64,000 nt of DNA from an uncultured Muribaculaceae bacterium (lineage in GTDB: Bacteria > Bacteroidota > Bacteroidia > Bacteroidales > Muribaculaceae). The notes below the pieces were generated by a model, which did no database searches, was not told where the DNA came from, and worked only from the letters and a program-made list of their open reading frames with translations. The stretch spans positions 62,001 through 126,000 of the forward strand of contig CALUMX010000003.1 in NCBI GenBank assembly GCA_944321875.1, read 5' to 3'. The position numbers and the translations under genes are program-made. This document shows positions 1 through 64,000 of this stretch, in pieces (positions within the stretch are counted from its first letter, which is position 1; each line of letters opens with the position of its first letter).

Positions 1-1513
1 GCGCCTTGCCGGCAACGAGGCCGTTGGATGCGGATTTTGTATCGCCGATTTCGTTGCAGGAGTAGACCAGATACTGGTAAGCGGCGATGCGTGTGATTGT
101 CTCGTCGACAAACTCCGTGTTCTTGAGGCCTTCGGCTATCGTTTTATTGTCGGGCAGACGTACGATGCGGTAGGTGACGGTTTCCGGGTCGCAGAAGAGA
201 CCGTGTGCGCCGGTTTCCACCTTGTCCCATTGCAGGTGTACTGTCTTACATTCTTTACCGGGTGTGGCAATCAGATTTTTCACCATTGCAGGGAGGTCTA
301 CGCCGACGTATTGCTTAAGATATTCCTTAACGCCGTCGCCGTGGCTGTTGGAAGCGTAGATGACGTAGTTCCATTCGCCGTTGTCAGGCACGGTCGTGTC
401 CTTGTATTCCATTGCCGCACCGGGTTGAGTGGTGTCGATAGTGGTGAGGATTTGTCCGTTGCGCATGATGGTTACCGACGTGAGTTCGGTCAAGTCCTTG
501 TAGCCGAATGTCTGAGTCGGGTTCTTCCAGGAGATAGTCACCTCCAGCTTGCCTGTCTGGTCGGGAGCGAACTGGATGTCGGAAGGAGCTTGCGGAGTCT
601 CGTCGCCGTCGAGAACGAACGGGATGTAGAGACCGTAGAAAGCTGCACCTTCCGGATACTGGCCGATGGAGCCGCAGTTGTGGATGGTAGCGTTGCCGCT
701 CTCGTCGAAAGTGAAGCGGAAGAGCGGATAGAGACGGCTGTTGAAGTCGTAGCTGTTGCATGCCCAGTAGAGCGAGCCGTCGGTGTGGTCAAATTCGAGG
801 CTGTTGGCAGACATCGGAGAACCGTAGCCCGTTTCAAGTATGGTTGTAAGCTCGCCGGTCTGCTTGTTTAACTTGCAGAGTACACCGTTGTTGGTCATCG
901 CATAGAGTTGTCCCTCGTAGTTGCAGGCGATGGAGCTGCATGTTTGCGGGACTTTTACGATTTCGGTCATCTCTGCGGTCTGCAGGTCGATGGAGTAGAG
1001 TTGCTGCGAGCCCATCAGGAAGCCGAGCACATACATTGTCTTGTCGGCATAGGAATAGGTCATGTCTTGAAGACGCAGGGCGGTGCGCTCAGATTCGTCG
1101 GGGCTGTTGCTCCACGTTCCGATATCAGTGCGTTTGCCGGTTTTAAGGTCGATGGAGATGAATTGACCAGGCAGGGGAGGACCCATTTCCTGGTATTCAT
1201 AGACTGCTCCGTAGTAGACGCCGTCGGCAGCCGCACCGGCGTAGATACCTTCCATCCGGTCTGTACTGAACTCTTTGTCAAACGGGATAATCAGTTCTGT
1301 ATTTTGGACATTGTCGGTCCAGATAGTGCCGATTCCGTATTGTCCGCCGAAATCGTAAGAGTTAAGAAAGAAGCCATAGACTTTTCGGTGAGGAATGTCG
1401 CTCTCACTCTGGCTTGTTCTCATACTGTTGTTGGTCGCGTTAGTGGCGCTTGCAGTACCTGCCACTTGAAGCAACAGGGAAAGAACGAATAATACATGTA
1501 ATAGCTTTTTCAT
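1..1513 (-). CDS. Secreted fibronectin-III-like protein, 3' end cut by window edge
   Basis: Read on the minus strand from ATG at 1513, the frame stays open to base 1, giving over 500 residues with no stop. It starts with a clear signal peptide (MKKLLHVLFVLSLLLQ, then AGTASA). The middle half resembles a repeated-blade sensor or propeller region, with phrases such as LYSIDLQTAEMTEI and CKLNKQTGELTTI. The second half looks like fibronectin type III domains (ISWKNPTQTFG, HLQWDKVETG). No catalytic motif is visible. It is probably exported to the surface or periplasm; the C-terminus, which would show a sorting domain, lies outside the window. The neighbouring upstream gene is a TPR/HTH regulator read in the same direction. 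Function is not recognised. Confidence 0.75.
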   Translation of the reverse strand, partial: MKKLLHVLFVLSLLLQVAGTASATNATNNSMRTSQSESDIPHRKVYGFFLNSYDFGGQYGIGTIWTDNVQNTELIIPFDKEFSTDRMEGIYAGAAADGVYYGAVYEYQEMGPPLPGQFISIDLKTGKRTDIGTWSNSPDESERTALRLQDMTYSYADKTMYVLGFLMGSQQLYSIDLQTAEMTEIVKVPQTCSSIACNYEGQLYAMTNNGVLCKLNKQTGELTTILETGYGSPMSANSLEFDHTDGSLYWACNSYDFNSRLYPLFRFTFDESGNATIHNCGSIGQYPEGAAFYGLYIPFVLDGDETPQAPSDIQFAPDQTGKLEVTISWKNPTQTFGYKDLTELTSVTIMRNGQILTTIDTTQPGAAMEYKDTTVPDNGEWNYVIYASNSHGDGVKEYLKQYVGVDLPAMVKNLIATPGKECKTVHLQWDKVETGAHGLFCDPETVTYRIVRLPDNKTIAEGLKNTEFVDETITRIAAYQYLVYSCNEIGDTKSASNGLVAGKA

Positions 1514-1665
1514 AATATCATTTTTTGGTTGTTGATTTTACCCAAAGGAATAAAATTTAATCATAAATTGGAAAAAAGTGATATAATATTATTATCACTT
1601 AAACTGTAATTTGTTGATTGTTTGCGGCTTATAAGCAGGTTGGAAAAGTGCTATGTGATATGGTT

Positions 1666-3225
1666 TCAGAGCTTTTTCAGGAAATCCGAGATGGAAATAT
1701 TGTCCTTTATCTCCATTTTCTTGCGGATTTTTGACCGGATGTTGTTGATGCTCCGTTCCGAAAGATTGAGCACGTTGGAGATGTCCTTTGTCGAGAAATC
1801 AATCAGCAACATCGCACAGATGCGTTTTTCCGAAACAACAAGGTCGGGATATTTCTGGGAGATTTTCTGGATAAATTCGCTGTAATTCTCATCAATGTAG
1901 GCATAGATGGGAGTCTGAATGTCGTTGGTGAAACCTTCGTCGAGCTGCCGGGCAATGCGCTTCAGTTCCTTGCGTTGGGGATTGTCGGAGTCGGCTTCCA
2001 GCTTGCGGATGTCGGCAACGGCAGCGGATGCCACGTTTCGCATCTCGTGGTAATAGATGGCGAGATTGGTGATTTCCTTACGTTTCTGCACGAGCTTGCG
2101 GTTGAGCGTGTCCATGTCGGCTTTGGCGGCGCTCATTTTCTTCTTGCTCCGGCGGTAGACAAGCACCGCCACCGCCACAAACAGGCAGACGGCGCAGGCG
2201 AGCAGAATCTGGTTGCGGAGCGACTTTCCGCGCAGTTCCGCCATCTTCTGTTCGTGCATTTTCATATTGTAGATAAATTCCATGTCGCGTGCCTTCTGTT
2301 GCATGTCGTTGCTTTTCAGCGAGTCCTCGATGGCGAGGATGTCGCTATAGTGCTGTGCGGCAGTCTGAAAATCACCGTTTTCCATCGCTATTTGAGAAAT
2401 TCCTTTCAGAAAGCTGATGCGGTTGTCGATGCTCATCCCGGCGGTATCTCCGTTTTGCATACCTTGGACGAAGCATGCTTTTGCTTCCGCATGGCGGCCT
2501 TTTTCCAGTAGCAGTTCACCTTTTTTCAGCAGAAACTCCGTGCGATAGTTGCGGTTGATGATGGAGTCGGGGATTTCGGCCTCGATGCGGCGCAGCGTCG
2601 ACAGTCCCTTGTCGGGATTTCCCGACAGGTTGTGCAGCTTGGCGAGGTTGAGAAGGGTGACAAGTTGCAGCGTCAGGTTGCCTTGGCTGACGCTCATGTC
2701 GTAGATTTCCTGGAAAATCCGCACGCTCGTAGCATAGTCTTTCTTCTGCGCGTGGTTGATGGCAATCGTGCCCATCGTCTTAATCAGGTTGAACGTATCC
2801 TTCTGCGAGGCATAGTATTCCCGTGCCTTCTCGAGATAGGAGGTGGCATTGAGCGTGTTGTTGAGCGAGGTGTAGATGGAGCCGAGGAGCCGGTACAGCT
2901 CAGCGGTTTGCTCGTCTGAATTCTGCTTACCGCTTATTTCCAGCGCCTTGTGAGCGTGTTCGAGTGCCATGTCGTATTTTCCCATCGCCGACATACTTCT
3001 TGCCAGGTCAATGTAGCCTTGCAGAATCATGCCGTTGTCGTTGAGGCGGTTACCGATTTCGATTTCCTTATAGGCGCATTGGGCGTCGTCGGAAGGAAGT
3101 TTATTGTAGTGCGTGATGCAAGTGCGGCATGAATCGTAGGTTTGCATCAGCGCTTCTTTTTGCTTTTTGCTGGGATTGGAGATACTCAGCAGGATGGCAA
3201 GCGAAAGAATGGAAAATAGTTTCAC
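1666..3225 (-). CDS. TPR - transmembrane - HTH transcriptional regulator (paralog 1)
   Basis: A 519-residue protein starting at GTG (3225). An N-terminal signal sequence (KLFSILSLAILLSIS) is followed by about seven tetratricopeptide-like helical repeats (residues 30-320), one membrane helix near 335-355 (NQILLACAVCLFVAVAVLVY), a coiled coil, and a C-terminal LuxR/FixJ-like helix-turn-helix (VSEKRICAMLLIDFSTKDIS, then LNLSERSINNIRSKIRKKM). This plan suggests a one-component regulator that senses outside the cytoplasm through TPRs and binds DNA inside. It shares the plan and the RKKM-type ending with the genes at 23059 and 40123. It lies just upstream of the secreted FN3 protein on the same strand, a plausible target. 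The ligand is unknown. Confidence 0.85.
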   Translation of the reverse strand: MKLFSILSLAILLSISNPSKKQKEALMQTYDSCRTCITHYNKLPSDDAQCAYKEIEIGNRLNDNGMILQGYIDLARSMSAMGKYDMALEHAHKALEISGKQNSDEQTAELYRLLGSIYTSLNNTLNATSYLEKAREYYASQKDTFNLIKTMGTIAINHAQKKDYATSVRIFQEIYDMSVSQGNLTLQLVTLLNLAKLHNLSGNPDKGLSTLRRIEAEIPDSIINRNYRTEFLLKKGELLLEKGRHAEAKACFVQGMQNGDTAGMSIDNRISFLKGISQIAMENGDFQTAAQHYSDILAIEDSLKSNDMQQKARDMEFIYNMKMHEQKMAELRGKSLRNQILLACAVCLFVAVAVLVYRRSKKKMSAAKADMDTLNRKLVQKRKEITNLAIYYHEMRNVASAAVADIRKLEADSDNPQRKELKRIARQLDEGFTNDIQTPIYAYIDENYSEFIQKISQKYPDLVVSEKRICAMLLIDFSTKDISNVLNLSERSINNIRSKIRKKMEIKDNISISDFLKKL

Positions 3226-3287
3226 TTGTATTATGATGATTGATGGTTAACAATAAAAATAGGAAGAACATGCTTGTCCTGTCAAGG

Positions 3288-3312
3288 CAAAGATACAATA
3301 AAAGATACAATA
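3288..3312 (-). promoter_or_regulatory. Duplicated -7 box ahead of TPR/HTH regulator
   Basis: On the plus strand AAAGATACAATA occurs twice head to tail (3289-3300, 3301-3312). Read on the minus strand this yields TATCTTTT followed by TATCTTTG (3288-3295), two candidate -7 boxes 12 bases apart in front of the gene that starts at 3225. No good -33 match is visible. Confidence 0.45.
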
Positions 3313-3375
3313 TTTTTATGAAAGGGAGTGGTTTTTTGTGGTAATTTTGGAAAAGGAGGAAGCCGGAAACGACAG

Positions 3376-3427
3376 CCGGCAGCAAGGAGCCGGGGCTTGT
3401 ATGCCGTTCTCCTTGCTGCCGGTTTTT
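3376..3427. terminator. Strong hairpin downstream of GH43 gene
   Basis: A 14-base perfect stem, CCGGCAGCAAGGAG (3376-3389) with its complement at 3409-3422. The T run (3423-3427) follows on the plus strand only. On the minus strand, where the GH43 transcript ends, there is no U tract, so it may act as an RNA end-stabilising hairpin. Confidence 0.55.
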
Positions 3428-3463
3428 GCCGTTTTGCCGCCGGATGAGGCGCTTTTCGCAAGA

Positions 3464-5209
3464 TTATTCGCTCATGGCGCGTACCCATTCCGACGTGCCG
3501 TTCTCGTTGATGGCCTCGATGGCGAAATAGTAAGGGCTTAGCTTGTCCATGACCTTGAAGTAGTATTCGGTCGAACCGTAGACCATGACGCAGTTGTAGA
3601 GCTTGTCCTTCTCAACGCCGTAGTAGATGTTGTAGGCATAGGCGTTGTCGACGGCTTTCCATTTGAGCCATGCGTTGCGGCGGTCTTTCGGCGTGCGCAG
3701 GATGATGAAGTTCTCCACCTTGTCCGGCTTCTCACCGTTACCCTTGCCGAAGACGCGGAAGCCTGACAGTGCGAATTTGCCTGACGGCATGTGGATGTTC
3801 TCCATCTTCAGGTAGCGGGCGCGGACCGGAGTGGCGAGCTCTACGTAGTCGTGGGGCACGTCCTTGTCGTTGCGGCTTTTGTCGACAATTTTCTTCCAGC
3901 GTTTGCCGTCGTTGGAGGCATAGATGACGTATTGGTGGCAGATGCCTTCCGGATGTCCGGCAAACTCAGCGTCCTGGTCGGCGTAGTTGATTTGGATGGC
4001 GTTGACGGTCGACACTTCGCCGAGGTCGGAGACAATCCATTCACCCTTGTCGCCCGACTTGGCGCTCCAGTAGGTCTTTACGCTCTCGTCGACGAGGTAG
4101 TTGGCATGGTAGCCGCCGAGGGTGGACGATACGGTCACCGGCTTGTTGTAGTTGAGCAGCATCCAGCCCGTGAAACGGCTCTCGAGGTGGTTCTCCTTGC
4201 CGTCGGGCAGGTAGTGGGGATAGTCGCCGAAGGCGGTGTTGCAGTACATCTGGTCGTCGGCATCGAATCCGGCAGGCCAGAAGCCGATGCGGCGCTCAAA
4301 ATTGTTCTTGACGCTGACGGCCATCGTGGCAACGTGCCAGTAGTTGCCCCATTTATCCTGGAATGTGGAGCCATGGCCTGCGCCGCGGATAAATCCGCCT
4401 GCCTTGATGCTGAGCGGTAGCGGCTGATGCTCAAAATGTCCGAGCGGACTGTCGCCCACGGTCACGCCGTCGGCATAATGGCTGAACTCCGTGCCGGGTC
4501 CGCCCCATTGGAGATAGTACTTGCCGTTGTGCTTGGTCATCCATGCGCCCTCGATAAACGGGTCGAGGAACGTGTTGTCGAGATATTCGCCGAAGCGGTG
4601 CCATCCGAATCGCTCGTCGTCGCAGAGCAGCATCGGCTTGCGGTCGCCGATGGGCTTGAAGGTTTTGGTGTCGATTTCGACGCCGAAGATGGGATAGACG
4701 TTGCTACTGCCGTTATACATGTAGAGGCGGCCGTCGTCGTCGACGAAGAATGCCGGGTCCCAGCCTCCGATTTCAAGCCGCTCGGTGGCTTTCTCCCATT
4801 TTCCGGCTTTCGGGTCGGAGCTTCGCCAGATGGGGAAGTCGGATGTGTAGGTAGAGCCGAACACGTAGAGCGAGTCGCCCATCACCCACGCCGCCGGTGC
4901 GCAGATGTCTTCTTCCTTTTGCGTCTCCGGGGTGAGGAAGCTGTGGCGGACAAAGTTCCAGTTGGCAAGGTCCGTACTCCACCAGTAGCCGGTCTGGTTG
5001 GTGCTGAAAAGGTAATAGTCGCCTTTGTACATCAGCATGACGGGGTCGGCCGTTGCGCGGTGGTTGCCGTTTGACAGGTTCTGATAGGCCGGCGCATAGC
5101 CGTAGTCGAGATTGATAGGATTGCAGTAGGTCCGCGTGCTGTTTTGGGCCTGAATGCCTCCCGCGGCCATCAGAGCGGAGAGGGCGGCCAGTTTAAGTTT
5201 GTTCATCAT
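3464..5209 (-). CDS. Glycoside hydrolase family 43 protein with F5/8-type C domain
   Basis: A 581-residue secreted enzyme with a signal peptide (MMNKLKLAALSALMAAGGIQAQ). Residues about 45-340 form the GH43 five-bladed propeller, with the expected acidic residues visible: Asp55 in ATADPVML (general base), Asp in GGWDPAFF (pKa modulator) and Glu in PFIEGAWM (general acid). Residues about 350-490 look like a galactose-binding F5/8-type C module (DLGEVSTVNAIQINYADQD), and the last 80 residues resemble a fibronectin III domain. GH43 enzymes cleave arabinose- or xylose-containing plant glycans; the exact bond cannot be told here. No SusC/SusD pair is adjacent, so it is not in a classical polysaccharide utilisation locus. 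Confidence 0.9.
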   Translation of the reverse strand: MMNKLKLAALSALMAAGGIQAQNSTRTYCNPINLDYGYAPAYQNLSNGNHRATADPVMLMYKGDYYLFSTNQTGYWWSTDLANWNFVRHSFLTPETQKEEDICAPAAWVMGDSLYVFGSTYTSDFPIWRSSDPKAGKWEKATERLEIGGWDPAFFVDDDGRLYMYNGSSNVYPIFGVEIDTKTFKPIGDRKPMLLCDDERFGWHRFGEYLDNTFLDPFIEGAWMTKHNGKYYLQWGGPGTEFSHYADGVTVGDSPLGHFEHQPLPLSIKAGGFIRGAGHGSTFQDKWGNYWHVATMAVSVKNNFERRIGFWPAGFDADDQMYCNTAFGDYPHYLPDGKENHLESRFTGWMLLNYNKPVTVSSTLGGYHANYLVDESVKTYWSAKSGDKGEWIVSDLGEVSTVNAIQINYADQDAEFAGHPEGICHQYVIYASNDGKRWKKIVDKSRNDKDVPHDYVELATPVRARYLKMENIHMPSGKFALSGFRVFGKGNGEKPDKVENFIILRTPKDRRNAWLKWKAVDNAYAYNIYYGVEKDKLYNCVMVYGSTEYYFKVMDKLSPYYFAIEAINENGTSEWVRAMSE

Positions 5210-5286
5210 AGAAGTTAAGTTTGTAGGAATGGTAAATTAAAAGGATATTCTATTCGTAGGTAGTAGGTTACTGAGCGGGAAAAAGA

Positions 5287-5315
5287 AACTCCGATGCCGT
5301 CTGTGCATCGGAGTT
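5287..5315 (-). terminator. Terminator of hpt-adk operon
   Basis: Stem AACTCCGATGC with its complement GCATCGGAGTT and a 7-base loop. On the minus strand it is followed by TTTCTTTTT, so it ends transcription coming from adk. Confidence 0.75.
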
Positions 5316-5345
5316 CTCTGTTGTATCGTTAGTAATTGGGGAGAA

Positions 5346-5927
5346 TCAGCGTCCGCACTTTTCCTTGATGGCTGCCTTGATGCGGTCGAAAATCTCTTCG
5401 ACTGTGCCTGTTCCCTTAATACCAAGGAAGTCGCCCTGTTTCTGGTAGAATTCCTGGAGCGGGAGAGTCTGTGAGTGGTAAACTTCAAGACGCTTGTTGA
5501 TAGTCTCGAGGTTGTCGTCGCTGCGGCCGGAATCCTGTCCGCGCTTGAGCAGGCGAGTGATGAGCTCTTCATCGTCAACTTGCAGACCTACGACAGCGTC
5601 AACCTTTGCGCCGCGCTCAGCCAGCATGGTGTTGAGAGCCTGAGCCTGTGGGATTGTACGTGGGAATCCGTCGAAGATTACACCGTCGCGAGCTTCCGGC
5701 GTGTTGTCGAGGATGTCGGCGAGAATGCTAATCATCAACTCGTCAGGGATAAGGCTACCCTTTGAGATGTAGCTTTCTGCTGTTTTACCCAACTCTGTGC
5801 CACGGGCGATGTGGCTGCGGAGCACGTCGCCTGTAGAAATGTGGAACAGGCCGTAGTGCTTGATCAAATTTTCACTCTGGGTGCCCTTGCCTGAGCCCGG
5901 AGCACCAAAAATTACGATATTGAACAT
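5346..5927 (-). CDS. adk: Adenylate kinase
   Basis: A 193-residue cytoplasmic enzyme that interconverts AMP plus ATP and two ADP. The P-loop GAPGSGKGT is at residues 8-16; the NMP-binding region (HISTGDVLR) and FDGFPRT follow. The LID is short (RGQDSGRSDD) without zinc cysteines, which explains a length below the usual 210-220 residues of long-type enzymes and is common in Bacteroidetes. It lies 41 bases downstream of hpt on the same strand and is followed by a terminator, so the two purine genes probably form one operon. Confidence 0.97.
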   Translation of the reverse strand: MFNIVIFGAPGSGKGTQSENLIKHYGLFHISTGDVLRSHIARGTELGKTAESYISKGSLIPDELMISILADILDNTPEARDGVIFDGFPRTIPQAQALNTMLAERGAKVDAVVGLQVDDEELITRLLKRGQDSGRSDDNLETINKRLEVYHSQTLPLQEFYQKQGDFLGIKGTGTVEEIFDRIKAAIKEKCGR

Positions 5928-5968
5928 TGTATTGTAGATTTATTTTGTGTATGACCTAAATTAAGTTG

Positions 5969-6511
5969 TTAGAGGCTGTTTTCGAGAATATAGATGTCTT
6001 TGAGGTTGCGGGCCTGCTCGTCGAGGTCAAGACCGTAGCCGAGAATGAATTTTGAGGGAATCTCAAAGCAGCAGTAGTCCACCTTCACATCCACCTTTGC
6101 GGAGTCGGGTTTTTGCAGCAGGGTGGCGAACTTGATGTCGGCCGGATTCTTCTTGCGGATTTCCTCTACGAGTTTTACAGCCGTATAGCCGGTGTCGACG
6201 ATGTCTTCAACGATGATGACCGTGCGGCCGGTGATGTCGTTGTTGAGGCCAAGCAGTTGCTTTACGCATCCGGTTGATTCGGTGCCGCAGTACGATTTGA
6301 AGCGGATGAAGTCGATTTCGGCAGGGAAGTCGATTTCACGGAACAAGTCGGCAGCGAAGATGAAAGCGCCGTTGAGGACGCAGACAAACAGCGGATTCTT
6401 TCCGCAACAATCGTTCTTGATTTGCAGGGCGATTTCTTTGATACGCGCTTGGATTCTGTCGTTTGTGATGTAGGGTACAAACGTTTTGTCGTCGATTATT
6501 ACCTTTTCCAT
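5969..6511 (-). CDS. hpt: Hypoxanthine phosphoribosyltransferase
   Basis: A 180-residue purine-salvage enzyme that joins hypoxanthine (or guanine) to PRPP. The diagnostic PRPP-binding loop [11 protein letters not shown] is at residues about 96-106, with upstream [16 protein letters not shown] and downstream [15 protein letters not shown] as in type I Hpt. Length is normal. It is the first gene of an hpt-adk operon; a sigma-ABfr promoter lies 18 bases upstream. Confidence 0.96.
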
Positions 6512-6529
6512 AAAAGTTTAAATATTTCG

Positions 6530-6559
6530 CAAATTTACTAATATTTGGCTACATTGCAA
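6530..6559 (-). promoter_or_regulatory. Promoter of hpt-adk
   Basis: On the minus strand a -33 TTG (6557-6559), 19 bases, then TAAATTTG (6530-6537), matching the Bacteroidetes TAnnTTTG -7 box, 18 bases before the hpt ATG. Confidence 0.65.
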
Positions 6560-6651
6560 GGCCGTACCGTCATTTTTTTCTGAAGGAGGAAAAAACGGCG
6601 GCAGGAGGTGCCTTTTGTGCATTTTTGCAGGCGTTGCGATGTGCCTCCCGC

Positions 6652-6659
6652 TATCTTTG
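6652..6659 (+). promoter_or_regulatory. -7 promoter box of unknown gene
   Basis: TATCTTTG, a perfect TAnnTTTG match, 14 bases before ATG 6674. It supports both the reality and the start of that gene. The -33 match is poor. Confidence 0.5.
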
Positions 6660-6673
6660 GCGGAAAAAGAGGT

Positions 6674-7231
6674 ATGGAAAATTCGAAAATACTCCGTTTT
6701 ACGGAAAAGGAAATGATTGAGGAATGGAAACTGCGGAAGCGGCTGGTCGGCGGCGAGCGCGAATGCGGCGTGGAGCGGGACGATGCGGTCGATGTCGATG
6801 CGATATTGCTGCGCGAGATTAATGCCTGGTACGAGCGGCTGCTGGCCGAGGCGCCGGCTGAATGCCTGCCGGTGAGGGATATTGCGCAGGAGGTGGAAAT
6901 GACGGTCGGGGCAGACGGCGTGGCTGAAATCCGTCTGCCGGATTGCTGTGTGCGACCCTTGTCGCTGAGGTTGCCGGGGTGGTCGGCGGCGGTCTCCCGG
7001 TTTGTGACGCCCACGTCGGCAGAGGCGGAGCGTCAGCGGCATCCGTTACTGAGGCGGGGAGTGCAGCGGCCGGTCTGCGTAGGGGAACGCGGCAGGATTA
7101 CGGCGTATTGTACGCTTCCTTCAGCTACCCGTCCGGAATTGCTGGAGGCCGTATGCCGTCCGTCAGCAGGAAGCTACGAACTGACAGAAAGAGCGTGGAG
7201 CGTGTATCCCGAATACTTTCCACCGGCATGA
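6674..7231 (+). CDS. Hypothetical protein, divergent from hpt
   Basis: A 185-residue protein that I do not recognise. The frame is open further upstream (to 6608), but ATG 6674 is chosen because a perfect -7 box sits at 6652-6659. The N-terminal third is charged and helical (FTEKEMIEEWKLRKRL), the rest is richer in proline, arginine and glycine; no signal peptide, membrane helix or cysteine cluster stands out. An overlapping minus-strand frame (6518-7042) exists but has a less protein-like composition. It ends 97 bases before an AraC-type regulator on the same strand. Confidence 0.6.
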   Translation: MENSKILRFTEKEMIEEWKLRKRLVGGERECGVERDDAVDVDAILLREINAWYERLLAEAPAECLPVRDIAQEVEMTVGADGVAEIRLPDCCVRPLSLRLPGWSAAVSRFVTPTSAEAERQRHPLLRRGVQRPVCVGERGRITAYCTLPSATRPELLEAVCRPSAGSYELTERAWSVYPEYFPPA

Positions 7232-7292
7232 ATTTGATGTCGGATAAGCGAAAAAAGTCGCTTAAAATGCTGAAAAGTTGGAATATTTATCT

Positions 7293-7300
7293 TATTTTTG
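7293..7300 (+). promoter_or_regulatory. -7 promoter box of AraC-type gene
   Basis: TATTTTTG, a TAnnTTTG match 28 bases before the start at 7329; no convincing -33 element at the right distance. Confidence 0.4.
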
Positions 7301-7328
7301 CTACAAACAATAAATAGACCTAAGTGAC

Positions 7329-8255
7329 ATGCCTATGGATGTTTTAGCATCAAAAGAAATACCTCGGTTGTCGATTGACAAGATTGTTTCTATTTTCGGG
7401 AAGGAGGACCAGGACGCCTATCTCCCGGGGCTGTTGATTGGCGAGCGATGCTCAAAGGGGACAAAAATTGAGAATCTCTCGTTTGTTCATCCTTTCAGTA
7501 TTGATGCCTTCATATTGGTTTTGTGTATTGATGGGACAGCTACCATATCGACAAATATCAGCGATTTCACATTGCAACCACGGTCGCTCTACATCAATTT
7601 CCCGGGACAGATTATGAGTCTGGCCTCGGTCGACAATTGCCGGGTAAAGGTAGTGGCTGTCGACCTTGAGTTTATCCGGACAATGAACCTCGACATCAAG
7701 CCGGTGGCTCAAAAACTGTTGGATTTGAAATATGCCCAGCAGATGGAGCTGAGCGATTCCTCTTTTGCGGAGTCTATCAGTCTGGTCGATGCGATATACT
7801 ACGAACTTATCAACAACGGGCAGGATTCTGTCACTAACGATATTCTGCGCTGCCTGCTGGCGGCTCTTTTCCTGAAAATCGGACGTGCGATTGACGCCAA
7901 TCAGTCGGGAAAACTCGTTGACCAGGATGCCTTCAACAAGAATGCCGGCTACTTCAAGGAGTTTATGATTATTCTCAGTCAGAATTTTAAGAAGGAGCGT
8001 TCCGTGGGATTCTATGCAGAGCAGATGCACCTGTCGCCGAAATACTTTACGACGCTTATCAAGCGGGCGAGCGGACAGACGGCGGCCGAATGGATTAATC
8101 ACTATGTGATTCTGGAGGCGAAGAATCTGTTGAAGTATTCGACGATGAACGTGCAGGAGATAGCCTATAGCCTGAACTTTCCCAACCAATCGTTCTTTGG
8201 AAAGTATTTCAAGCATCACACCGGTATGACACCGAGCGAGTATAAACGCTTGTAA
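7329..8255 (+). CDS. AraC family transcriptional regulator
   Basis: A 308-residue DNA-binding protein. The N-terminal 200 residues form a cupin-like sensor domain (RSLYINFPGQIMSL); the C-terminal 100 residues are a double helix-turn-helix of the AraC/XylS type, with FYAEQMHLSPKYFTTLIKRA as the first recognition region and FGKYFKHHTGMTPSEYKRL as the family signature. There is no receiver or membrane part, so it should act as a soluble one-component regulator. It follows the unknown gene at 6674 but has its own promoter box. Its target is not evident; candidates are the adjacent genes. Confidence 0.93.
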   Translation: MPMDVLASKEIPRLSIDKIVSIFGKEDQDAYLPGLLIGERCSKGTKIENLSFVHPFSIDAFILVLCIDGTATISTNISDFTLQPRSLYINFPGQIMSLASVDNCRVKVVAVDLEFIRTMNLDIKPVAQKLLDLKYAQQMELSDSSFAESISLVDAIYYELINNGQDSVTNDILRCLLAALFLKIGRAIDANQSGKLVDQDAFNKNAGYFKEFMIILSQNFKKERSVGFYAEQMHLSPKYFTTLIKRASGQTAAEWINHYVILEAKNLLKYSTMNVQEIAYSLNFPNQSFFGKYFKHHTGMTPSEYKRL

Positions 8256-8285
8256 ATGATTTGATGAAAATAAATAGATGATTTT

Positions 8286-8317
8286 TTTGGCAAATCAAAA
8301 AAAGTTGTCTACCTTTG
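8286..8317 (+). promoter_or_regulatory. Promoter of tRNA-Pro
   Basis: TTTG (8286-8289), a 20-base spacer, and TACCTTTG (8310-8317): a full sigma-ABfr promoter ending 10 bases before the mature tRNA. Confidence 0.75.
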
Positions 8318-8327
8318 TGCCCACAAT

Positions 8328-8402
8328 CGGGGCGTAGCTCAGTCCGGTTAGAGTACACGTCTGGGGGGCGTGTGGTCGCTGGTTCGAATCCAGTCACCCC
8401 GA
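8328..8402 (+). tRNA. tRNA-Pro (GGG)
   Basis: A 75-base cloverleaf: acceptor CGGGGCG/CACCCCG, D arm GCTC..GAGT, anticodon stem CACGT/GCGTG around loop CTGGGGG (anticodon GGG), T arm GCTGG TTCGAAT CCAGT and discriminator A. CCA is not encoded. The sixth acceptor pair is a C-A mismatch. It reads CCC/CCU codons. Confidence 0.95.
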
Positions 8403-8414
8403 CAACTGAAAATA

Positions 8415-8448
8415 AAGGAGTTAAGTCGTTTGACTTGACTCCTTTTTT
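8415..8448 (+). terminator. Terminator of tRNA-Pro
   Basis: Stem AAGGAGTTAAGTC (8415-8427) paired with 8432-8444 (one G-U), ending in a T run. It lies 12 bases after the tRNA. Confidence 0.8.
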
Positions 8449-8504
8449 ATTTATGAATTATTGTTTGATATTCTTCTCTATCTATGAAATGTGTTAAAAA
8501 GATA

Positions 8505-8527
8505 ATGGCAACCTTTGAGGTTGCCAT
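8505..8527 (-). terminator. Terminator of DUF1016 gene
   Basis: Perfect 10-base stem ATGGCAACCT/AGGTTGCCAT with a 3-base loop, followed on the minus strand by TATCTTTTT; 7 bases after the nuclease-like gene. Confidence 0.75.
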
Positions 8528-8534
8528 ATTGCTT

Positions 8535-9626
8535 TTATTTTAATTCCTGCTCTATCTCTTCAATACTTGGCAAGGAACTTTTGAAATTGGACGGGTATAA
8601 TTTTGATAATTCATATTCCGACACACCGATTGGTTGCCTTGTGGATTCCAAAGCGTATTGAGCCAATACGTTATCTTTTGATTTGCAGATTAGAAGTCCC
8701 AGTGTTGGGTTGTCTATATCCTTTTTTAAGATATGGTTTACCGCTGCTACATATGTCCCTAATTGTCCTATGTATTCGGGCTCGAATTTACCAGTCTTAA
8801 ACTCTACCACCACATAACAACGCAAATTTAGGTTATAGAACAGCATATCAATAAACTTTTCCGTTTGTCCTATAACAATACGATATTCCCTGCCTATGTA
8901 AGCAAATCCTGTTCCGAGTTCCAGCAGGAAATTACGGATATTGACTTCCAAGGCATCTTTCAGTTCTTTTTCTTTATAGTCTTCTGTAATAGAGAGAAAG
9001 TCAAATTTGTATGGGTCTTTGGTCATCTCCTGGGCAAGATCGCTTTGGGGAGAGGGTAGAGATGATTTGAAATTACTAATAGCTTTTCCCTGCCGTTCAT
9101 AGAGGTCCGTATCCATGAAATTCAACAGGACATTTCGACTCCAGTTGTTTTCAAGTGTTTTATGTACGAAAAACATAGCCTTTAGGGGCTCGTTAAAACA
9201 CTTATCAATAATATACCGATGATGTCCCCAAGGAATATGCCAAAGGATACTGTCTTGAATTTCACCCACAACTTGTGGGGCTATTTCTGTGGAAGAGCCA
9301 ATCAATTTATCCACAGCTTGTGGGTGAATTGTAAAATACTTATTATAAAGGATGTAGAATCTTTTTGCATAACCGATGCTTGTTTCTGACAATCCTTTTA
9401 CTCCAGGCAATTTTGTTTTTAAATCAGTACTTATAATTTTGAGAATTTTGTCTCCCCACCGACTTTCTGCATGAAAATTGGCAATATCTCGTCCCAAAGT
9501 CCAATAGAATTGCAGCATTTCTCTGTTTACATGAATTGCCGCTTTTATTTGGCATTGTCTATATCTCTGGCTAAGTTCTTCAATCCAAGAGGCATAATCT
9601 TTGTCGATATTTGCTAACTGGCTCAT
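8535..9626 (-). CDS. DUF1016 / YhcG-type PDDEXK nuclease-domain protein
   Basis: A 363-residue protein matching the family of E. coli YhcG: an N-terminal helical DUF1016_N part (residues 5-160, ending IPWGHHRYIIDKC) and a C-terminal PDDEXK nuclease fold whose core is visible as D in FIDMLFYN and E-x-K in YVVVEFKTGKFEP, then GQLGTYVAAV. Members are often found with restriction-modification or other defence genes and are presumed nucleic-acid-binding; a biochemical role is not established here. The gene is markedly more AT-rich than its surroundings, sits alone between a tRNA and the export locus, and has its own promoter and terminator, which suggests horizontal arrival. Confidence 0.9.
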   Translation of the reverse strand: MSQLANIDKDYASWIEELSQRYRQCQIKAAIHVNREMLQFYWTLGRDIANFHAESRWGDKILKIISTDLKTKLPGVKGLSETSIGYAKRFYILYNKYFTIHPQAVDKLIGSSTEIAPQVVGEIQDSILWHIPWGHHRYIIDKCFNEPLKAMFFVHKTLENNWSRNVLLNFMDTDLYERQGKAISNFKSSLPSPQSDLAQEMTKDPYKFDFLSITEDYKEKELKDALEVNIRNFLLELGTGFAYIGREYRIVIGQTEKFIDMLFYNLNLRCYVVVEFKTGKFEPEYIGQLGTYVAAVNHILKKDIDNPTLGLLICKSKDNVLAQYALESTRQPIGVSEYELSKLYPSNFKSSLPSIEEIEQELK

Positions 9627-9673
9627 AAATTATATTTTATCTTCGTAAGATCCGCGCTGGAATTAATTTTGTA

Positions 9674-9681
9674 CAAAAATA
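9674..9681 (-). promoter_or_regulatory. -7 box of DUF1016 gene
   Basis: TATTTTTG on the minus strand, 47 bases before the start at 9626. The surrounding 9630-9780 is AT-rich and otherwise featureless. Confidence 0.4.
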
Positions 9682-9782
9682 AGCAATATAATTAAATAAG
9701 AGATTAGGTATTCGTTTTATTCGATTATTGGGGGGGTGAACAATCCTTCAAATTATAGTTATTTGTGTGTTCGGTCTTTACG

Positions 9783-9834
9783 AAAGGCACCGTCCCCGCG
9801 AATCGAATGCTGATTCGCGGGGACGGTGCCTTTT
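9783..9834. terminator. 22-bp perfect hairpin ending the export operon
   Basis: AAAGGCACCGTCCCC GCGAATC pairs without a mismatch with 9812-9833 around a 7-base loop. T-rich ends on both strands make it a candidate two-way terminator, 13 bases after the last gene of the polysaccharide export operon. Confidence 0.8.
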
Positions 9835-9846
9835 ATTGTTATAATG

Positions 9847-10644
9847 TTATTTTACGAGGTTGGCGATGATGACACCTACGGAGGTGAGCAGGGAGGCTAT
9901 CGACATCCAGAGCGTTACGGAACGTGCGGAGTTCTGGTTGATGGTCGATTGGCCGGCTCTCACTTCGTTGGGGGTGACGTAAATCACGTCGTTCTGCTTC
10001 AGGTAGTAGGCAGGCGAGTTGAAGATGTCGGACGAGCGAAGGTCGAGCTGATAAGTGAGACGCTGGTCGCCGTCCTCGCGGATGACGTAGACTTTGTCGC
10101 GGAGTCCGAAAATGGTAAGGTCGCCGGCGAGGGCAATGGCTTCAAGGATGGTTGCCTTGTCGCCCTGGAGCACATAGGAGCCCGGGCGGTTCACCTCACC
10201 GAGCACGGATACCTTGAAGTTCATGAAGTCGACCGTTACGATGCCGTCCTTCAACAATCCTTTCTGGTTTAATTCGTGCATGATGAATTCCTGCAGCTGC
10301 CAGCGGGTCATGCCCTTGGCATTGATTTTTCCGAGTACGGGGAAGTCGATGAATCCCTCGTTGTCTACGATGTAGCCGGAGATTTTGGCGTTGGCCGACG
10401 ATACGCTCTGCAAGCCGAGCTGGTTGTCGGGGACAATCAGGTTGAACATCGCCGAAACTTCCTGATTGCGCGAGGTCACGACGATGGAGAGCATGTCCTT
10501 CGGCTCGATGAGAATGGTCTGCCGGGCTTCGATTTTCTCCGTTTTGTCGATTTCCGCGTCTTGCAGATAGACGATTTTCTTTGGCGTGTCGCATGAGGCT
10601 GTCAGTATCAGGAGCATCATGCAGAAAAGTAGGTTGCGCATCAT
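9847..10644 (-). CDS. Polysaccharide export lipoprotein, Wza-like (second copy)
   Basis: A 265-residue outer-membrane export protein. The start has a lipoprotein signal (LLILTASC, Cys about 18), then a Poly_export domain (IEPKDMLSIVVTSRNQEV) and a SLBB domain (VSVLGEVNRPGSYVLQGDKA), and a C-terminal hydrophobic helix (TLWMSIASLLTSVGVIIANL). Wza-type proteins form the channel through which capsule or exopolysaccharide leaves. It is closely similar to the protein at 14901-15695, down to the phrases VRAGQST and YYLKQNDVIYV. It is the last gene of the operon, 24 bases after the epimerase gene. Confidence 0.92.
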   Translation of the reverse strand: MMRNLLFCMMLLILTASCDTPKKIVYLQDAEIDKTEKIEARQTILIEPKDMLSIVVTSRNQEVSAMFNLIVPDNQLGLQSVSSANAKISGYIVDNEGFIDFPVLGKINAKGMTRWQLQEFIMHELNQKGLLKDGIVTVDFMNFKVSVLGEVNRPGSYVLQGDKATILEAIALAGDLTIFGLRDKVYVIREDGDQRLTYQLDLRSSDIFNSPAYYLKQNDVIYVTPNEVRAGQSTINQNSARSVTLWMSIASLLTSVGVIIANLVK

Positions 10645-10668
10645 ATCGTTATTCGTTTTCTATACAAG

Positions 10669-11637
10669 TTAATTCGTTTTTTGCCCTCCAAACTCGTAGG
10701 CAATGGTCCGTTGCAGGCTTTCCCGCAGAGAAAAGGGTGCGGTGAATCCGGAACGGGCAGCTTTGGTTGTATCATAGCGCGTCGTAGCGCAGAATTTGCG
10801 GATACGGACGGCGCTGATGGGGAATTTCCTTCCCATCAGGGTTGCCACGGTGTCAAGAACATGGCCTCCGGCCAGTGCGAGCCATCGGGGGATGGTCAGC
10901 AGACGGCTTGTCCGGCCAAGAGCCTCTGCGGCGAAATCTACCAGTTGCCGCATGGTGAGGTCGGGCGAGTCGGCGTAGTTGAAGACCTGATAGCCCTCGG
11001 TGACGTTGTCGAGAAGATGGCTGACAAATTCGACAATGTTGCCGACGTAGGCCATTGACTTCTTGTTCCTGCCTTTCCCTATCATCATGAAGTACGGACT
11101 TGCGAGCTGGTGCAGCAGGTTGTAGACGTTGCCGCGGTTGTCCTCGCCAAACACGACGCTCGGGCGGATGACGCAGGCCGAGCGGTCAGGACGGGCTGCT
11201 GTCCATTTCTCCAACAGTTGCTCAGCCTCGTACTTCGAACGGCCGTAGTGGTTGAACGGGTGGCAGGGTGTCTTCTCGTCGGGAGCGGCGGTCAGGTTCA
11301 ATCCGTAGACGGCCACGGTCGAAAAAAAGACGATGTGTCTCACTCCGGCTTTCTCCATGGCGGCGAGCGTTGCCTTCATGCCGTTTACGTTCACGTCGTA
11401 ATAAAGGCTGTGGGGCGTGACGTTGTCGTGGTGCTCGGCGGCAAGCAGAATCACGGTGTCGGTGCCTTGTAGCAACTCCGTCAGGCGGGCCTCATCGCGC
11501 ACGTCGCCGATGGCGGTGCAGTCATCGTAGGCTTGGCTGTGGCGCAGGTCGATGTTACGGACGTCGTGCGTCGCACGCAGGCGTCCGATGAGCCTTGTGC
11601 CGATAAATCCGCTTCCGCCAATGAGAGTGCAACGCAT
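10669..11637 (-). CDS. NAD-dependent epimerase/dehydratase family protein
   Basis: A 322-residue extended short-chain dehydrogenase. The Rossmann motif GGSGFIGTRL is at residues 7-16, the catalytic serine region is VFFSTVAVYG and the YxxxK pair is YGRSKYEAEQ. Such enzymes change nucleotide-sugars or reduce related sugars; the substrate cannot be read from sequence. It lies between the CpsB-like phosphatase (29 bases away) and the second wza-like gene, so it presumably makes or alters a sugar for the exported polymer. It is the only sugar-modifying gene in this cassette. Confidence 0.9.
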   Translation of the reverse strand: MRCTLIGGSGFIGTRLIGRLRATHDVRNIDLRHSQAYDDCTAIGDVRDEARLTELLQGTDTVILLAAEHHDNVTPHSLYYDVNVNGMKATLAAMEKAGVRHIVFFSTVAVYGLNLTAAPDEKTPCHPFNHYGRSKYEAEQLLEKWTAARPDRSACVIRPSVVFGEDNRGNVYNLLHQLASPYFMMIGKGRNKKSMAYVGNIVEFVSHLLDNVTEGYQVFNYADSPDLTMRQLVDFAAEALGRTSRLLTIPRWLALAGGHVLDTVATLMGRKFPISAVRIRKFCATTRYDTTKAARSGFTAPFSLRESLQRTIAYEFGGQKTN

Positions 11638-11666
11638 ATCCGTTAAGTTGGGTCAGTTAATATTAA

Positions 11667-12383
11667 TTATCCTCTGTCTTTCTCTGTCAGTTGCCGCAGA
11701 AGCCGCAACGTGGACTTCGCCACAGGGGTGTTGATGATTTTGTCGAGGTGACGCAGGCTGTGGATGTCGCTGCCCGCACAGTCATACATGCCTTCCTGGA
11801 GCATCCATTTTGCCTTGGCTCCGGCTTCCTTGCCATAAAGGCCGGTCAGTGAGCCGAGGTTGAGCTGGAATTTGACGCCCTGTTCGCGCAGCTCCTCGTA
11901 GTGACGCTGCTGCAGGTAGCGGTAGCGTTCAGGATGGGCAAGCAGCGGAACGTACTCGCGGAAGAGGATGTTGCCGAGTGTGCCCGGAAGGTTGTTGTAA
12001 GGCGGATTCATGTAGGAAGTCTCCACCAGCAGCATTCTGCCTTCCATCGTCAGCAGCGAGCCGCTCTCAAATCGTTCGACGAACAGATTGTCGAGCATGT
12101 TTTCTGCCGCCAGTTCCACATGGATGGCACCTTCCGTCTGTTGCCGGAATTCACCGAATCGGCTCTGGAGCTGTTCGGGAGTGTTGGGTACGTCCTCCAT
12201 AATGTGCGGAGTCAGCCAAATCTGTCTCACGCCCAGTGACTTCAGCGTGGCAATGGCCTGGAGGCTGTCGGTCGCACGGGAGAAACCGTCGTCGACTCCG
12301 GGCAGCAAATGGGTATGGCGGTCGGTGAAACCGTCAAGAACGCCGCTGTCGGCTATTGTCTGTTTTTGCGAAAGAAACCACAT
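11667..12383 (-). CDS. PHP-domain tyrosine phosphatase, CpsB/YwqE type
   Basis: A 238-residue metal-dependent phosphatase. PHP motifs are in order: DRHTHLLPGVDDG (residues 21-33), LTPHIMEDVP, a central E in AAENM, LLAHPERY and GSDIHS near the C-terminus; these carry the histidines and acids that bind the metal cluster. In Firmicutes and Bacteroidetes this family removes phosphate from the tyrosine tail of the Wzc-type kinase. Here it begins 2 bases after the kinase gene ends, so translational coupling is likely. Confidence 0.94.
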   Translation of the reverse strand: MWFLSQKQTIADSGVLDGFTDRHTHLLPGVDDGFSRATDSLQAIATLKSLGVRQIWLTPHIMEDVPNTPEQLQSRFGEFRQQTEGAIHVELAAENMLDNLFVERFESGSLLTMEGRMLLVETSYMNPPYNNLPGTLGNILFREYVPLLAHPERYRYLQQRHYEELREQGVKFQLNLGSLTGLYGKEAGAKAKWMLQEGMYDCAGSDIHSLRHLDKIINTPVAKSTLRLLRQLTEKDRG

Positions 12384-12385
12384 TG

Positions 12386-14836
12386 TTAATTCTCGTCGTG
12401 CGTTGAACCATATCTGTAACCGTAGCCATAACCGTAGCCGTACTTCAGGCCGTAGTGGCTCTTCTTAAACTCAACACCGTTGATGATGAGCATGAAGTTG
12501 CGGTATTTCTTGCTGTTGGCGATTTTTCCGATTTCCGGGATGAGGCGTTTGTTGAGCAGGCCGGAGCGAACGACAAACACGGTGCGGTCAGCAACGCGGG
12601 CAATGATGTCGGCATCGGCTACCACGCCTTCCGGCGGACAGTCAAGCAGCACATACTGATAGCGTTGCTTCAACTCGGAAATGAGCAGGTCGAGCTGGTC
12701 GGAAAGGAGGAGTTCCACCGGGTTGGGCGGAATCGAGCCTGCCGGAATTACGTCAAACTCATACGGGTTGTTGAGCGTATGGGCCTTGGCGATAATTTCC
12801 TCCAGTTCGCACTGGCTGTTGAGGTAGGTGCAGACTCCCTTGCTCGGATTGCTTACGGCCTTGGAGAATGTACCCTTACGGATATCGAGGTCGACGACAA
12901 CGACCTTGCCTTTGCCCTTCAGTGCCATTACTGTTGCAAAGTTGGCGGAAGTGAATGTCTTACCGCTACTCTGGTTGTAGGATGTGAGCATGATGGCTTC
13001 GGCCGGCGGGTTGTTGCCCTGGATAAAGTCGAAGTTGGTTCGGGTCACGCGGAAGGCCTCGTTGATAGCGTCGCGCTTGCCGTGCTTCACAAGCACCTTC
13101 GGCGAATTGTCCGTCTTGTTGGGCTTCATCTTCAGCAGCAGGCGGAGACGGTTGATGCGGTTGTCTTTTCCCGTCAGCGGAATTTCGCCGATGATAGGGA
13201 TGTTGAGGCACTCCAGGTCTTCGCGGGTGCGGATGGTGAAGTCGCAGAGGCGGCCGACAATCATGAAGCCGAACGGGAGAATCAGACCCACCATGAAACC
13301 TGCGAAGATGATGATAATCGGGTTGGGTGAGACAGGGTTCGGGTTAGCCTTGCCCGGCTTGATGATGCGGGTGTTGTTGACGATGATATTGGTCTTCAGC
13401 TCGTTTTCCTCACGCTTCTGAAGCAGGTAGAGGTAGAGCTGCTCCTTGATTTTCTGCTGGCGCTCGATGGAGAGCAGCTCGCGGGCCTTGCCCGGACCGG
13501 CGGTAATCTGACCGGAAATCTTGTTCTCCTTCTGTGCGATTTGCGAAACCTGGATGTTGAGCGTGCTGATGTGGTTGTCGACAGAGCCCATGATGGCCTT
13601 GCGCATCATGTCCAGCTCCTTGTTCATATCGGCCACGAGCGGGCTGTGCTCGCTGGAAGAGGCGATGAGGCGCTGACGCTCAATCATCATTTTGTTGTAT
13701 TCGGCAATCTGCGTTTCGATGGCCGAGTTGCCGATGCCGGTATTGGACGGCAGCAATTCGTATTTCTTCGTGTTGTCGTTCAGGTAGTCGCGGACAAACT
13801 TGGCAATGGCCAGCTGGTTGCCGGCGATGAAAGCCTGTTCGGCATAATGGTTGGACTCACTGGTTACGCTGGCCGTTTCCGTTACGAGGTCGAGCAGCTG
13901 GTTGTTGCTCTTGAACTTCTCGATGTCGGCATCGACCATTCCAAGCTCCTGCTCGATGACAAGCAGACGCTCGTTGATAAACTTGGAGGTGCTTTCGTTG
14001 GACTGATGCGTATAGGATACCCACTCATTGTTGTAGGCAACGATGAGTGCGTTGATAACGTCTTCTGCACGTTTGGGAGAAACGTCGGTCAGGTTGAAGT
14101 TGATAACGGTTGAGAACTTGTCGGCAAGTTCGACGCTCAGTCGTTTCGCATAGGCTTCCGCCATTTTCTCCGGGTCAGTGTAGCTGACGGTGAGGCGGGA
14201 GAGCTTGTTGCCGGCAAAGGTTGCCGTCGGAGTAAGTATCAGCGTACCGAACGGCGCTTTTACAGCATTGCCGTAAGTGCCGTTGATGGGTTGCGCGTCG
14301 ATTTCGCGGCCGTTGATGGCGATGTCGGAAATCTGGTATTTGTCTTTACCGGTAAAGTTGATGTTGAAGCTGAAGTTGCCGACGGGCATTTCCTCGAAAA
14401 TCTCGGTCCTTACGGGGAAGGCCGCGGTAACCGGTGATTTGCCGTACCAGTCAGTCGTCAGTCCGACGTGGTTACGGCTTGTGTAGGTCACGTTGAGGTT
14501 CAGCGCGTTGACCACGTCGAGCATCAGAGCCGGCGAGCGGAGAGCCTGCAACTCGTTGTACACGTCAAGACCCATGTTGCCGATACCGAGGTCGGAGAAC
14601 GCCGCCAATTCGCTGAATTCGGCCTGTCCGTGGCTGTTGGCACGAATCATGACGCTTGCCGAAGCCTGATATTCCTTGGGCGTGCGTGCAGTGTATAGGA
14701 ATGCCAGTACGGAAAAGATGATGACAGAAGCCAGGATATGCCATTTGTGAGTGAGTGCCCACCCGAGCACCTCGTCAATTTTTATGAAACCCTGCTGATT
14801 TTCCTGTTCTGCCAGATTGTTCAATTTGTCGCTCAT
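12386..14836 (-). CDS. Polysaccharide co-polymerase / tyrosine autokinase, Wzc-like
   Basis: An 816-residue inner-membrane protein. An N-terminal Wzz domain (first membrane helix about residues 33-50) and long periplasmic coiled coil are followed by a second helix (IIIIFAGFMVGLILPFG, about 510-530) and a cytoplasmic BY-kinase domain with Walker A (NQSSGKTF), Walker A' (VVVVDLDIRKG) and Walker B (YVLLDCPP). The C-terminus is a tyrosine cluster, HYGLKYGYGYGYGYRYG, with seven tyrosines for autophosphorylation. Together with Wza and the CpsB-type phosphatase it controls polymer length and export. It is the second gene of the operon. Confidence 0.96.
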   Translation of the reverse strand: MSDKLNNLAEQENQQGFIKIDEVLGWALTHKWHILASVIIFSVLAFLYTARTPKEYQASASVMIRANSHGQAEFSELAAFSDLGIGNMGLDVYNELQALRSPALMLDVVNALNLNVTYTSRNHVGLTTDWYGKSPVTAAFPVRTEIFEEMPVGNFSFNINFTGKDKYQISDIAINGREIDAQPINGTYGNAVKAPFGTLILTPTATFAGNKLSRLTVSYTDPEKMAEAYAKRLSVELADKFSTVINFNLTDVSPKRAEDVINALIVAYNNEWVSYTHQSNESTSKFINERLLVIEQELGMVDADIEKFKSNNQLLDLVTETASVTSESNHYAEQAFIAGNQLAIAKFVRDYLNDNTKKYELLPSNTGIGNSAIETQIAEYNKMMIERQRLIASSSEHSPLVADMNKELDMMRKAIMGSVDNHISTLNIQVSQIAQKENKISGQITAGPGKARELLSIERQQKIKEQLYLYLLQKREENELKTNIIVNNTRIIKPGKANPNPVSPNPIIIIFAGFMVGLILPFGFMIVGRLCDFTIRTREDLECLNIPIIGEIPLTGKDNRINRLRLLLKMKPNKTDNSPKVLVKHGKRDAINEAFRVTRTNFDFIQGNNPPAEAIMLTSYNQSSGKTFTSANFATVMALKGKGKVVVVDLDIRKGTFSKAVSNPSKGVCTYLNSQCELEEIIAKAHTLNNPYEFDVIPAGSIPPNPVELLLSDQLDLLISELKQRYQYVLLDCPPEGVVADADIIARVADRTVFVVRSGLLNKRLIPEIGKIANSKKYRNFMLIINGVEFKKSHYGLKYGYGYGYGYRYGSTHDEN

Positions 14837-14900
14837 CTTGAGTATCTTGTTTATATCGTGTTATGAAAATTTACTTGTTGTCACCGGTGCGGCGGGACGC

Positions 14901-15695
14901 TTATTTTATAATGTTCACAATCAGTACGCCGACCGACATGAGCAGCGAGGTGATTGAAATCCATAATCCTACGGATTTCAGGTTGTTTTCGTTGACCGTC
15001 GACTGTCCGGCTCTTACGCTGTTGGGCTGCACGTAGATAACGTCGTTCTGTTTCAGGAAGTAGCCGCCCGACTTGAAGAGGTCGGTAGAGCGGAGGTCGA
15101 GGCTGTAGATGGTGCGCTCGCCGTTGATTTCACGGATTACCTTGACATTGCTACGCTCGCCGTAGATGGTGAGGTCGCCGGCAAGACTGAGTGCCTGGAG
15201 AATAGTGACTTTGTCGCCCTCAATGTTGTAGGAACCGGGTTTTGCCACTTCTCCCAAAATGGATATCTTGAAGTTTTTGAATTCGACGGAAACGATGGCA
15301 TCGTTCAGAATGTGTTTGTCCTGCAGTTCTCTCTTGATTTTTTCCTGCAGCTCCCAGCGGGTCAGTCCCGCTACTTTCAGCTTGCCGAGCAAAGGGAAGT
15401 TGATTTCTCCGTTTTTGTCAACGGTGTAGGCCAGCCCTGAGGTGTTTCCCTTGATTTCGGCAGATGTGTTCATGCTGATGCGCGGCAGGTTGAGCATGGC
15501 CGTTATGTTGGGGTCCTTGCCGGACACCATGATGGAAAGCATATCCTTCGGTTGAATCTCAATACCCTTGTTCTGGCTTACCGCAATGGATGAGTCGGGG
15601 ATGATGTTTTGCATATAAATAATTTCCTCGCTCGCTTTGCAGGCGGTAAACAGTAGGCACAAAATTCCTAAAATCCAAATCTGAAAATGCTTCAT
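14901..15695 (-). CDS. Polysaccharide export lipoprotein, Wza-like (first copy)
   Basis: A 264-residue lipoprotein (ILCLLFTAC, then KASEEIIYMQ) with Poly_export (IQPKDMLSIMVSGKDP), SLBB (ISILGEVAKPGSYNIEGD) and a C-terminal hydrophobic helix. It is the first gene of the export operon, ahead of the Wzc-like kinase by 64 bases, and clearly paralogous to the gene at 9847-10644. Two Wza-like proteins in one operon could form distinct or mixed channels; this is inference. Confidence 0.93.
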   Translation of the reverse strand: MKHFQIWILGILCLLFTACKASEEIIYMQNIIPDSSIAVSQNKGIEIQPKDMLSIMVSGKDPNITAMLNLPRISMNTSAEIKGNTSGLAYTVDKNGEINFPLLGKLKVAGLTRWELQEKIKRELQDKHILNDAIVSVEFKNFKISILGEVAKPGSYNIEGDKVTILQALSLAGDLTIYGERSNVKVIREINGERTIYSLDLRSTDLFKSGGYFLKQNDVIYVQPNSVRAGQSTVNENNLKSVGLWISITSLLMSVGVLIVNIIK

Positions 15696-15846
15696 CTCTT
15701 TATTCTTAATTTGTGATTAAGTGGCGACAGGCGTGATAATGAGTGCGAATTCATTATTCATGCATGTCTATGCACATATTGTTGCGATACTCATACATTA
15801 TTTAAGCCGCGACCTGCAAAAAATGCAATAGGCATAAAATTCTTTG

Positions 15847-15854
15847 CAAAGTTA
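15847..15854 (-). promoter_or_regulatory. -7 box of export operon, long leader
   Basis: TAACTTTG on the minus strand. If used, the transcript has an untranslated leader of about 150 bases before the start at 15695, unusual here because most genes have leaders under 30 bases. No NusG-like (UpxY) gene is present. Confidence 0.45.
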
Positions 15855-15911
15855 CGCATAATTTTTGGAAATTTTCTCCTTCAAACAAAATAAATATGGA
15901 CAAACCCGTCC

Positions 15912-16283
15912 TCACGGATTGTTTCGAATGATTTTGTCCAATCCTTCCGGCAATTGAAGCTCGCCTGACAAAATTTTCCGGATGGTTTCTTTCCCGGCTT
16001 CTGTCAGAATGAAATTCATCTGCCTTTTGTCTGATTTTCCGATAAGACGTTTGACAAGTCCTTTTTGTTCAATTGATTTCAATATTTTAGAGGTGTTTGA
16101 GTTGGTCAGGCCGAGAAGTCGAACCAGCTCACCGGAGGTGAGGCTGCCTGCCTGTTCGATGGAGCAGATGGCCATTCCTTCGTTCATGCAGATGCCGAAC
16201 TGCGTTTCAAATTCGTGTTCGAAAGTGCGGATTTCCTGTTGGAGGTCGCGGATTTTGCAGAGTAGTCCTTTGTTGGATTCCAT
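15912..16283 (-). CDS. MarR family transcriptional regulator
   Basis: A 123-residue winged-helix protein; ATG 16283 is chosen because the frame upstream runs through a strong hairpin and has no protein-like sequence. The HTH is visible as LTSGELVRLLGLTNSNTS with recognition helix KILKSIEQKGLV, and the wing as GKSDKRQMNFILTEAG. Such proteins are dimeric repressors that respond to ligands or thiol oxidation. It follows the CoA-disulfide-reductase fusion gene by 64 bases on the same strand and is the natural candidate for binding the twin operator in front of that gene (18823-18890), thus regulating itself too. Confidence 0.9.
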   Translation of the reverse strand: MESNKGLLCKIRDLQQEIRTFEHEFETQFGICMNEGMAICSIEQAGSLTSGELVRLLGLTNSNTSKILKSIEQKGLVKRLIGKSDKRQMNFILTEAGKETIRKILSGELQLPEGLDKIIRNNP

Positions 16284-16305
16284 TGGTGTTATGAGTTTTT
16301 TAATA

Positions 16306-16337
16306 CCGTCAGCCCCGGTGTGGACAGGGGCTGACGG
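16306..16337 (-). terminator. Hairpin between the oxidoreductase fusion and marR
   Basis: Perfect 11-base stem CCGTCAGCCCC/GGGGCTGACGG, 10 bases after the stop of the upstream gene. It lacks a U tract on the minus strand, so it may lower read-through into marR or protect the upstream message rather than end all transcription. Confidence 0.6.
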
Positions 16338-16347
16338 AGGTTTGTTT

Positions 16348-18792
16348 TTAGATGAATAAATTGATGTTTGCCTCGTCGGCACGCTCCATGTAGGTAGCCA
16401 CGCCGCCTACTGTCACTTCGTCGAGCAGTTCCTCGCGCTTTACGCCCATTACGTCCATCGACATCTGGCAGGCGATGAATTCAACGCCGTTGTCGAGAGC
16501 CTGTTGGCGGAGAGTCTCCAGCGAGTCGATGTTCTTGCTCTTCATGATGTGGCGCATCATCTTGTCACCGATGCCGAGCATGCTCATTTTCGAGAGGTGG
16601 AGCTTCTTGGAGCTGGAGGGCAGCATCATGCCGAACATTTTGCCGAACAGGTCCTTTGCCACTTTCGGTTTACGCTCTTTCTTGATGACGTTCAGCCCCC
16701 AGAAGGTGAAGAATATCGTTACTTTCTGTCCTGTCGCCGCCGCGCCGTTGGCCAGCACGAAGGTGGCCAGAGCTTTGTCGAGGTCGTCGCTGAACATGAT
16801 GAGTGTCTTGCCTTTCTTGGCCAGAGCCGCGGTCTGCTGTGGTGCCGGGCAGTGAGTGGCCTTCTCGATGACTACGCGGAACTTGCCGCTTTCCTGAGTG
16901 GAGAGCACGAGGCGGTTACCGGTCGTGTTGCACCATGCTTGAGCGTCGCGGGCGAAGCCGGCGTCCGTAGCCGTCACCTCAATCTGCTGGCCGGCGGAAG
17001 CGGCGTCGATAGCTTGTTTCACCTTCATCACCGGGCCGGGGCATTGGAGACCGCAAGCGTCGATGCGGATAATGTCGGTATTCAGTGTGCAGCACTGCTG
17101 CGGTTCTTGCGGCTTGCAGCGCGGTGTGCGTGTAGGACGAGCAATCGGAGCGGTTGCCGTGGAGTAGGTGAGATAGCCTCCGGAGAGGTTGCGCGTATTG
17201 GTGTAGCCGCGTCCCATGAGGATGCGCTGTGCCACATAGCCACGGAGACCCACGGCGCAGAAAAGTACGACGTCGCGGTCCTTGGGCACTTCGGAGATGC
17301 GTTCGCGAAGGCTGTCGAGCGGAATGTTGACGGCACCCTCAATCGAGCCGAATGAGAATTCCTCAGGCGTGCGGGTATCGATGAAAAGCGCGCCGTTGGC
17401 CTTGGCCTCTACCGCTTCCCGCCAGTTGAGCGTCTTCATGTCGCCGCTGATGATGTTGGCCGCCGCATAGCCGGCAATCGCAATCGGGTCTTTGGCAGAG
17501 GAGAAAGGCGGTGCGTAGGCGTGTTCTATGCGGGTAAGGTCGTAGACGGTGCCGCCGTTCTTGATGAGCAGGGCAATCTGGTCGATACGCTTGTCCACGC
17601 CGTCGGCTCCTACGGCCTGCGCTCCGTAGAGGCGTCCGCTTTCAGGGTCGAAAGTAATTTTCAGTGTGATGGTCACCGCACCGGGATAGTAGCCGGCGTG
17701 CGAGCCGGAGTGGGTGGTCGATGCGGCGTAGCGGATGCCGGCTTGCTTCAGACGTTTGGCCGGCAAGCCCGTGGAGGCTACCGTAAGGTCAAATACCTTG
17801 GCAATCGAGGTGGCGATGGCACCCTCGTATTTCGTAACGTTGCCTTTCACCATGTTGTCAGCCACGATGCGTCCCTGGCGGTTGGCAGGGTTGGCCAGAT
17901 AGTTGACATAAGGCACGCCGGTCAGCGGGTGACGGAATTCGATGGCATCGCCCACGGCATAGACGTCGGGAGCGGAAGTCTGCAGGTAGTCGTCAACCTT
18001 GATGCCGCCGGTGGCACCCAGCTCGATGCCGGCAGCCTTGGCCAGTGCCGTTGCGGGGCGCACGCCGATGGAGAGGATGACGATGTCGGCTTTCAATCGT
18101 TCGCCGGTGGACAGCACCACCTCCGTGTGGCCTTCTTTGCGCTCGAAGGCTGTCACGCTTTTCTCCAGGTGAAGTTCGACACCTTTGTCGGTCAGGTGGC
18201 GGTGTACGTGGGCGGCAATCGAGAAGTCAACAGGTGCCATCACCTGATTGCCCATCTCGACGATGGCTACGTCGGCTCCGGCATCCGAGAGATTCTCCGC
18301 CATTTCCAGTCCGATGAATCCGGCTCCTACCACTACGGCGTTCTCCACCCGGTGGCTTTTGAGCCATTGCTTGATGGCATCGGTGTCGTTCACGTTGCGC
18401 AGCGTGAAGATGCCTTCTCCGTCAATGCCCGGTAGCGGGGGAACGACGGGAGTCGCTCCGGGGGCAAGCAGCAGTTTGTCGTAGCTCTCCTCATAGACGG
18501 AGCCGTCCTTGTGGCGGATGCTGACGGTTTTGCGTTGGGTGTCGATGGCAATCGCCTCGTTTTCCTCGCGCACGTCGACTGCGAAGCGTCGGGAAAAGGA
18601 AGCCGGTGTCTGTACGAACAGACGGTCGCGGTCGGCAATTGTTCCGCCAATGTAGTAGGGTAGTCCGCAATTGGCGTAAGAGATGTACTTTCCTTTCTCA
18701 AGCATGATGATTTCCGCCTGCTCGTCAGCCCGGCGTATTCTGGCTGCGGCGGTCGCTCCGCCTGCCACTCCTCCGATAATGATGTGTCGCAT
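16348..18792 (-). CDS. CoA-disulfide reductase - rhodanese - TusA - DsrE fusion
   Basis: An 814-residue four-domain protein. Residues 1-445 are an FAD/NAD(P)H oxidoreductase of the CoA-disulfide-reductase type, with the FAD site GGVAGGATAAAR and redox Cys42 in SYANCGLPYY. Residues about 460-545 are a rhodanese with active-site loop CAVGLRG. Residues about 572-645 are TusA-like with CGLQCPGP. Residues about 660-814 are a DsrE/DsrF-like domain (LIMFSDDLDKALATFVLANG). All key cysteines are present. The enzyme probably handles sulfane sulfur or persulfides, passing sulfur between domains; the electron donor and physiological substrate are inference. It heads an operon with marR. Confidence 0.93.
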   Translation of the reverse strand: MRHIIIGGVAGGATAAARIRRADEQAEIIMLEKGKYISYANCGLPYYIGGTIADRDRLFVQTPASFSRRFAVDVREENEAIAIDTQRKTVSIRHKDGSVYEESYDKLLLAPGATPVVPPLPGIDGEGIFTLRNVNDTDAIKQWLKSHRVENAVVVGAGFIGLEMAENLSDAGADVAIVEMGNQVMAPVDFSIAAHVHRHLTDKGVELHLEKSVTAFERKEGHTEVVLSTGERLKADIVILSIGVRPATALAKAAGIELGATGGIKVDDYLQTSAPDVYAVGDAIEFRHPLTGVPYVNYLANPANRQGRIVADNMVKGNVTKYEGAIATSIAKVFDLTVASTGLPAKRLKQAGIRYAASTTHSGSHAGYYPGAVTITLKITFDPESGRLYGAQAVGADGVDKRIDQIALLIKNGGTVYDLTRIEHAYAPPFSSAKDPIAIAGYAAANIISGDMKTLNWREAVEAKANGALFIDTRTPEEFSFGSIEGAVNIPLDSLRERISEVPKDRDVVLFCAVGLRGYVAQRILMGRGYTNTRNLSGGYLTYSTATAPIARPTRTPRCKPQEPQQCCTLNTDIIRIDACGLQCPGPVMKVKQAIDAASAGQQIEVTATDAGFARDAQAWCNTTGNRLVLSTQESGKFRVVIEKATHCPAPQQTAALAKKGKTLIMFSDDLDKALATFVLANGAAATGQKVTIFFTFWGLNVIKKERKPKVAKDLFGKMFGMMLPSSSKKLHLSKMSMLGIGDKMMRHIMKSKNIDSLETLRQQALDNGVEFIACQMSMDVMGVKREELLDEVTVGGVATYMERADEANINLFI

Positions 18793-18822
18793 ATTGTAAT
18801 TCTTTTTATTGTTTTCTGATTG

Positions 18823-18845
18823 AAATATTTTCCAATGGCAAATAT
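18823..18845. promoter_or_regulatory. Operator A over the -7 box
   Basis: TATTTTCCAATGGCAAATAT, a near-palindrome around CCAATGG. It overlaps the -7 box and start point of the promoter for the oxidoreductase fusion, the classic position for a repressor. Same core as operator B, 41 bases away. Confidence 0.7.
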
Positions 18846-18869
18846 AGAGAGAGTTTTATATTCTACAAA
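18839..18869 (-). promoter_or_regulatory. Promoter of oxidoreductase-marR operon
   Basis: On the minus strand TTTG (18866-18869), 19 bases, TATATTTG (18839-18846). It is bracketed by the two operator copies and gives a leader of about 40 bases. Confidence 0.75.
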
Positions 18870-18890
18870 ATTTCCAATGGAAAATATTTT
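18867..18890. promoter_or_regulatory. Operator B at the -33 box
   Basis: AATTTCCAATGGAAAATATT, the better palindrome (TTTCCAATGGAAA), abutting the -33 box. Centre-to-centre distance to operator A is 41 bases, close to four helical turns, so two dimers could sit on one face. Confidence 0.7.
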
Positions 18891-18921
18891 AATAGGAAAT
18901 AAAAAAGTCGCAGAAAAGAAG

Positions 18922-18954
18922 AAGGCCTGCCCAAAACAATGTCGGGCAAGCCTT
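18922..18954 (-). terminator. Terminator of the sorting-domain operon
   Basis: AAGGCCTGCCC pairs with GGGCAAGCCTT (one mismatch) and is followed on the minus strand by TTCTTCTTTT; 27 bases after the LRR gene. Confidence 0.65.
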
Positions 18955-18981
18955 GTAACTGATTGAGGTTTGACTATGAGA

Positions 18982-20004
18982 TTATCTTACGATGAAACGT
19001 ACGGCTTTCGTCTGTCCGTCAGCGACAAAGGAGGCTACATATACGCCCGGGTTCAAGCCGTTGAGGCTGTAGGAGCCGGCTACGTTCTGGATGCTCTTGA
19101 CGAGAATACCGCCGATGTTGTAGATGCGCACGTTGCTGATAGGGCTTGTGGCTGTAATCTGACCGTCAGCGAAGAATACGGCAGCCTTGCCGATAGCGGC
19201 AACTGAAGAGGAAGCGGCTTCCTGCACGTCGAGCTTGCTCCATTGCTCGTTGGCAAGGAACAGTTCGTAAGCGTCGGAGTTGACAATCAGCTTGATGGCT
19301 TTCAAGTCGCTGATGCCGTCGAACATATCGTAGTAGAGCGCCGGAATTTCAGTGCCTGTAAATGAAGTCCAGTCGATTTCGGCCAGAGAGGTGCAGTCCT
19401 TGAATGTCTTGGTTGCGAAAGTGATGGTGGCCGGAAGAGTTACTTTCGTGAGAGCCGCGCAACCTTCGAAAGAGTTGGCAAGACTGCTTGATTTGGAAAG
19501 GTTCTCAGAGCCGATGTTGATTTCCTTCAGGCTGGCGCAGCCATAGAAGGCATTGTTGATAGTTGTCAGTCCGGAGCAGTTGCTCAGGTCGATTTCCTCG
19601 AGTTTGTCGCAGTTCATGAAAGCGTTGGTGAAGTCGCTGAATTTGGCAGCCTCTGCCGCAGCCGGCATTACCACTTTGGTCAGTGACTTGCAGTTGACGA
19701 AAACGCCGTTGGACGAAAAGCCACCGCTGACGTAAAGTTTTGAGCCTTCCTCAATTACCGCTTCTGACATATCGACGGTTGCGAGGTTCTTGTTGGTGGC
19801 TCCGAAGCCGGTTGTTCCGAGGCTGATAGCGAATTCCTGGAATTTATCCGTGTTCCATGTTCCGGTCAATTTGATGTCAGTCGCCTTCGACAGTCCGCCC
19901 GGGATGTCGTCACCGTCGACAACCGTTACATTTTCCTGCGCAAAGAGTGCGTTGTTGGTCAGTGCAAGCACCGAAAGCATTAAAATAGTAAAGAATCTTT
20001 TCAT
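18982..20004 (-). CDS. Secreted BspA-type leucine-rich-repeat protein with C-terminal sorting domain
   Basis: A 340-residue protein; ATG 20004 is chosen because it starts a clean signal peptide (MKRFFTILMLSVLALTNN). Residues about 95-270 hold BspA-like leucine-rich repeats (LEEIDLSNCSGLTTINNAFY, CASLKEINIG, CAALTKVTLP). The last 75 residues form a Por-type sorting domain: SNVRIYNIGGILVKS, GSYSLNGLNPGVYVASF, KAVRFIVR. Such a tail directs export by the type IX system in species that have it. It is the last gene of a three-gene operon of sorting-domain proteins. The surface ligand is unknown. Confidence 0.88.
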   Translation of the reverse strand: MKRFFTILMLSVLALTNNALFAQENVTVVDGDDIPGGLSKATDIKLTGTWNTDKFQEFAISLGTTGFGATNKNLATVDMSEAVIEEGSKLYVSGGFSSNGVFVNCKSLTKVVMPAAAEAAKFSDFTNAFMNCDKLEEIDLSNCSGLTTINNAFYGCASLKEINIGSENLSKSSSLANSFEGCAALTKVTLPATITFATKTFKDCTSLAEIDWTSFTGTEIPALYYDMFDGISDLKAIKLIVNSDAYELFLANEQWSKLDVQEAASSSVAAIGKAAVFFADGQITATSPISNVRIYNIGGILVKSIQNVAGSYSLNGLNPGVYVASFVADGQTKAVRFIVR

Positions 20005-20041
20005 AATAGTTTGGTTTTGAGAGGGTGGTATTAAAGAATGA

Positions 20042-20082
20042 GGGATAGGTGAGGCAAGTCCCACCTATCCCGTTGCTTGCCT
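20042..20082 (-). promoter_or_regulatory. Interleaved inverted repeats in operon spacer
   Basis: GGGATAGGTG (20042-20051) pairs with 20062-20071, while the intervening AGGCAAG (20052-20058) pairs with CTTGCCT (20076-20082). The two stems exclude each other or form a strained pseudoknot in the RNA between the RCC1 and LRR genes. Confidence 0.5.
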
Positions 20083-20089
20083 TAGTTTT

Positions 20090-21553
20090 TTATTGCTTGA
20101 TGAATTTGATTGTGTTCATGTGGCCGTTCACGCTGTATTGCAGCAGGTAAACGCCCTTTTCAAGATTGTCTAAATCCCATGAGCCTTCTACTACGCCGGC
20201 TGATTTCACCAATGCGCCGGTGAGTGAGAATACGTTGACGTTGCTGATAGTTTCGTTTGCATATACAGTGTTGCCGATGACCTTAACAGCATTGTCTACG
20301 GCTACTTCTGCTACGCTGCCCGGTTCTTCCTGCGGACAAGCGATGAGCACCGGTTTTTTGTAGATGGAAGTCGGGAGCATGTCAGTATCTGTACCGTCAC
20401 CGAGTTGTCCACCCTTGTTGCGACCCCATGCGTAGAGTTCGCCTTCAGCCGTGATGACCATCGTGTAGTTCTGTCCTGAAGAGATAGTTGTGTAAGTCTT
20501 TCCTTCCGGGAGAAGCGGATTTACGAGCGTATAGGAACGCGGCATCTCGTTGGATGAAGATTGTGCGGTGAGGAGCTTACCGTTGCCGTCGCCCAATGCA
20601 CCGTCCGTGTTGTCACCTACGAGGTAAACCTTGGAGATAACACCGTTCTCACCGGTAGAGATAACTGTCACGTTTTCGCAACCTTCCACGCTGAGCACTT
20701 TCTCAGTGATGTTCTCAGCCTTTGTGAACGTATTGTATTGAGTCACGATGTTCTCACCTTCCTGGTTCAAGCCGAGGAGGCTGTTGTAGTTTGAGCCGGC
20801 TACATACAGAGAACCGTCTTTCTTTACAGCGTAGGAGCGGTCGTCGAGAGCCTTGACATAAGCCCAGTCGCTGTCTGTTCCGATTTGGATGGGAGTCGGA
20901 GCTGTCTTGGCAGTTCCGTCGCCGAGCTGTCCTCCGTAGTTAGAGCCCCAGCCCCAGAGTGTACCGTCCTTCTTCACTGCCAATGCGTGAGCCTTGCCGA
21001 GGGTGACGTAAGCCCAGTCGTTGTCTGTTCCGATTTGAATCGGAGTTACTTCGTTCTTGCCGGTTGCGCCGTTGCCGAGCTGGTTGCTGCCGTTGGAACC
21101 CCATGCCCAGAGCGTGCCGTCAGTCTTGATAGCGGCTGCCGTGTATCCCCAGAAATGCACGGTTGTAACCATCGCCCAGTCTGTATCTGTACCTACCTGT
21201 ACGAATGTCTTGTGGTCGATACCGTCACCCGTACCTTGAACACCTTCCGTGCTTGAGCCTACTGCCCAGAGCGTACCGTCAGTCTTGATGGCGAAACCGT
21301 AAGCCTTACCGCCGGCTACAAATGCCCAGTTGGTATCGGAACTTGGTGATTGCCATACGGCAGTACGTTCGCCAACAGAAACACCTAATTGTCCTTTCTC
21401 GTTCCATCCGCATGTCCAGAGAGTTCCGTCGTCACGGATGGCGTATGTCGATGCGTCACCGGCAGAGATTGTTTTCCACTTGTGTTCTGCCTGTACTCCA
21501 AATGTAGAGGCCATCAGGCCTGCAGCTACCAATAAGTAAGTAACTTTTTTCAT
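20090..21553 (-). CDS. Secreted RCC1-repeat protein with C-terminal sorting domain
   Basis: A 487-residue protein with signal peptide (MKKVTYLLVAAGLMASTFGVQA) and about six RCC1-type propeller blades, each seen as a tryptophan-glycine phrase plus an input phrase: GTLWTCGWNEKGQLG, GTLWAWGSNGSNQLGNG, GTLWGWGSNYGGQLGDG, LYAWGRNKGGQLGDG. The last 75 residues are a Por-type sorting tail (NVNVFSLTGALVKS, NLEKGVYLLQYSVNG, TIKFIKQ). A seven-bladed propeller commonly binds proteins or glycans; the partner is not known. It is the middle gene of the operon, 24 bases downstream of the gene at 21578-22924. Confidence 0.92.
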   Translation of the reverse strand: MKKVTYLLVAAGLMASTFGVQAEHKWKTISAGDASTYAIRDDGTLWTCGWNEKGQLGVSVGERTAVWQSPSSDTNWAFVAGGKAYGFAIKTDGTLWAVGSSTEGVQGTGDGIDHKTFVQVGTDTDWAMVTTVHFWGYTAAAIKTDGTLWAWGSNGSNQLGNGATGKNEVTPIQIGTDNDWAYVTLGKAHALAVKKDGTLWGWGSNYGGQLGDGTAKTAPTPIQIGTDSDWAYVKALDDRSYAVKKDGSLYVAGSNYNSLLGLNQEGENIVTQYNTFTKAENITEKVLSVEGCENVTVISTGENGVISKVYLVGDNTDGALGDGNGKLLTAQSSSNEMPRSYTLVNPLLPEGKTYTTISSGQNYTMVITAEGELYAWGRNKGGQLGDGTDTDMLPTSIYKKPVLIACPQEEPGSVAEVAVDNAVKVIGNTVYANETISNVNVFSLTGALVKSAGVVEGSWDLDNLEKGVYLLQYSVNGHMNTIKFIKQ

Positions 21554-21577
21554 AATGTGATGTTATGTTTAGTTGGG

Positions 21578-22924
21578 TTAGAGTATAATTTTCTTTACGT
21601 CAATTTGTGTGCCTTTCTTCAGCACTTGGATAACATAGGCTCCCTTCTCGGCTTGCAGTTCCACTGTTTCGCCTCCGGTCGCTACGGATTGCAATGTGAC
21701 TCCTGCCATGTTGACTAGGCGCACGTCAGTCGCGTCAGGATTGCTGATTGTCAGTGTGTTGCCGGAAACGCTTACTTGAGTGTCAGCCGTTGCATTAACC
21801 GTATTTACGCCGGCATCACCGTCAAGATTGTCGACCATCGGGCAAATCATGAAGGAGGCACCCGGCATGGCTCCGAAGTAGTTGATAGGAACGGTGTATC
21901 CGTTGCCCATATAATCAACGAAGGAGTTGTGAGCCAAAAGGCTGTTCATCTGCTCCGTCGGGATGTCCTGACCCATTACTTCCGTGAGCATGACTGCGTT
22001 AGTCTTTGTTATGTCCTCGCCGAAGCCTTCCACCGTTACGAAGAACATCGGTTTGTCCCAAATCTGGAGCGGCTTTTCGAACTTGAACTCGCCTACGGCA
22101 ACATTCTTGATGGGGAATTCGCCTTCCTCCGCATCGCGGATTTCGCTGAAAGGCAGTTCTACGACCTCCAGAGGAAGTCCTGTAAGGAGCATACCTCCGT
22201 TTTCATCCTCCATCGGGTACCAAAGACGGAGCAGAAGTTTTGCGTCTTGCTCATAAACCGTCGGCTTGAAGGCGAAATAGACGTTCACGCCCGTAATGTG
22301 GGCATTTCCGTGAGCCGTCATGAACAGATTGCCGAAGCCTTTCATGCCTGTGGTGTTCGTTCCGCCGAGGTAGCCGGCATCCTCACCTCCCTGACCTTTT
22401 AACGGAAGGTAGCCGACCTGATAGGTCTCGCCCCATTTGCGGCAGTTGGCTGTCGTGATTTCCGCCTTTCCGCTCACGAGGATTCTGCCTTCAGCCTTGT
22501 AGGAGCCGCCGTCGGTGGTGAGCGTCGGGAAATCATAGTTGCCCAGCTCTGTGTATTTCACGCGGACTGTCTGTCCGGTCTGGCTTTCGCTTCCCGGAAT
22601 TTCCCAATTCCATTGTGTCGGAGAGTTGGTCGAGTTATCCTTATATATTACTTCCTGATTGGTCGGAGCCCAGAGGAAATAACCTTTATTTATAAGTTTA
22701 TTAAAAGACAGGTAATTGCAAACCGGGCGGTCTTCCGTAGAATGCGTGCCGAGTTTGCTCAAACCGTCGGGATAGGCATAGGAGGTGCCGTTGGATTCTG
22801 CAAGGAACGCGGGAGCTGGCCAAGGTTCTGAAATGACAGCTTCGGAAACCTTCGGCAAAACTTGTGCCTGCGAGCAAAATGCGCCGGCTGCGAGAAGAAA
22901 TAAAAGGTTTGCAAGTTTTTTCAT
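21578..22924 (-). CDS. Secreted protein with C-terminal sorting domain, function unknown
   Basis: A 448-residue protein with signal peptide (MKKLANLLFLLAAGAFCSQAQ). The central part is beta-rich, with repeated two-sheet phrases (AHITGVNVYFAFKPTV, LLRLWYPMEDENGG, IWDKPMFFVTVEGF) but no motif that I can assign. The final 70 residues form a sorting tail (DVRLVNMAGVTLQS, EKGAYVIQVLKKGTQIDVKK). It is the first gene of the three-gene operon, and its start lies 134 bases from the divergent TPR/HTH regulator at 23059, which makes joint control plausible. Confidence 0.85.
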   Translation of the reverse strand: MKKLANLLFLLAAGAFCSQAQVLPKVSEAVISEPWPAPAFLAESNGTSYAYPDGLSKLGTHSTEDRPVCNYLSFNKLINKGYFLWAPTNQEVIYKDNSTNSPTQWNWEIPGSESQTGQTVRVKYTELGNYDFPTLTTDGGSYKAEGRILVSGKAEITTANCRKWGETYQVGYLPLKGQGGEDAGYLGGTNTTGMKGFGNLFMTAHGNAHITGVNVYFAFKPTVYEQDAKLLLRLWYPMEDENGGMLLTGLPLEVVELPFSEIRDAEEGEFPIKNVAVGEFKFEKPLQIWDKPMFFVTVEGFGEDITKTNAVMLTEVMGQDIPTEQMNSLLAHNSFVDYMGNGYTVPINYFGAMPGASFMICPMVDNLDGDAGVNTVNATADTQVSVSGNTLTISNPDATDVRLVNMAGVTLQSVATGGETVELQAEKGAYVIQVLKKGTQIDVKKIIL

Positions 22925-23045
22925 CGTCTTTCTGTTTTTAATTTTAAAGTGGGAAATTCTAATTATTTATTGCAATTTTAGGAAAATAAGAGTAAAAAAC
23001 AAAAAAATATACATATACATAACATATACATCGCCTAAAAATCAG

Positions 23046-23053
23046 TATATTTG
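23046..23053 (+). promoter_or_regulatory. -7 box immediately before TPR/HTH gene
   Basis: TATATTTG ends 5 bases before ATG 23059. If used, the message would be leaderless or nearly so. No good -33 match. Confidence 0.45.
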
Positions 23054-23058
23054 GCATC

Positions 23059-24783
23059 ATGAAAAAGAAATTGCTATTATTGCTTTTTGTGCTGGTTTTT
23101 TCTTTGGGACAGGCACGGCAAAAGGAATTTTGGAAACCGATTCAGCCTGAATTCGACAAGTTGACGGAGCAGGTTTGCGATTATGAGGAAGCCATGAAGA
23201 GCGACTCCCTCGCCATTGATGCGGTCATTCGCAAGATGTATGACCTGGCCGGAAAAACACGCAACCGGCAGCTGCTGGCAAGGGCTAAATTCTGGGATGC
23301 CGACAACCGCGGACCGCGCAACATGAAAATGGCCTCTCGGTTGATTGACGATGCGTTGACCATTGTCGATTCGGTCAACTACGTCTACGACTATCATCGA
23401 TTCCTAGAGCTTAAGGCCAATCTGTTGCTCAATTACGGCCGCTATTCGGAGGCGTACTATCTGCTGGTGCGGTTGGAGGAATATTTCAATTCCATCGGCG
23501 ACTATCCTAACAAAGCGCAATGCGACGGTAACATCGGGTTGATATATCTCTTTATGGATGATTTCTCGGAGGCGCTTTCCTATATAAAGAAGGCAAATGA
23601 GTGGTTTGACAAGAGCGGCAATGTAAACATGTCGCTGCTTGCCAACCAGCAGATTGCCTACATTTACGAGTCGACGGGACGCAAGGCGGACGCATTGGCG
23701 CTCATCAAGTCAATTCTCGATAATTTCCCGAAGGAAGGCTCTCCCGATGTCAAATTCTATTACCTGAGCTCCTATTTCCGCTTGCTCGACGACCCACGGC
23801 AGCAGCGGAAGGTGCTCGATGAGGCAGAGGTGATGGCTGGCATTTCAGGCGACTGGCAATGCCTGATGAGTGCGAAAAAGAACAAGGCTTTCTGGTTCTA
23901 TAAGAACGGTCAGCCAGACAGCGCCCGCGTTCTGGCGGAGGAAATCTATCGAGAAACGACGGACCGTTCTCTGAAGTTCGGCCAGAAGGTGGATGTCTGC
24001 AATCTGTTGTCCGACCTATACGCCGGTTCCGGCGAGTGGCGCAGGGCCTATGAGTTCAAGGTGAGGGCTACGGCGTTTCAAGACTCGATTCACGGTTCTC
24101 AGGTGCGTTCGAATATTCTGAAGGGAAAAACGAAGCTGGAGATTCTGCGTCACGACTATCAGCTGCGGGAACTGGAGATGGAGAAGCGGCAGCTTTCCAC
24201 GGTGCTGCTTTTTGGCGGTGTCGGCGGTTTGTTGTTGTTGGTATTGCTGGGTATGGTCATCTACCTGTTGCGGCGTAAGGTGGCCTCAGAAAGGCAGATT
24301 CGGGAGTTGCAGAAGCGTGAGTTGACTAACAAGATTGACGACCAGGCGGTACAGGTCGACATTAAGAACCGCGAGCTGACGAGCTCCAAGTTGCTGTCGT
24401 TGTCGAAGAACGAGAAACTTTCCGACTTGATGCTCATTGTCGACGATGGGGTGGACGACGGCAAGATTGACTCGCAGATGGCCGCGCGACTGCGCAAGCT
24501 GATGAGTGACATTCTGACGGAGGAAAACGATTGGGACAAGTTTAAAATGCACTTTGAGGAGGTGCATCCGGCTTTCTTCACCAAACTGAAGGAGGCTCAT
24601 CCTGGACTGACCGACAACGAGCTGCGTCTTTGTGCCTATTGCAAGATGAACATCGGCAACAAACAGGTGGCGCAGATGCTCTCCGTGCAGCCGCAGACAA
24701 TCATCATTGCCCGCTACCGCATGCGCAAGAAGATGGGACTTCCCAAGGAAGCCTCACTCGATGACTATATTCGCAGTTTCTGA
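23059..24783 (+). CDS. TPR - transmembrane - HTH transcriptional regulator (paralog 2)
   Basis: A 574-residue protein with signal peptide (MKKKLLLLLFVLVFSLGQA), about eight TPR-like helical pairs (residues 40-360; for example AQCDGNIGLIYLFMDDFSEA), one membrane helix near 383-407 (LLFGGVGGLLLLVLLGMVIYLL), a coiled coil and a C-terminal LuxR/FixJ-like HTH (LTDNELRLCAYCKMNIGNKQ, then IIIARYRMRKKMG). Same plan as the genes at 1666 and 40123. It is divergent from the sorting-domain operon, the likely target. The signal sensed and the manner of DNA contact from the membrane are unknown. Confidence 0.88.
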   Translation: MKKKLLLLLFVLVFSLGQARQKEFWKPIQPEFDKLTEQVCDYEEAMKSDSLAIDAVIRKMYDLAGKTRNRQLLARAKFWDADNRGPRNMKMASRLIDDALTIVDSVNYVYDYHRFLELKANLLLNYGRYSEAYYLLVRLEEYFNSIGDYPNKAQCDGNIGLIYLFMDDFSEALSYIKKANEWFDKSGNVNMSLLANQQIAYIYESTGRKADALALIKSILDNFPKEGSPDVKFYYLSSYFRLLDDPRQQRKVLDEAEVMAGISGDWQCLMSAKKNKAFWFYKNGQPDSARVLAEEIYRETTDRSLKFGQKVDVCNLLSDLYAGSGEWRRAYEFKVRATAFQDSIHGSQVRSNILKGKTKLEILRHDYQLRELEMEKRQLSTVLLFGGVGGLLLLVLLGMVIYLLRRKVASERQIRELQKRELTNKIDDQAVQVDIKNRELTSSKLLSLSKNEKLSDLMLIVDDGVDDGKIDSQMAARLRKLMSDILTEENDWDKFKMHFEEVHPAFFTKLKEAHPGLTDNELRLCAYCKMNIGNKQVAQMLSVQPQTIIIARYRMRKKMGLPKEASLDDYIRSF

Positions 24784-24790
24784 GGAAGCA

Positions 24791-24809
24791 GGGCCCTTTG
24801 TCAAGGCCC
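24791..24809. terminator. Short hairpin between convergent genes
   Basis: GGGCC/GGCCC with a 9-base loop in the 33-base gap between two converging genes; weak, no long T run. Confidence 0.3.
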
Positions 24810-24816
24810 GTTGGGT

Positions 24817-26100
24817 TTAGGAATTGATTATTCTTTCCACCTTAATCAGTTCAAGCTTGTTGGCGCTTTTCTTGAGGATGGTGAAGCGCAGGCCTCCAAT
24901 CTCGGCTGTCTCGCCCGTTTCAGGAATCTCGCCCAGGGAGAAGAGGATATATCCGGCGAGGGTCTGATAGTCCTCACCTTCGGGGATATTGAAATCGTAG
25001 GCTTCGTTAAGATGCTCAATCTCGATACGTCCGGCAAAGCGGTAGGTGTTGTCATCGAGCTGTTCCTCGACGAGCTTGCGCTTGTCGTGCTCGTCCTCGA
25101 AATCACCGAAGATTTCCTCCACGAGGTCTTCCAGCGTGATGAGTCCGCCGGTCTCACCGAATTCGTCTACGATAATCGCCATACTTTTCTTTTCGGCGAG
25201 CAACTTACGCATCATGGCATTGGCGAGCATCGATTCCGGCGCGTATTCCACCTGTTTCAGCCGTGTTTTCCAGTCGGCGGAGTCAAACAGCTCGCTGACG
25301 TGGATGTAGCCCAGAATGTTGTTGATATCTTCCTTGTAGACCACGATTTTCGAAAGTCCGGTCTCGATGAAGCGCTGACGCAGGGTCTCGCGGTCGGTCG
25401 TATCGATGTCGACCGCCACAATCTCGTTGCGCGGCACCATGCAGTCGCGCAGCAGCGTGCTGGAGAAGTCGAGCGCGTTCTGGAATATTCTTACCTCATG
25501 CTCGATTTCGCTGTCCGTCTCGTTGGTCGCTTTTTTGTCATCGAGGGTTTGCTGGATGTAATCGTCAAGCTCGCTGACCGTCAGAAGCGGAGAGCGGGGC
25601 GCGGAACTTTTGGCTCCGAAGAAGCGCATGAGCATTTTGGAGACAACCGAAGAGAACCAGGAAATAGGATAGAGCACGATGTAGATGAGATACATCGGGA
25701 CGGCCGAATGCCGCAACGTCCGGTTCGGGTTGATGCGTGACACTGATTTGGGCAGGAACTCACCGGTAATGAGGATGATGCCGGTCGACAGAAGGGCCTG
25801 TACGAGCAGTACGAGCGCCTCGTTGCCGCAGACAAACATTTTGATGGGATCTTCCAGCAGCACGGCCATGCCCATACCGTAGAACACCAGCATGATGTTG
25901 TTGCCGACGAGGAGCGTCGAGATGAACATTTCCTGATGGTGGTAGAAAAGGTTGACGATACGGGCTGTGAAGGTCTTCTTCTGAGAGTCAACGCTGGCCC
26001 GCACGCGGTTGGACGATATGAAGGCGATTTCCGTACCCGAGAAGAATGCGGAGAAGGCCATTGAGACGAGTGTCAATATGAGAGCTGACGTAAAGTCCAT
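24817..26100 (-). CDS. CNNM/CorC-family membrane protein with CBS pair (GldE-like)
   Basis: A 427-residue protein: N-terminal CNNM membrane domain with about four helices (residues 1-190), a CBS-domain pair (residues about 205-330; LRDCMVPRNEIVAVDIDT, IVDEFGETGGLITLEDLVEE) and a C-terminal CorC_HlyC domain (RFAGRIEIEHLNEAY). Relatives are linked to divalent-cation efflux, and one Bacteroidetes branch is GldE; sequence alone does not separate these. It is the last gene of the seven-gene operon that begins at trmD, 11 bases after lptC. Confidence 0.88.
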   Translation of the reverse strand: MDFTSALILTLVSMAFSAFFSGTEIAFISSNRVRASVDSQKKTFTARIVNLFYHHQEMFISTLLVGNNIMLVFYGMGMAVLLEDPIKMFVCGNEALVLLVQALLSTGIILITGEFLPKSVSRINPNRTLRHSAVPMYLIYIVLYPISWFSSVVSKMLMRFFGAKSSAPRSPLLTVSELDDYIQQTLDDKKATNETDSEIEHEVRIFQNALDFSSTLLRDCMVPRNEIVAVDIDTTDRETLRQRFIETGLSKIVVYKEDINNILGYIHVSELFDSADWKTRLKQVEYAPESMLANAMMRKLLAEKKSMAIIVDEFGETGGLITLEDLVEEIFGDFEDEHDKRKLVEEQLDDNTYRFAGRIEIEHLNEAYDFNIPEGEDYQTLAGYILFSLGEIPETGETAEIGGLRFTILKKSANKLELIKVERIINS

Positions 26101-26111
26101 GTCGGTGAGAT

Positions 26112-26687
26112 TTAGTTCTGTGCGGTGGTATCCTTGCGTTCCGGCACAGGGATGATGCCTGACGGCCTGCGGATGACGTATTCCGTCAGTTTTTCGTTGG
26201 AGGTGAATCCGTAGCCTTCAAGGATGCGGTCGGCACGCTCGATGTGGACAAACGAGTCGGAGTAGACTTTGTGGTTTACCTGGTCCCAGAATATCTGCTC
26301 TGTCTCGATGACTTCCTTCTTGATGTTGCGGATGTCGACGTGTCCGTCGAGCCGCCACAGCTTCTGGTTTTTGAAGTAGGTGGCCGAGTCGCACTTGACG
26401 GTCGCTGCGATGCGGAACGAGTCGTCAAACTGTTCGAGCTTCAGTCCGACGGGGAACTTCCAGGTGGGCACTTCGGCCTCGTCGTAGACGAGCCACAGTT
26501 TCGACAGGATGCGGTAGCGCGTCATGCCGGAGTCACTGATGAGCGACACCACGTCGCGTGTCACCATCGTCTGGATGCTGTCAGGGTTGGACGTAACGCT
26601 GACATAGCTCTTTCTTTCCTCCTTGCAGGAAGGCAGGATGAAAGAAAGAGCTATGAGCGTCAGTAATATGTTTGTGAGAGTCTTCAT
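26112..26687 (-). CDS. lptC: LPS export lipoprotein LptC
   Basis: A 191-residue protein; ATG 26687 is preferred over 26705 because it begins a lipoprotein signal (LIALSFILPSC). The rest is a beta-jellyroll of the LptC/OstA type (MTRYRILSKLWLVYD, LWRLDGHVDIRNIKKEVIETE, SNEKLTEYVIRRPSG). In Bacteroidetes LptC is often such a lipoprotein instead of a membrane-anchored protein. It carries lipopolysaccharide across the periplasm. It sits between the outer-membrane protein and CorC-like genes, a common Bacteroidales order. Confidence 0.87.
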   Translation of the reverse strand: MKTLTNILLTLIALSFILPSCKEERKSYVSVTSNPDSIQTMVTRDVVSLISDSGMTRYRILSKLWLVYDEAEVPTWKFPVGLKLEQFDDSFRIAATVKCDSATYFKNQKLWRLDGHVDIRNIKKEVIETEQIFWDQVNHKVYSDSFVHIERADRILEGYGFTSNEKLTEYVIRRPSGIIPVPERKDTTAQN

Positions 26688-26711
26688 TGCTATGAATTCC
26701 TCCACCGGAGA

Positions 26712-27989
26712 TTACCGGATTTTGTCTTTCCAGAATGCAAACTCGTTGAAGTTGATGCCGAGTGTGATGTTGAAATAGTCTTCTGAAACAAGATTTTGCG
26801 GAGAGGCCTGGCGGTGCTTGTACTCGAAGCCAAGGTTGATGACCGTCTTCGAGCCGAGAGTCGGGAAGCCGAAACCGATGGAAGCGCCGTATTCCTTCAG
26901 GTGGTTGTCGCCAATCATGATGTAGTCGCGAGTATAGTTTCCACCGATGCGGTAAGTCATGCGCTGCAGGTAGTTGCCGCGCTCCTTCGGAGTGTACTGC
27001 ATACCGAGAGCGACTTTCCAGCGGTTGTCGAAACGTGACTGCGTGATGTAGTCGCCGTTTTCGTTGCGGATGCCCTCAAATTTGGCGTCAGCCCATTTCT
27101 GGTAAGTGAAGTCGCCTTCCACCATGAATTTGCGGTCGAACGTATAATTGAGACCTACGCCGTAGGATTCAGGCTTCTCATAGCCGCCTTTCAAGCGGGA
27201 ATAGCCCACGGTGTCAGGTTGCTCGTCAGCGTTGATGTCGTAGTAGACGCCCCATGTCTTTCCGTGGAAATTCTTGCGGGGAGAGTAGGTCGCACCGACG
27301 GTAAAGCGGTGTTTGGCCTGGAATTCCTTGGTATATTGCACACCGAGTTGCAGGTTCCAGTCGCGCACCTGGATGACGTGTTCAAACAGCGTTTCCGATG
27401 AGCTTCCAGAGCTTATGAGATAGGTGTCGTTGACAATCGTACCGAACTGGTAGGCGATGTTCGCACCGATGGTGAATCCCTTGAACGGACGACCTGCCAC
27501 ACCTACATAAATCTCGTTGATGCCGCCGAAACCGGAGGAACTTTTTGTGCCGAGGGAGTTGTTGTCCTTGTCCTTCACGTCGCTTCCGAACGAGTAGCCG
27601 ACGGTCGTGAACGGTACGAGACCGATGCTACCGCCCATGTACTTGCCCAACGGGAACTGGAGGGTCATGTAGTCAAGACCACCACCAAACGACTTTCCTG
27701 ATGCTCCCGGTTCTTTCGACCAAAGCTGGGTAACGTCCATACCGATGTCCCAGATGAGCGTAGTAGAGTCGGTACCGGCGTAGGATGCCGGGTTCATCAC
27801 GTTGATTTGCCGGCTGTCAGACATGGCGATACCCACACCGCCCATGTTGCGTTGCACACTGGTGGCATAGTCGCCGACCATACCGTATCCATATCGTGAA
27901 TAAGGCGATTGCTGGTTTTGTGCTGCCAGATTTCCGATAGCCGTGATGGCAACCGCTATCGCCACGAAAAGTTTCTTATAAAAGCTCAT
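26712..27989 (-). CDS. Outer-membrane beta-barrel protein
   Basis: A 425-residue protein with a signal peptide (KKLFVAIAVAITAIGNLAAQ) and alternating hydrophobic strands typical of a FadL/OmpP1-like barrel (GVGIAMSDSRQINVMNPASY, IGANIAYQFGTIVNDTYL, VINLGFEYKHRQASPQNLV), ending NITLGINFNEFAFWKDKIR. The opening phrase NQQSPYSRYGYG is typical of this Bacteroidales family. Its start overlaps the coaX end by 14 bases, and lptC follows after 24 bases, so it is co-expressed with envelope genes. The transported molecule is unknown. Confidence 0.85.
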   Translation of the reverse strand: MSFYKKLFVAIAVAITAIGNLAAQNQQSPYSRYGYGMVGDYATSVQRNMGGVGIAMSDSRQINVMNPASYAGTDSTTLIWDIGMDVTQLWSKEPGASGKSFGGGLDYMTLQFPLGKYMGGSIGLVPFTTVGYSFGSDVKDKDNNSLGTKSSSGFGGINEIYVGVAGRPFKGFTIGANIAYQFGTIVNDTYLISSGSSSETLFEHVIQVRDWNLQLGVQYTKEFQAKHRFTVGATYSPRKNFHGKTWGVYYDINADEQPDTVGYSRLKGGYEKPESYGVGLNYTFDRKFMVEGDFTYQKWADAKFEGIRNENGDYITQSRFDNRWKVALGMQYTPKERGNYLQRMTYRIGGNYTRDYIMIGDNHLKEYGASIGFGFPTLGSKTVINLGFEYKHRQASPQNLVSEDYFNITLGINFNEFAFWKDKIR

Positions 27990-28713
27990 TGTATTTTAAT
28001 ATGCTGTTTAAACCTATTGCTACTAAATCATTGTTCACCGTTTTGTCGACATCGGTCAGCAGGGAGCTGATGAGGGTTCCGTCGCCGCCCGTCAACACCA
28101 CAGCCACCTCCTCATACTGCTCGCTCAGGCGGTGGGCAAGATAGCTTGCCTGGGCGACAATGCCTTCGACTACGCCGGCACGGATAGCCGTCACCGTGTC
28201 GTGTCCCAGCAGAGGTGTCTCGCCGGTGGGTTCTACTTGAGGAAGCTGCACGCAGTCGTGCGACAGCGCTGCCAGCTGCAGGGAGATGCCCGGTCCGATA
28301 TTTCCGCCCAGGAAGTGGCGGTTAGCCGTCACAAAATCGTAGGTGACAGCCGTACCGGCATCGACAATCAGTACATTCCGTCCGGGAAGGAGCGTGATGG
28401 CTCCGGCTGCCGCTGCGATGCGGTCGTGTCCCAGACTGTGGGGAGTCGTATAGTCGAGCGTGAGAGGCAACGGGAGGTCGGCACTCAGCTCGTAGACTGT
28501 TCTCAACTGCTTGTGAAGTTCGGCCAGCACTTCTGTGTCGCGTCCTGCTACGGAGGAATAGATGGCTTTCATTACCGAAAACTGTCTGATGACCTGGCTG
28601 ACGTCGGCGGGTGTCAGCCGGTCTTTCCGGCAGGAGAACAGCAGGCGGTCGTCGCCGAAAACCGACAACTTTGCCGCAGAATTGCCCTGGTCGATAGTTA
28701 GATTCACGTCCAT
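27976..28713 (-). CDS. coaX: Type III pantothenate kinase
   Basis: A 245-residue kinase that makes 4'-phosphopantothenate, the first step of coenzyme A synthesis. The ASKHA phosphate loop TIDQGNSAAKLSVF is at residues 6-19, with GHDRIAAAAGA and the catalytic-base region VDAGTAVTYDF in the usual order, and VLTGGDG near the end. Length is normal. It overlaps the outer-membrane protein gene by 14 bases. A -7-like TATTTTTG (28722-28729) directly upstream suggests a second promoter within the operon. Confidence 0.94.
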   Translation of the reverse strand: MDVNLTIDQGNSAAKLSVFGDDRLLFSCRKDRLTPADVSQVIRQFSVMKAIYSSVAGRDTEVLAELHKQLRTVYELSADLPLPLTLDYTTPHSLGHDRIAAAAGAITLLPGRNVLIVDAGTAVTYDFVTANRHFLGGNIGPGISLQLAALSHDCVQLPQVEPTGETPLLGHDTVTAIRAGVVEGIVAQASYLAHRLSEQYEEVAVVLTGGDGTLISSLLTDVDKTVNNDLVAIGLNSILKYNELL

Positions 28714-28744
28714 GTTATCCGCAAAAATACTAAATACAACTTAA

Positions 28745-29137
28745 TTAACGGCCATTTTTCTTAGTTTTTAAGTCTTTTTGCTCCTTTTTTAGTTGATAGT
28801 CTATCATAAAGGAGGCGTAGACCTGAACACAGGCACCTGCTGTCAGAAATCCGAGCCAGGTGGAGTGGATGGGGTCGGCAAAAAGAAACAGTGCCGCAAA
28901 CATATAGCAGATAGATGACCAGAATTCGAGTGTGAAGAGGCGTCGTACGCGCAGGCTGAATTTCTGCTTGCGGCGGATGACGCGCTGCAGGATTCTCACA
29001 ATGACCGTCAGGAAGGCAGCTGCCGTGAATACATAGGGCAACCACACAAACCGGATGCTCGTCAGCGGCAGGAAGGCCGATGCAAGCAGCAGTACCATGG
29101 CGACGGCCAGTATGATGTTCAGATTTTTTTCGTTCAT
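28745..29137 (-). CDS. Small four-helix membrane protein
   Basis: A 130-residue protein with four predicted membrane helices (NIILAVAMVLLLASAFLPL; WLPYVFTAAAFLTVIV; SICYMFAALFLFA; WLGFLTAGACVQVYASFM) and basic segments between helices two and three (RKQKFSLRVRR) and at the end. I do not recognise a function; similar small proteins occur next to trmD/divIC in Bacteroidales. It lies 11 bases after the divIC-like gene and 31 before coaX. Confidence 0.8.
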   Translation of the reverse strand: MNEKNLNIILAVAMVLLLASAFLPLTSIRFVWLPYVFTAAAFLTVIVRILQRVIRRKQKFSLRVRRLFTLEFWSSICYMFAALFLFADPIHSTWLGFLTAGACVQVYASFMIDYQLKKEQKDLKTKKNGR

Positions 29138-29148
29138 TCGGTTGATAT

Positions 29149-29448
29149 TTATTCGTTTACGATATATAGGTCTTCGTTGTCGCGCTTCATGAGGTATTCC
29201 TCGCGAACGATACGCTCCAGCGATTCAGGGTCGCTGTCGAGTTTCTGCAACCGTTGATTGTAGACGGCGGTAGAGTCCTTGCAGGCCTTGATTTCTTTTT
29301 TCAGCTGAGTGATTTCCTGTTCGTACTGTACGACAGTGATGTAGTTGTAGTCGGCGAAAAACGTGATGTAGACGCCGAATGCCAGCACAATCAGCAGAAT
29401 CAGGTTGGTGTTCTTTACTTTTGCAAGGAGTGAGGAGAAGAATCCCAT
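29149..29448 (-). CDS. Septum formation initiator family protein (DivIC/FtsB-like)
   Basis: A 99-residue bitopic membrane protein: short cytoplasmic start, one helix (residues 14-33, TNLILLIVLAFGVYITFFAD), a coiled coil (VQYEQEITQLKKEIKACKDS) and a C-terminal region with the family phrase ESLERIVREEYLMKRDNED. FtsB/DivIC proteins join FtsL and FtsQ/DivIB at the division site. It starts 11 bases after trmD ends. Confidence 0.92.
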   Translation of the reverse strand: MGFFSSLLAKVKNTNLILLIVLAFGVYITFFADYNYITVVQYEQEITQLKKEIKACKDSTAVYNQRLQKLDSDPESLERIVREEYLMKRDNEDLYIVNE

Positions 29449-29459
29449 TGCCGTTTCGT

Positions 29460-30137
29460 TTATTCGTTCAACAAATCAGGGCGGAGGCGGCGGGTGCGGC
29501 TCAGAGCCATTTCGTGCTTCCACTCATCGATTTTGGCCTGATGGCCCGACAGGAGTACGTCGGGGACGCGCCAGCCTTTGTATTCAGCCGGACGGGTGTA
29601 GACAGGCGGAGCCAGCAGGTTGTCCTGGAAGGAGTCGCTGAGGGCGCTTTGCTCATCGCCGATAGCACCGGGAATGAGACGTACGATGGCATCGGTGATG
29701 ATGGCGGCCGGAAGCTCGCCTCCGGTCAGCACATAGTCGCCGATGGTTATTTCTTTCGTGATGAAGTGTTCGCGCACGCGGTAGTCGATGCCCTTGTAGT
29801 GTCCGCAAAGGATGATGATGTTCTCAGCCAGCGAGAGGCGGTTGGCCATCGGCTGGTCAAACTTCTCGCCGTCGGGTGTCACGAAGATGACCTCGTCGTA
29901 GTCACGCTGCGACTTCAGGTGGGTGAGGCAGCGGTCGATAGGCTCAATCTGCATGACCATGCCGGCTTCGCCGCCGAAGGGGTAGTCGTCGACGCGGCGG
30001 TGCTTGTCGAGCGTATAGTCGCGGAGGTCGTGCACGACGATTTCCGCCAGTCCCTTTTTCTGTGCCCGCTTCAGAATGGAGCAGTTGAGGGGCGACTCAA
30101 GCATCTCCGGCAATACTGTAATAATATCTATGCGCAT
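29460..30137 (-). CDS. trmD: tRNA (guanine-37-N1)-methyltransferase
   Basis: A 225-residue SPOUT methyltransferase that methylates G37 next to the anticodon and prevents frameshifting. Hallmarks are [19 protein letters not shown] (residues about 38-56), [11 protein letters not shown] and the knot-forming [13 protein letters not shown]. Length is normal. It is the first gene of a seven-gene operon (trmD, divIC-like, membrane protein, coaX, barrel, lptC, CorC-like). In many bacteria trmD lies in an rpsP operon; it does not here. Confidence 0.96.
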
Positions 30138-30173
30138 TTCTTAACTGTCGTTCTTTGGGTTGATTCAACCGTG

Positions 30174-30205
30174 CAAAGTTACGGACCTTTGGTGAATTTA
30201 CCAAA
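30174..30205 (-). promoter_or_regulatory. Promoter of the trmD operon
   Basis: On the minus strand TTTG (30202-30205), exactly 20 bases, TAACTTTG (30174-30181), 36 bases before ATG 30137. The MITE-like element begins 4 bases beyond the -33 box. Confidence 0.8.
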
Positions 30206-30208
30206 AAA

Positions 30209-30391
30209 CTAAGAAGTTGTTTAAATTTTATTCGTAATAGGTTTAAGAATTGTTTTCAAGGATGTTTTTCTGTTTTCCGCAGGGGCATAGCGGGCTACGC
30301 GACGAATAGAGACAGTAAAACAGACCGGAAAGAAACTCAAAGCCATACGGTTCTCAACTTTGTTTCCCGATAAAATCTAAACTGTTTCTAA
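30209..30391. mobile_element. MITE-like non-coding element with imperfect terminal inverted repeats
   Basis: The gap 30138-30438 holds no gene. Its ends, CTAAGAAGTTGTTTAAATTT (from 30209) and the reverse complement of the segment ending TCTAAACTGTTTCTAA (30391), match over about 24 bases with a few differences. The inside (183 bases) contains a palindromic GCATAGCGGGCTACGC. No transposase is present; if it moves, it needs one elsewhere. Confidence 0.5.
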
Positions 30392-30438
30392 CCATCTGAT
30401 GGTTTTGATTTTATGTGAAATGCACGGTTGACCCAGTG

Positions 30439-32517
30439 TTACCGCAGGCGCAGTTGCAGGTTGGACAGCTCGGTGTCGGTGTGCTGGGAGGCAAGACCCT
30501 CGCGGCGTACGGTGACGGAGTGGACGGTGCCTTCGGCCGGTGCGGGAAGGGTGAACGTCTGTCGGTAGACGGTCTGGTCGGCAGCCGGACGGAGCTGGTA
30601 GGCGTTGGTCTTCTCGAAGCGGTTGTAGAGGCGCAGTACGATTTGGTTCTTTCCCTTTTCCAACGGCAGTAGCACTTTCTCCGGGCGGAACGTACAGCGG
30701 TAGGGATTAAGGTGCTTCATCACGGAACGGCCGTTGAGGTAGACTTCGATGCCGTTGCCTGCCCCCACATCCATCAGATAGTATTGACGGCAGGGTGAGT
30801 CAAACTCCTGCATGACAAAATGGGAGGAGAGGATGCCTGAGGGCAGTTCGTCCTGCTCCTTGTCGGTCGGTTCCCACTTGCCGCGGCGTGTCAGCGGATG
30901 TTCGGGGTCGGTGCGGAGGGTGGATGCTGCATTGAAGACACCGCTGCCCGGACCGCAGACGTAGCGTGTGCCCCATGTGGGTTCCGACGTAGAGAGTGCG
31001 ACGGGCGTACCCTTGTCGAGCGTGACGGGATAGGTCGTGCCGTCGATGGTCAGGTTGACGGTCGCTCCGGCCTCCTGTGGAGTATAGGTGATTTCCACCT
31101 GACGCAGACGGTTTTGCTTGACGTTCCAGCTGTAGCTGACGGTGCTGCGGTAGTTGCTGTAGTAATCGAAGCAGGAGTAGCTGTAGTTGGGGGTAGCGTT
31201 GGCCGATGTGAGCAGGCTGCCTTTCGGCAGGGTCGCAGTGGGCTGCGGCTCTACGGTGCGGTCAAACTCCAGTGTCACTACCTCTATCGTCGAGTCGTTG
31301 TAGGCTGTGGAGGGCACGGTGACGCTCACGGTGCTGCCCTTCTGACGGTGGGCCGTGGCACAGCCGGAAACGCCGGTCAGGCGGTAGCCGGGCATGTCGA
31401 GGGCGATTTGGCCGTTGTCGGGAAGTTTGCCCGACAGAATCAGGTACAGGCGGTTGTCCTTGCGGGTAATGGCACCCCAGTCGAACGTTTCGCGGAAGGG
31501 CGATGCCTCTGTGGAGTAGATGGCTTCTCCGTTGGTGCGGAGCCATGCGCCGATTTCGCGCAGTACCTCGCTCTCGAACGGCACGACTGAGCCGTCACCT
31601 TTAGGGCCGATGTTGAGCAGGAAGTTACCGCCGTGCGACACGACGTTAATCAGGCTGCGCAGTTTCTCCATCGCTTTCGTGTGCGCGTCGCCGCGTTTCT
31701 GCCAGGAGCGGTAGCCCCAAGTTTCGTTGAACATGGAGGCCGCACTCTGCCACGGGCATTGCAGCGCGCCTTCCGGATAGGCGTTGTCGGCCATTACGGC
31801 AAAGTCATACTGGTCGTTGCCCACGCGTCCGCTGACCATGCAGTCGGGTTGCAGCCGGTGGACGAGGTCGTAGAGTTCCTTGCTTTGCTGCGGCGTGTTG
31901 GAGCCCATGTCAAACCACAATTCCGAGATAGGGCCGTAGTTGGTGAGAAGTTCCGTCACCTGACGCTTGGAGAACTCATGGTGCTGCGGGGTGATGAAGT
32001 CGCAGTTATGGCTCGATATGGGGTAGGCGTGCGGATAGTGCCAGTCGATGATGGAATAGTAGAGGCCGAGCCGGATGCCTCCGCGGCGGCAGGCCTCCGC
32101 CAGTTCGCCCACATAGTCGCGGTGGGCGGGAGTTGCGTCGTAGGAGTTATAGTCGGTGGTCGCCGTGCGGAACATGCAGAACCCGTCGTGATGCTTGGTC
32201 GTGATGACGATGGAGCGCATTCCCGCCTCTTTGGCGAGAGCCACGATGGAGTCGGCATCGAAGGCCGTCGGGTTGAAATAGTTGGCCGTTTCTCCGTACC
32301 AGTCGCTGAATATGCCGGCAAATGACTGAATTTGCTCGCTGTAGCCGTATTTTACAGGTTCACCGTTCCATACGCCTCCTAATTCGGAATAGAGGCCGAA
32401 GTGGATAAACATGGAAAACTTGCTGGCATGCCAGGTGGAATAGGCAGCGTCGGAAATGCGTGCGTTCATCGACAGGGCGATAAGGCAGGCGGTAAGGATG
32501 GAGAATATGCGGTTCAT
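30439..32517 (-). CDS. Alpha-L-fucosidase, GH29, multi-domain
   Basis: A 692-residue secreted enzyme; ATG 32517 begins the signal peptide (MNRIFSILTACLIALSMNA). The GH29 barrel fills residues about 15-350 (FSMFIHFGLYSELGG, SIVITTKHHDGFCMF), with the likely nucleophile Asp in SELWFDMGS. C-terminal beta-sandwich regions follow, including a segment that resembles a carbohydrate-binding or hydroxylated-sugar module (FVMQEFDSPCRQYYLMDVGAG). It would remove fucose from mucin or plant glycans. It is divergent from an acetyltransferase gene and a second GH29. Confidence 0.92.
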   Translation of the reverse strand: MNRIFSILTACLIALSMNARISDAAYSTWHASKFSMFIHFGLYSELGGVWNGEPVKYGYSEQIQSFAGIFSDWYGETANYFNPTAFDADSIVALAKEAGMRSIVITTKHHDGFCMFRTATTDYNSYDATPAHRDYVGELAEACRRGGIRLGLYYSIIDWHYPHAYPISSHNCDFITPQHHEFSKRQVTELLTNYGPISELWFDMGSNTPQQSKELYDLVHRLQPDCMVSGRVGNDQYDFAVMADNAYPEGALQCPWQSAASMFNETWGYRSWQKRGDAHTKAMEKLRSLINVVSHGGNFLLNIGPKGDGSVVPFESEVLREIGAWLRTNGEAIYSTEASPFRETFDWGAITRKDNRLYLILSGKLPDNGQIALDMPGYRLTGVSGCATAHRQKGSTVSVTVPSTAYNDSTIEVVTLEFDRTVEPQPTATLPKGSLLTSANATPNYSYSCFDYYSNYRSTVSYSWNVKQNRLRQVEITYTPQEAGATVNLTIDGTTYPVTLDKGTPVALSTSEPTWGTRYVCGPGSGVFNAASTLRTDPEHPLTRRGKWEPTDKEQDELPSGILSSHFVMQEFDSPCRQYYLMDVGAGNGIEVYLNGRSVMKHLNPYRCTFRPEKVLLPLEKGKNQIVLRLYNRFEKTNAYQLRPAADQTVYRQTFTLPAPAEGTVHSVTVRREGLASQHTDTELSNLQLRLR

Positions 32518-32728
32518 GTCTTGAATTTTTAAGGTAGGACAAATATAATGCAAAAGTCAGACAATAGGGGACTGGCAGGCATAAAAAAGTCGGAAGTGGG
32601 CGGTTTTTGCAGGAAACGGGAGTTGAAGACAGCGGGAAGCAATATGTTAATGTGAGCCGGCGGACGTGGTTGCTTTTTGTGTGTATTGGAAAAAATCCAT
32701 TATTTTGCAGGGTAAAAATTGAACTACG

Positions 32729-33325
32729 ATGAACTTCAAATCGCTTCTCAAGGCTCTTAATCAGGGTCTGTGGGTCAGCGCCTCGGCAAAGGACTGTCCC
32801 GATGTGGCCGACGCTCTCGGCCGGTGTGCCGAACTGTGCCACGAAATCAATATGCTGCCGCCATCGAAGTCCGACAAGCGGAACCGTTTGCTGGAATCTC
32901 TCTTGGGAAAGGTTGGCGAGCGTTTTATCATCCACAGTCCGTTCCGCTGCGACTTCGGATTTAATATCCGGATTGGCAATAATTTTGTCGGAAATTTCAA
33001 TTTGGCTATTCTCGATGAGGCGGATGTCGAAATAGGCGACAACGTAATGATTGGTCCTAACTGCTCGCTCGTCACCATCACCCACGCGCTGACGGTGGAG
33101 CAGCGCAATGCCGGAGTGATGGCTGCAAGGCCGATAAAGGTGGGCAATAACGTGTGGATAGCCGCCAACGTAGTAGTGTTGCCCGGTGTCGAAATCGGAG
33201 AAGGAGCGGTAATAGGCGCAGGAAGCGTCGTGACGAAATCGATTCCGCCCCATATGCTTGCAGTGGGCAATCCGTGCCGTCCGTTACGGCCTGTGACAGA
33301 TGCCGACCGCGTGGAGGTATTTTAG
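32729..33325 (+). CDS. Sugar O-acetyltransferase, hexapeptide-repeat family
   Basis: A 198-residue protein of the maltose/galactoside acetyltransferase type: helical N-terminal cap (residues 1-60), then left-handed beta-helix hexads (GFNIRIGNNFVGNFNLAIL, IGDNVMIGPNCSLVTITH, VWIAANVVVLPGVEIGEGA, VIGAGSVVTKSIPPHMLAVG). The catalytic His is in ITHALT. It moves acetyl from acetyl-CoA to a sugar hydroxyl. Its place between two fucosidases suggests handling of liberated sugars, which is inference. A weak TATTTTG box precedes it. Confidence 0.9.
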   Translation: MNFKSLLKALNQGLWVSASAKDCPDVADALGRCAELCHEINMLPPSKSDKRNRLLESLLGKVGERFIIHSPFRCDFGFNIRIGNNFVGNFNLAILDEADVEIGDNVMIGPNCSLVTITHALTVEQRNAGVMAARPIKVGNNVWIAANVVVLPGVEIGEGAVIGAGSVVTKSIPPHMLAVGNPCRPLRPVTDADRVEVF

Positions 33326-33359
33326 AGCCGTATGTTGGCAGTGGAATGAGGGAAATTTG

Positions 33360-33367
33360 TATATTTG
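33360..33367 (+). promoter_or_regulatory. -7 box of second GH29 gene
   Basis: TATATTTG 23 bases before ATG 33391, with TTG at 33335-33337 as a possible -33 (22-base spacer). Confidence 0.5.
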
Positions 33368-33390
33368 TGGAAAATTAACCGAGAATAACT

Positions 33391-34722
33391 ATGAATCTAT
33401 ACACCATATACACTGTTGTCAAGTCTGTCTGCCGGCAGGCGCTTGCCGTAGGAATTGTCGCTTTTGCCGCACTGTCCGCTGCCGCACAGCATTATCAGCC
33501 GTCGCCTGAGAATCTCCGGGCAAGGGAGGAATTCAATGACATGCGGTTCGGCGTTTTTATCCATTGGGGCATTTACAGCATGTTCGGACAGGGGGAATGG
33601 TATCTGCAGACGGGCGGGCTCGACCGTGATGAGTATGCCAAAGCCGCTGCCGGTTTCTATCCGGCCAACTTCGATGCTGCCAAGTGGGTGTCGGCCATCA
33701 AGGCTTCGGGTGCGAAATACATCTGTTTCACCACCCGCCATCATGACGGATTCTCGATGTTTGACACGAAATATTCCGACTACGATATTATGGATGCCAC
33801 GCCTTTCAAGCGTGACATCGTCAAGGAACTTGCCGATGAATGCCACCGGCAGGGTATCAAGCTTCATCTTTACTATTCCCATCTCGACTGGACGCGTGAT
33901 GATTACCCGTTGGGACGCACCGGGCATAAGACCGGCCGCAAAGGTTCTGCCGACTGGCCGGGCTATTACCGATTCATGAACAATCAGCTGACGGAGTTGC
34001 TCACCAACTACGGCCCGATTGGTGCCATCTGGTTTGACGGGCATTGGGACCAGCCGAAGGATTTCGACTGGCAACTGGAGGAGCAGTATGCGCTGATTCA
34101 CCGTCTGCAACCGGCATGTCTCGTGGGTAACAACCACCACATCGCGCCTTATGAGGGCGAGGATTTCCAGATGTTTGAGCGTGACCTTCCCGGAGAGAAT
34201 CATGCGGGATATTCAGGGGAACAGTCGGTGAGCAAGCTGCCGCTTGAGACGTGCCAGACGATGAACGGCATGTGGGGCTACAAGGTGGCCGACCGTAACT
34301 ATAAATCGGCTAAAGAACTGATACGTCTGATAGTGAAGGCGGCAGGCAAGGGTGCGAATCTGCTGCTCAACGTCGGGCCACAGCCGAGCGGCGACCTGCC
34401 GGCAACGGCTCTCAGCCGTCTTTCGGAGATAGGCGAATGGATGGGAAAATACGGAGAAACCGTTTATGGTACCGACCGCTACCTGACTGATGCTCAGGAA
34501 TGGGGTACTGTGGTCAGAAAAGGCAAGAAACTCTATGTGCATATCCTTGCCGACCGGATGCCCGAGTTTGTGGCTATTCCGATGATGGACAAGGTAAGGG
34601 AAGCCGTAACGTTTGACGGTGGCGAGAAACTGAAATTTGAGACAATCGACGGCGGCATCGTTCTCCACACCTCCTCTCTGCAGCCCGCCACCGACCGCAT
34701 TGTTACACTGTTGATAAAGTAG
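33391..34722 (+). CDS. Alpha-L-fucosidase, GH29
   Basis: A 443-residue secreted enzyme with a long signal region (VVKSVCRQALAVGIVAFAAL). The GH29 barrel is complete: FGVFIHWGIYSMFGQGEWY, ICFTTRHHDGFSMFDT, and the nucleophile Asp in IGAIWFDGHWDQP. Unlike the first GH29 it has only a short C-terminal beta domain (residues 365-443). The two enzymes differ enough to expect different linkages. It lies 65 bases after the acetyltransferase and has its own promoter box. Confidence 0.94.
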   Translation: MNLYTIYTVVKSVCRQALAVGIVAFAALSAAAQHYQPSPENLRAREEFNDMRFGVFIHWGIYSMFGQGEWYLQTGGLDRDEYAKAAAGFYPANFDAAKWVSAIKASGAKYICFTTRHHDGFSMFDTKYSDYDIMDATPFKRDIVKELADECHRQGIKLHLYYSHLDWTRDDYPLGRTGHKTGRKGSADWPGYYRFMNNQLTELLTNYGPIGAIWFDGHWDQPKDFDWQLEEQYALIHRLQPACLVGNNHHIAPYEGEDFQMFERDLPGENHAGYSGEQSVSKLPLETCQTMNGMWGYKVADRNYKSAKELIRLIVKAAGKGANLLLNVGPQPSGDLPATALSRLSEIGEWMGKYGETVYGTDRYLTDAQEWGTVVRKGKKLYVHILADRMPEFVAIPMMDKVREAVTFDGGEKLKFETIDGGIVLHTSSLQPATDRIVTLLIK

Positions 34723-34831
34723 AGTTTGTAATATATAATGTTATTATGGAAGGGCGGCGCGGAATTCGTTGTGCCGTGTCGCTGTTTTGGGGCAAAGGAA
34801 TAAATGGGGAAAATTGGGTTTTTGTGGTGGT

Positions 34832-34865
34832 TTTGCGGAATAAATAAATAAAAATTGTAACTTTG
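34832..34865 (+). promoter_or_regulatory. Promoter of sigma-54-activator operon
   Basis: TTTG (34832-34835), 22 bases, TAACTTTG (34858-34865), 18 bases before ATG 34884; a housekeeping-type, not a -24/-12, promoter. Confidence 0.6.
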
Positions 34866-34883
34866 TCTTTTGATTAATCACTT

Positions 34884-36125
34884 ATGGCATTGGAAATATC
34901 CCCAGAAATATTACAAGCGAAACAACGTTTCGGCATCATCGGCAATTCGCAGCCGCTGTTGGCGGCCGTGAGCCGTGCCATGCAGGTGGCTCCGATTGAC
35001 TTGTCGGTGCTGATTAACGGCGAAAGCGGTGCGGGAAAGGAATTCTTTCCGCAGATTATCCACAACTACAGTCCGCGCAAGCACAAGAAGTATATCGCGG
35101 TCAACTGTGGTGCCATTCCGGAGGGTACCATCGACTCCGAGCTGTTCGGTCATGAGAAGGGCGCGTTTACGGGCGCCATATCTTCCCGTAAGGGCTATTT
35201 TGAGGAGGCTGACGGAGGTACGATTTTCCTCGATGAGGTGGCTGAGTTGCCGCTGACCACTCAGGCACGCCTGCTGCGTGTGCTGGAGTCGGGCGAGTTT
35301 ATCAAGGTCGGCTCTTCGGAGGTGCAGAAGACCAATATCCGCGTGGTGGCCGCTACCAATGTCAATATGCAGAAGGCAGTGGCGGAGGGCCGTTTCCGTG
35401 AGGACCTCTACTACCGTCTGTCGACCATCTATATCGCTGTGCCGCCTTTGCGCGACCGCGGCGACGACATCCTGTTGCTGGCGCGTAAGTTCAGTAAGGA
35501 TTTCGCTGAGCGTTACCGCATGCCGGCCGTGGAGTTTGACGATACGGCCAAAACGGCGATGATGACCTATCGCTGGCCGGGAAACGTACGCCAGTTGAAA
35601 AACGTGGTGGAACAGATTTCTCTGTTTGAGGCCGGCCATAAACTCTCGGCGGCTGAGATGATGGAGTATCTGCCCGATGCCGGACACGAGTATGCTCCGG
35701 CTGTGTCGGCGGAGCGCGTCAGCTACGACTACGAGAAGGAGCGTGAGGTGATTTTCAAGATGCTGTTTGAGATGCGTAACGAGATTGCCAAGCTTCATGA
35801 GGCCATCGGCCACCATGGCAAGGCCGATAGCGCCTACGATAACGGTTTCCGCTCGATAAAGGATTTGCAGAAGAGCCTGCCGCAGAACATACTGTCGCCC
35901 CATGTGCCCGCCGGAAGCGGCTATGAGAGCAGCCATGCGGAGGAAATCGTGCATGCGGTGGAACCGGCAGAGGAGATTGCGGCCATGTCGCTTGAGGACA
36001 CGGAGCGCGAGACGATACGCCGTGCCTTGGAACGTAATGGCGGACGACGCAAGCAGACGGCCGACGAGTTGAAAATATCGGAACGTACGCTTTACCGTAA
36101 AATCAAAGAATACAATCTTGAATAA
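34884..36125 (+). CDS. Sigma-54 interaction domain transcriptional activator
   Basis: A 413-residue protein made of an AAA+ domain from residue about 18 and a C-terminal Fis-type HTH. Walker A is NGESGAGKEF, the sigma-54 contact loop is GAFTGA, Walker B is GGTIFLDEV, and the arginine-finger region is GRFREDLYYRL. The HTH is ADELKISERTLYRKIKEYNL. There is no N-terminal receiver or GAF domain, so activity may be set by amount or a partner. In many Bacteroidales this gene stands ahead of lptE and secG, as here (11 bases to the next gene). Confidence 0.94.
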   Translation: MALEISPEILQAKQRFGIIGNSQPLLAAVSRAMQVAPIDLSVLINGESGAGKEFFPQIIHNYSPRKHKKYIAVNCGAIPEGTIDSELFGHEKGAFTGAISSRKGYFEEADGGTIFLDEVAELPLTTQARLLRVLESGEFIKVGSSEVQKTNIRVVAATNVNMQKAVAEGRFREDLYYRLSTIYIAVPPLRDRGDDILLLARKFSKDFAERYRMPAVEFDDTAKTAMMTYRWPGNVRQLKNVVEQISLFEAGHKLSAAEMMEYLPDAGHEYAPAVSAERVSYDYEKEREVIFKMLFEMRNEIAKLHEAIGHHGKADSAYDNGFRSIKDLQKSLPQNILSPHVPAGSGYESSHAEEIVHAVEPAEEIAAMSLEDTERETIRRALERNGGRRKQTADELKISERTLYRKIKEYNLE

Positions 36126-36136
36126 CAGACCGACGG

Positions 36137-36646
36137 ATGATAAAAAAGATAATTTTCATACTGTTTTTTGCCTGGGTGCTGCCGGCTTGTACCATCAGTT
36201 ACAAGTTTAACGGAGCGGCGCTCGACTATTCCATCTACAAGACAATCAGCGTGGGTAACTTCCCTATCCGTGCGGCGATGGTTTATGCTCCGCTGCAGCC
36301 GATGTTTGAGAACAAGCTGATTGACACCTACACGAAGCAGACCCGTCTGCGCATCGTCGACAATCCGAACGCCGACCTGGCTGTGGAGGGTGAGATTACG
36401 GGCTTCACGCTTACGCCGCAGGCGGTGGGCGAGGATGCCTTTGCAACGAAAACCCGTCTTACGATTACGGTGCGCGTGAAATATACTGACAACAAGAACC
36501 CTTCCGGTTCGGTCGACCAGTCGTTCTCGGCCTACCGTGACTTTGATTCGAGCCAGATGCTGACCGATGTGCAGGACCAGCTCTGTGAGGAAATCACGGA
36601 TGAGATTACGATGCTGATTTTCAACGCAACCGCCGGTAACTGGTAA
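36137..36646 (+). CDS. lptE: LptE family outer-membrane lipoprotein
   Basis: A 169-residue lipoprotein (FFAWVLPAC, Cys about 19) with an LptE-type alpha/beta fold (YKFNGAALDYSIYKTISVGN, FENKLIDTYTKQTRLRIVD, LAVEGEITGFTLTPQAV). LptE plugs the LptD barrel and completes LPS assembly at the cell surface. It overlaps nothing but is tightly packed: 11 bases after the sigma-54 activator and 6 before the next gene. Confidence 0.9.
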   Translation: MIKKIIFILFFAWVLPACTISYKFNGAALDYSIYKTISVGNFPIRAAMVYAPLQPMFENKLIDTYTKQTRLRIVDNPNADLAVEGEITGFTLTPQAVGEDAFATKTRLTITVRVKYTDNKNPSGSVDQSFSAYRDFDSSQMLTDVQDQLCEEITDEITMLIFNATAGNW

Positions 36647-36652
36647 ACGACA

Positions 36653-37441
36653 ATGGAGGCTGACAACAGACAAAAATCAGAACGCGCGCTTCAGCTGGAT
36701 GCCATGCTGGCATCGGGCGAGACGGATGTGGAGATGCTTGCCGGCATAGCTGCCGACTATCCCTACTTCCTGCTTCCGCACGTGTTGCTGCTCCAGAGCG
36801 GGCAGCTCATGGAAAAGGAGCGTCACGACACGCTCAGTCTGGCCGCTGCCGTGGCTCCTGACCGCAGCCGGTTGGAAAGCCTGGTAGGGGAGAGTGGCGA
36901 CGAGTTTGCCGACTTCTATCCGCCGGAACAGCGCCGGGGCCGCGCATCCTCGACGATGGACACCATCAATCATTTTCTCAACGTGTTCGGCCGTAACGAC
37001 GAGACGGAACTGCACGCGCTCGAGCAGTGCATCTTCAACCCGGTGCCCGACTACGCGCAGATGCTGGCACGCGAGGAGGAAGAGCAGAGCCGCGAGGAAA
37101 CGGCGCAGAGCGAGAACGATGCGCTCATCAACAAATTCATCGCCCGCAGCAAGGAGCAGAGCGGACACTTCCTCGTAAGCGACGACGAGAGTGAGCCGCA
37201 GGTGGCGCTGGAAGTGGCAGCCGCACCCGCTCCGAAAAAGGCGGAAGACTCCTCGTCGACAATGCTTTCCGAGAGTTTGGCGAAAATTTATATCAAACAA
37301 AGACGATATGAGAAGGCTTTGGAAATAATTCAATCGTTAAGTTTGAATTTTCCAGAAAAAAGTATTTACTTTGCAGACCAAATGCGTTTCCTTCGGAAAC
37401 TCATTCAAAACGAGAAATATAAACAAAAAAACAATAAATAG
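36653..37441 (+). CDS. Hypothetical protein with C-terminal TPR
   Basis: A 262-residue, acidic, soluble-looking protein with no signal peptide. The N-terminal 70 residues are helical (LQLDAMLASGETDVEMLAGI), the centre is rich in Glu/Ser and probably disordered, and the C-terminal 50 residues form one TPR-like hairpin (LSESLAKIYIKQRRYEKALEI). Members of this family regularly sit between lptE and secG in Bacteroidales; their job is not known to me. It ends 3 bases before secG, so coupling is likely. Base composition becomes AT-richer in the last 150 bases. Confidence 0.85.
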   Translation: MEADNRQKSERALQLDAMLASGETDVEMLAGIAADYPYFLLPHVLLLQSGQLMEKERHDTLSLAAAVAPDRSRLESLVGESGDEFADFYPPEQRRGRASSTMDTINHFLNVFGRNDETELHALEQCIFNPVPDYAQMLAREEEEQSREETAQSENDALINKFIARSKEQSGHFLVSDDESEPQVALEVAAAPAPKKAEDSSSTMLSESLAKIYIKQRRYEKALEIIQSLSLNFPEKSIYFADQMRFLRKLIQNEKYKQKNNK

Positions 37442-37444
37442 ATC

Positions 37445-37852
37445 ATGGTATTCACAGCATTAGTAATCGTGATATTGATTGCTTCAATCTTGATGATTGG
37501 CATCGTATTGATTCAAAAATCAAAGGGAGGCGGTCTGGCTTCCAACTTTGCAAGCTCCAACCAGATTATGGGTGTGCGCAAGACAAACAGCTTCGTAGAG
37601 AAGGCAACATGGACATTGGCTGTCGTAATCTGCGTTCTCAGCATTTTGTCTGTATTCTTCATGGACCACTCTAATTCTGCCACTAAGGACGCTTCCCGCT
37701 TGGAAGTAACAGAGCAGGCTGCTCCGGCTAAGGCTCCGGACTTCACTTCAGCTCCTGCCGCTCCTGCTGCAAAGACTGAGGCTGCTCCTGCCGCTGCAGA
37801 AACTCCGGCTGAGGCACCTGCTGCAGCTCCTGCAGAGACTCCGGCGAAGTAA
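37445..37852 (+). CDS. secG: Preprotein translocase subunit SecG
   Basis: A 135-residue inner-membrane protein with two helices (residues 3-22 and 53-73) joined by the family loop IQKSKGGGLASNF. It supports SecYE-mediated export. An extra 60-residue Ala/Pro/Glu-rich tail (APAKAPDFTSAPAAPAAKTE) extends the usual 75-110 residues, a feature often seen in Bacteroidetes SecG. It is the last gene of the operon and is followed by a strong terminator. Confidence 0.94.
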   Translation: MVFTALVIVILIASILMIGIVLIQKSKGGGLASNFASSNQIMGVRKTNSFVEKATWTLAVVICVLSILSVFFMDHSNSATKDASRLEVTEQAAPAKAPDFTSAPAAPAAKTEAAPAAAETPAEAPAAAPAETPAK

Positions 37853-37872
37853 CAGACCATCCGGTAACGAAC

Positions 37873-37929
37873 AAACGGCACGCCATCGTGATTTCTCAAA
37901 GGAAATCAATGATGGCGTGCCGTTTTTTT
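37873..37929 (+). terminator. Terminator of the secG operon
   Basis: AAACGGCACGCCATC pairs perfectly with GATGGCGTGCCGTTT, with inner TGATTTC/GAAATCA pairing, then seven T. It may serve the opposing GNAT gene as well. Confidence 0.9.
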
Positions 37930-37939
37930 GTATGGGTTG

Positions 37940-38377
37940 TCAGCGTGGCAGCTTCATGCGGTAGACGTTGGTCACCTTCTGCTCGAAGCCGATGGCGCGG
38001 TAGAGTCCGTTGGCGGCAACGCGCGTGGGGTTGGACGTAAGCATCAGCGTGGCGTTGCCTGCTGCCTCGGCCAGAGAGATGGCTTGCTCCACCAGCCGCC
38101 GTCCTATTCCCCTGCCGCGGAAAGCCTCGTCGACAACCACATCCTCAATCCATAGTTTCAACCCCGTTGGCGACGGATAGCGGCCGAGCGTGAGCATTCC
38201 GGCGATGTGGTCGCCGCAATAGGCAAAGAGCAGGATGGAGGCGTCGGAGTCGATGACAGCCTTCAATTCCCCGTCGGTCAGCGAGCGGCCCGGCGAGAGC
38301 TGAGGAAGCAGCCGGTTGACGGCCACGGTCAGCTCCGGGGAGAAGCGGGTGATTTCAGTGATGTGTAAAGAGTCCAT
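37940..38377 (-). CDS. GNAT family N-acetyltransferase
   Basis: A 145-residue acetyltransferase. The acetyl-CoA loop is VVDEAFRGRGIGRRL (residues about 86-100), preceded by the strand AGMLTLGRYPSP and followed by LMLTSNPTRVAANGLYRAIGF, the usual GNAT order. The substrate, a protein N-terminus or small amine, cannot be told. It converges on secG and has its own start 278 bases from the MATE gene. Confidence 0.9.
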   Translation of the reverse strand: MDSLHITEITRFSPELTVAVNRLLPQLSPGRSLTDGELKAVIDSDASILLFAYCGDHIAGMLTLGRYPSPTGLKLWIEDVVVDEAFRGRGIGRRLVEQAISLAEAAGNATLMLTSNPTRVAANGLYRAIGFEQKVTNVYRMKLPR

Positions 38378-38580
38378 GATAGTTTATTCTTAGAGATGTC
38401 ATTGCAAATTTAGCCCAAATCGGTCGTTAGGACACATATTCCCTCAAATAAATTGGTATCAGGAGCTTTGACGGTCTTCATGCTTTCGTTGTGTTTGCGG
38501 AATTCGCTGGCCGTAGAGAAATGCAGGTCGGGAGACAAAAAAATGTGGGTGGGGCAGTGACAGAAGAAGGGGAATTTAGC

Positions 38581-38588
38581 TAACTTTG
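38581..38588 (+). promoter_or_regulatory. -7 box of MATE gene
   Basis: TAACTTTG 67 bases before ATG 38656. The remaining spacer 38378-38580 shows nothing further. Confidence 0.45.
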
Positions 38589-38655
38589 CACCCGGTTTTC
38601 AGGTGGCGGATGCCGTGATGTCCGTCGCTATAAGGTATATGTTTTAGGTGAGGTT

Positions 38656-40014
38656 ATGAATAAATGCAATGACATGACCAGCGGCCCGACGCTGCCGCTG
38701 ATTCTGAAATTTACGCTGCCGTTGCTGTTCGGCAACCTGTTGCAGCAGGCCTATTCGATGGTTGATGCCGCCATCGTCGGACAGTTTCTCGGCATCAATC
38801 CGCTGGCAGCTGTAGGAGCGGGAAGCTCCGTGATTTTCATGATAATCGGTTTCTGTACGGGGTGCAGTAACGGTTTCGGTATTCCGGTCGCGCAGATGTT
38901 TGGCGCGCAGAACTATTCATCGATGCGCCGCTACGTCTACAGCGGTTTGAAGCTCAGCGCATGGGTGTCGGTGGCGATTGCCGTGGTGGCTTGCCTGTTC
39001 TGCTCGACAATTCTGACAACGATGAGCACGCCGGACGTGATTTTCGACGATGCCTATATTTACCTGTTGATAACTTTTGCCGGAGTTCCCGCCACGTTTT
39101 TCTATAACCAGCTCTCCAGCGTCATCCGCGCGCTGGGCGACAGCAAGACGCCGTTCTGGTTTCTGCTGTTCTCTACGGTGCTCAACATCCTGCTCGACCT
39201 TTTCTGCATCGTTACCCTCGGGTGGGGCGTAGCCGGAGCCGCCATTGCCACGGTCTTCTCTCAGGCGTTGTCGGCCGTGCTGTGCTACATCTACATGATG
39301 CGGCGTTTCGAGATTCTGAAATCAACCCGCGAGGAGCGTGCCATCTCCGGGCGGCACGTCAGAACGCTGCTCTCCATCGGTCTGCCGATGGGATTGCAGT
39401 TCTCCATCACCTCCATCGGCAGCATCATGCTCCAAAGCTCCAACAATGCTCTCGGTACGACGTGTGTGGCCGCCTTTACGGCAGCCATGCGCATCAAGAT
39501 GTTCTTCCTGTGCCCGTATGAGAGTCTGGGCATCGCAATGGCCACCTTTGCCGGTCAGAACTACGGAGCCGGTAAGCCGGAGCGTATCTGGCAGGGTGTC
39601 AAGTCGAGCGGCATCATCGCCGGCGTATATTACGTGTTTATGTTTATCGTGCTGATGACGATGTCGGAGTTCCTTACGGAATTCTTCGTTGAGGCAAACG
39701 AGACGGAGATTATCGCCTATTCAGCTCAGTTCCTCCATGTCGCAGCCTGGTTTTTTCCGATTCTTGCTGTGCTCTGCATTCTCCGCTACACGATTCAGGG
39801 TGCGGGCTATACGAATTTTGCCATGTTGTCGGGCGTGATGGAGATGATAGCCCGTGCGGCGGTCAGCCTCTTTGCCGTACCGGTGTTCGGCTACACGGCC
39901 GTATGCTTCGGTGACTCGATGGCATGGGTGGCAGCTGACTTGTTCCTTGTTCCGGCCTTTATCTATGTCTATGGGCGGTTGAAGAAGAGCGTCAGCGCTC
40001 CGCTGGCCCGTTAA
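38656..40014 (+). CDS. MATE family efflux transporter
   Basis: A 452-residue inner-membrane transporter with twelve helices in two homologous halves. Family phrases are LPLLFGNLLQQAYSMVDAAI, VGAGSSVIFMIIGFCTGCSN and SSVIRALGDSKTPFWF in the first half and FAGQNYGAGKPERI in the second. MATE proteins expel cationic drugs, dyes or metabolites in exchange for Na+ or H+. It has its own promoter and no obvious regulator next to it. Confidence 0.95.
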   Translation: MNKCNDMTSGPTLPLILKFTLPLLFGNLLQQAYSMVDAAIVGQFLGINPLAAVGAGSSVIFMIIGFCTGCSNGFGIPVAQMFGAQNYSSMRRYVYSGLKLSAWVSVAIAVVACLFCSTILTTMSTPDVIFDDAYIYLLITFAGVPATFFYNQLSSVIRALGDSKTPFWFLLFSTVLNILLDLFCIVTLGWGVAGAAIATVFSQALSAVLCYIYMMRRFEILKSTREERAISGRHVRTLLSIGLPMGLQFSITSIGSIMLQSSNNALGTTCVAAFTAAMRIKMFFLCPYESLGIAMATFAGQNYGAGKPERIWQGVKSSGIIAGVYYVFMFIVLMTMSEFLTEFFVEANETEIIAYSAQFLHVAAWFFPILAVLCILRYTIQGAGYTNFAMLSGVMEMIARAAVSLFAVPVFGYTAVCFGDSMAWVAADLFLVPAFIYVYGRLKKSVSAPLAR

Positions 40015-40058
40015 TCGGTAATTTTTACGGCGGATGACGGATTTTTCCCTCTCCGATT

Positions 40059-40088
40059 TTTGATTGCGCCCGGCTTTGCTTACCTTTG
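40059..40088 (+). promoter_or_regulatory. Promoter of third TPR/HTH gene
   Basis: TTTG (40059-40062), 18 bases, TACCTTTG (40081-40088), 34 bases before ATG 40123. It supports the upstream ATG as the ancestral start. Confidence 0.55.
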
Positions 40089-40122
40089 AATGCGTGATTT
40101 TTGGCGTAACAATGAGCGAATT

Positions 40123-41790
40123 ATGTACAAACTGATAAAATAGATAACGGCGTTGGCCGCGGTATTGCTTACCTCCTGTAATTCTCCCAAGGAAAGCGAT
40201 TTGAAGTTAAGCGATGAGCTGCTTGCAAACAATCCCGGGAAAGCCCTGGCCGTATTGGATTCTTTGGAAAATAACGGTGGGCTGGATAGGGAGGAGCAGC
40301 TGCATCTGGTATGGAACCGGGCTATGGCGCATCAGGCGTTGGGGATGTCTTTGGCTGAGGATGAACAGTTGCCGGAAGCGATTGCCCATTACCGGTCAGT
40401 GGCTGACAAGCAGGCTGACAGCTATCTTCTGGAGGCTTCCTATCTGAACTGGACGGATAGGAGAGCGGAAGCAATAAGCGTTCTCGACAAGGGAATTGCC
40501 GAAATTGCAGATTCAGCAAAACGGGTGAGGCTGATGGCCGCACAAGCCGGCCTGTTTGAGCAGCAGCGGGAATATAAAAAGGCGGTCGAGGTGCTGAGCA
40601 AGGCGTTGGAATATGATTTGCCGAAACGCGAGAGTGCCATATTGAACTATAAGATTGGGTTGAACCTTTCATTAATGGGAAATCCGCAGTCGGAATATTT
40701 TTATGGACAAAGCGTCCGGCTGGCTACTGAGAATGGCGATACGGCCATGGCTTGTGAATTTCTGCGTAACTATGCGGATTATCTGTCAAATAACGGGCAA
40801 TATCAGCGTTCCAACGATATATATTATCAAATCGGCAGCATGATGCCTCAAGTGGCGGAACTGTCGGCAATTCAGATGGCGATGGCTGGCAACTATATCA
40901 ACCTGCATAAGATTGACTCGGCCCGAATCTGTAATGAAAAGGCAATAGCGAATGAGGCTAAACTGGAAGCAAAGGGTTTCTCCGACATCGCACGCAGGGT
41001 TGTGATAGAGTTGGAGCGGTGCATACTGGATTATGAGAACGGGAAACATGTATCCTATGTGGATTTTTCCCGGTATTGCGATTCCATTACGACCAATATG
41101 CAGGCAAAGGAGAATACCTTGGCAAGAAAGCAGGAAGCGAAGGAGCGTCTGCAATGGGTCAACCAGGAACTGAAACTTGAGAGGCAACGAATGGTGTGGA
41201 TGCTCTCGGCGGCAGTCCTCTTGTTGATTTTCTGTGGAGTGGCCGGTTATTTCTATTATAGAAACAGAGTCCAGCGACTGGCAGAGGCTGAAGACCGGAT
41301 TGATGCGCTGACACGGATGCTTGCAGAGGCACAGTCGGTAACGGAAGAAATGTCGGACGGGCAGGAGCAGAAGGCAGAGGATGATGCTTTCTTCAAGAAA
41401 GTGCTTTTGCAGCAGCTGGGTATTATCCGTATGGTGGCAAGCACTCCTACCAGTCAGAACCAAGTCCTGTTGAAACGCATAGCAGGTATCGGTGAAGGTA
41501 AGATACAAACGGACAGCCTTCTTGTATGGTCTGACCTTTACAGGGTCATAGACCGGCTTTATGATAACTTCCATACAAGGCTGACGGAACAATATGGTCA
41601 GCTACTGACGGAAAAGGAAATACAGATTTCCTGCCTCTTATGTGCCGGGTTCTCAACCAAAGAAATAGGGGTGATAACCCAGCAGTCGGATGCCACGATT
41701 TATGTCCGCAAGACCTCCATTCGCAAGAAGGTCGGGGCATCGGAAGGGCAGGATATCGTTGCCTACATCAACGGTATTAGCAGCCATTAA
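40123..41790 (+). pseudogene. TPR - transmembrane - HTH regulator (paralog 3) with amber codon in its signal peptide
   Basis: From ATG 40123 the codons read MYKLIK, then TAG at 40141-40143, then ITALAAVLLTSC. Without that stop this is a textbook lipoprotein signal. Downstream the frame is intact for 545 more residues: TPR-like repeats (residues to about 330), membrane helix (MVWMLSAAVLLLIFCGVAGY), coiled coil, and HTH (LTEKEIQISCLLCAGFSTKE, then YVRKTSIRKKVG). Translation could restart at TTG 40153, but that would leave only eight residues before the lipobox. It may be a recent null allele, a regulated or misread codon, or a sequence error. It lies directly upstream of a TonB-type barrel gene. 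Confidence 0.75.
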
Positions 41791-41818
41791 GATTCAGCAG
41801 GACTCAATTTAGATTAAG

Positions 41819-41858
41819 GAAAAGCGTAACCATTGTAATTCAATTGGTTACGCTTTTC
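41819..41858 (+). terminator. Terminator after third TPR/HTH gene
   Basis: GAAAAGCGTAACCA pairs with TGGTTACGCTTTTC, ending in TTCTTGTT. It separates the regulator from the barrel gene, so the two are not simply one operon. Confidence 0.75.
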
Positions 41859-41960
41859 TTGTTAAGACTATTTATTCGATTGTTTAGTCGTCGTAAGGCT
41901 TGTTTCCTCCACAACTTCGCACCGCAAAGCAAGAAGTAGAATGGAAAGAAATAAAAAACA

Positions 41961-44270
41961 ATGAATAAGATGAAATGTTTGATTTTAATTGTTATGGCAT
42001 GGGTGCTTGCCACATCCGCATTCAGCAAGGATATAAAAGGACGTGTTCTTGATACGGATGGAATGCCTTTGGAGTTTGTAAATGTGGTCCTTTTTCAGGA
42101 TTCCGTATTTGTTGATGGAGTGGTTACCGATATTGACGGAAAATTCACTTTGTCAAGCAATGTGACGGATGACTTGAAAATCAGGCTGTCGTACGTTGGC
42201 TTTGATTTGAAATATCTGGATGTTACTCCGGATGGCGAGCTGGGTGACATTCAAATGACCGCATCCGGCAGCACGATGCTGAGGGATGTCGTTGTCAAGG
42301 GGCATACAATCTATTTGAAAGGGAATTCTCTGGTTACGAATGTAGAAAACAGCGTTCTTGCCAATGCCGGGACCGCACAGGATGTACTCCGGCAAATTCC
42401 GATGGTCGTCGACAACAATGGACATCTGGAGATATTCGGCAAAGGTACACCTACTGTTTATGTCAATGGCCGCAAAATCACCGATATGCAGGAATTATCC
42501 ACTTTGCTGTCGAGCAACATCCGTAATGTGGAGGTGATAAGCAATCCCGGCTCTTCTTATGCGGCCGACACAAAGGCCGTGATACGCATCCGTACGAAAA
42601 AGCAGCAGGGCGACGGGTGGAGCGGTGCATTCAGGTCAACAGACGGATTCCAGCATTATTTTCAAAGTGTCAATTTAATGAGTTTGAAATACCGGACCGG
42701 TGGTTTTGAAATATTCTCCGACTTTACCTACAACACAGGCAAGAGCCGGGAGAAAAAGTCGACAGATATGACCACGCTTACGAAATCGGAGTGGAATCAG
42801 CAGCTCTCCACAGCCAACACTAAAGATTATGACGGATTCTCAGGTAAACTGGGGTTTTCGTGGATAATCAGCAATAAGCACTCCATCGGTGTCTTTTATC
42901 AGAATGAATTGGCTGAAAATGAGAATAAATCCTTGCTCGAGAGCGATGTGTTTGAGAACGGCGCATTTTACGACAGTTGGAGGACGGATGTCGACAACCA
43001 GTCCAAAAACACGCCGAGACATGCGGCAAACGTCTATTACAATGGGCAGGTCGGCCAAATCAACATCGACTTCAATGCCGATTACGTCTGGAATAAGGGA
43101 GTGCAGCATAGTGCCAATGAAGAGACAAGCCTGTTGCAGGAAAACCGGTATGTAACGACATATAGCAGACGCCGGAGCAGTATGGTGGCCGAGAAACTGG
43201 TTTTGAGTTATCCCGTCGGGAAAGGCGTTTTGAGATTGGGAGAGGAATATACAAGGTCCAACACGGAGAATCTCTTTCTCACGGAATACGACGGCCTTGA
43301 CAATGCCTCCTCGTCGGTCAGGGAAAGCAACATGGCCTGCTTTGTGGAGATTATGCAGCGGTTCGGCAAGTTCAATATCGGGGCAGGATTGAGGTATGAG
43401 CGTGTGAATTATGATTATCTTGAGCCCACCCATTCCGGCAATAACCTTAGCCGGACTTACGATAACGTTTTCCCTTCTTTCAATGCCGCAACCAGTCTGG
43501 GAAATGTGCAAATGTCGCTTTCATTCAGCAACAGGGTGGAGAGGCCTGGTTATTCGGCTTTGAACGCCAATGTGTCCTATCTTAACAGAATGACATACGA
43601 GTCAGGCAATCCGCGGTTGCAGCCGACGAGGTTGCATAACCTGGAGTACCGGATGGTGTGGAAGAACTATTTCGCACAAGTGGCCTATACCTGTTTTGAC
43701 AATCCTATTGTAAATACGACCAGGCAGTATAGCGATGATGGCGAAATAACGATTCTCACCTATGAGAATTTTGACAAACGGCACTTCCTGCAAGCTTTTA
43801 TGGGTGGACAGTTCAAGGTGGGAATATGGCAGCCACGGATAAATGTGGGAATGTTCACGCAGTGGTTTGACATTGAGGTGAATGGCAGTGTAAGAAGCAT
43901 GAATAAGCCCATAGGTATTGTGCAGTGGCAGAATGCCATACATCTGCCGCTGGATATCAGGCTGAATGTTGATGGCCAGTTTACAACCGCAGGGAATGAC
44001 AGAAACATATATGCAACCGGCTCATCCTGCGTAAATGCCAAATTGTACAAGGAGTTCTGCAAGAAGCGGCTTAGTGTGACGCTTGAGGCACGCGATATAT
44101 TCAATGATTCCCGTCAGCGTCTTACCCTGTATAACAATGCTGTTACCCTGCACCAGCGAAATTACAGCGATATGCGCCATTTTATGTTTACGTTGCAGTA
44201 CAGTTTCAATGTGACGCATAATCGCTATCGGGGAACAGGTGCCGGTAATATGGAGAAAAAACGCTTGTAA
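41961..44270 (+). CDS. TonB-type outer-membrane beta-barrel protein
   Basis: A 769-residue protein with a signal peptide (MKCLILIVMAWVLATSAFS), a CarboxypepD_reg-like domain (residues 26-105, KGRVLDTDGMPLEFVNVVLF), a plug-like region (QDVLRQIPMVVDNNGHLEIF, TPTVYVNGRKI) and a long C-terminal barrel (LRLGEEYTRSNTENLFL, FNIGAGLRYERVNYDYL, FSNRVERPGYSALNANVSYL). It matches the OMP_b-brl_3 group of TonB-dependent-receptor relatives rather than a SusC, and no SusD follows. The substrate is unknown. Preceded by the third TPR/HTH regulator. Confidence 0.9.
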   Translation: MNKMKCLILIVMAWVLATSAFSKDIKGRVLDTDGMPLEFVNVVLFQDSVFVDGVVTDIDGKFTLSSNVTDDLKIRLSYVGFDLKYLDVTPDGELGDIQMTASGSTMLRDVVVKGHTIYLKGNSLVTNVENSVLANAGTAQDVLRQIPMVVDNNGHLEIFGKGTPTVYVNGRKITDMQELSTLLSSNIRNVEVISNPGSSYAADTKAVIRIRTKKQQGDGWSGAFRSTDGFQHYFQSVNLMSLKYRTGGFEIFSDFTYNTGKSREKKSTDMTTLTKSEWNQQLSTANTKDYDGFSGKLGFSWIISNKHSIGVFYQNELAENENKSLLESDVFENGAFYDSWRTDVDNQSKNTPRHAANVYYNGQVGQINIDFNADYVWNKGVQHSANEETSLLQENRYVTTYSRRRSSMVAEKLVLSYPVGKGVLRLGEEYTRSNTENLFLTEYDGLDNASSSVRESNMACFVEIMQRFGKFNIGAGLRYERVNYDYLEPTHSGNNLSRTYDNVFPSFNAATSLGNVQMSLSFSNRVERPGYSALNANVSYLNRMTYESGNPRLQPTRLHNLEYRMVWKNYFAQVAYTCFDNPIVNTTRQYSDDGEITILTYENFDKRHFLQAFMGGQFKVGIWQPRINVGMFTQWFDIEVNGSVRSMNKPIGIVQWQNAIHLPLDIRLNVDGQFTTAGNDRNIYATGSSCVNAKLYKEFCKKRLSVTLEARDIFNDSRQRLTLYNNAVTLHQRNYSDMRHFMFTLQYSFNVTHNRYRGTGAGNMEKKRL

Positions 44271-44296
44271 ATATCTGAGTAATGGAAGAATCTTCC

Positions 44297-44388
44297 TATC
44301 TTTGAATAAGATAGGATGCGCCTCGACATAGCCAAACTTGAAAACTTTGTTTTCCGTTTGTCTCTGTGCTCGGCTTTCACTATCTTTG
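44297..44388 (+). repeat. Promoter-bearing repeat, locus 1
   Basis: Two TATCTTTG boxes exactly 84 bases apart (44297-44304, 44381-44388). The second has TTTG (44357-44360) and the 20-base spacer TCTCTGTGCTCGGCTTTCAC, preceded by the inverted repeat GAAAACTTTGTTTTC (44340-44354). Same family as 47636, 58353 and 59152. It ends 38 bases before the omega-amidase-like gene. Confidence 0.75.
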
Positions 44389-44426
44389 GCTAAGATGAAT
44401 GGTTGTTATATAAAAAACACGAAGAA

Positions 44427-45191
44427 ATGAGAATATCCATTGTTCAGCATGACATAAAGGCCGGCGACGTAGAGGCTACGCTTGCCGGTATCGAGCGTCT
44501 GCTCCTGTCGGCTCCGGAAGCCGACGTCTATGTGCTTTCAGAAATGTTTTCCACAGGGTTTGAGATGGACGCCTCAAAGGCAGCCGAACCGGTGGGCGGC
44601 CGTGCGCAGCAGTGGCTGAAGGATATGGCCGCGCGCAAGCAGGCAGCCATCGTGGGCAGCGTGGCCGTGAGCGACGGCGGAAAGTGCTATAACCGGCTGT
44701 TCTTTGTAACGCCCGAGGGTGACGTGCGCTATTACGATAAGCGGCATCTTTTCACTTACAGCGGAGAAAACAACAATTATACGGCAGGAGACAGCCGTGT
44801 GGTTGTGGAATGGCGCGGTGTGCGGTTCCTGCTTCAGGTGTGCTACGACTTGCGTTTCCCCGTGTGGTCGCGCAATACGGGCGATTACGACGTGGCTATC
44901 TACGTGGCGAGCTGGCCGGTGAGCCGCATTTCCGTGTGGGACCTTCTGCTGAAGGCGCGTGCCCTCGAGAACCAATGCTATGTGGTGGGCGTCAACCGTG
45001 TAGGCCATGATGCCGTGTGCGAATACAGCGGCAACAGCGTGGTGGCCGACTTCTACGGCCGTCTTGTGGCGGAATGCCGTAAGGGCGAGGAGGAAGTGGC
45101 CGTTTGTGAGTTGAATTTGGAAAAACTTGCTGAATTCCGTCGCAAATTCCCGGTACTGCTCGACGGTGACCGGTTCGAAATAATCCGATAG
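44427..45191 (+). CDS. Carbon-nitrogen hydrolase, omega-amidase-like (YafV/Nit2)
   Basis: A 254-residue nitrilase-fold enzyme; ATG 44427 is chosen over an upstream TTG. The catalytic triad is visible: Glu in VYVLSEMF, Lys in YYDKRHLF and Cys in LLQVCYDLRFPVW. The phrase KRHLFTYSGENNNY resembles the E. coli YafV branch, which deaminates alpha-ketoglutaramate or ketosuccinamate; that assignment is inference. The gene is driven by the promoter repeat at 44297 and followed by a terminator shared with the AraC-like gene promoter. Confidence 0.92.
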   Translation: MRISIVQHDIKAGDVEATLAGIERLLLSAPEADVYVLSEMFSTGFEMDASKAAEPVGGRAQQWLKDMAARKQAAIVGSVAVSDGGKCYNRLFFVTPEGDVRYYDKRHLFTYSGENNNYTAGDSRVVVEWRGVRFLLQVCYDLRFPVWSRNTGDYDVAIYVASWPVSRISVWDLLLKARALENQCYVVGVNRVGHDAVCEYSGNSVVADFYGRLVAECRKGEEEVAVCELNLEKLAEFRRKFPVLLDGDRFEIIR

Positions 45192-45211
45192 AGACAACGT
45201 CGGTTAAAAAA

Positions 45212-45265
45212 GAGTGGGGCAACCAGTATTTTTCTGAAAAACATACTGGTTGTCTCATTCTTTTT
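45212..45265 (+). terminator. Terminator after omega-amidase-like gene
   Basis: An 18-base stem (45212-45229 with 45243-45260, a few G-U pairs) around CAACCAGTAT, then five T. The next -7 box, TATCTTTA (45268-45275), starts two bases later. Confidence 0.75.
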
Positions 45266-45322
45266 ACTATCTTTAAAGATTGAAAGCACCACACCTCTAA
45301 GAACTAATACTATTGAGAAGAA

Positions 45323-46194
45323 ATGGAAGAACAGAACCATGCAGACAAATGTCATGCTGATATACACCAACGTTGCCAGTACAGGGAAAGCACACAGACC
45401 ACTTCCTTCAAATTGCATAACATTCAGAATGCCGTCGGAAACCATATCACTGAAAAGAAAACGCTTTCGCCGGTTCTCCTTTTTGTGCTGAAAGGGTTTG
45501 TCAATCTGAAAGTGAACAAGCAGTCCGTGGGGACTGTTTCCACCGGGCAGTTTTCGCTGATTCCGGGCAATTCCTATATCATGCTGGTGTCGAGTCCGGG
45601 CAGTCTGCTGCTTACCTGCCGTTTCTCGGAGAAAGAGCCGTTTTTCAACTGTTGTTCCGTTTCTGATATCAAGAGTTTTGTCGAAAAACCGGCGTCGGGT
45701 GCCTGCCCTTTTGTTTCGCTGCCCATCCATCCGCGGTTGGCGCAGTTCATCGAATTTCTTCAGGCGTGCCTGTCCGACGGGCTTCACTGCTCCCACTTCC
45801 TGTCGTTGAAGCGGCATGAACTGTTTCTGCTGCTCTACAACTATTATCCTTACGAGAGTCTTGCACGGATGTTCCGACCGTTGTTCTGCTCGGACACGCA
45901 GTTTGAGCAGTTTGTCTACGACAATTACCGCCACGTGGTTGACGTAGGCATTTTGCGGCAATTGCCCACATGCCTATGACCACGTTTCAGCGCAAATTCA
46001 AGCGTCATTTCAACACGTCGGCGAAGCAGTGGCTGCTTGACCGCAAGGCTGAGGACATTCTGGCCGACATCAAGGATTCGTCGATGCTGATTTCAGACCT
46101 TGCCATGAAATATAACTTCTCTTCGCTCTCGTATTTCTCCAATTTCTGCAAGCATTATTTCGGAAAGACACCCACCGAGCTGCGTACCGAATAG
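45323..46194 (+). pseudogene. AraC family regulator split by a one-base frameshift
   Basis: The first frame (45323-45979) gives 218 residues: a cupin-like sensor and the beginning of an AraC HTH (YDNYRHVVDVGIL). It then runs into RQLPTCL and a stop. The second frame, from base 45955 on, gives AAIAHMPMTTFQRKFKRHF and then SDLAMKYNFSSLSYFSNF, the rest of a perfect double HTH ending at 46194. Restoring one G in TTTTGCGGCA (about 45951-45960) would join them as VGILAAIAHMP. So it is a broken or misread gene; a 74-residue HTH fragment from ATG 45970 alone would be unlikely to work normally. Confidence 0.85.
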
Positions 46195-46202
46195 CCGTCG
46201 GC

Positions 46203-47606
46203 TTATCGCCAGCATTCGCCTCTGCCGTCCAGTTCCGGAATGTCGGCGCTGCGGTAGACAGGGCTTTTCGTGCCCGCGCGTTTCTGGCGGCGGTAGTCGT
46301 CGAGCAACAGGAATGCCTGACGTGAGAGGGGTACGATGGCGATGAGGTTGATAATGGTGAGCAGTGCCATCGTGATGTCGGCAAAGCCCCATGCCGTATT
46401 GAGCGACATGACCGCTCCGCACATCACCATCGCCACCACTGCCAGCCGGTAGACGAGCAGTACGCCCTTACGGCGCGTCAGGAAGCGGATGTTGGCCTCT
46501 CCGTAATAGTAATTGCCGATGATGCTGCTGAAGGCAAACAGCAGGATGGCAATGGCGATGAAGATATTGCCCACGGCACCCACCTCGCTCTCGAGCGCGG
46601 CTTGAGTCAGCTGTATGCCGTTGATGTCCGGGTTGATGTTGCTGCGGCCGAGCAGGATGATGAGAGCCGTACAGGTGCAGATGATGAGCGTGTCGGTGAA
46701 TACGCCGAGCGCCTGGATAAGTCCCTGCTTGATGGGATGGGTGACGTTGGCTGTGGCTGCGACGTTAGGTGCGGAACCCATACCTGCCTCGTTGCTGAAC
46801 AGTCCGCGCTTCATGCCTTGCATCAGTGCGGCAGCCACGCCTCCGCCGACGGCCTGCTGCCAGCCGAACGCATTGCCTACAATCTCAGCGATAAGGCCGG
46901 GTATCATGTCGTAATTCATCAGCAGGATGAAGAGTGCGAGCAGGATGTAGCCGATGGCCATCAGCGGTACGAGCAGGCTGCTCACTTTGGCAATGCGGTG
47001 AACTCCGCCGAAGATGATGACCAGCGTCAGCACCGAGAGAATGATGCCGAGCACCGTCGGCGAGATGCCGAAAGAGTTCTGCCAGGCGGCGCATATCGTA
47101 TTGCTCTGTACGGAATTGAAGGCAAATCCGAAGGTGATGGAGATAAGGACGGCGAAAATCAGCCCCATCCAGCGTTTGCCCAGACCTTGTTCCATATAGT
47201 AGGCCGGACCGCCGATGAAACTCGATGCGCTTTTCCGCTTGTAGAGCTGGGCGAGCGTCGACTCGACAAATGCGCTTGCAGAGCCGAGCAGGGCGATGAC
47301 CCACATCCAGAACACCGCACCAGGCCCGCCGAGGGCGATTGCCGTAGCCACTCCTGCGAGGTTACCCGTTCCCACACGGCTGGCAATCGAGACAGCGAAG
47401 GCCTCAAAAGAAGAGACGTGTTTCTCGCCTTTTTCGCTTTTGCCGGGGCTGTCGGTGAGAAGCCGGAACATTTCTCCGACCATGCGGAATTGGACAAAAC
47501 GGCTTCGGAACGTAAACCAGAGCGCACAGGCGATGAGCATCGTCGTCAGAACGTACGTCCACAGGAAATCATTGGTTACTGCAATTAATTCATTAATCCA
47601 TTCCAT
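46203..47606 (-). CDS. Alanine/glycine:cation symporter family protein
   Basis: A 467-residue inner-membrane transporter with about eleven helices. Family phrases: VGTGNLAGVATAIALGGPGA, FWMWVIALLGSASAFVESTL, GGPAYYMEQGLGKRW, MKRGLFSNEAGMGSAPNVAA. It imports alanine or glycine with Na+. The frame is open for 64 more codons upstream, but those lie in the promoter repeat; the start MMEW or MEW (47609/47606) gives the normal family length and lies about 30 bases after the -7 box. The gene converges on the AraC-like gene with 8 bases between. Confidence 0.94.
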   Translation of the reverse strand: MEWINELIAVTNDFLWTYVLTTMLIACALWFTFRSRFVQFRMVGEMFRLLTDSPGKSEKGEKHVSSFEAFAVSIASRVGTGNLAGVATAIALGGPGAVFWMWVIALLGSASAFVESTLAQLYKRKSASSFIGGPAYYMEQGLGKRWMGLIFAVLISITFGFAFNSVQSNTICAAWQNSFGISPTVLGIILSVLTLVIIFGGVHRIAKVSSLLVPLMAIGYILLALFILLMNYDMIPGLIAEIVGNAFGWQQAVGGGVAAALMQGMKRGLFSNEAGMGSAPNVAATANVTHPIKQGLIQALGVFTDTLIICTCTALIILLGRSNINPDINGIQLTQAALESEVGAVGNIFIAIAILLFAFSSIIGNYYYGEANIRFLTRRKGVLLVYRLAVVAMVMCGAVMSLNTAWGFADITMALLTIINLIAIVPLSRQAFLLLDDYRRQKRAGTKSPVYRSADIPELDGRGECWR

Positions 47607-47635
47607 CATATAATATGCTATCTTTAAAATAATTG

Positions 47636-47695
47636 CAAAGATAGTGAAAGCCGAGCGCAGAGACAAACGGAAAACGAAGTTTTCAAGTTTATCTA
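47636..47695 (-). repeat. Promoter-bearing repeat, locus 2
   Basis: On the minus strand: inverted repeat GAAAACTTCGTTTTC (47670-47684), TTTG (47664-47667), spacer TCTCTGCGCTCGGCTTTCAC, TATCTTTG (47636-47643). It differs from locus 1 at one spacer base and drives the symporter gene. Confidence 0.75.
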
Positions 47696-47710
47696 TGCCG
47701 CACCGGGCGA

Positions 47711-47869
47711 TTCCCCGCTTGTAGGGGCGTACCCCCGGTGCGCCCGCTTCCCCGGCAATCCGAAATGACAATGCGAAAATTATCCTTGCGTTTTTCATTT
47801 ACCGCAAAATTCATTTCACAACTTTATCGGAGCGGGCGCACCTGGGGTACGCCCCTACAAGCCGGGGAA
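47711..47869. repeat. Pair of inverted REP-like repeats
   Basis: The 443-base gap 47610-48052 has no gene. Arm 1 (47711-47748), with core GTAGGGGCGTACCCCCGGTG, and arm 2 (47831-47869) are reverse complements with about two differences over 38-39 bases, 82 bases apart. Each arm holds a smaller palindrome GGGGCGTACCCC. They resemble widespread extragenic palindromes and could fold into one long hairpin. Confidence 0.7.
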
Positions 47870-47976
47870 GCCTTTTTGTGAGGGGCGGGTTTGTTTCGGA
47901 TTGTTGGGGGCTTCCTATCTTATTTTAAAGATTGATAATGATTCTTTATGCGGTGTTGATTTGTAGGGGTTGAGAC

Positions 47977-48007
47977 TTGCGTTTCCGATGGCGATTTATT
48001 AACTTTG
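47977..48007 (+). promoter_or_regulatory. Promoter of pepT operon
   Basis: TTG (47977-47979), 20 bases, TAACTTTG (48000-48007), 45 bases before ATG 48053. Confidence 0.6.
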
Positions 48008-48052
48008 CGAATAGTAGAAACTTAAAATATTAATAATTCAACACGATAAATT

Positions 48053-49276
48053 ATGAATGTTGTAGAAAGATTTTTGAATTATGTGAAGTTCGACACACAA
48101 AGTGACGAATTGACCAATCTGACACCATCCACGCCCGGACAAATGATTTTTGCGCAAGCTCTCGAGAAAGAGTTGCAGGCTATGGGCTTGAAAGACATTT
48201 CACTCGACGAAAATGGTTATCTGATGGCAACGTTGCCAGGAAATATCGATAAGAAAGTGCCTACCGTAGGTTTCATTGCTCACCTCGATACATCTCCCGA
48301 TATGTCGGGCCGCCATGTGAATCCGCGCATTGTGGAGAAATACGACGGCGGTGACGTTATCCTCAATGAGGAAGACGGCGTGGTGCTTTCTCCGATGCAG
48401 TTCCCGGAGATGAAGGATTATGTGGGTCAGTCGCTCATTGTAACTGACGGTCGTACGCTTCTCGGCGCAGACGACAAGGCCGGCGTTGCTGAAATCATCA
48501 CGGCTATGGACTATCTGCTCAAGCATCCGGAAATCAAGCACGGCGACATCCGCGTGGCTTTCAATCCTGACGAGGAAATCGGTCTGGGCGCTCACAAGTT
48601 TGACGTAGAGCGTTTTGCTGCCGACTGGGCTTACACGATGGACGGCGGTGCAATCGGCGAGCTGGAATTTGAGAACTTCAACGCAGCGTCTGCGAAGGTT
48701 GTGTTCAAGGGACGTAACGTTCACCCGGGTTATGCGAAGCACAAGATGATTAACTCCATCCGCATCGCCAACCAGTTCTCCATCATGTTGCCGCGCTGGG
48801 AAACTCCGGAGCATACGGAAAACTACGAGGGATTCTATCACCTTGTCGGATTTGAGGGAACGGTTGAGGAGTCAAAGTTGACTTACATCATCCGCGACCA
48901 CGATATGGACCGTTTCGAGCGCCGCAAGAAAGAGTTGGAACACCTCGTTCGCAAGGTTAACCACGAGTATCCAGGTTGCGCTACTATCGAAATTAAGGAC
49001 CAGTACTACAATATGCGCGAGAAGATTGAGCCGGTAATGTATATCATCGACATTGCCAAGCAGGCGATGCTCAATGCCGACGTCACTCCGAAGGTACAAC
49101 CTATCCGTGGCGGTACAGACGGCGCTCAGCTCTCGTTCAAAGGACTGCCTTGCCCGAACATCTTCGCCGGCGGCTTGAACTTCCACGGCCGTTACGAGTT
49201 TGTTCCGGTACAATCCATGGAGAAGGCTACCGACGTGATTGTGGAAATCTGCAAGTTGGTGGCAGAAAGAGGATAA
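48053..49276 (+). CDS. pepT: Peptidase T (tripeptide aminopeptidase)
   Basis: A 407-residue M20-family zinc peptidase of the cytoplasm that removes the N-terminal residue of tripeptides. Metal and catalytic motifs are in order: [10 protein letters not shown] (first zinc His and catalytic Asp), [11 protein letters not shown] (bridging Asp), [10 protein letters not shown] (catalytic Glu pair), a dimerisation lid, and [11 protein letters not shown]. Length is normal. It is the first gene of a four-gene run with miaA (6 bases away), a sugar-kinase-like gene and a CBM9 protein. Confidence 0.97.
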
Positions 49277-49282
49277 TTTTCA

Positions 49283-50185
49283 ATGGCTGAAAAGACACTT
49301 GTCGTCGTCACCGGTCCGACCGGTGTGGGAAAAACGGCAGTAGCCATACGTCTGGCGCGCGACCTCGGTACGGAAATCGTATCGGCGGACTCGCGCCAGA
49401 TTTTTCGTGACATACCGATTGGTACGGCCGCTCCTACGGCAGAGGAACAGGCGGAGGTGAAGCATCATTTTGTGGGTATTCTCGGATTGGAGGACTATTA
49501 CAGCGCCGCCCAGTTTGAGGCCGACGTGCTGGCTCTGCTCCCTGCGCTGTTTGAGAAGTCGGACTATGTGGTGATGTGCGGCGGTTCGATGATGTATGTC
49601 GACGCCGTATGCAAGGGCATCGACGAGTTGCCCACCATCAGTGATGCCGTTCGCCGCGACGTGGCAGAGCGGCTGGAGCGTGACGGTGCGGACGCGATGC
49701 GCGAGGAACTGAGAAGGCTCGACCCCGTCTATTACAATCAGGTCGACCTTAACAACATGAAGCGGGTGGCACATGCCGTGGAGATTTGTCTGGAAGCCGG
49801 CCGCCCTTACTCGGAACTGCGCACCAACAGCGTCAAGGAGCGTCCGTTCCGCATCGTGAAAATCGGATTGAACTTGCCGCGTGAGCAGTTGTTTGACCGC
49901 ATCAACCGCCGGGTGCTGAAGATGGTGGACGAGGGATTGGTCGACGAGGTGCGACGCGTCTATCCGCTGCGCCGGCTCAACTCGCTCAATACGGTGGGCT
50001 ACAAGGAACTGTTTGCATGGCTCGACGGTACGATGGACTACGACACGGCCGTGGCGCGAATTCAGAAGAATACGCGGGTCTATGCGAAAAAACAGCTCAC
50101 CTGGTATGCCAAGGACCCCGATATCCGCTGGATGGAGCCGACCGATTATGAGGCTATCCTGAAAGTGGCCAAAGGGGAGGAGTAA
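49283..50185 (+). CDS. miaA: tRNA dimethylallyltransferase
   Basis: A 300-residue enzyme that adds a dimethylallyl group to A37 of tRNAs reading UNN codons. The P-loop GPTGVGKTAV is at residues 10-19, followed by SADSRQIFRDIPIGTAAP and the tRNA-contact region RRLNSLNTVGYKELFAWL. Length is normal. It begins 6 bases after pepT. The window thus holds two position-37 tRNA-modifying enzymes (TrmD, MiaA) and TsaE for t6A. Confidence 0.96.
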   Translation: MAEKTLVVVTGPTGVGKTAVAIRLARDLGTEIVSADSRQIFRDIPIGTAAPTAEEQAEVKHHFVGILGLEDYYSAAQFEADVLALLPALFEKSDYVVMCGGSMMYVDAVCKGIDELPTISDAVRRDVAERLERDGADAMREELRRLDPVYYNQVDLNNMKRVAHAVEICLEAGRPYSELRTNSVKERPFRIVKIGLNLPREQLFDRINRRVLKMVDEGLVDEVRRVYPLRRLNSLNTVGYKELFAWLDGTMDYDTAVARIQKNTRVYAKKQLTWYAKDPDIRWMEPTDYEAILKVAKGEE

Positions 50186-50211
50186 ATTAACAACAATATT
50201 TAGAATCGCAG

Positions 50212-51279
50212 ATGGAAAAACTGAAGGAGATTGTTTCGAAATTTGAGATAAAGGGAAATGTGACCGATATACGTCCGATGGGGACGGGACTCATCAACGA
50301 CTCGTATGTGGTTGCGACCGACGGTGGCGACTATGTGCTGCAACGCATCAACCACCATGTGTTCAAAAACGTGGATTTGCTGCAGGACAATATCGAGAAG
50401 GTGACCCGCCACATTCGCCGGAAGCTGGAAGAACGCGGTGAGCCGGATGTTGACCGTAAGGTGCTCTCGTTTGTCGGATGCGGCGACAAGACATATTATT
50501 TCGACGGAGAGAGCTATTGGCGCGTGATGGTCTATATCCGGGATTCGGTGACGCATGAGAGCGTTACGCCCGATTATGCCTACTGCGCGGGCAAGACTTT
50601 CGGGGAATTCCAGTACATGCTTTCCGATATGGACGAGACTTTGGGCGAGACCATTCCCGATTTCCACAACATGGAATTCCGTCTTCGTCAGTTGCGTGAG
50701 GCGGTTGCCGCCGACCGCGTGGGACGTTGCGCCGGGGTGAAGGACATTATCGACGCTTTTCTGTCCTATGCTGACGAGATGTGTCTGGCTGAACGGCTCT
50801 ACCGGGAGGGGAAGTTGCCGAAACGCATTTGCCATTGCGATACGAAGGTCAACAACATGCTTTTCGACCGTGACGGCAACGTGCTGTGTGTCATCGACCT
50901 CGATACGGTGATGCCGAGCTTCGTATTTTCCGACTACGGCGATTTCCTGCGCTCTGCGGCCAACACCGGGCTGGAGGACGACCCGAACCTCGATAACGTC
51001 AGCTTTAATATGGAAGTGTTCAAAGCCTTTACGAAAGGCTATCTGGAGTCGGCCTCAAGGTTTTTGACCGATGTGGAGTGGGACAATCTGCATTATGCGG
51101 CAGCGTTGTTCCCCTACATGAACGGTGTGCGCTTCCTTGCAGACTATCTGGACGGCGACAACTACTACAAGACGCAGTATTCGGAACATAACCTTGTGCG
51201 TACCCGCTCGCAGTTCAAACTCTTTGAGAGCGTACGCAGCCACTATCCGGAGATGATTGACTATATCAAAAGCCTGTAG
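50212..51279 (+). CDS. Aminoglycoside-phosphotransferase-fold kinase (N-acetylhexosamine kinase-like)
   Basis: A 355-residue kinase of the APH/choline kinase fold. The nucleotide loop is MGTGLINDSYVV, the catalytic loop is ICHCDTKVNNMLFD and the metal-binding part is CVIDLDTVMPSF followed by SDYGDFLRSAA. The phrases match the NahK-like branch, which phosphorylates N-acetylhexosamines at C1, so salvage of amino sugars from mucin or peptidoglycan is plausible but inferred. It follows miaA by 26 bases and precedes a carbohydrate-binding protein by 4. Confidence 0.85.
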   Translation: MEKLKEIVSKFEIKGNVTDIRPMGTGLINDSYVVATDGGDYVLQRINHHVFKNVDLLQDNIEKVTRHIRRKLEERGEPDVDRKVLSFVGCGDKTYYFDGESYWRVMVYIRDSVTHESVTPDYAYCAGKTFGEFQYMLSDMDETLGETIPDFHNMEFRLRQLREAVAADRVGRCAGVKDIIDAFLSYADEMCLAERLYREGKLPKRICHCDTKVNNMLFDRDGNVLCVIDLDTVMPSFVFSDYGDFLRSAANTGLEDDPNLDNVSFNMEVFKAFTKGYLESASRFLTDVEWDNLHYAAALFPYMNGVRFLADYLDGDNYYKTQYSEHNLVRTRSQFKLFESVRSHYPEMIDYIKSL

Positions 51280-51283
51280 ACGG

Positions 51284-51931
51284 ATGAAGGAGTTGACGGT
51301 AAGGCGCATTGTGGCGTTGGAGGTAAAACCTGAGGAGGTGGCTGTTTTGCTTGACCGGGCCGGAGTAGAGTTTCAGTCTATCGGTACGGTGAACTGGCCG
51401 GACTATCCGTATGCTCCCGAAGCGGCTTTCCGCATCGCACATACAGGAGACAGCATTCTTCTGCAATATAAAGTCAGAGAAAGGACAAGCCGGGCGCGCT
51501 ACGGAGAGGACAGAGGGGATGTATGGACCGACTCCTGCGTCGAATTTTTCTGCAGCCCTGCCGGTGACGGGCTTTACTACAATCTGGAAACTAACTGCAT
51601 CGGTACGCTGCTGCTTTGTTGCGGCGTGGGTCGGGAAGGTAGGGAATATGCCCCGGAGGAAGTGGAAAGGTCCGTACTGCGTTATGCTTCGCTGGGACGT
51701 GAGCCGTTTGAGGAACGGAGCGAGGGAGAATGGACACTTTCTCTGGTCGTTCCGGCGAAAGTCTTTTTCCGTCATGCTGTTGGCTGTTTGGATGGAATTG
51801 AGATGAAGGCCAATTTCTACAAATGTGGAGACGGGTTGCAGGAGCCTCATTTCCTGTCGTGGAATCCGATTCCGATCCCATCGCCCGATTTCCATCGTCC
51901 GGAATATTTCGGTTTTCTTCGTTTCGAATAG
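51284..51931 (+). CDS. CBM9-like carbohydrate-binding protein
   Basis: A 215-residue protein; ATG 51284, 4 bases after the kinase stop, is preferred to an overlapping upstream start. It resembles the CBM9-like fold seen in Bacteroidetes: NWPDYPYAPEAAFRIAHTGD, VWTDSCVEFFCSP, YYNLETNCIGTLLL and a final EPHFLSWNPIPIPSPDFHRP, with the many aromatic residues of a sugar-binding groove. It has no signal peptide, so it would be cytoplasmic, odd for a binding module and consistent with a partner for the kinase. Confidence 0.85.
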   Translation: MKELTVRRIVALEVKPEEVAVLLDRAGVEFQSIGTVNWPDYPYAPEAAFRIAHTGDSILLQYKVRERTSRARYGEDRGDVWTDSCVEFFCSPAGDGLYYNLETNCIGTLLLCCGVGREGREYAPEEVERSVLRYASLGREPFEERSEGEWTLSLVVPAKVFFRHAVGCLDGIEMKANFYKCGDGLQEPHFLSWNPIPIPSPDFHRPEYFGFLRFE

Positions 51932-52012
51932 AGAAAGAGTGTGTCCAAATGACGGATAAGGTGTCTTCAATAACTTATTTTATGTAGAGATATATTGAAG
52001 AAAATGAGAAAT

Positions 52013-52052
52013 AAGAATGGCATACGGCTGTCAAACGCCGTATGCCATTCTT
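52013..52052. terminator. Hairpin copy 1, between convergent genes
   Basis: AAGAATGGCATACGGC pairs perfectly with GCCGTATGCCATTCTT around loop TGTCAAAC, with TTTTA after it. It serves both the CBM9 operon and the converging kinase/small-ORF transcript. The same sequence recurs at 53816. Confidence 0.85.
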
Positions 52053-52069
52053 TTATGTTTCATTACTGC

Positions 52070-52213
52070 CTAAAACAGGAGTAAGTACACTATCCATTCC
52101 ATTAGTTCGTATGACACGATAGCTGCAATGAAGGTTAGCAGGTATTTGCCAATCAGTTTGAGTACAGATGACTCCTTATTTGATTTATTTTCTGAGAGTT
52201 TTGTATTTTCCAT
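52070..52213 (-). CDS. 47-residue single-helix membrane peptide
   Basis: A short frame from ATG 52213 to TAG 52070: a charged, serine/lysine/asparagine-rich start (MENTKLSENKSNKESSVLK), then one membrane helix (LIGKYLLTFIAAIVSYELME) and a hydrophobic end (WIVYLLLF). It begins 38 bases after the membrane kinase gene stops, on the same strand, and is followed by the shared terminator at 52013, so it lies in the same transcript. It could be a small partner of the kinase; no family is recognised. Confidence 0.6.
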   Translation of the reverse strand: MENTKLSENKSNKESSVLKLIGKYLLTFIAAIVSYELMEWIVYLLLF

Positions 52214-52251
52214 TTTGTTGACAATTATTGTTTAACTCTGACGTAACTGTG

Positions 52252-53640
52252 TTAATACAGAATACTGAAATTGTATATTGTATAAAATAAGGAGAGTAGT
52301 AATAAAAGCTGTGTAGATTTGGGCAGGAAGTGGACTGTTAGCTCATAACTTAAAGCGATAAGTGAGAAAGCTATAAAATGAGCCGAAATGCCTATTAGGC
52401 TGATACCAAACCATATTGTATTTTGCCATACAAGAATTGCTGCCCAAAAATATTTTAGGTATTTTGAGTTTACAAATTCTTTTGTTTTTGCCAGACCATA
52501 GCAGGACAGAAACAAAAATACAGCAGAAACGAAACTCAAAATTATTGTGTTAAAATAGCCCACATTAACGGCGTTTCTAATCATGAAAATACTGAAAATC
52601 GCTACGAGGGCATAGATGATGATACTGGCTACTTTATTGATTTTGAATAGCTGATAGCTCTTTGCATCGTCAGTCCCTTTGTTGATAATTACTCTTGTAG
52701 TGTCATTGTTATTAGTTGAATGAGTAATGACCTTTGTGGTAGCGGGTTGAGATTGCAAAGACGGCCGTAGCTGACGTTTGTTTTTATTTAGCTTGCAGGC
52801 GTTCAGAATGAGATTCCTGACCTCGGGTGATGCGGATGGGATGTCGTTGGCGAGTTCGTCCTCCTCCAGGTCGGTGGCTTTTTTAGGGTCTTTTCCGACA
52901 AGGCAGAACCACATGGTCGCCCCCAGGGCATAAATGTCGGCCGTCGGAGAGAAAGTCGTAATCCCGGCGTATTGCTCGATGGGAGCATATCCGTCGGAAC
53001 AGCCCAGCGTGTTGATGGTCGATGTCGGACTTCCGTCGTTGTTGTAGTGCTTTGACAAGCCAAAATCAATCAGCACAGGACGGATATTGCCATTTTCGTC
53101 CTGCGAGAGCATGATGTTGTCGGGCTTGATATCGAGGTGCGTCATCCGGTTTTGGTGAAGATATTGCACGGCATCGATGATGGGGTTCATGATGCTGAGC
53201 ATCTGTTCCTCGCTCATGGCTCCGTTTTTCTTCACCCAGGAGCGCAGGGATTCTCCATCCAGATACTCCATCACATAGTAGGCCGTGTTGTTGGCGTTAA
53301 AGACCTCGTTGACTTTGACAATGTTCGGATGGTTGACGCAGAATGTGCGCACGCGCATCGCCTCGCTGATGAAATCCTTCAGGGAGTTCTCCACGCGTTC
53401 CTTCGCCGGGTTGGAATAAACGACACGGCAAGTGTCGTGCTCGCGTTCGCAATCGCTGCTTATGAAATGCTCCTTGATGGCAAATTGGGCTCTAAGTGGT
53501 ACATTCCCAATTTTGATGTTTGCAGAAGCAAGATAGGTTATGCCAAAACCACCGCATCCGAGAACGGATTCGATACGGTAGGCACAATTGGGACTGTTAA
53601 GAATATACCCTTGTGGTAATGTATTCTTGTCGTTGCTCAT
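52252..53640 (-). CDS. Hanks-type serine/threonine kinase with C-terminal membrane helices
   Basis: A 462-residue protein. Residues 20-290 form a eukaryote-like kinase domain: glycine loop GCGGFGITY (28-36), Lys56 in FAIKEHF, catalytic loop THLDIKPDN (HLD in place of HRD), IDFGLSKHY (DFG 192-194) and SDGYAPIEQY as the activation end. After a linker, residues about 335-462 contain four membrane helices. There is no PASTA or other outside domain. The gene is AT-richer towards its 3' end. It is framed by two near-identical hairpins (52013, 53816) and followed by a small membrane ORF. Substrates unknown. Confidence 0.92.
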   Translation of the reverse strand: MSNDKNTLPQGYILNSPNCAYRIESVLGCGGFGITYLASANIKIGNVPLRAQFAIKEHFISSDCEREHDTCRVVYSNPAKERVENSLKDFISEAMRVRTFCVNHPNIVKVNEVFNANNTAYYVMEYLDGESLRSWVKKNGAMSEEQMLSIMNPIIDAVQYLHQNRMTHLDIKPDNIMLSQDENGNIRPVLIDFGLSKHYNNDGSPTSTINTLGCSDGYAPIEQYAGITTFSPTADIYALGATMWFCLVGKDPKKATDLEEDELANDIPSASPEVRNLILNACKLNKNKRQLRPSLQSQPATTKVITHSTNNNDTTRVIINKGTDDAKSYQLFKINKVASIIIYALVAIFSIFMIRNAVNVGYFNTIILSFVSAVFLFLSCYGLAKTKEFVNSKYLKYFWAAILVWQNTIWFGISLIGISAHFIAFSLIALSYELTVHFLPKSTQLLLLLSLFYTIYNFSILY

Positions 53641-53741
53641 TTTTCTATTCGGTTGGTTATTTAGTCTCCATTACATCTTTTCCCGGGATTAAGGTTTTTA
53701 CGGTCTAAAAAGAAAATCCCCGAAACAATTTCTCAACACCA

Positions 53742-53749
53742 CAAAAGTA
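53742..53749 (-). promoter_or_regulatory. -7 box of kinase gene
   Basis: TACTTTTG on the minus strand, about 100 bases before ATG 53640; no clear -33. Confidence 0.35.
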
Positions 53750-53815
53750 CAAATTATTTCAGAAATTCAGCCGGTTGTGGTTTTGCTGAATTTGATATTT
53801 TAGAAGAATGTGGGA

Positions 53816-53861
53816 TAAAAGAATGGCATACGGCAGTCAAACGCCGTATGCCATTCTTTTA
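53816..53861 (-). terminator. Hairpin copy 2, after DUF4251 gene
   Basis: TAAAAGAATGGCATACGGC pairs perfectly over 19 bases around loop AGTCAAAC. It differs from copy 1 by one loop base and has the same loop orientation. It terminates the bioB-DUF4199-DUF4251 transcript. Confidence 0.85.
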
Positions 53862-53877
53862 TGCTAAAGGGCTGTCC

Positions 53878-54702
53878 TTAGAGAGTGCGGCCCTGATGTA
53901 CGGGATACTTGTAAGGCTTCAATGTGCCCGAGAACGTAATCCGGTTGTTGTGGAAGCTCGATGTCACAGTCGCCTCGCAGTAGTTGGAATCCTTCGGAAG
54001 CGTGAACCTCACGTCGGCATTGATGGCCGGTCCGTTAATGTGCATCGAGAAGTTGAGGTTGCCTTTCTTGTCGATGTTGATTTCGGTGTTGGTGATGCTT
54101 CCTTCGAAAGTAAGTCCGCCCATGCCGTTCGGTCCAGACCAGAATCCCTCCAGTGCAAACTGCACGGTAGCGCGGTCGCCTTGCACGAGGATGAAGTTGG
54201 TCGTTTCGTTTACGTTGACCGAATAGCCGTATTTTCCGCGGATGCGTTCCGCCACGATGACAAAATGCATGTCGTTGATGGCCTGCTTGGAGATGTCGAA
54301 GGCGATGGAGTCGTAGGCGCGCTCCTTTTCCCGGCTGATTTCCTTCTCAATGTTGCGCGTCAGTTTGTCGTATTCCTTCTGAGCCTTTTGCAGCTCCTTG
54401 TTGGCTTTTTTTAAGGATTTTTCGGCATCTTTGCGGGCTTTTTCCACGGTGTTGCCTTGCAGCGTCTGCTCGGCTTCAGCTACGGCTGCTTGAGCCGCTT
54501 CCATTTCTTGCCGGGCCTGAGCTCGGGCTTCGATAGCCGCCTTCACGTCGGGAGAGTTCTTAACTCTGAGTTCAATTTCCTGTTGCATACGGGCAAATAC
54601 GGAGTCTGCCTCATAGGTCTTACTGGTTTCGGCATTTGCGTGCAGGGCTGGCAACAGAACTGCCATGGCACATAACACGCATGAGATAATGATATGTTTC
54701 AT
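53878..54702 (-). CDS. DUF4251 domain protein with coiled coil
   Basis: A 274-residue exported protein: signal peptide (KHIIISCVLCAMAVLLPALHANA), an alanine/glutamate-rich coiled coil (residues about 55-125, AIEARAQARQEMEAAQAAVA) and a C-terminal DUF4251 beta domain (DMHFVIVAERIRGKYGYSVN, NETTNFILVQGDRATVQFAL, FEGSITNTEINIDKKGNLNF). The family is common in Bacteroidales and of unknown role. Most relatives lack so long a coiled coil, which may link the domain to another envelope part. Last gene of the bioB transcript. Confidence 0.88.
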   Translation of the reverse strand: MKHIIISCVLCAMAVLLPALHANAETSKTYEADSVFARMQQEIELRVKNSPDVKAAIEARAQARQEMEAAQAAVAEAEQTLQGNTVEKARKDAEKSLKKANKELQKAQKEYDKLTRNIEKEISREKERAYDSIAFDISKQAINDMHFVIVAERIRGKYGYSVNVNETTNFILVQGDRATVQFALEGFWSGPNGMGGLTFEGSITNTEINIDKKGNLNFSMHINGPAINADVRFTLPKDSNYCEATVTSSFHNNRITFSGTLKPYKYPVHQGRTL

Positions 54703-54735
54703 AGCTGTAGTATTTCTTATAGAACGCTGGAAGCC

Positions 54736-55263
54736 CTATTTTTGTTTACGGCGGAGCATGCGGACGAAGGGTGCGATAAGTATCGAGAGGATAGAACCGC
54801 AGAAGATGGTGGCCAGCATCATCTGTATGCAATACTCGATGATAGAGGGAAGCAGTCCTCCGTCTACGACGATGCGCAGGCTGCGGGTCAGGTCGCTGTC
54901 GGCCAGTTCGGGAATTTTCTCAAGAGCCGCCAGTGTCTCCGTGCTGCGGTCGTAGAAGTAGGTCGGGTCGAAAATCTGCAGATAGGCGAAGGTGGTGACG
55001 GCACAGATGAGCGAGCCGCCGATAAAGATGGAGATGCCCAGCATCCACAGGCTTGAGAAATTGGCCACGCACTGGTATTTCCGGAACGAGGCCGCCATCA
55101 GCCGGAAGGTGATGACCGGTGTGGAAATCAGCAGCGCGAGCGTCATGATGGACGCAAAAGAGGAGAGGTGGCTCGTCAGCGTGCAGATGGAGAGCAACGT
55201 GAGGTAGCCGCCCATTATGAGACCCTTGTAGGCCCCTTCTCGGTAGACTTGTCCGGGAGTCAT
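54736..55263 (-). CDS. Four-helix membrane protein, DUF4199-like
   Basis: A 175-residue protein from ATG 55263, 10 bases after the bioB stop; an earlier in-frame ATG (55302) would overlap bioB. Four hydrophobic helices are seen (GLIMGGYLTLLSICTLTSH; FASIMTLALLISTPVITFRL; LWMLGISIFIGGSLICAVTT; MLATIFCGSILSILIAPFV). The order resembles DUF4199 proteins of Bacteroidetes, of unknown function. Spacing puts it in an operon with bioB and the DUF4251 gene. Confidence 0.75.
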   Translation of the reverse strand: MTPGQVYREGAYKGLIMGGYLTLLSICTLTSHLSSFASIMTLALLISTPVITFRLMAASFRKYQCVANFSSLWMLGISIFIGGSLICAVTTFAYLQIFDPTYFYDRSTETLAALEKIPELADSDLTRSLRIVVDGGLLPSIIEYCIQMMLATIFCGSILSILIAPFVRMLRRKQK

Positions 55264-55273
55264 AAGGCGTGGT

Positions 55274-56239
55274 TTATTTGACGGTGAAGCCGCATTCGGC
55301 AAAAAGTTGGAAATCGTCGGCCGCCTTGTTGCCGGTAGTGGTCAGCAGGTCGCCAATCATCGTGCCGTTCATGCCGCCGCGGAGAATGCGTTTGACGCTC
55401 TCTTTCGACATGCGTGCGCGTCCGCCGGCAAAACGCATGACTGTGGCCGGCATGATGAAACGCCATACGGCTACCGTGCGGGCAATCTCCTCTTCCGGCA
55501 GCAGCGGCGTATGTTCGAGTGCAGTGCCCTTGATGGGGTTCAGCACGTTGACAGGCACGGAGTCCACCTCCAGGTCGCGCAACTCGAAGGCAAAGTCGAT
55601 GCGTTGCTCCATGGTCTCACCCATGCCTATAATGCCTCCGCTGCAGACACTCAGGCCTACGCTCTTGGCGTCGGCGATGACGCGGCGTTTGTCCTCCGGC
55701 GTGTGGCTTGTGCAGAGAGTGGGGAAGAAAGCAGACGATGTCTCCATGTTGCAATGGTAGCGCTCCACTCCGGCATCCTTCAGCATCTGGAGCGTTTTTT
55801 TGTCGACAAGTCCCATCGAGGCGCAGAGCTTCAGACCTGTCTGCTCGCGGAGCAGGCGGTAATCGTTGCAGAACTTCTCGGCATCGCGGCGGCTCACGCG
55901 GCGTCCGCTTGTCACCAGCGAGTAGCGTTTCACGCCCAACTCATCGTAGCGGTGGGCGAGGTCGAGCATCTTGTCGGTGTCGACGATGGCGTATTCCTCC
56001 ACCCCCGTGGCAAACTGTTTCGATTGCGAGCACCATTTGCAGTCCTCTCCGCAAAGACCGGAGCGGGCATTGACGATTGAGCACGTATCCATGTGGTCGC
56101 CGCAGAAATGGCGGCGTATTTCATCGGCGGCATCGCAGAGGCTGTTGAGGTCGGCCTCCGCTGCCAATTGCAGGGCTTCTGCTTTTGTTATTTGTCCGCC
56201 GTCAAGAATGCGGCGTTTCAATGTTTCTATCAGTTCCAT
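55274..56239 (-). CDS. bioB: Biotin synthase
   Basis: A 321-residue radical-SAM enzyme that inserts sulfur into dethiobiotin. The 4Fe-4S motif is CGEDCKWCSQS (residues about 63-73), preceded by SIVNARSGL; the cluster-two cysteines are in CASMGLV and CNMETSS, and the conserved Arg is in RFAGGRARM. Length is normal. No other bio gene is nearby. A TAACTTTG box ends only 4 bases before the ATG, so the message may be leaderless. Confidence 0.97.
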   Translation of the reverse strand: MELIETLKRRILDGGQITKAEALQLAAEADLNSLCDAADEIRRHFCGDHMDTCSIVNARSGLCGEDCKWCSQSKQFATGVEEYAIVDTDKMLDLAHRYDELGVKRYSLVTSGRRVSRRDAEKFCNDYRLLREQTGLKLCASMGLVDKKTLQMLKDAGVERYHCNMETSSAFFPTLCTSHTPEDKRRVIADAKSVGLSVCSGGIIGMGETMEQRIDFAFELRDLEVDSVPVNVLNPIKGTALEHTPLLPEEEIARTVAVWRFIMPATVMRFAGGRARMSKESVKRILRGGMNGTMIGDLLTTTGNKAADDFQLFAECGFTVK

Positions 56240-56243
56240 AATG

Positions 56244-56251
56244 CAAAGTTA
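56244..56251 (-). promoter_or_regulatory. -7 box abutting bioB start
   Basis: TAACTTTG on the minus strand; its last base lies 4 bases before the A of ATG 56239. No clear -33. Confidence 0.45.
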
Positions 56252-56360
56252 ATCGAATGGGCGGATAGATAAAAGAAATTGCAGATAAAAAATATTAAGA
56301 CGTATCTATTTTTAAATCAAATAGTTATGTTTTTATAGGGTAAAAAATGACAGAAAACGC

Positions 56361-56390
56361 TTGCCAATTCGGAAAATGTTCGTACCTTTG
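56361..56390 (+). promoter_or_regulatory. Promoter of SRP RNA / tRNA-Thr
   Basis: TTG (56361-56363), 19 bases, TACCTTTG (56383-56390), 5 bases before the expected RNA start. Confidence 0.75.
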
Positions 56391-56395
56391 CAGCC

Positions 56396-56492
56396 GGGTA
56401 AGTCCTATACGGCCAGCTCCCTGCGAATTCCCCCAGGTCTTGACCGAAGCAAGGGTAGTAGGTCGTAGCGGCGCGATATAGATAGCTTGCCC
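56396..56492 (+). ncRNA. ffs: Signal recognition particle RNA, small bacterial type
   Basis: A 97-base RNA whose ends pair (GGGTAAG with CTTGCCC) and whose tip holds the conserved Ffh-binding layout CCCAGG....AGCAAGGG. The tip sequence TCTTGACCGA aligns with the usual TCC-GGAA-GGA, so the tetraloop would be UGAC, fitting the alternative URRC class instead of GGAA. It has its own promoter and lies 4 bases before tRNA-Thr. The RNA joins Ffh to guide membrane-protein synthesis. Confidence 0.85.
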
Positions 56493-56496
56493 ACCT

Positions 56497-56570
56497 GCCT
56501 CTTTAGCTCAGTTGGCCAGAGCACGTGATTTGTAATCTCGGGGTCGTTGGTTCGAATCCGACAAGAGGCT
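56497..56570 (+). tRNA. tRNA-Thr (TGT)
   Basis: A 74-base cloverleaf: acceptor GCCTCTT/AAGAGGC, D arm GCTC..GAGC, anticodon stem CGTGA/TCTCG with loop TTTGTAA (anticodon TGT), T arm GTTGG TTCGAAT CCGAC, discriminator T. CCA is not encoded. The middle pair of the anticodon stem is U-U, an unusual mismatch. It is co-transcribed with the SRP RNA. Confidence 0.95.
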
Positions 56571-56581
56571 CAAGAAAACGA

Positions 56582-56617
56582 AGCGGTTGTGCTGAAAAGC
56601 ATGACCGCTATTTTTTT
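56582..56617 (+). terminator. Terminator of SRP RNA / tRNA-Thr unit
   Basis: AGCGGTTGTGCT pairs with AGCATGACCGCT (two G-U) across a GAAA loop, then seven T. Confidence 0.85.
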
Positions 56618-56635
56618 GTCTTTTTCGCAGGCGCA

Positions 56636-56689
56636 AAATAAATCGGGCAACCGTCGCATCGTTGAATGCGGTGGTTGCCCGATTTATTT
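56636..56689 (-). terminator. Terminator of GNAT-amidase gene
   Basis: Perfect 17-base stem AAATAAATCGGGCAACC with its complement at 56673-56689; 14 bases after the minus-strand gene. Confidence 0.8.
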
Positions 56690-56703
56690 GTTATCGTTGA
56701 TTA

Positions 56704-58239
56704 TCAGTGTTTCAGACGCAATTCGTACAGGTCGTGACGGCGGTCCTTGAGGTTCTTCACGCTGCCATAGGTGTGCAGCTCGGTGAGAAGGTCGAGGTCG
56801 ACGTCTGACACCAGAATCATTTCCGTGTTAGGAGTTGCCTCGGCACGCGTTCCGTCGGTCGGGAAGGCAAAGTCGCAAGGCGTGAACACTCCCGATTGTG
56901 CATACTGGATGTCCATGTTGTGGACGCGTGGCAGGTTGCCCACACTTCCGGCGATGGCTACGAAACATTCGTTCTCGATGGCACGGGCATGAGCGCATAC
57001 GCGGACGCGGGAATAAGCGTTCTGCGTATCGGTCAGGAACGGCACGAAGAGAATCTGCATGCCGTCGTCGGCCATCAGACGTGACAGTTCGGGGAACTCA
57101 ACGTCGTAGCAGATGAGTACGCCGATTTTCGCACAGTCGGTATCGAACGTCTGGATGCGGCGGCCTCCGCTCAGACCCCAGCTCTTGATTTCGTCGGGCG
57201 TGACGTGAATTTTCTCATACATTTCGTAGGAGCCGTCGCGGCGGCAGAGGAAGCCTACGTTGTAGAGCCGTCCGTCCTCTTTTACCAGCGGCATACTGCC
57301 CGTGATGATGTTGATGTTGTAGCTGATGGCCAGTTTGATAAACCGGTCGCGAATCTCGTTGGTATACTGTGCGAGGCCGCGGATGGCATCCGACTCGCCT
57401 TCGTCGTTGAAGCGGGCCATCAGCGGAGCGTTGAAGTATTCAGGGAACAGAATGAAGTCGCTCTTGTAGTCGGAAACGGCATCGACGAAGTATTCCACCT
57501 GCTCAAACAGGTCGTTGAGCGAGCGGTAGGGGCGCATCTGCCATTGTACGAGGCCGACACGCACGGTCGATTTCTTCGGGATGAAGTCCTGTGTGGGTGG
57601 TTCGTAGTAGATGTTGTCCCATTGCAGGAGGCAGGCGAAGTGCTTCGACTCCTCATCGTTGGGCAGGTAGTTGCGCATCACCTTGCGCACGTGGAAATCG
57701 TTGGAGAGCTGGAACGTCAGCACCGGGTCGAAGATTTCTTTCTGGCGCACCTTGTTGATGTATTCGCGCGGACGGATTTTGTCGCTGTATTTGTGATAGT
57801 TCGGGATACGTCCGCCGAACATGATGGATTTCAGATTGAGTTTTTCGCAGAGGTCCTTGCGGTACTCATACATACGGCGGGCAAGACGGAGTCCGCGGTA
57901 TTTCGGGTGGATGAACACCTCGATGCCGTAGAGAATGTTGCCTTTCGGGTTGTGGGTGCTGAAGGTTTCGTTGCCGGTCACCTGTGCATAGGTGTGGTCG
58001 TCCTTCACAAGGTTATAGTCGACAATGATGGAGAGGGCACAGCCCACGATTTTGTCATCGACTACGGTTACAATCTGACCTTCGGGAAAAATATCGAGAA
58101 GTTTCTTTATCTGAGCGCGTGTCCAGAACACGTCGCTTCCGTCGCAATAGACGCGGGTGAATGATTGGGATAGTTGTTCGTAATCCTCCATCTGAAGGTT
58201 GCGAATCAATACTTTGTTGATTTTCAAAGAATCCGCCAT
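56704..58239 (-). CDS. GNAT acetyltransferase - carbon-nitrogen hydrolase fusion
   Basis: A 511-residue cytoplasmic protein from ATG 58239. Residues 1-200 are a GNAT domain (VLIRNLQMEDYEQLSQSF; acetyl-CoA loop HPKYRGLRLARRMYEY). Residues about 225-505 are a nitrilase-fold hydrolase with Glu in ILFPEYFN, Lys in EKIHVTPDE and Cys in GVLICYDVEFPEL. This two-domain type is widespread in Bacteroidetes and other bacteria; the joint substrate is not established. It has a good promoter (58270-58300) and terminator of its own. Confidence 0.92.
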   Translation of the reverse strand: MADSLKINKVLIRNLQMEDYEQLSQSFTRVYCDGSDVFWTRAQIKKLLDIFPEGQIVTVVDDKIVGCALSIIVDYNLVKDDHTYAQVTGNETFSTHNPKGNILYGIEVFIHPKYRGLRLARRMYEYRKDLCEKLNLKSIMFGGRIPNYHKYSDKIRPREYINKVRQKEIFDPVLTFQLSNDFHVRKVMRNYLPNDEESKHFACLLQWDNIYYEPPTQDFIPKKSTVRVGLVQWQMRPYRSLNDLFEQVEYFVDAVSDYKSDFILFPEYFNAPLMARFNDEGESDAIRGLAQYTNEIRDRFIKLAISYNINIITGSMPLVKEDGRLYNVGFLCRRDGSYEMYEKIHVTPDEIKSWGLSGGRRIQTFDTDCAKIGVLICYDVEFPELSRLMADDGMQILFVPFLTDTQNAYSRVRVCAHARAIENECFVAIAGSVGNLPRVHNMDIQYAQSGVFTPCDFAFPTDGTRAEATPNTEMILVSDVDLDLLTELHTYGSVKNLKDRRHDLYELRLKH

Positions 58240-58269
58240 AGCAGTTTTTTTCTTAATCTTTAGACCCGG

Positions 58270-58300
58270 CAAAATTACCCTAAACTATCGAGGAAGGCAA
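58270..58300 (-). promoter_or_regulatory. Promoter of GNAT-amidase gene
   Basis: On the minus strand TTG (58298-58300), 20 bases, TAATTTTG (58270-58277), about 30 bases before ATG 58239. Confidence 0.65.
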
Positions 58301-58352
58301 GCGAATCGGCAAAAAGATTGCCGTGGATGCTGATTTGAGGAATGGCTGTGTA

Positions 58353-58459
58353 TTTGTTTTTGCGCTCGCCTTTCACTATTTTTTCATAAAATAGGATGAG
58401 GCTTGGCATAAAAAATCAAGCAAGCTTGTTTTTTCTGCGCTCGCCTTTCACTATTTTTG
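58353..58459 (+). repeat. Promoter-bearing repeat, locus 3, two copies
   Basis: Two diverged copies 75 bases apart: TTTG (58353-58356), spacer TTTTTGCGCTCGCCTTTCAC, TATTTTTT (58377-58384); and spacer TTTCTGCGCTCGCCTTTCAC before TATTTTTG (58452-58459). The second is preceded by inverted repeat CAAGCAAGCTTG (58417-58428). The last -7 box ends 7 bases before the DUF554 ATG. Confidence 0.7.
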
Positions 58460-58466
58460 CATTACT

Positions 58467-59150
58467 ATGTTAGGAACAATTGTAAACACTATCTGCATTA
58501 TGGCTGGCAGTACGCTGGGAAGTCTGGCGAAACGGGCCATCAAACCGAAATATCAGCACGCTCTTTACTATGCGATGGGTCTGGCGGCTTTTGTGCTGGG
58601 TATCAATGCCGTTGCTTCCCATCTTCCCGACAGTCCTTATCCGGTGCTGTTTATCGTGAGTCTGGCGGTCGGTACGCTTATCGGAACGGTGCTGGATATT
58701 GCGGGACGGTTCAACCGGTTGGTAAAACGTTTCTCCAAATCCAATTTGGCGGAGGGGCTTTCGACCGGTATTTTGCTTTATTGCATTGGTACGCTGTCAA
58801 TGGTGGGACCGATTATGAGCGCACTCTACGGTGACAATACCTATCTGTTCACGAATGCAACGCTCGATTTCGTAACGTCGACGGTGCTTGCCAGCACTTA
58901 CGGCATAGGTATGATTCTGGCGGCTCCTGTGCTGTTCCTGTTTCAGGGAAGCATCTATCTGCTTACTTCGTTGGCGGGTGACGTTATTCCGCAGGAACTG
59001 ATGAGTGAGATTTCGATTGTCGGCGGTGTGCTGATTGCCAGTTCTGGACTTGCCATTCTTGACATCAAGGATTGCAAGACGCTCAACATGCTTCCGTCGC
59101 TTTTGGTACCGCCTGTGTTTTTTATACTGAAGCATCATTTGGCATTCTAA
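58467..59150 (+). CDS. DUF554 family membrane protein
   Basis: A 227-residue inner-membrane protein with about seven helices, starting MLGTIVNTICIMAGSTLGSL, typical of DUF554 (YdfK-like). Other family phrases are LFIVSLAVGTLIGTVLDI, LSTGILLYCIGTLSMVGPIM and SIVGGVLIASSGLAIL. It is probably a transporter or channel; no substrate is known. The gene is preceded by two promoter-repeat copies and followed at once by a tandem array of the same family. Confidence 0.92.
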   Translation: MLGTIVNTICIMAGSTLGSLAKRAIKPKYQHALYYAMGLAAFVLGINAVASHLPDSPYPVLFIVSLAVGTLIGTVLDIAGRFNRLVKRFSKSNLAEGLSTGILLYCIGTLSMVGPIMSALYGDNTYLFTNATLDFVTSTVLASTYGIGMILAAPVLFLFQGSIYLLTSLAGDVIPQELMSEISIVGGVLIASSGLAILDIKDCKTLNMLPSLLVPPVFFILKHHLAF

Positions 59151-59151
59151 A

Positions 59152-59351
59152 TTTGCCATTGCTCTCGATTTGCACTACTTTGGATAAGACAGGCGGCATC
59201 TCGGCAATGCCAAATACTTAAAACTGCGTTTTAAATTTGCCATTGCTCTCGATTTGCACTACTTTGGATAAGACAGGCGGCATCTCGGCAATGCCAAATG
59301 CTTAAAACTGCGTTTTAAATTTGTCATTGCTCTCGATTTGCACTATCTTTA
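59152..59351 (+). repeat. Tandem 84-base promoter repeat, locus 4
   Basis: Three -33 boxes (TTTG at 59152, 59236, 59320) recur every 84 bases, the first two units nearly identical. Each has the 20-base spacer CCATTGCTCTCGATTTGCAC (one change in the third) before TACTTTG, TACTTTG and TATCTTTA. The inverted repeat TTAAAACTGCGTTTTAA precedes the second and third -33. The array ends 24 bases before tsaE. Confidence 0.85.
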
Positions 59352-59375
59352 CCACCCTAATTAATTGAAGAAGAT

Positions 59376-59807
59376 ATGAAAACTATAAAGATTGCGTCGC
59401 TGGAGGCTATCTCTGCTGCGACTGACGAGTTTATCGAGGCTATGGGCGACTATACGGTGTTCGCTTTCTATGGCAAGATGGGTGCGGGCAAGACTACGTT
59501 TATCAACGCTCTCTGTGCGCGTCTTGGCGTGGAGGACATCACGAATTCGCCGTCGTTCTCGATTATCAACGAATACCGCTCTGCCACTACCGCTGAGTTG
59601 ATTTATCACTTCGATTGCTACCGCCTGGAAAGCATCGACGAGGCTTACGACATCGGCGTGGAGGACTATTTCGACTCAGGTGCTGTGTGCCTTATCGAAT
59701 GGCCGGAACGCGTGGACGAGCTGTTGCCTGACGATACGGTACGCGTAGACATCGTGGAGGATGAGGCCGGCGTACGCACGCTGACGCTGACTTTCCCTGA
59801 CGAATAG
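59376..59807 (+). CDS. tsaE: tRNA threonylcarbamoyladenosine synthesis ATPase TsaE
   Basis: A 143-residue P-loop ATPase ([15 protein letters not shown], residues about 31-45) with the family phrases [20 protein letters not shown] and CLIEWPERV. TsaE drives the TsaB-TsaD complex that makes t6A37 in tRNAs reading ANN codons. Length is normal. The array of promoter repeats precedes it, and a small Imm17-like gene follows after 5 bases. Confidence 0.96.
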
Positions 59808-59812
59808 CGGTT

Positions 59813-60037
59813 ATGGAGAGTTCGGCGGGACTGTACTTTATGGTGGGAATTTTCCTGCTTTCGGGTGGCCTCTCGGTGACGGCTTCCCTGAGAAACTGGG
59901 ATTGGTTTTTCAACAGTCAGAACGCGCGGATGCTCACGGGGCGGTTCTCGCGCAGGACGGCACGCTGGATTTATTTTGTGGCAGGTGTGCTGATTCTGTC
60001 GATGGCTGTCTGGATTGTGTTGAAATCACATCACTGA
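59813..60037 (+). CDS. Immunity 17-like small membrane protein
   Basis: A 74-residue protein with two membrane helices (LYFMVGIFLLSGGLSVTASL; WIYFVAGVLILSMAVWIV) around the phrase NWDWFFNSQNAR, which resembles the Imm17 family of predicted polymorphic-toxin immunity proteins. No toxin gene is adjacent, so it may be an orphan or have another job. It starts 5 bases after tsaE and is presumably co-transcribed. Confidence 0.75.
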   Translation: MESSAGLYFMVGIFLLSGGLSVTASLRNWDWFFNSQNARMLTGRFSRRTARWIYFVAGVLILSMAVWIVLKSHH

Positions 60038-60056
60038 ACAAAATTAATAGGAAACG

Positions 60057-60109
60057 ACCAATGAGGTTGGCTTGGAGCTGATTGCATGTCTCCAGACCGC
60101 CTCATTGGT
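60057..60109 (+). terminator. Long-armed hairpin after Imm17-like gene
   Basis: ACCAATGAGG pairs with CCTCATTGGT, with an inner TTGGAG/CTCCAG stem; the following TTTG is short, so termination may be weak. Confidence 0.5.
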
Positions 60110-60159
60110 TTGTTATGAAATACGTTTATCTAAAATTTTTTACTAACTGAAAAATAACT

Positions 60160-61326
60160 ATGGTGCCTGCTTATTTGCAATCGAAGCAACACTATGAGAT
60201 TCTGGACGGTCTGCGTGGTGTTGCTGCCTTAATTGTCGTCATCTACCATCTGGGTGAGACGTATGCTTCAAGTTCTGCCGGAGTGGTTTTCCCGAACCAC
60301 GGTTATCTGGCGGTGGATTTCTTCTTCATGCTGTCGGGTTTTGTCGTAGGATATGCCTATGACGACCGTTGGGGCAGTATGTCGACCTGGGCTTTCTTTA
60401 AACGGCGTATTGTGCGCCTTCATCCGATGGTTATCGCCGGGACGCTGATTGGCGCGGCGTTCTATTACTTCGGAGCCGGCGATGTGTTCCCGATTATCGG
60501 TCAGACTCCGTGGGATGCGGTGCTTCTCGCTGTCGTGCTGGGATTGCTGATGATTCCTTCGCCTTTGAGGCTCGACGTGCGCGGCTGGGGTGAGACCTAT
60601 TCGCTCAACGGTCCGGCATGGACTCTGATGTGGGAGTATATAGCCAACATTCTCTACGCGCTGTTCATCCGCCGTTTCTCGAAAACGCTGTTGACGCTGT
60701 GCGTGCTGTTGTCAGCCGTACTGACTGCCGACCTTACGCTGAATCTGAACCTTTTCGGGTTGCTGCCTGACCGTGGCGAGATGAACCACACGCTCGTCGG
60801 AGGCTGGAGCCTTTCTCCGGAACAGTTGTATATCGGTGCTACCCGCTTGTTGTTTCCGTTTTTGTGCGGTCTGCTGCTTTCCCGTATGCAGTGGTCGCTG
60901 AGAATAAGAGGCGGTTTCTATGTGTGCAGCCTGATGGTGGTGGCTTGGCTCGGTTTCCCTCGTCTGGGTGGCGTGGAGAGTCCGATATTCAATGGAATGT
61001 ATGAGCTGGTGTGCATGCTCCTACTGTTCCCGGTAGTGGTGCTGGCAGGTGCCGGCAGTTCGGTGACTGGTAAGAAATCCGTTGCTCTCTGCCGTTTCCT
61101 GGGAGCTATCTCTTATCCGTTGTATATCACCCATTATCCGCTGATTTATCTTCAGACGGCATGGGCTCGCTCTCATCAGGATTTGCCGGCAGGTACGCAC
61201 GTCTTTGTCGCTGTCTCGGTGCTGCTGTTGGCGGTGGGCATTGCCTACGCCTGCCTGAAGCTCTACGATGAACCGGTGAGAGAGCGGTTGCGTCTGCGTT
61301 TCCTTGTCGGTCAGCGCAAGAAGTAA
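60160..61326 (+). CDS. Acyltransferase family 3 membrane protein (OafA-like)
   Basis: A 388-residue inner-membrane enzyme with about ten helices. The family start LDGLRGVAALIVVIYHLGE (with the conserved His) is at residues 13-31; FMLSGFVVGYAY and KRRIVRLHPMVIAG follow. OafA-like proteins add acetyl or similar groups to O-antigen or other surface sugars. It could modify LPS or exopolysaccharide; no glycan genes adjoin it. It stands alone between two hairpins. Confidence 0.93.
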   Translation: MVPAYLQSKQHYEILDGLRGVAALIVVIYHLGETYASSSAGVVFPNHGYLAVDFFFMLSGFVVGYAYDDRWGSMSTWAFFKRRIVRLHPMVIAGTLIGAAFYYFGAGDVFPIIGQTPWDAVLLAVVLGLLMIPSPLRLDVRGWGETYSLNGPAWTLMWEYIANILYALFIRRFSKTLLTLCVLLSAVLTADLTLNLNLFGLLPDRGEMNHTLVGGWSLSPEQLYIGATRLLFPFLCGLLLSRMQWSLRIRGGFYVCSLMVVAWLGFPRLGGVESPIFNGMYELVCMLLLFPVVVLAGAGSSVTGKKSVALCRFLGAISYPLYITHYPLIYLQTAWARSHQDLPAGTHVFVAVSVLLLAVGIAYACLKLYDEPVRERLRLRFLVGQRKK

Positions 61327-61350
61327 ACCGGCAAGCGCCTGTAAAATAAG

Positions 61351-61386
61351 CGAGGGCTGAATCCCGTGGATGGGGTTCAGCCCTCG
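61351..61386. terminator. Two-way terminator between acyltransferase and truA
   Basis: CGAGGGCTGAATCCC pairs with GGGGTTCAGCCCTCG (one G-U) over 15 bases, loop of 6, then GCTTTTAT on the plus strand. Confidence 0.8.
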
Positions 61387-61407
61387 GCTTTTATCGTGAT
61401 GTCTGGA

Positions 61408-62169
61408 TTATCGTTGCTTGCTGTCGACCGGATAGGGGTAGGTCACCTCCCAAAGGAACAGGGCATTGCCCGGAACTGACGTGCCTGCCTCGCAGCGGTC
61501 CTTTTTCTCGATGATTCGGCAGAAGTCGTCGACGGTGATTTTCTTGCGTCCGACGTCGACAAGCGTTCCGACGATAGCCCGCACCATGTTGCGGAGGAAG
61601 CGGTCGGCCGTGATGGTGAACACGAGTTTGTTGCCCTCCATCTGCCAGCGGGCATGGTCGATGCGGCAGATATTGGTCTTCGCGTCGGTGTGTAGCTTGC
61701 TGAAGCTCGTGAAGTCGGTGTAGTCAAACAGCCGGGCGGCTGCCTCGTTCATCGCCTCCACGTCGAGCGGATAGGGCGGAGTCCAGCACAGCGGATAGTC
61801 GAAAGGCGACTTCTCCAGTCCGATGAAGTATTTGTAGGTACGGCTGGTGGCGTCGAAACGCGCATGGGCATCGTCGGCCACACGGCAGATGTCGTAGATG
61901 GCGATGTCGCGGCCTACAAGGCTGTTGAGCGAGCGCACGAGCCGTTGCGGGTCAGTCACCTCGTTGTCGAGGTCGAAATGGGCGTACATTGTGCGGGCGT
62001 TCACCCCCGTGTCCGTACGTCCGGCTCCCGTAATGGCCACTTCGCGGCGCATCACCGTGGACAGCGCCTTCTCCACCGTTTCCTGCACGCTGATGGCGTT
62101 CGGCTGAATCTGCCAGCCGTGGAACGGTGCGCCGTTATAGGCCAAACGCATGAAATAGCGTACAGCCAT
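61408..62169 (-). CDS. truA: tRNA pseudouridine synthase A
   Basis: A 253-residue enzyme from ATG 62169 (5 bases after speA); upstream in-frame codons overlap speA and are not protein-like for this family. The catalytic Asp is in GAGRTDTGVNA (residues about 48-58); the family phrases YNGAPFHGWQ, DFTSFSKLHTDAKTN and RFLRNMVRAIVGTL are present. It makes pseudouridine at positions 38-40 of tRNA. Co-transcribed with speA. Confidence 0.96.
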   Translation of the reverse strand: MAVRYFMRLAYNGAPFHGWQIQPNAISVQETVEKALSTVMRREVAITGAGRTDTGVNARTMYAHFDLDNEVTDPQRLVRSLNSLVGRDIAIYDICRVADDAHARFDATSRTYKYFIGLEKSPFDYPLCWTPPYPLDVEAMNEAAARLFDYTDFTSFSKLHTDAKTNICRIDHARWQMEGNKLVFTITADRFLRNMVRAIVGTLVDVGRKKITVDDFCRIIEKKDRCEAGTSVPGNALFLWEVTYPYPVDSKQR

Positions 62170-62174
62170 TGCCG

Positions 62175-64000
62175 TTAATCCTTTTCGAGATAAGTGTAGC
62201 CGTAGAGACCTGAGCGGTAGTTGCTGAGGAATTCGCGGCCCTCTTCCGGCGTAATCTTGCCCGACTTCATGGAGCGGGTTACCCATGTCTCAACGTTACG
62301 CACGAGTTTCTTCGGGTTGTACTGCACATAGTCGAGCACCTCGGCTACCGTCTCGCCGTCGATAATCTGGTCGATTTCGTAGCGGTCCTGGTAGACGCTG
62401 ATGTGCACGGCGTTCGTGTCGCCGAAGAGGTTGTGCATGTCGCCGAGGATTTCCTGGTAGGCACCCACGAGGAACACGCCCAGGTAGTACGACTCGTTGG
62501 CCTTCACCGGGTGGATAGGCAGCGAGTTCGACATACCCTGGTTGGATATGAAGTAGTTGATTTTACCGTCGGAGTCGCAGGTGATGTCCTGGATGGTAGC
62601 CGTGCGCGACGGACGTTCGTCAAGGCGCGAAATCGGCATAATCGGGAACATCTGGTCGATGGCCCATGAGTCGGGCAACGACTGGAAGAGCGAGAAGTTG
62701 CAGAAATACTTGTCAGGGAGCATCTTCGAGATTTTCAGCTCGTCGGGCACGTGCTTCATGCTTTTGGCTGTCTCGTTGACCTCACGGGCTACTGACCAGA
62801 ACAACTTCTCAATCTGCGCGCGCGTGCGCAGGTCGAGCATACCGAGGCTGAACAGGTCGAGTGCCTCCTCGCGAATCTGCAGGGCATCGTGCCAGCTTTC
62901 GAGCAGTGACTGCTGGTTGAGCTTGTCCCAAATCTGGTAAAGCTCACGAGCCAGCTCGTGGTCGGTTTCGGCAATCTCCTCGTTGTCGTTCCAGATGGGG
63001 AGTTGCGTCGTCTCAAGCACCTCAAAGATGAGCAGAGAGTGGTGGGCTGAGAGCGAGCGGCCTGACTCGGTGATGATGTTAGGCTGCTTCAGCTTGTTTT
63101 TCTCGCATACGTCGACAAGCGCCGAGATGGCGTCGTTGGCATACTCCTGGATGGAGTAGTTCATGCTGCTCTCGCTGGCGCTGCTGCGTGTACCGTCGTA
63201 GTCCACGCCCAGACCTCCGCCGATGTCGATGAAATCGAGCGAGAAGCCCATCTTGCAGAGCTGCACGTAGAACTGCGTAGCCTCGCGGAGCGCGTTCTTG
63301 ATGCGGCGTATTTTGGTTATCTGGCTTCCGATGTGGAAATGAATCAGTTTCAGACATTCGGTCATCTTGCACTTCTGCAGGAAGTCGACCGCCTCAAGCA
63401 GTTCGCTGGAGTTGAGGCCGAACTTGCTCTGGTCGCCGCCCGACTCTTCCCATTTTCCGCTGCCCGAGCTGGAAAGCTTGATGCGGATACCGATGTTCGG
63501 GCTTACGCCGATGCGCTTGGCCAGCGATGCGATGAGGCGCAACTCGTTGAGCTTCTCCACAACGAGGAAAATGCGGCGTCCCATCTTCTGAGCCAACAGG
63601 GCCAGCTCGATGTAGTTCTCGTCCTTGTAACCGTTGCAGATGATGAGGTTCTTCTCGTCGATGTTAGTGGCGAGCACGGCGTGAAGCTCCGGCTTGGAAC
63701 CGGCTTCCAGACCGATGTTGAATTTCTTACCATGCGACACGATTTCGTCAACCACCTGCCGCATCTGGTTTACCTTGATAGGATAGATGATAAAATTCTG
63801 CGCATCGTACTTATACTCTTCCGCTGCTTTCTTGAAACAGCGGGAAATCTTCTCGATGCGGTTGTCCAAAATGTCAGGGAATCGCAGCAGTACGGGAGCC
63901 GTGATGTCGCGAATTTGCAACTCGTCCATCAACTCCTTCAAGTCGACTGACGCATAACCCTCTCTTGGAGTCACTTGAACGTGACCTTTGTCGTTAATTG
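62175..64000 (-). CDS. speA: Biosynthetic arginine decarboxylase, 5' end cut by window edge
   Basis: Over 600 residues of a PLP enzyme that makes agmatine, a polyamine precursor. The frame is open to base 64000 (INDKGHVQVTPREGYASVDL is read at the edge), so the N-terminal 20-30 residues lie outside. The PLP lysine is in IIYPIKVNQ; other motifs are HFHIGSQ, DIGGGLGVDYDG and ESGRSLSAHH. It ends 5 bases before truA, on the same strand. Confidence 0.95.
   Translation of the reverse strand, partial: INDKGHVQVTPREGYASVDLKELMDELQIRDITAPVLLRFPDILDNRIEKISRCFKKAAEEYKYDAQNFIIYPIKVNQMRQVVDEIVSHGKKFNIGLEAGSKPELHAVLATNIDEKNLIICNGYKDENYIELALLAQKMGRRIFLVVEKLNELRLIASLAKRIGVSPNIGIRIKLSSSGSGKWEESGGDQSKFGLNSSELLEAVDFLQKCKMTECLKLIHFHIGSQITKIRRIKNALREATQFYVQLCKMGFSLDFIDIGGGLGVDYDGTRSSASESSMNYSIQEYANDAISALVDVCEKNKLKQPNIITESGRSLSAHHSLLIFEVLETTQLPIWNDNEEIAETDHELARELYQIWDKLNQQSLLESWHDALQIREEALDLFSLGMLDLRTRAQIEKLFWSVAREVNETAKSMKHVPDELKISKMLPDKYFCNFSLFQSLPDSWAIDQMFPIMPISRLDERPSRTATIQDITCDSDGKINYFISNQGMSNSLPIHPVKANESYYLGVFLVGAYQEILGDMHNLFGDTNAVHISVYQDRYEIDQIIDGETVAEVLDYVQYNPKKLVRNVETWVTRSMKSGKITPEEGREFLSNYRSGLYGYTYLEKD

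Follow-up and report, generated by a model that had tools for sequence, protein, structure and literature searches.

A palindromic repeat ending in a promoter box precedes many genes of a Muribaculaceae bacterium and is probably a small mobile element

The direct repeat found upstream of tsaE in the 64,000-nucleotide stretch of Muribaculaceae DNA analysed in this work (the window) is one member of a large family of short palindromic units that end in a promoter box and recur before genes of many functions. From the arrangement of these units we consider it probable that the repeat is a small non-autonomous palindromic mobile element, which inserts after the -7 box of a promoter and supplies a new box at its own end. 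Its distribution in the order Bacteroidales is patchy, and it is found at different genes in each species.

The array before tsaE occupies positions 59148-59351 of the plus strand, between a DUF554 gene and tsaE, and consists of a half unit followed by two 84-bp units in direct orientation (TRF: 2.4 copies of 84 bp, 97% alike). The exact 84-bp period reported in the sequence-only reading was confirmed, given that TTTG, 20 nt and TA recur at 59152, 59236 and 59320 with the spacer kept. The left-most unit (59148-59182) is truncated to its right half, the stop codon of the DUF554 gene forms its first three bases, and one base is missing from its box, TACTTTG (59176-59182). The second unit (59183-59266) is a full hairpin with its left arm at 59183-59206 and a TACTTTG box at 59260-59266; its minus strand folds as DNA with -17.6 kcal/mol (z -5.2). 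The third unit (59267-59351), also a full hairpin, has its left arm at 59267-59290, matches R1 from 59265 to 59351 (98.1 bits) and ends in the box TATCTTTA (59344-59351), which carries one mismatch to TAnnTTTG and is followed 24 nt downstream by the tsaE start codon. Since the first two boxes lack one base of the TAnnTTTG motif, only the last one is promoter-like, and this predicted promoter is expected to serve tsaE (59376-59807, plus strand; Pfam TsaE, 4.4e-37). The earlier claim that every unit carries a full promoter is therefore not sustained at this array; what keeps the spacer constant is its place in an arm of a hairpin, and not the maintenance of three promoters. Directly after tsaE, a small ORF at 59813-60037 matches Pfam Imm17 (immunity protein 17).

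When the array was used as a blastn query, 43 matches were obtained in its own genome, and a covariance model built from 31 units recovered at least 122 units, distributed over about 84 sites; these counts rest on the searches and on the sequence stretches read, and the 84 sites were read with their flanks. A short left-arm pattern gave 95 matches in the genome, against 0 for a reversed-pattern control. Given that copies of the unit lie at over 80 further places in the genome and that the control gave none, the tsaE array is far beyond chance, and these many copies support the idea that the unit was copied as a block, its sigma-ABfr-like box included. The units are about 63-88 bp long and stand head to tail in 1-3 copies per site in this genome and up to 5 elsewhere, most sites having one full unit; the copy number thus differs between sites.

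Within the window, a single unit at 58383-58459 (plus strand), with a AAGCAAGCTTG-type hairpin, has its box, CTATTTTTG, at a distance of 7 nt upstream of the DUF554 gene (58467-59150, plus strand; Pfam DUF554, 2.4e-66), which has co-oriented units on both sides. No match to this gene was found in 25 of the 28 relatives searched, all three congeners included, and the gene may have been gained or lost via recombination between the flanking units (58383-59351). In another genus a unit also lies directly upstream of the DUF554 gene (L211). Two more single units are present: one at 44303-44388 (plus strand), with a TATCTTTG box immediately adjoining its left arm, precedes an ORF that by eye is nitrilase-family-like, and the other, at 47636-47725 (minus strand) and with a degenerate left arm, precedes a minus-strand ORF that by eye resembles a membrane transporter. 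The window also includes the Bacteroidales small SRP RNA at 56389-56570, with a tRNA gene directly after it (Rfam).

The position of the units relative to genes is highly regular. The last box lies upstream of an ORF start at 77 of the 84 sites, at a median distance of 25 nt and within 70 nt at 69 of them, and at one further site it precedes a tRNA-like sequence. At one locus (L178:1970-2158) two units stand back to back, one facing each of two divergent genes. The downstream genes, which except for tsaE and the DUF554 gene were named by eye from the sequence, are diverse and include dxr, argS, recR, uvrC, rbfA, speA, dnaX, aroA, rsmI, purB, dnaB and others. The sigma-ABfr promoter consensus has TAnnTTTG at -7 and TTTG near -33 (PMC7366714); TAnnTTTG is intact in 58 of 67 last boxes of this genome and TTTG stands 19-21 nt before the box in 41 of 63 last units, with the difference that ordinary sigma-ABfr promoters are not part of a repeated hairpin. 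In contrast, only 11 of 32 internal boxes are intact (Fisher p = 2.9e-7), and for this reason only the last box looks selected.

These counts bear on the proposal that the units are promoters in series, each of them a working promoter, with a copy number that tunes the expression of tsaE. The strict 84-bp spacing, the TTTG-N20-box arrangement shared by all copies and the existence of arrays of 1-5 units agree with it, and in other Bacteroidales most internal boxes are TATCTTTG, but the pattern that selected those loci demands TATCTTTG. Nonetheless, the internal boxes of the tsaE array are one base short, and across this genome internal boxes are mostly degraded whereas last boxes are mostly intact, so the proposal is unsupported here and we regard it as very unlikely. 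Within an array the hairpins are much alike (median identity 0.93, vs 0.62 between arrays), with some mixed arrays. One observation counts against the mobile-element reading: in several of the GAT-type arrays, internal junctions share an identical one-base loss (TACTTTG). Simple decay does not explain this recurrence, which would call for units that spread as preformed dimers or for a process that homogenises them.

Each unit forms a single hairpin with the layout ATAAGATAGG-..GC-xyz-TCGGCA-(arm)-loop-(arm)-TGCnCTC-x'y'z'-TTkCAC-TATCTTTG. The outer stem pairs AAGATAG with CTATCTT, the second strand being the promoter box itself; inward from it follow a GC step, a three-base step and TCGGCA/TGCnCTC with a side bulge, and the innermost stem and the loop differ between arrays. 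As in MITEs, the ends are terminal inverted repeats, AAGATAG and CTATCTT, and they show compensatory changes. The pairing was evaluated with an arm alignment fixed by the conserved anchors and not by structure, and the covariation counts are per sequence, uncorrected for relatedness. Among 82 distinct arm pairs, 94.9% of positions are paired in register vs 36-54% when the arms are slid, and none of 2000 sets of shuffled partners reached the value of the true partners (at most 83.6%). When arms were swapped between arrays, 0 of 5000 permutations paired as well in this genome, and other Bacteroidales behaved likewise. Up to three Watson-Crick types occur at one pair (GC 44, TA 19, CG 16), and a free base of the -7 box covaries with its mirror arm 80 bp upstream (GC 54, AT 10, TA 8). 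In the congener G003, 10 of 18 arrays have both members of the outer pair changed (AAGATAAG with CATTATCTT), and RNAalifold found compensatory changes at 9 of 17 hairpin pairs.

A stable and covarying hairpin could act at the RNA level, in the 5' leader of transcripts started upstream, as an attenuator, stabiliser or insulator. However, the main transcript would start from the last box, 3' of the last hairpin, and would thus lack it; moreover, the hairpins in the sequences read have no U tract after them, no Rfam family matches the repeat, and in 107 of 120 units it is the minus strand that folds better. A role of this kind seems to us barely credible. The better folding of the minus strand would fit a single-stranded DNA substrate, with mixed data from mismatches: AC outnumber GT oppositions 28 to 5 at the hairpin base, but stand at 12 to 18 in the variable stem.

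This folding bias is one of the features expected of a REP/REPIN-like element moved on single-stranded DNA by a Y1 (RAYT/TnpA-REP) transposase. The repeat is, in addition, palindromic, intergenic and present in high copy, the complementarity of box and left arm recalls, by analogy, the guide/target pairing of IS200/IS605 (PMC6006769), and the Bacteroidetes have a TnpA-REP subclass, 2.6, with "atypical" flanking structures (PMC6006769). Against this, the genome richest in units, that of the window, lacks any Y1_Tnp; Y1 genes occur in 11 of the 23 genomes with units and in 35 of the 56 without, with no positive association; the congeners have five Y1 genes, none with a unit closer than about 1.5 kb; the foot of the hairpin is ATAAGATAGG, with no GTAG/GGAG tetranucleotide; and the AC-over-GT excess of the hairpin base does not extend to the variable stem. 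As a required mover the Y1/RAYT transposase is largely refuted by its absence from this genome and by the lack of a positive association in 79 genomes, and we judge movement by such an enzyme highly improbable.

The left ends of the arrays suggest where the units insert. We examined 33 arrays whose left arm is intact and which are not directly preceded by a recognisable unit or insertion sequence (IS); the motif TAnnTTTG+N was found exactly at the left junction in 21, and in 0-1 of the 33 at each of 24 other offsets. The -7 boxes that stand on both sides of these 21 arrays may reflect either a duplication or a target. For some of the left boxes (CACTATCTTTG), an origin as leftovers of older units, and not as native promoters, is conceivable; several others (TATATTTG, TAATTTTG, TATGTTTG and TAACTTTG) are unlike unit remnants.

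For the mobile element that we favour, these junctions suggest the following sequence of events. A unit would insert immediately after the -7 box (TAnnTTTG) of an existing promoter, and, because the unit itself ends in a -7 box, the promoter of the gene would remain at its former distance and the host would be little harmed. The 3' end of the unit would in turn be a new target, and as each unit ends in a target, head-to-tail stacking would result. Local duplication would then make the units of one array uniform, and the older internal boxes would be free to decay after a newer unit takes over; at tsaE, transcription would be expected to start from the last box only. A more specific version, in which selfish elements throughout the Bacteroidales target the -7 box through the complementarity of the left arm (AAGATA) and the box (TATCTT), re-create their target and are moved by a non-Y1 enzyme, is possible, and we put it forward tentatively. 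No transposase or recombinase was found linked to the units, and the regions read revealed no autonomous partner and no left and right halves split around a gene. Two stray sites considered as an autonomous version, with a gene between the hairpin halves, proved to be a decayed unit or a normal unit. The array had no blastn match in plasmid and phage records, and a pattern match in a viral contig was rejected as a unit because it has no right half.

Units were detected in all four genomes of the genus, with 28-73 in each of the three congeners, and in 23 of 79 genomes of the family, which belong to 10 of 30 genera. The junction pattern was found at 44 loci in Prevotella, Prevotellamassilia, Barnesiella, Alistipes, Paludibacteraceae, Muribaculaceae and others, and the type strain of Prevotellamassilia timonensis carries units. 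The presence of a unit differs at orthologous sites: for ten array-bearing genes in the three congeners, a co-oriented unit was found in 0 of 30 orthologous upstream regions, and the same search at tsaE orthologs gave 0 of 26. In G001, recR has a nearby unit in the opposite orientation. Many of the congener orthologs have, as judged by eye, ordinary TTTG boxes at a similar distance before the start. The congeners are too diverged for their intergenic regions to be aligned, with about 70-90% amino acid identity in most of the genes compared, and no clean empty site was seen.

This turnover weighs on a further explanation, that the repeat is a cis-regulatory cassette in which a DNA-binding protein reads the asymmetric hairpin (the TCG / nCTC side bulge) and co-regulates roughly 80 genes. 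The orientation and the position next to the promoter are fixed at nearly all sites, and the hairpin is strongly kept, with invariant blocks; however, the genes have diverse core functions with no visible theme, and the element is kept at 0 of the 10 orthologs tested in the three congeners. We consider such a cassette unlikely.

About a dozen contig ends of the genome fall at units, and several of them carry the ends of insertion sequences. Five contig ends (L034, L147, L167, L157 and L168) have an IS with ends ATTCTTATGG... and ...AAATCTAAGG, which appears to lie within the CTATCT/TTnnATAAG junction of units (two left ends and three right ends); the assembly lacks its body, and the IS was not found in 297 genomes of the family. 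At L027 and L031 the apex of a hairpin appears to be interrupted by another IS, and the two contig ends share a 9-bp duplication, ACTTGCGTT. A third IS, with the end ATGAATGTCC, lies at a unit junction (L149 and L151), with a possible 9-bp duplication, TTTTTGATA.

Elements of this kind, i.e. short interspersed palindromes, MITEs and mobile promoters, are already known. In the literature searched we found no published description of this repeat, of the promoter-box boundary on both sides or of the stacking, an absence that is not proof. Palindromic and uvrC-linked candidate RNAs have been described in Bacteroidetes and Prevotella (PMC8040213), and these might overlap with the repeat. If the proposed mobility is true, a repeat that forms the promoter anew at its end would have replaced dozens of core-gene promoters in many gut and rumen Bacteroidales, with each species affected independently; this would represent promoter turnover without loss of function and a safe-site strategy for a selfish element, and the units would be a hidden cause of assembly breaks. 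The covarying hairpin together with the box provides a search handle for the mover and for changes in array copy number.

The Correia elements of Neisseria are small, dispersed and non-coding, and bring a promoter to downstream genes; the units described here resemble them, and putative mobile promoters, in these properties. To our knowledge, neither uses the -7 box as an insertion point, whereas in our case this box appears to be the insertion point and is re-created by the unit. The attC sites of integrons are long imperfect hairpins with variable arms, a conserved structure and a side bulge, all of which the units share; in contrast, the units have neither gene cassettes nor the GTTRRRY core, and form single arrays before core genes. 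REP/REPIN elements with RAYT (TnpA-REP) are likewise short intergenic palindromes of high copy number that vary between relatives and are IS targets; that REP elements of other bacteria are also IS targets is cited in PMC8040213. The units are two to four times longer than most REPs, stack head to tail and nearly always end in a gene-facing promoter box, and they have no GTAG/GGAG foot and no association with Y1. The BrickBuilt MITE of Porphyromonas gingivalis (PMC4596501), also from the Bacteroidales, is intergenic, contains tandem direct repeats and has been proposed as one of the "putative mobile promoters", which are also cited in that paper. The complete BrickBuilt element is about 1 kb long, with 23-nt repeats, a leader, a tail and IS5-type terminal inverted repeats (PMC4596501), whereas here each 63-88 bp unit is itself a hairpin and ends in the box.
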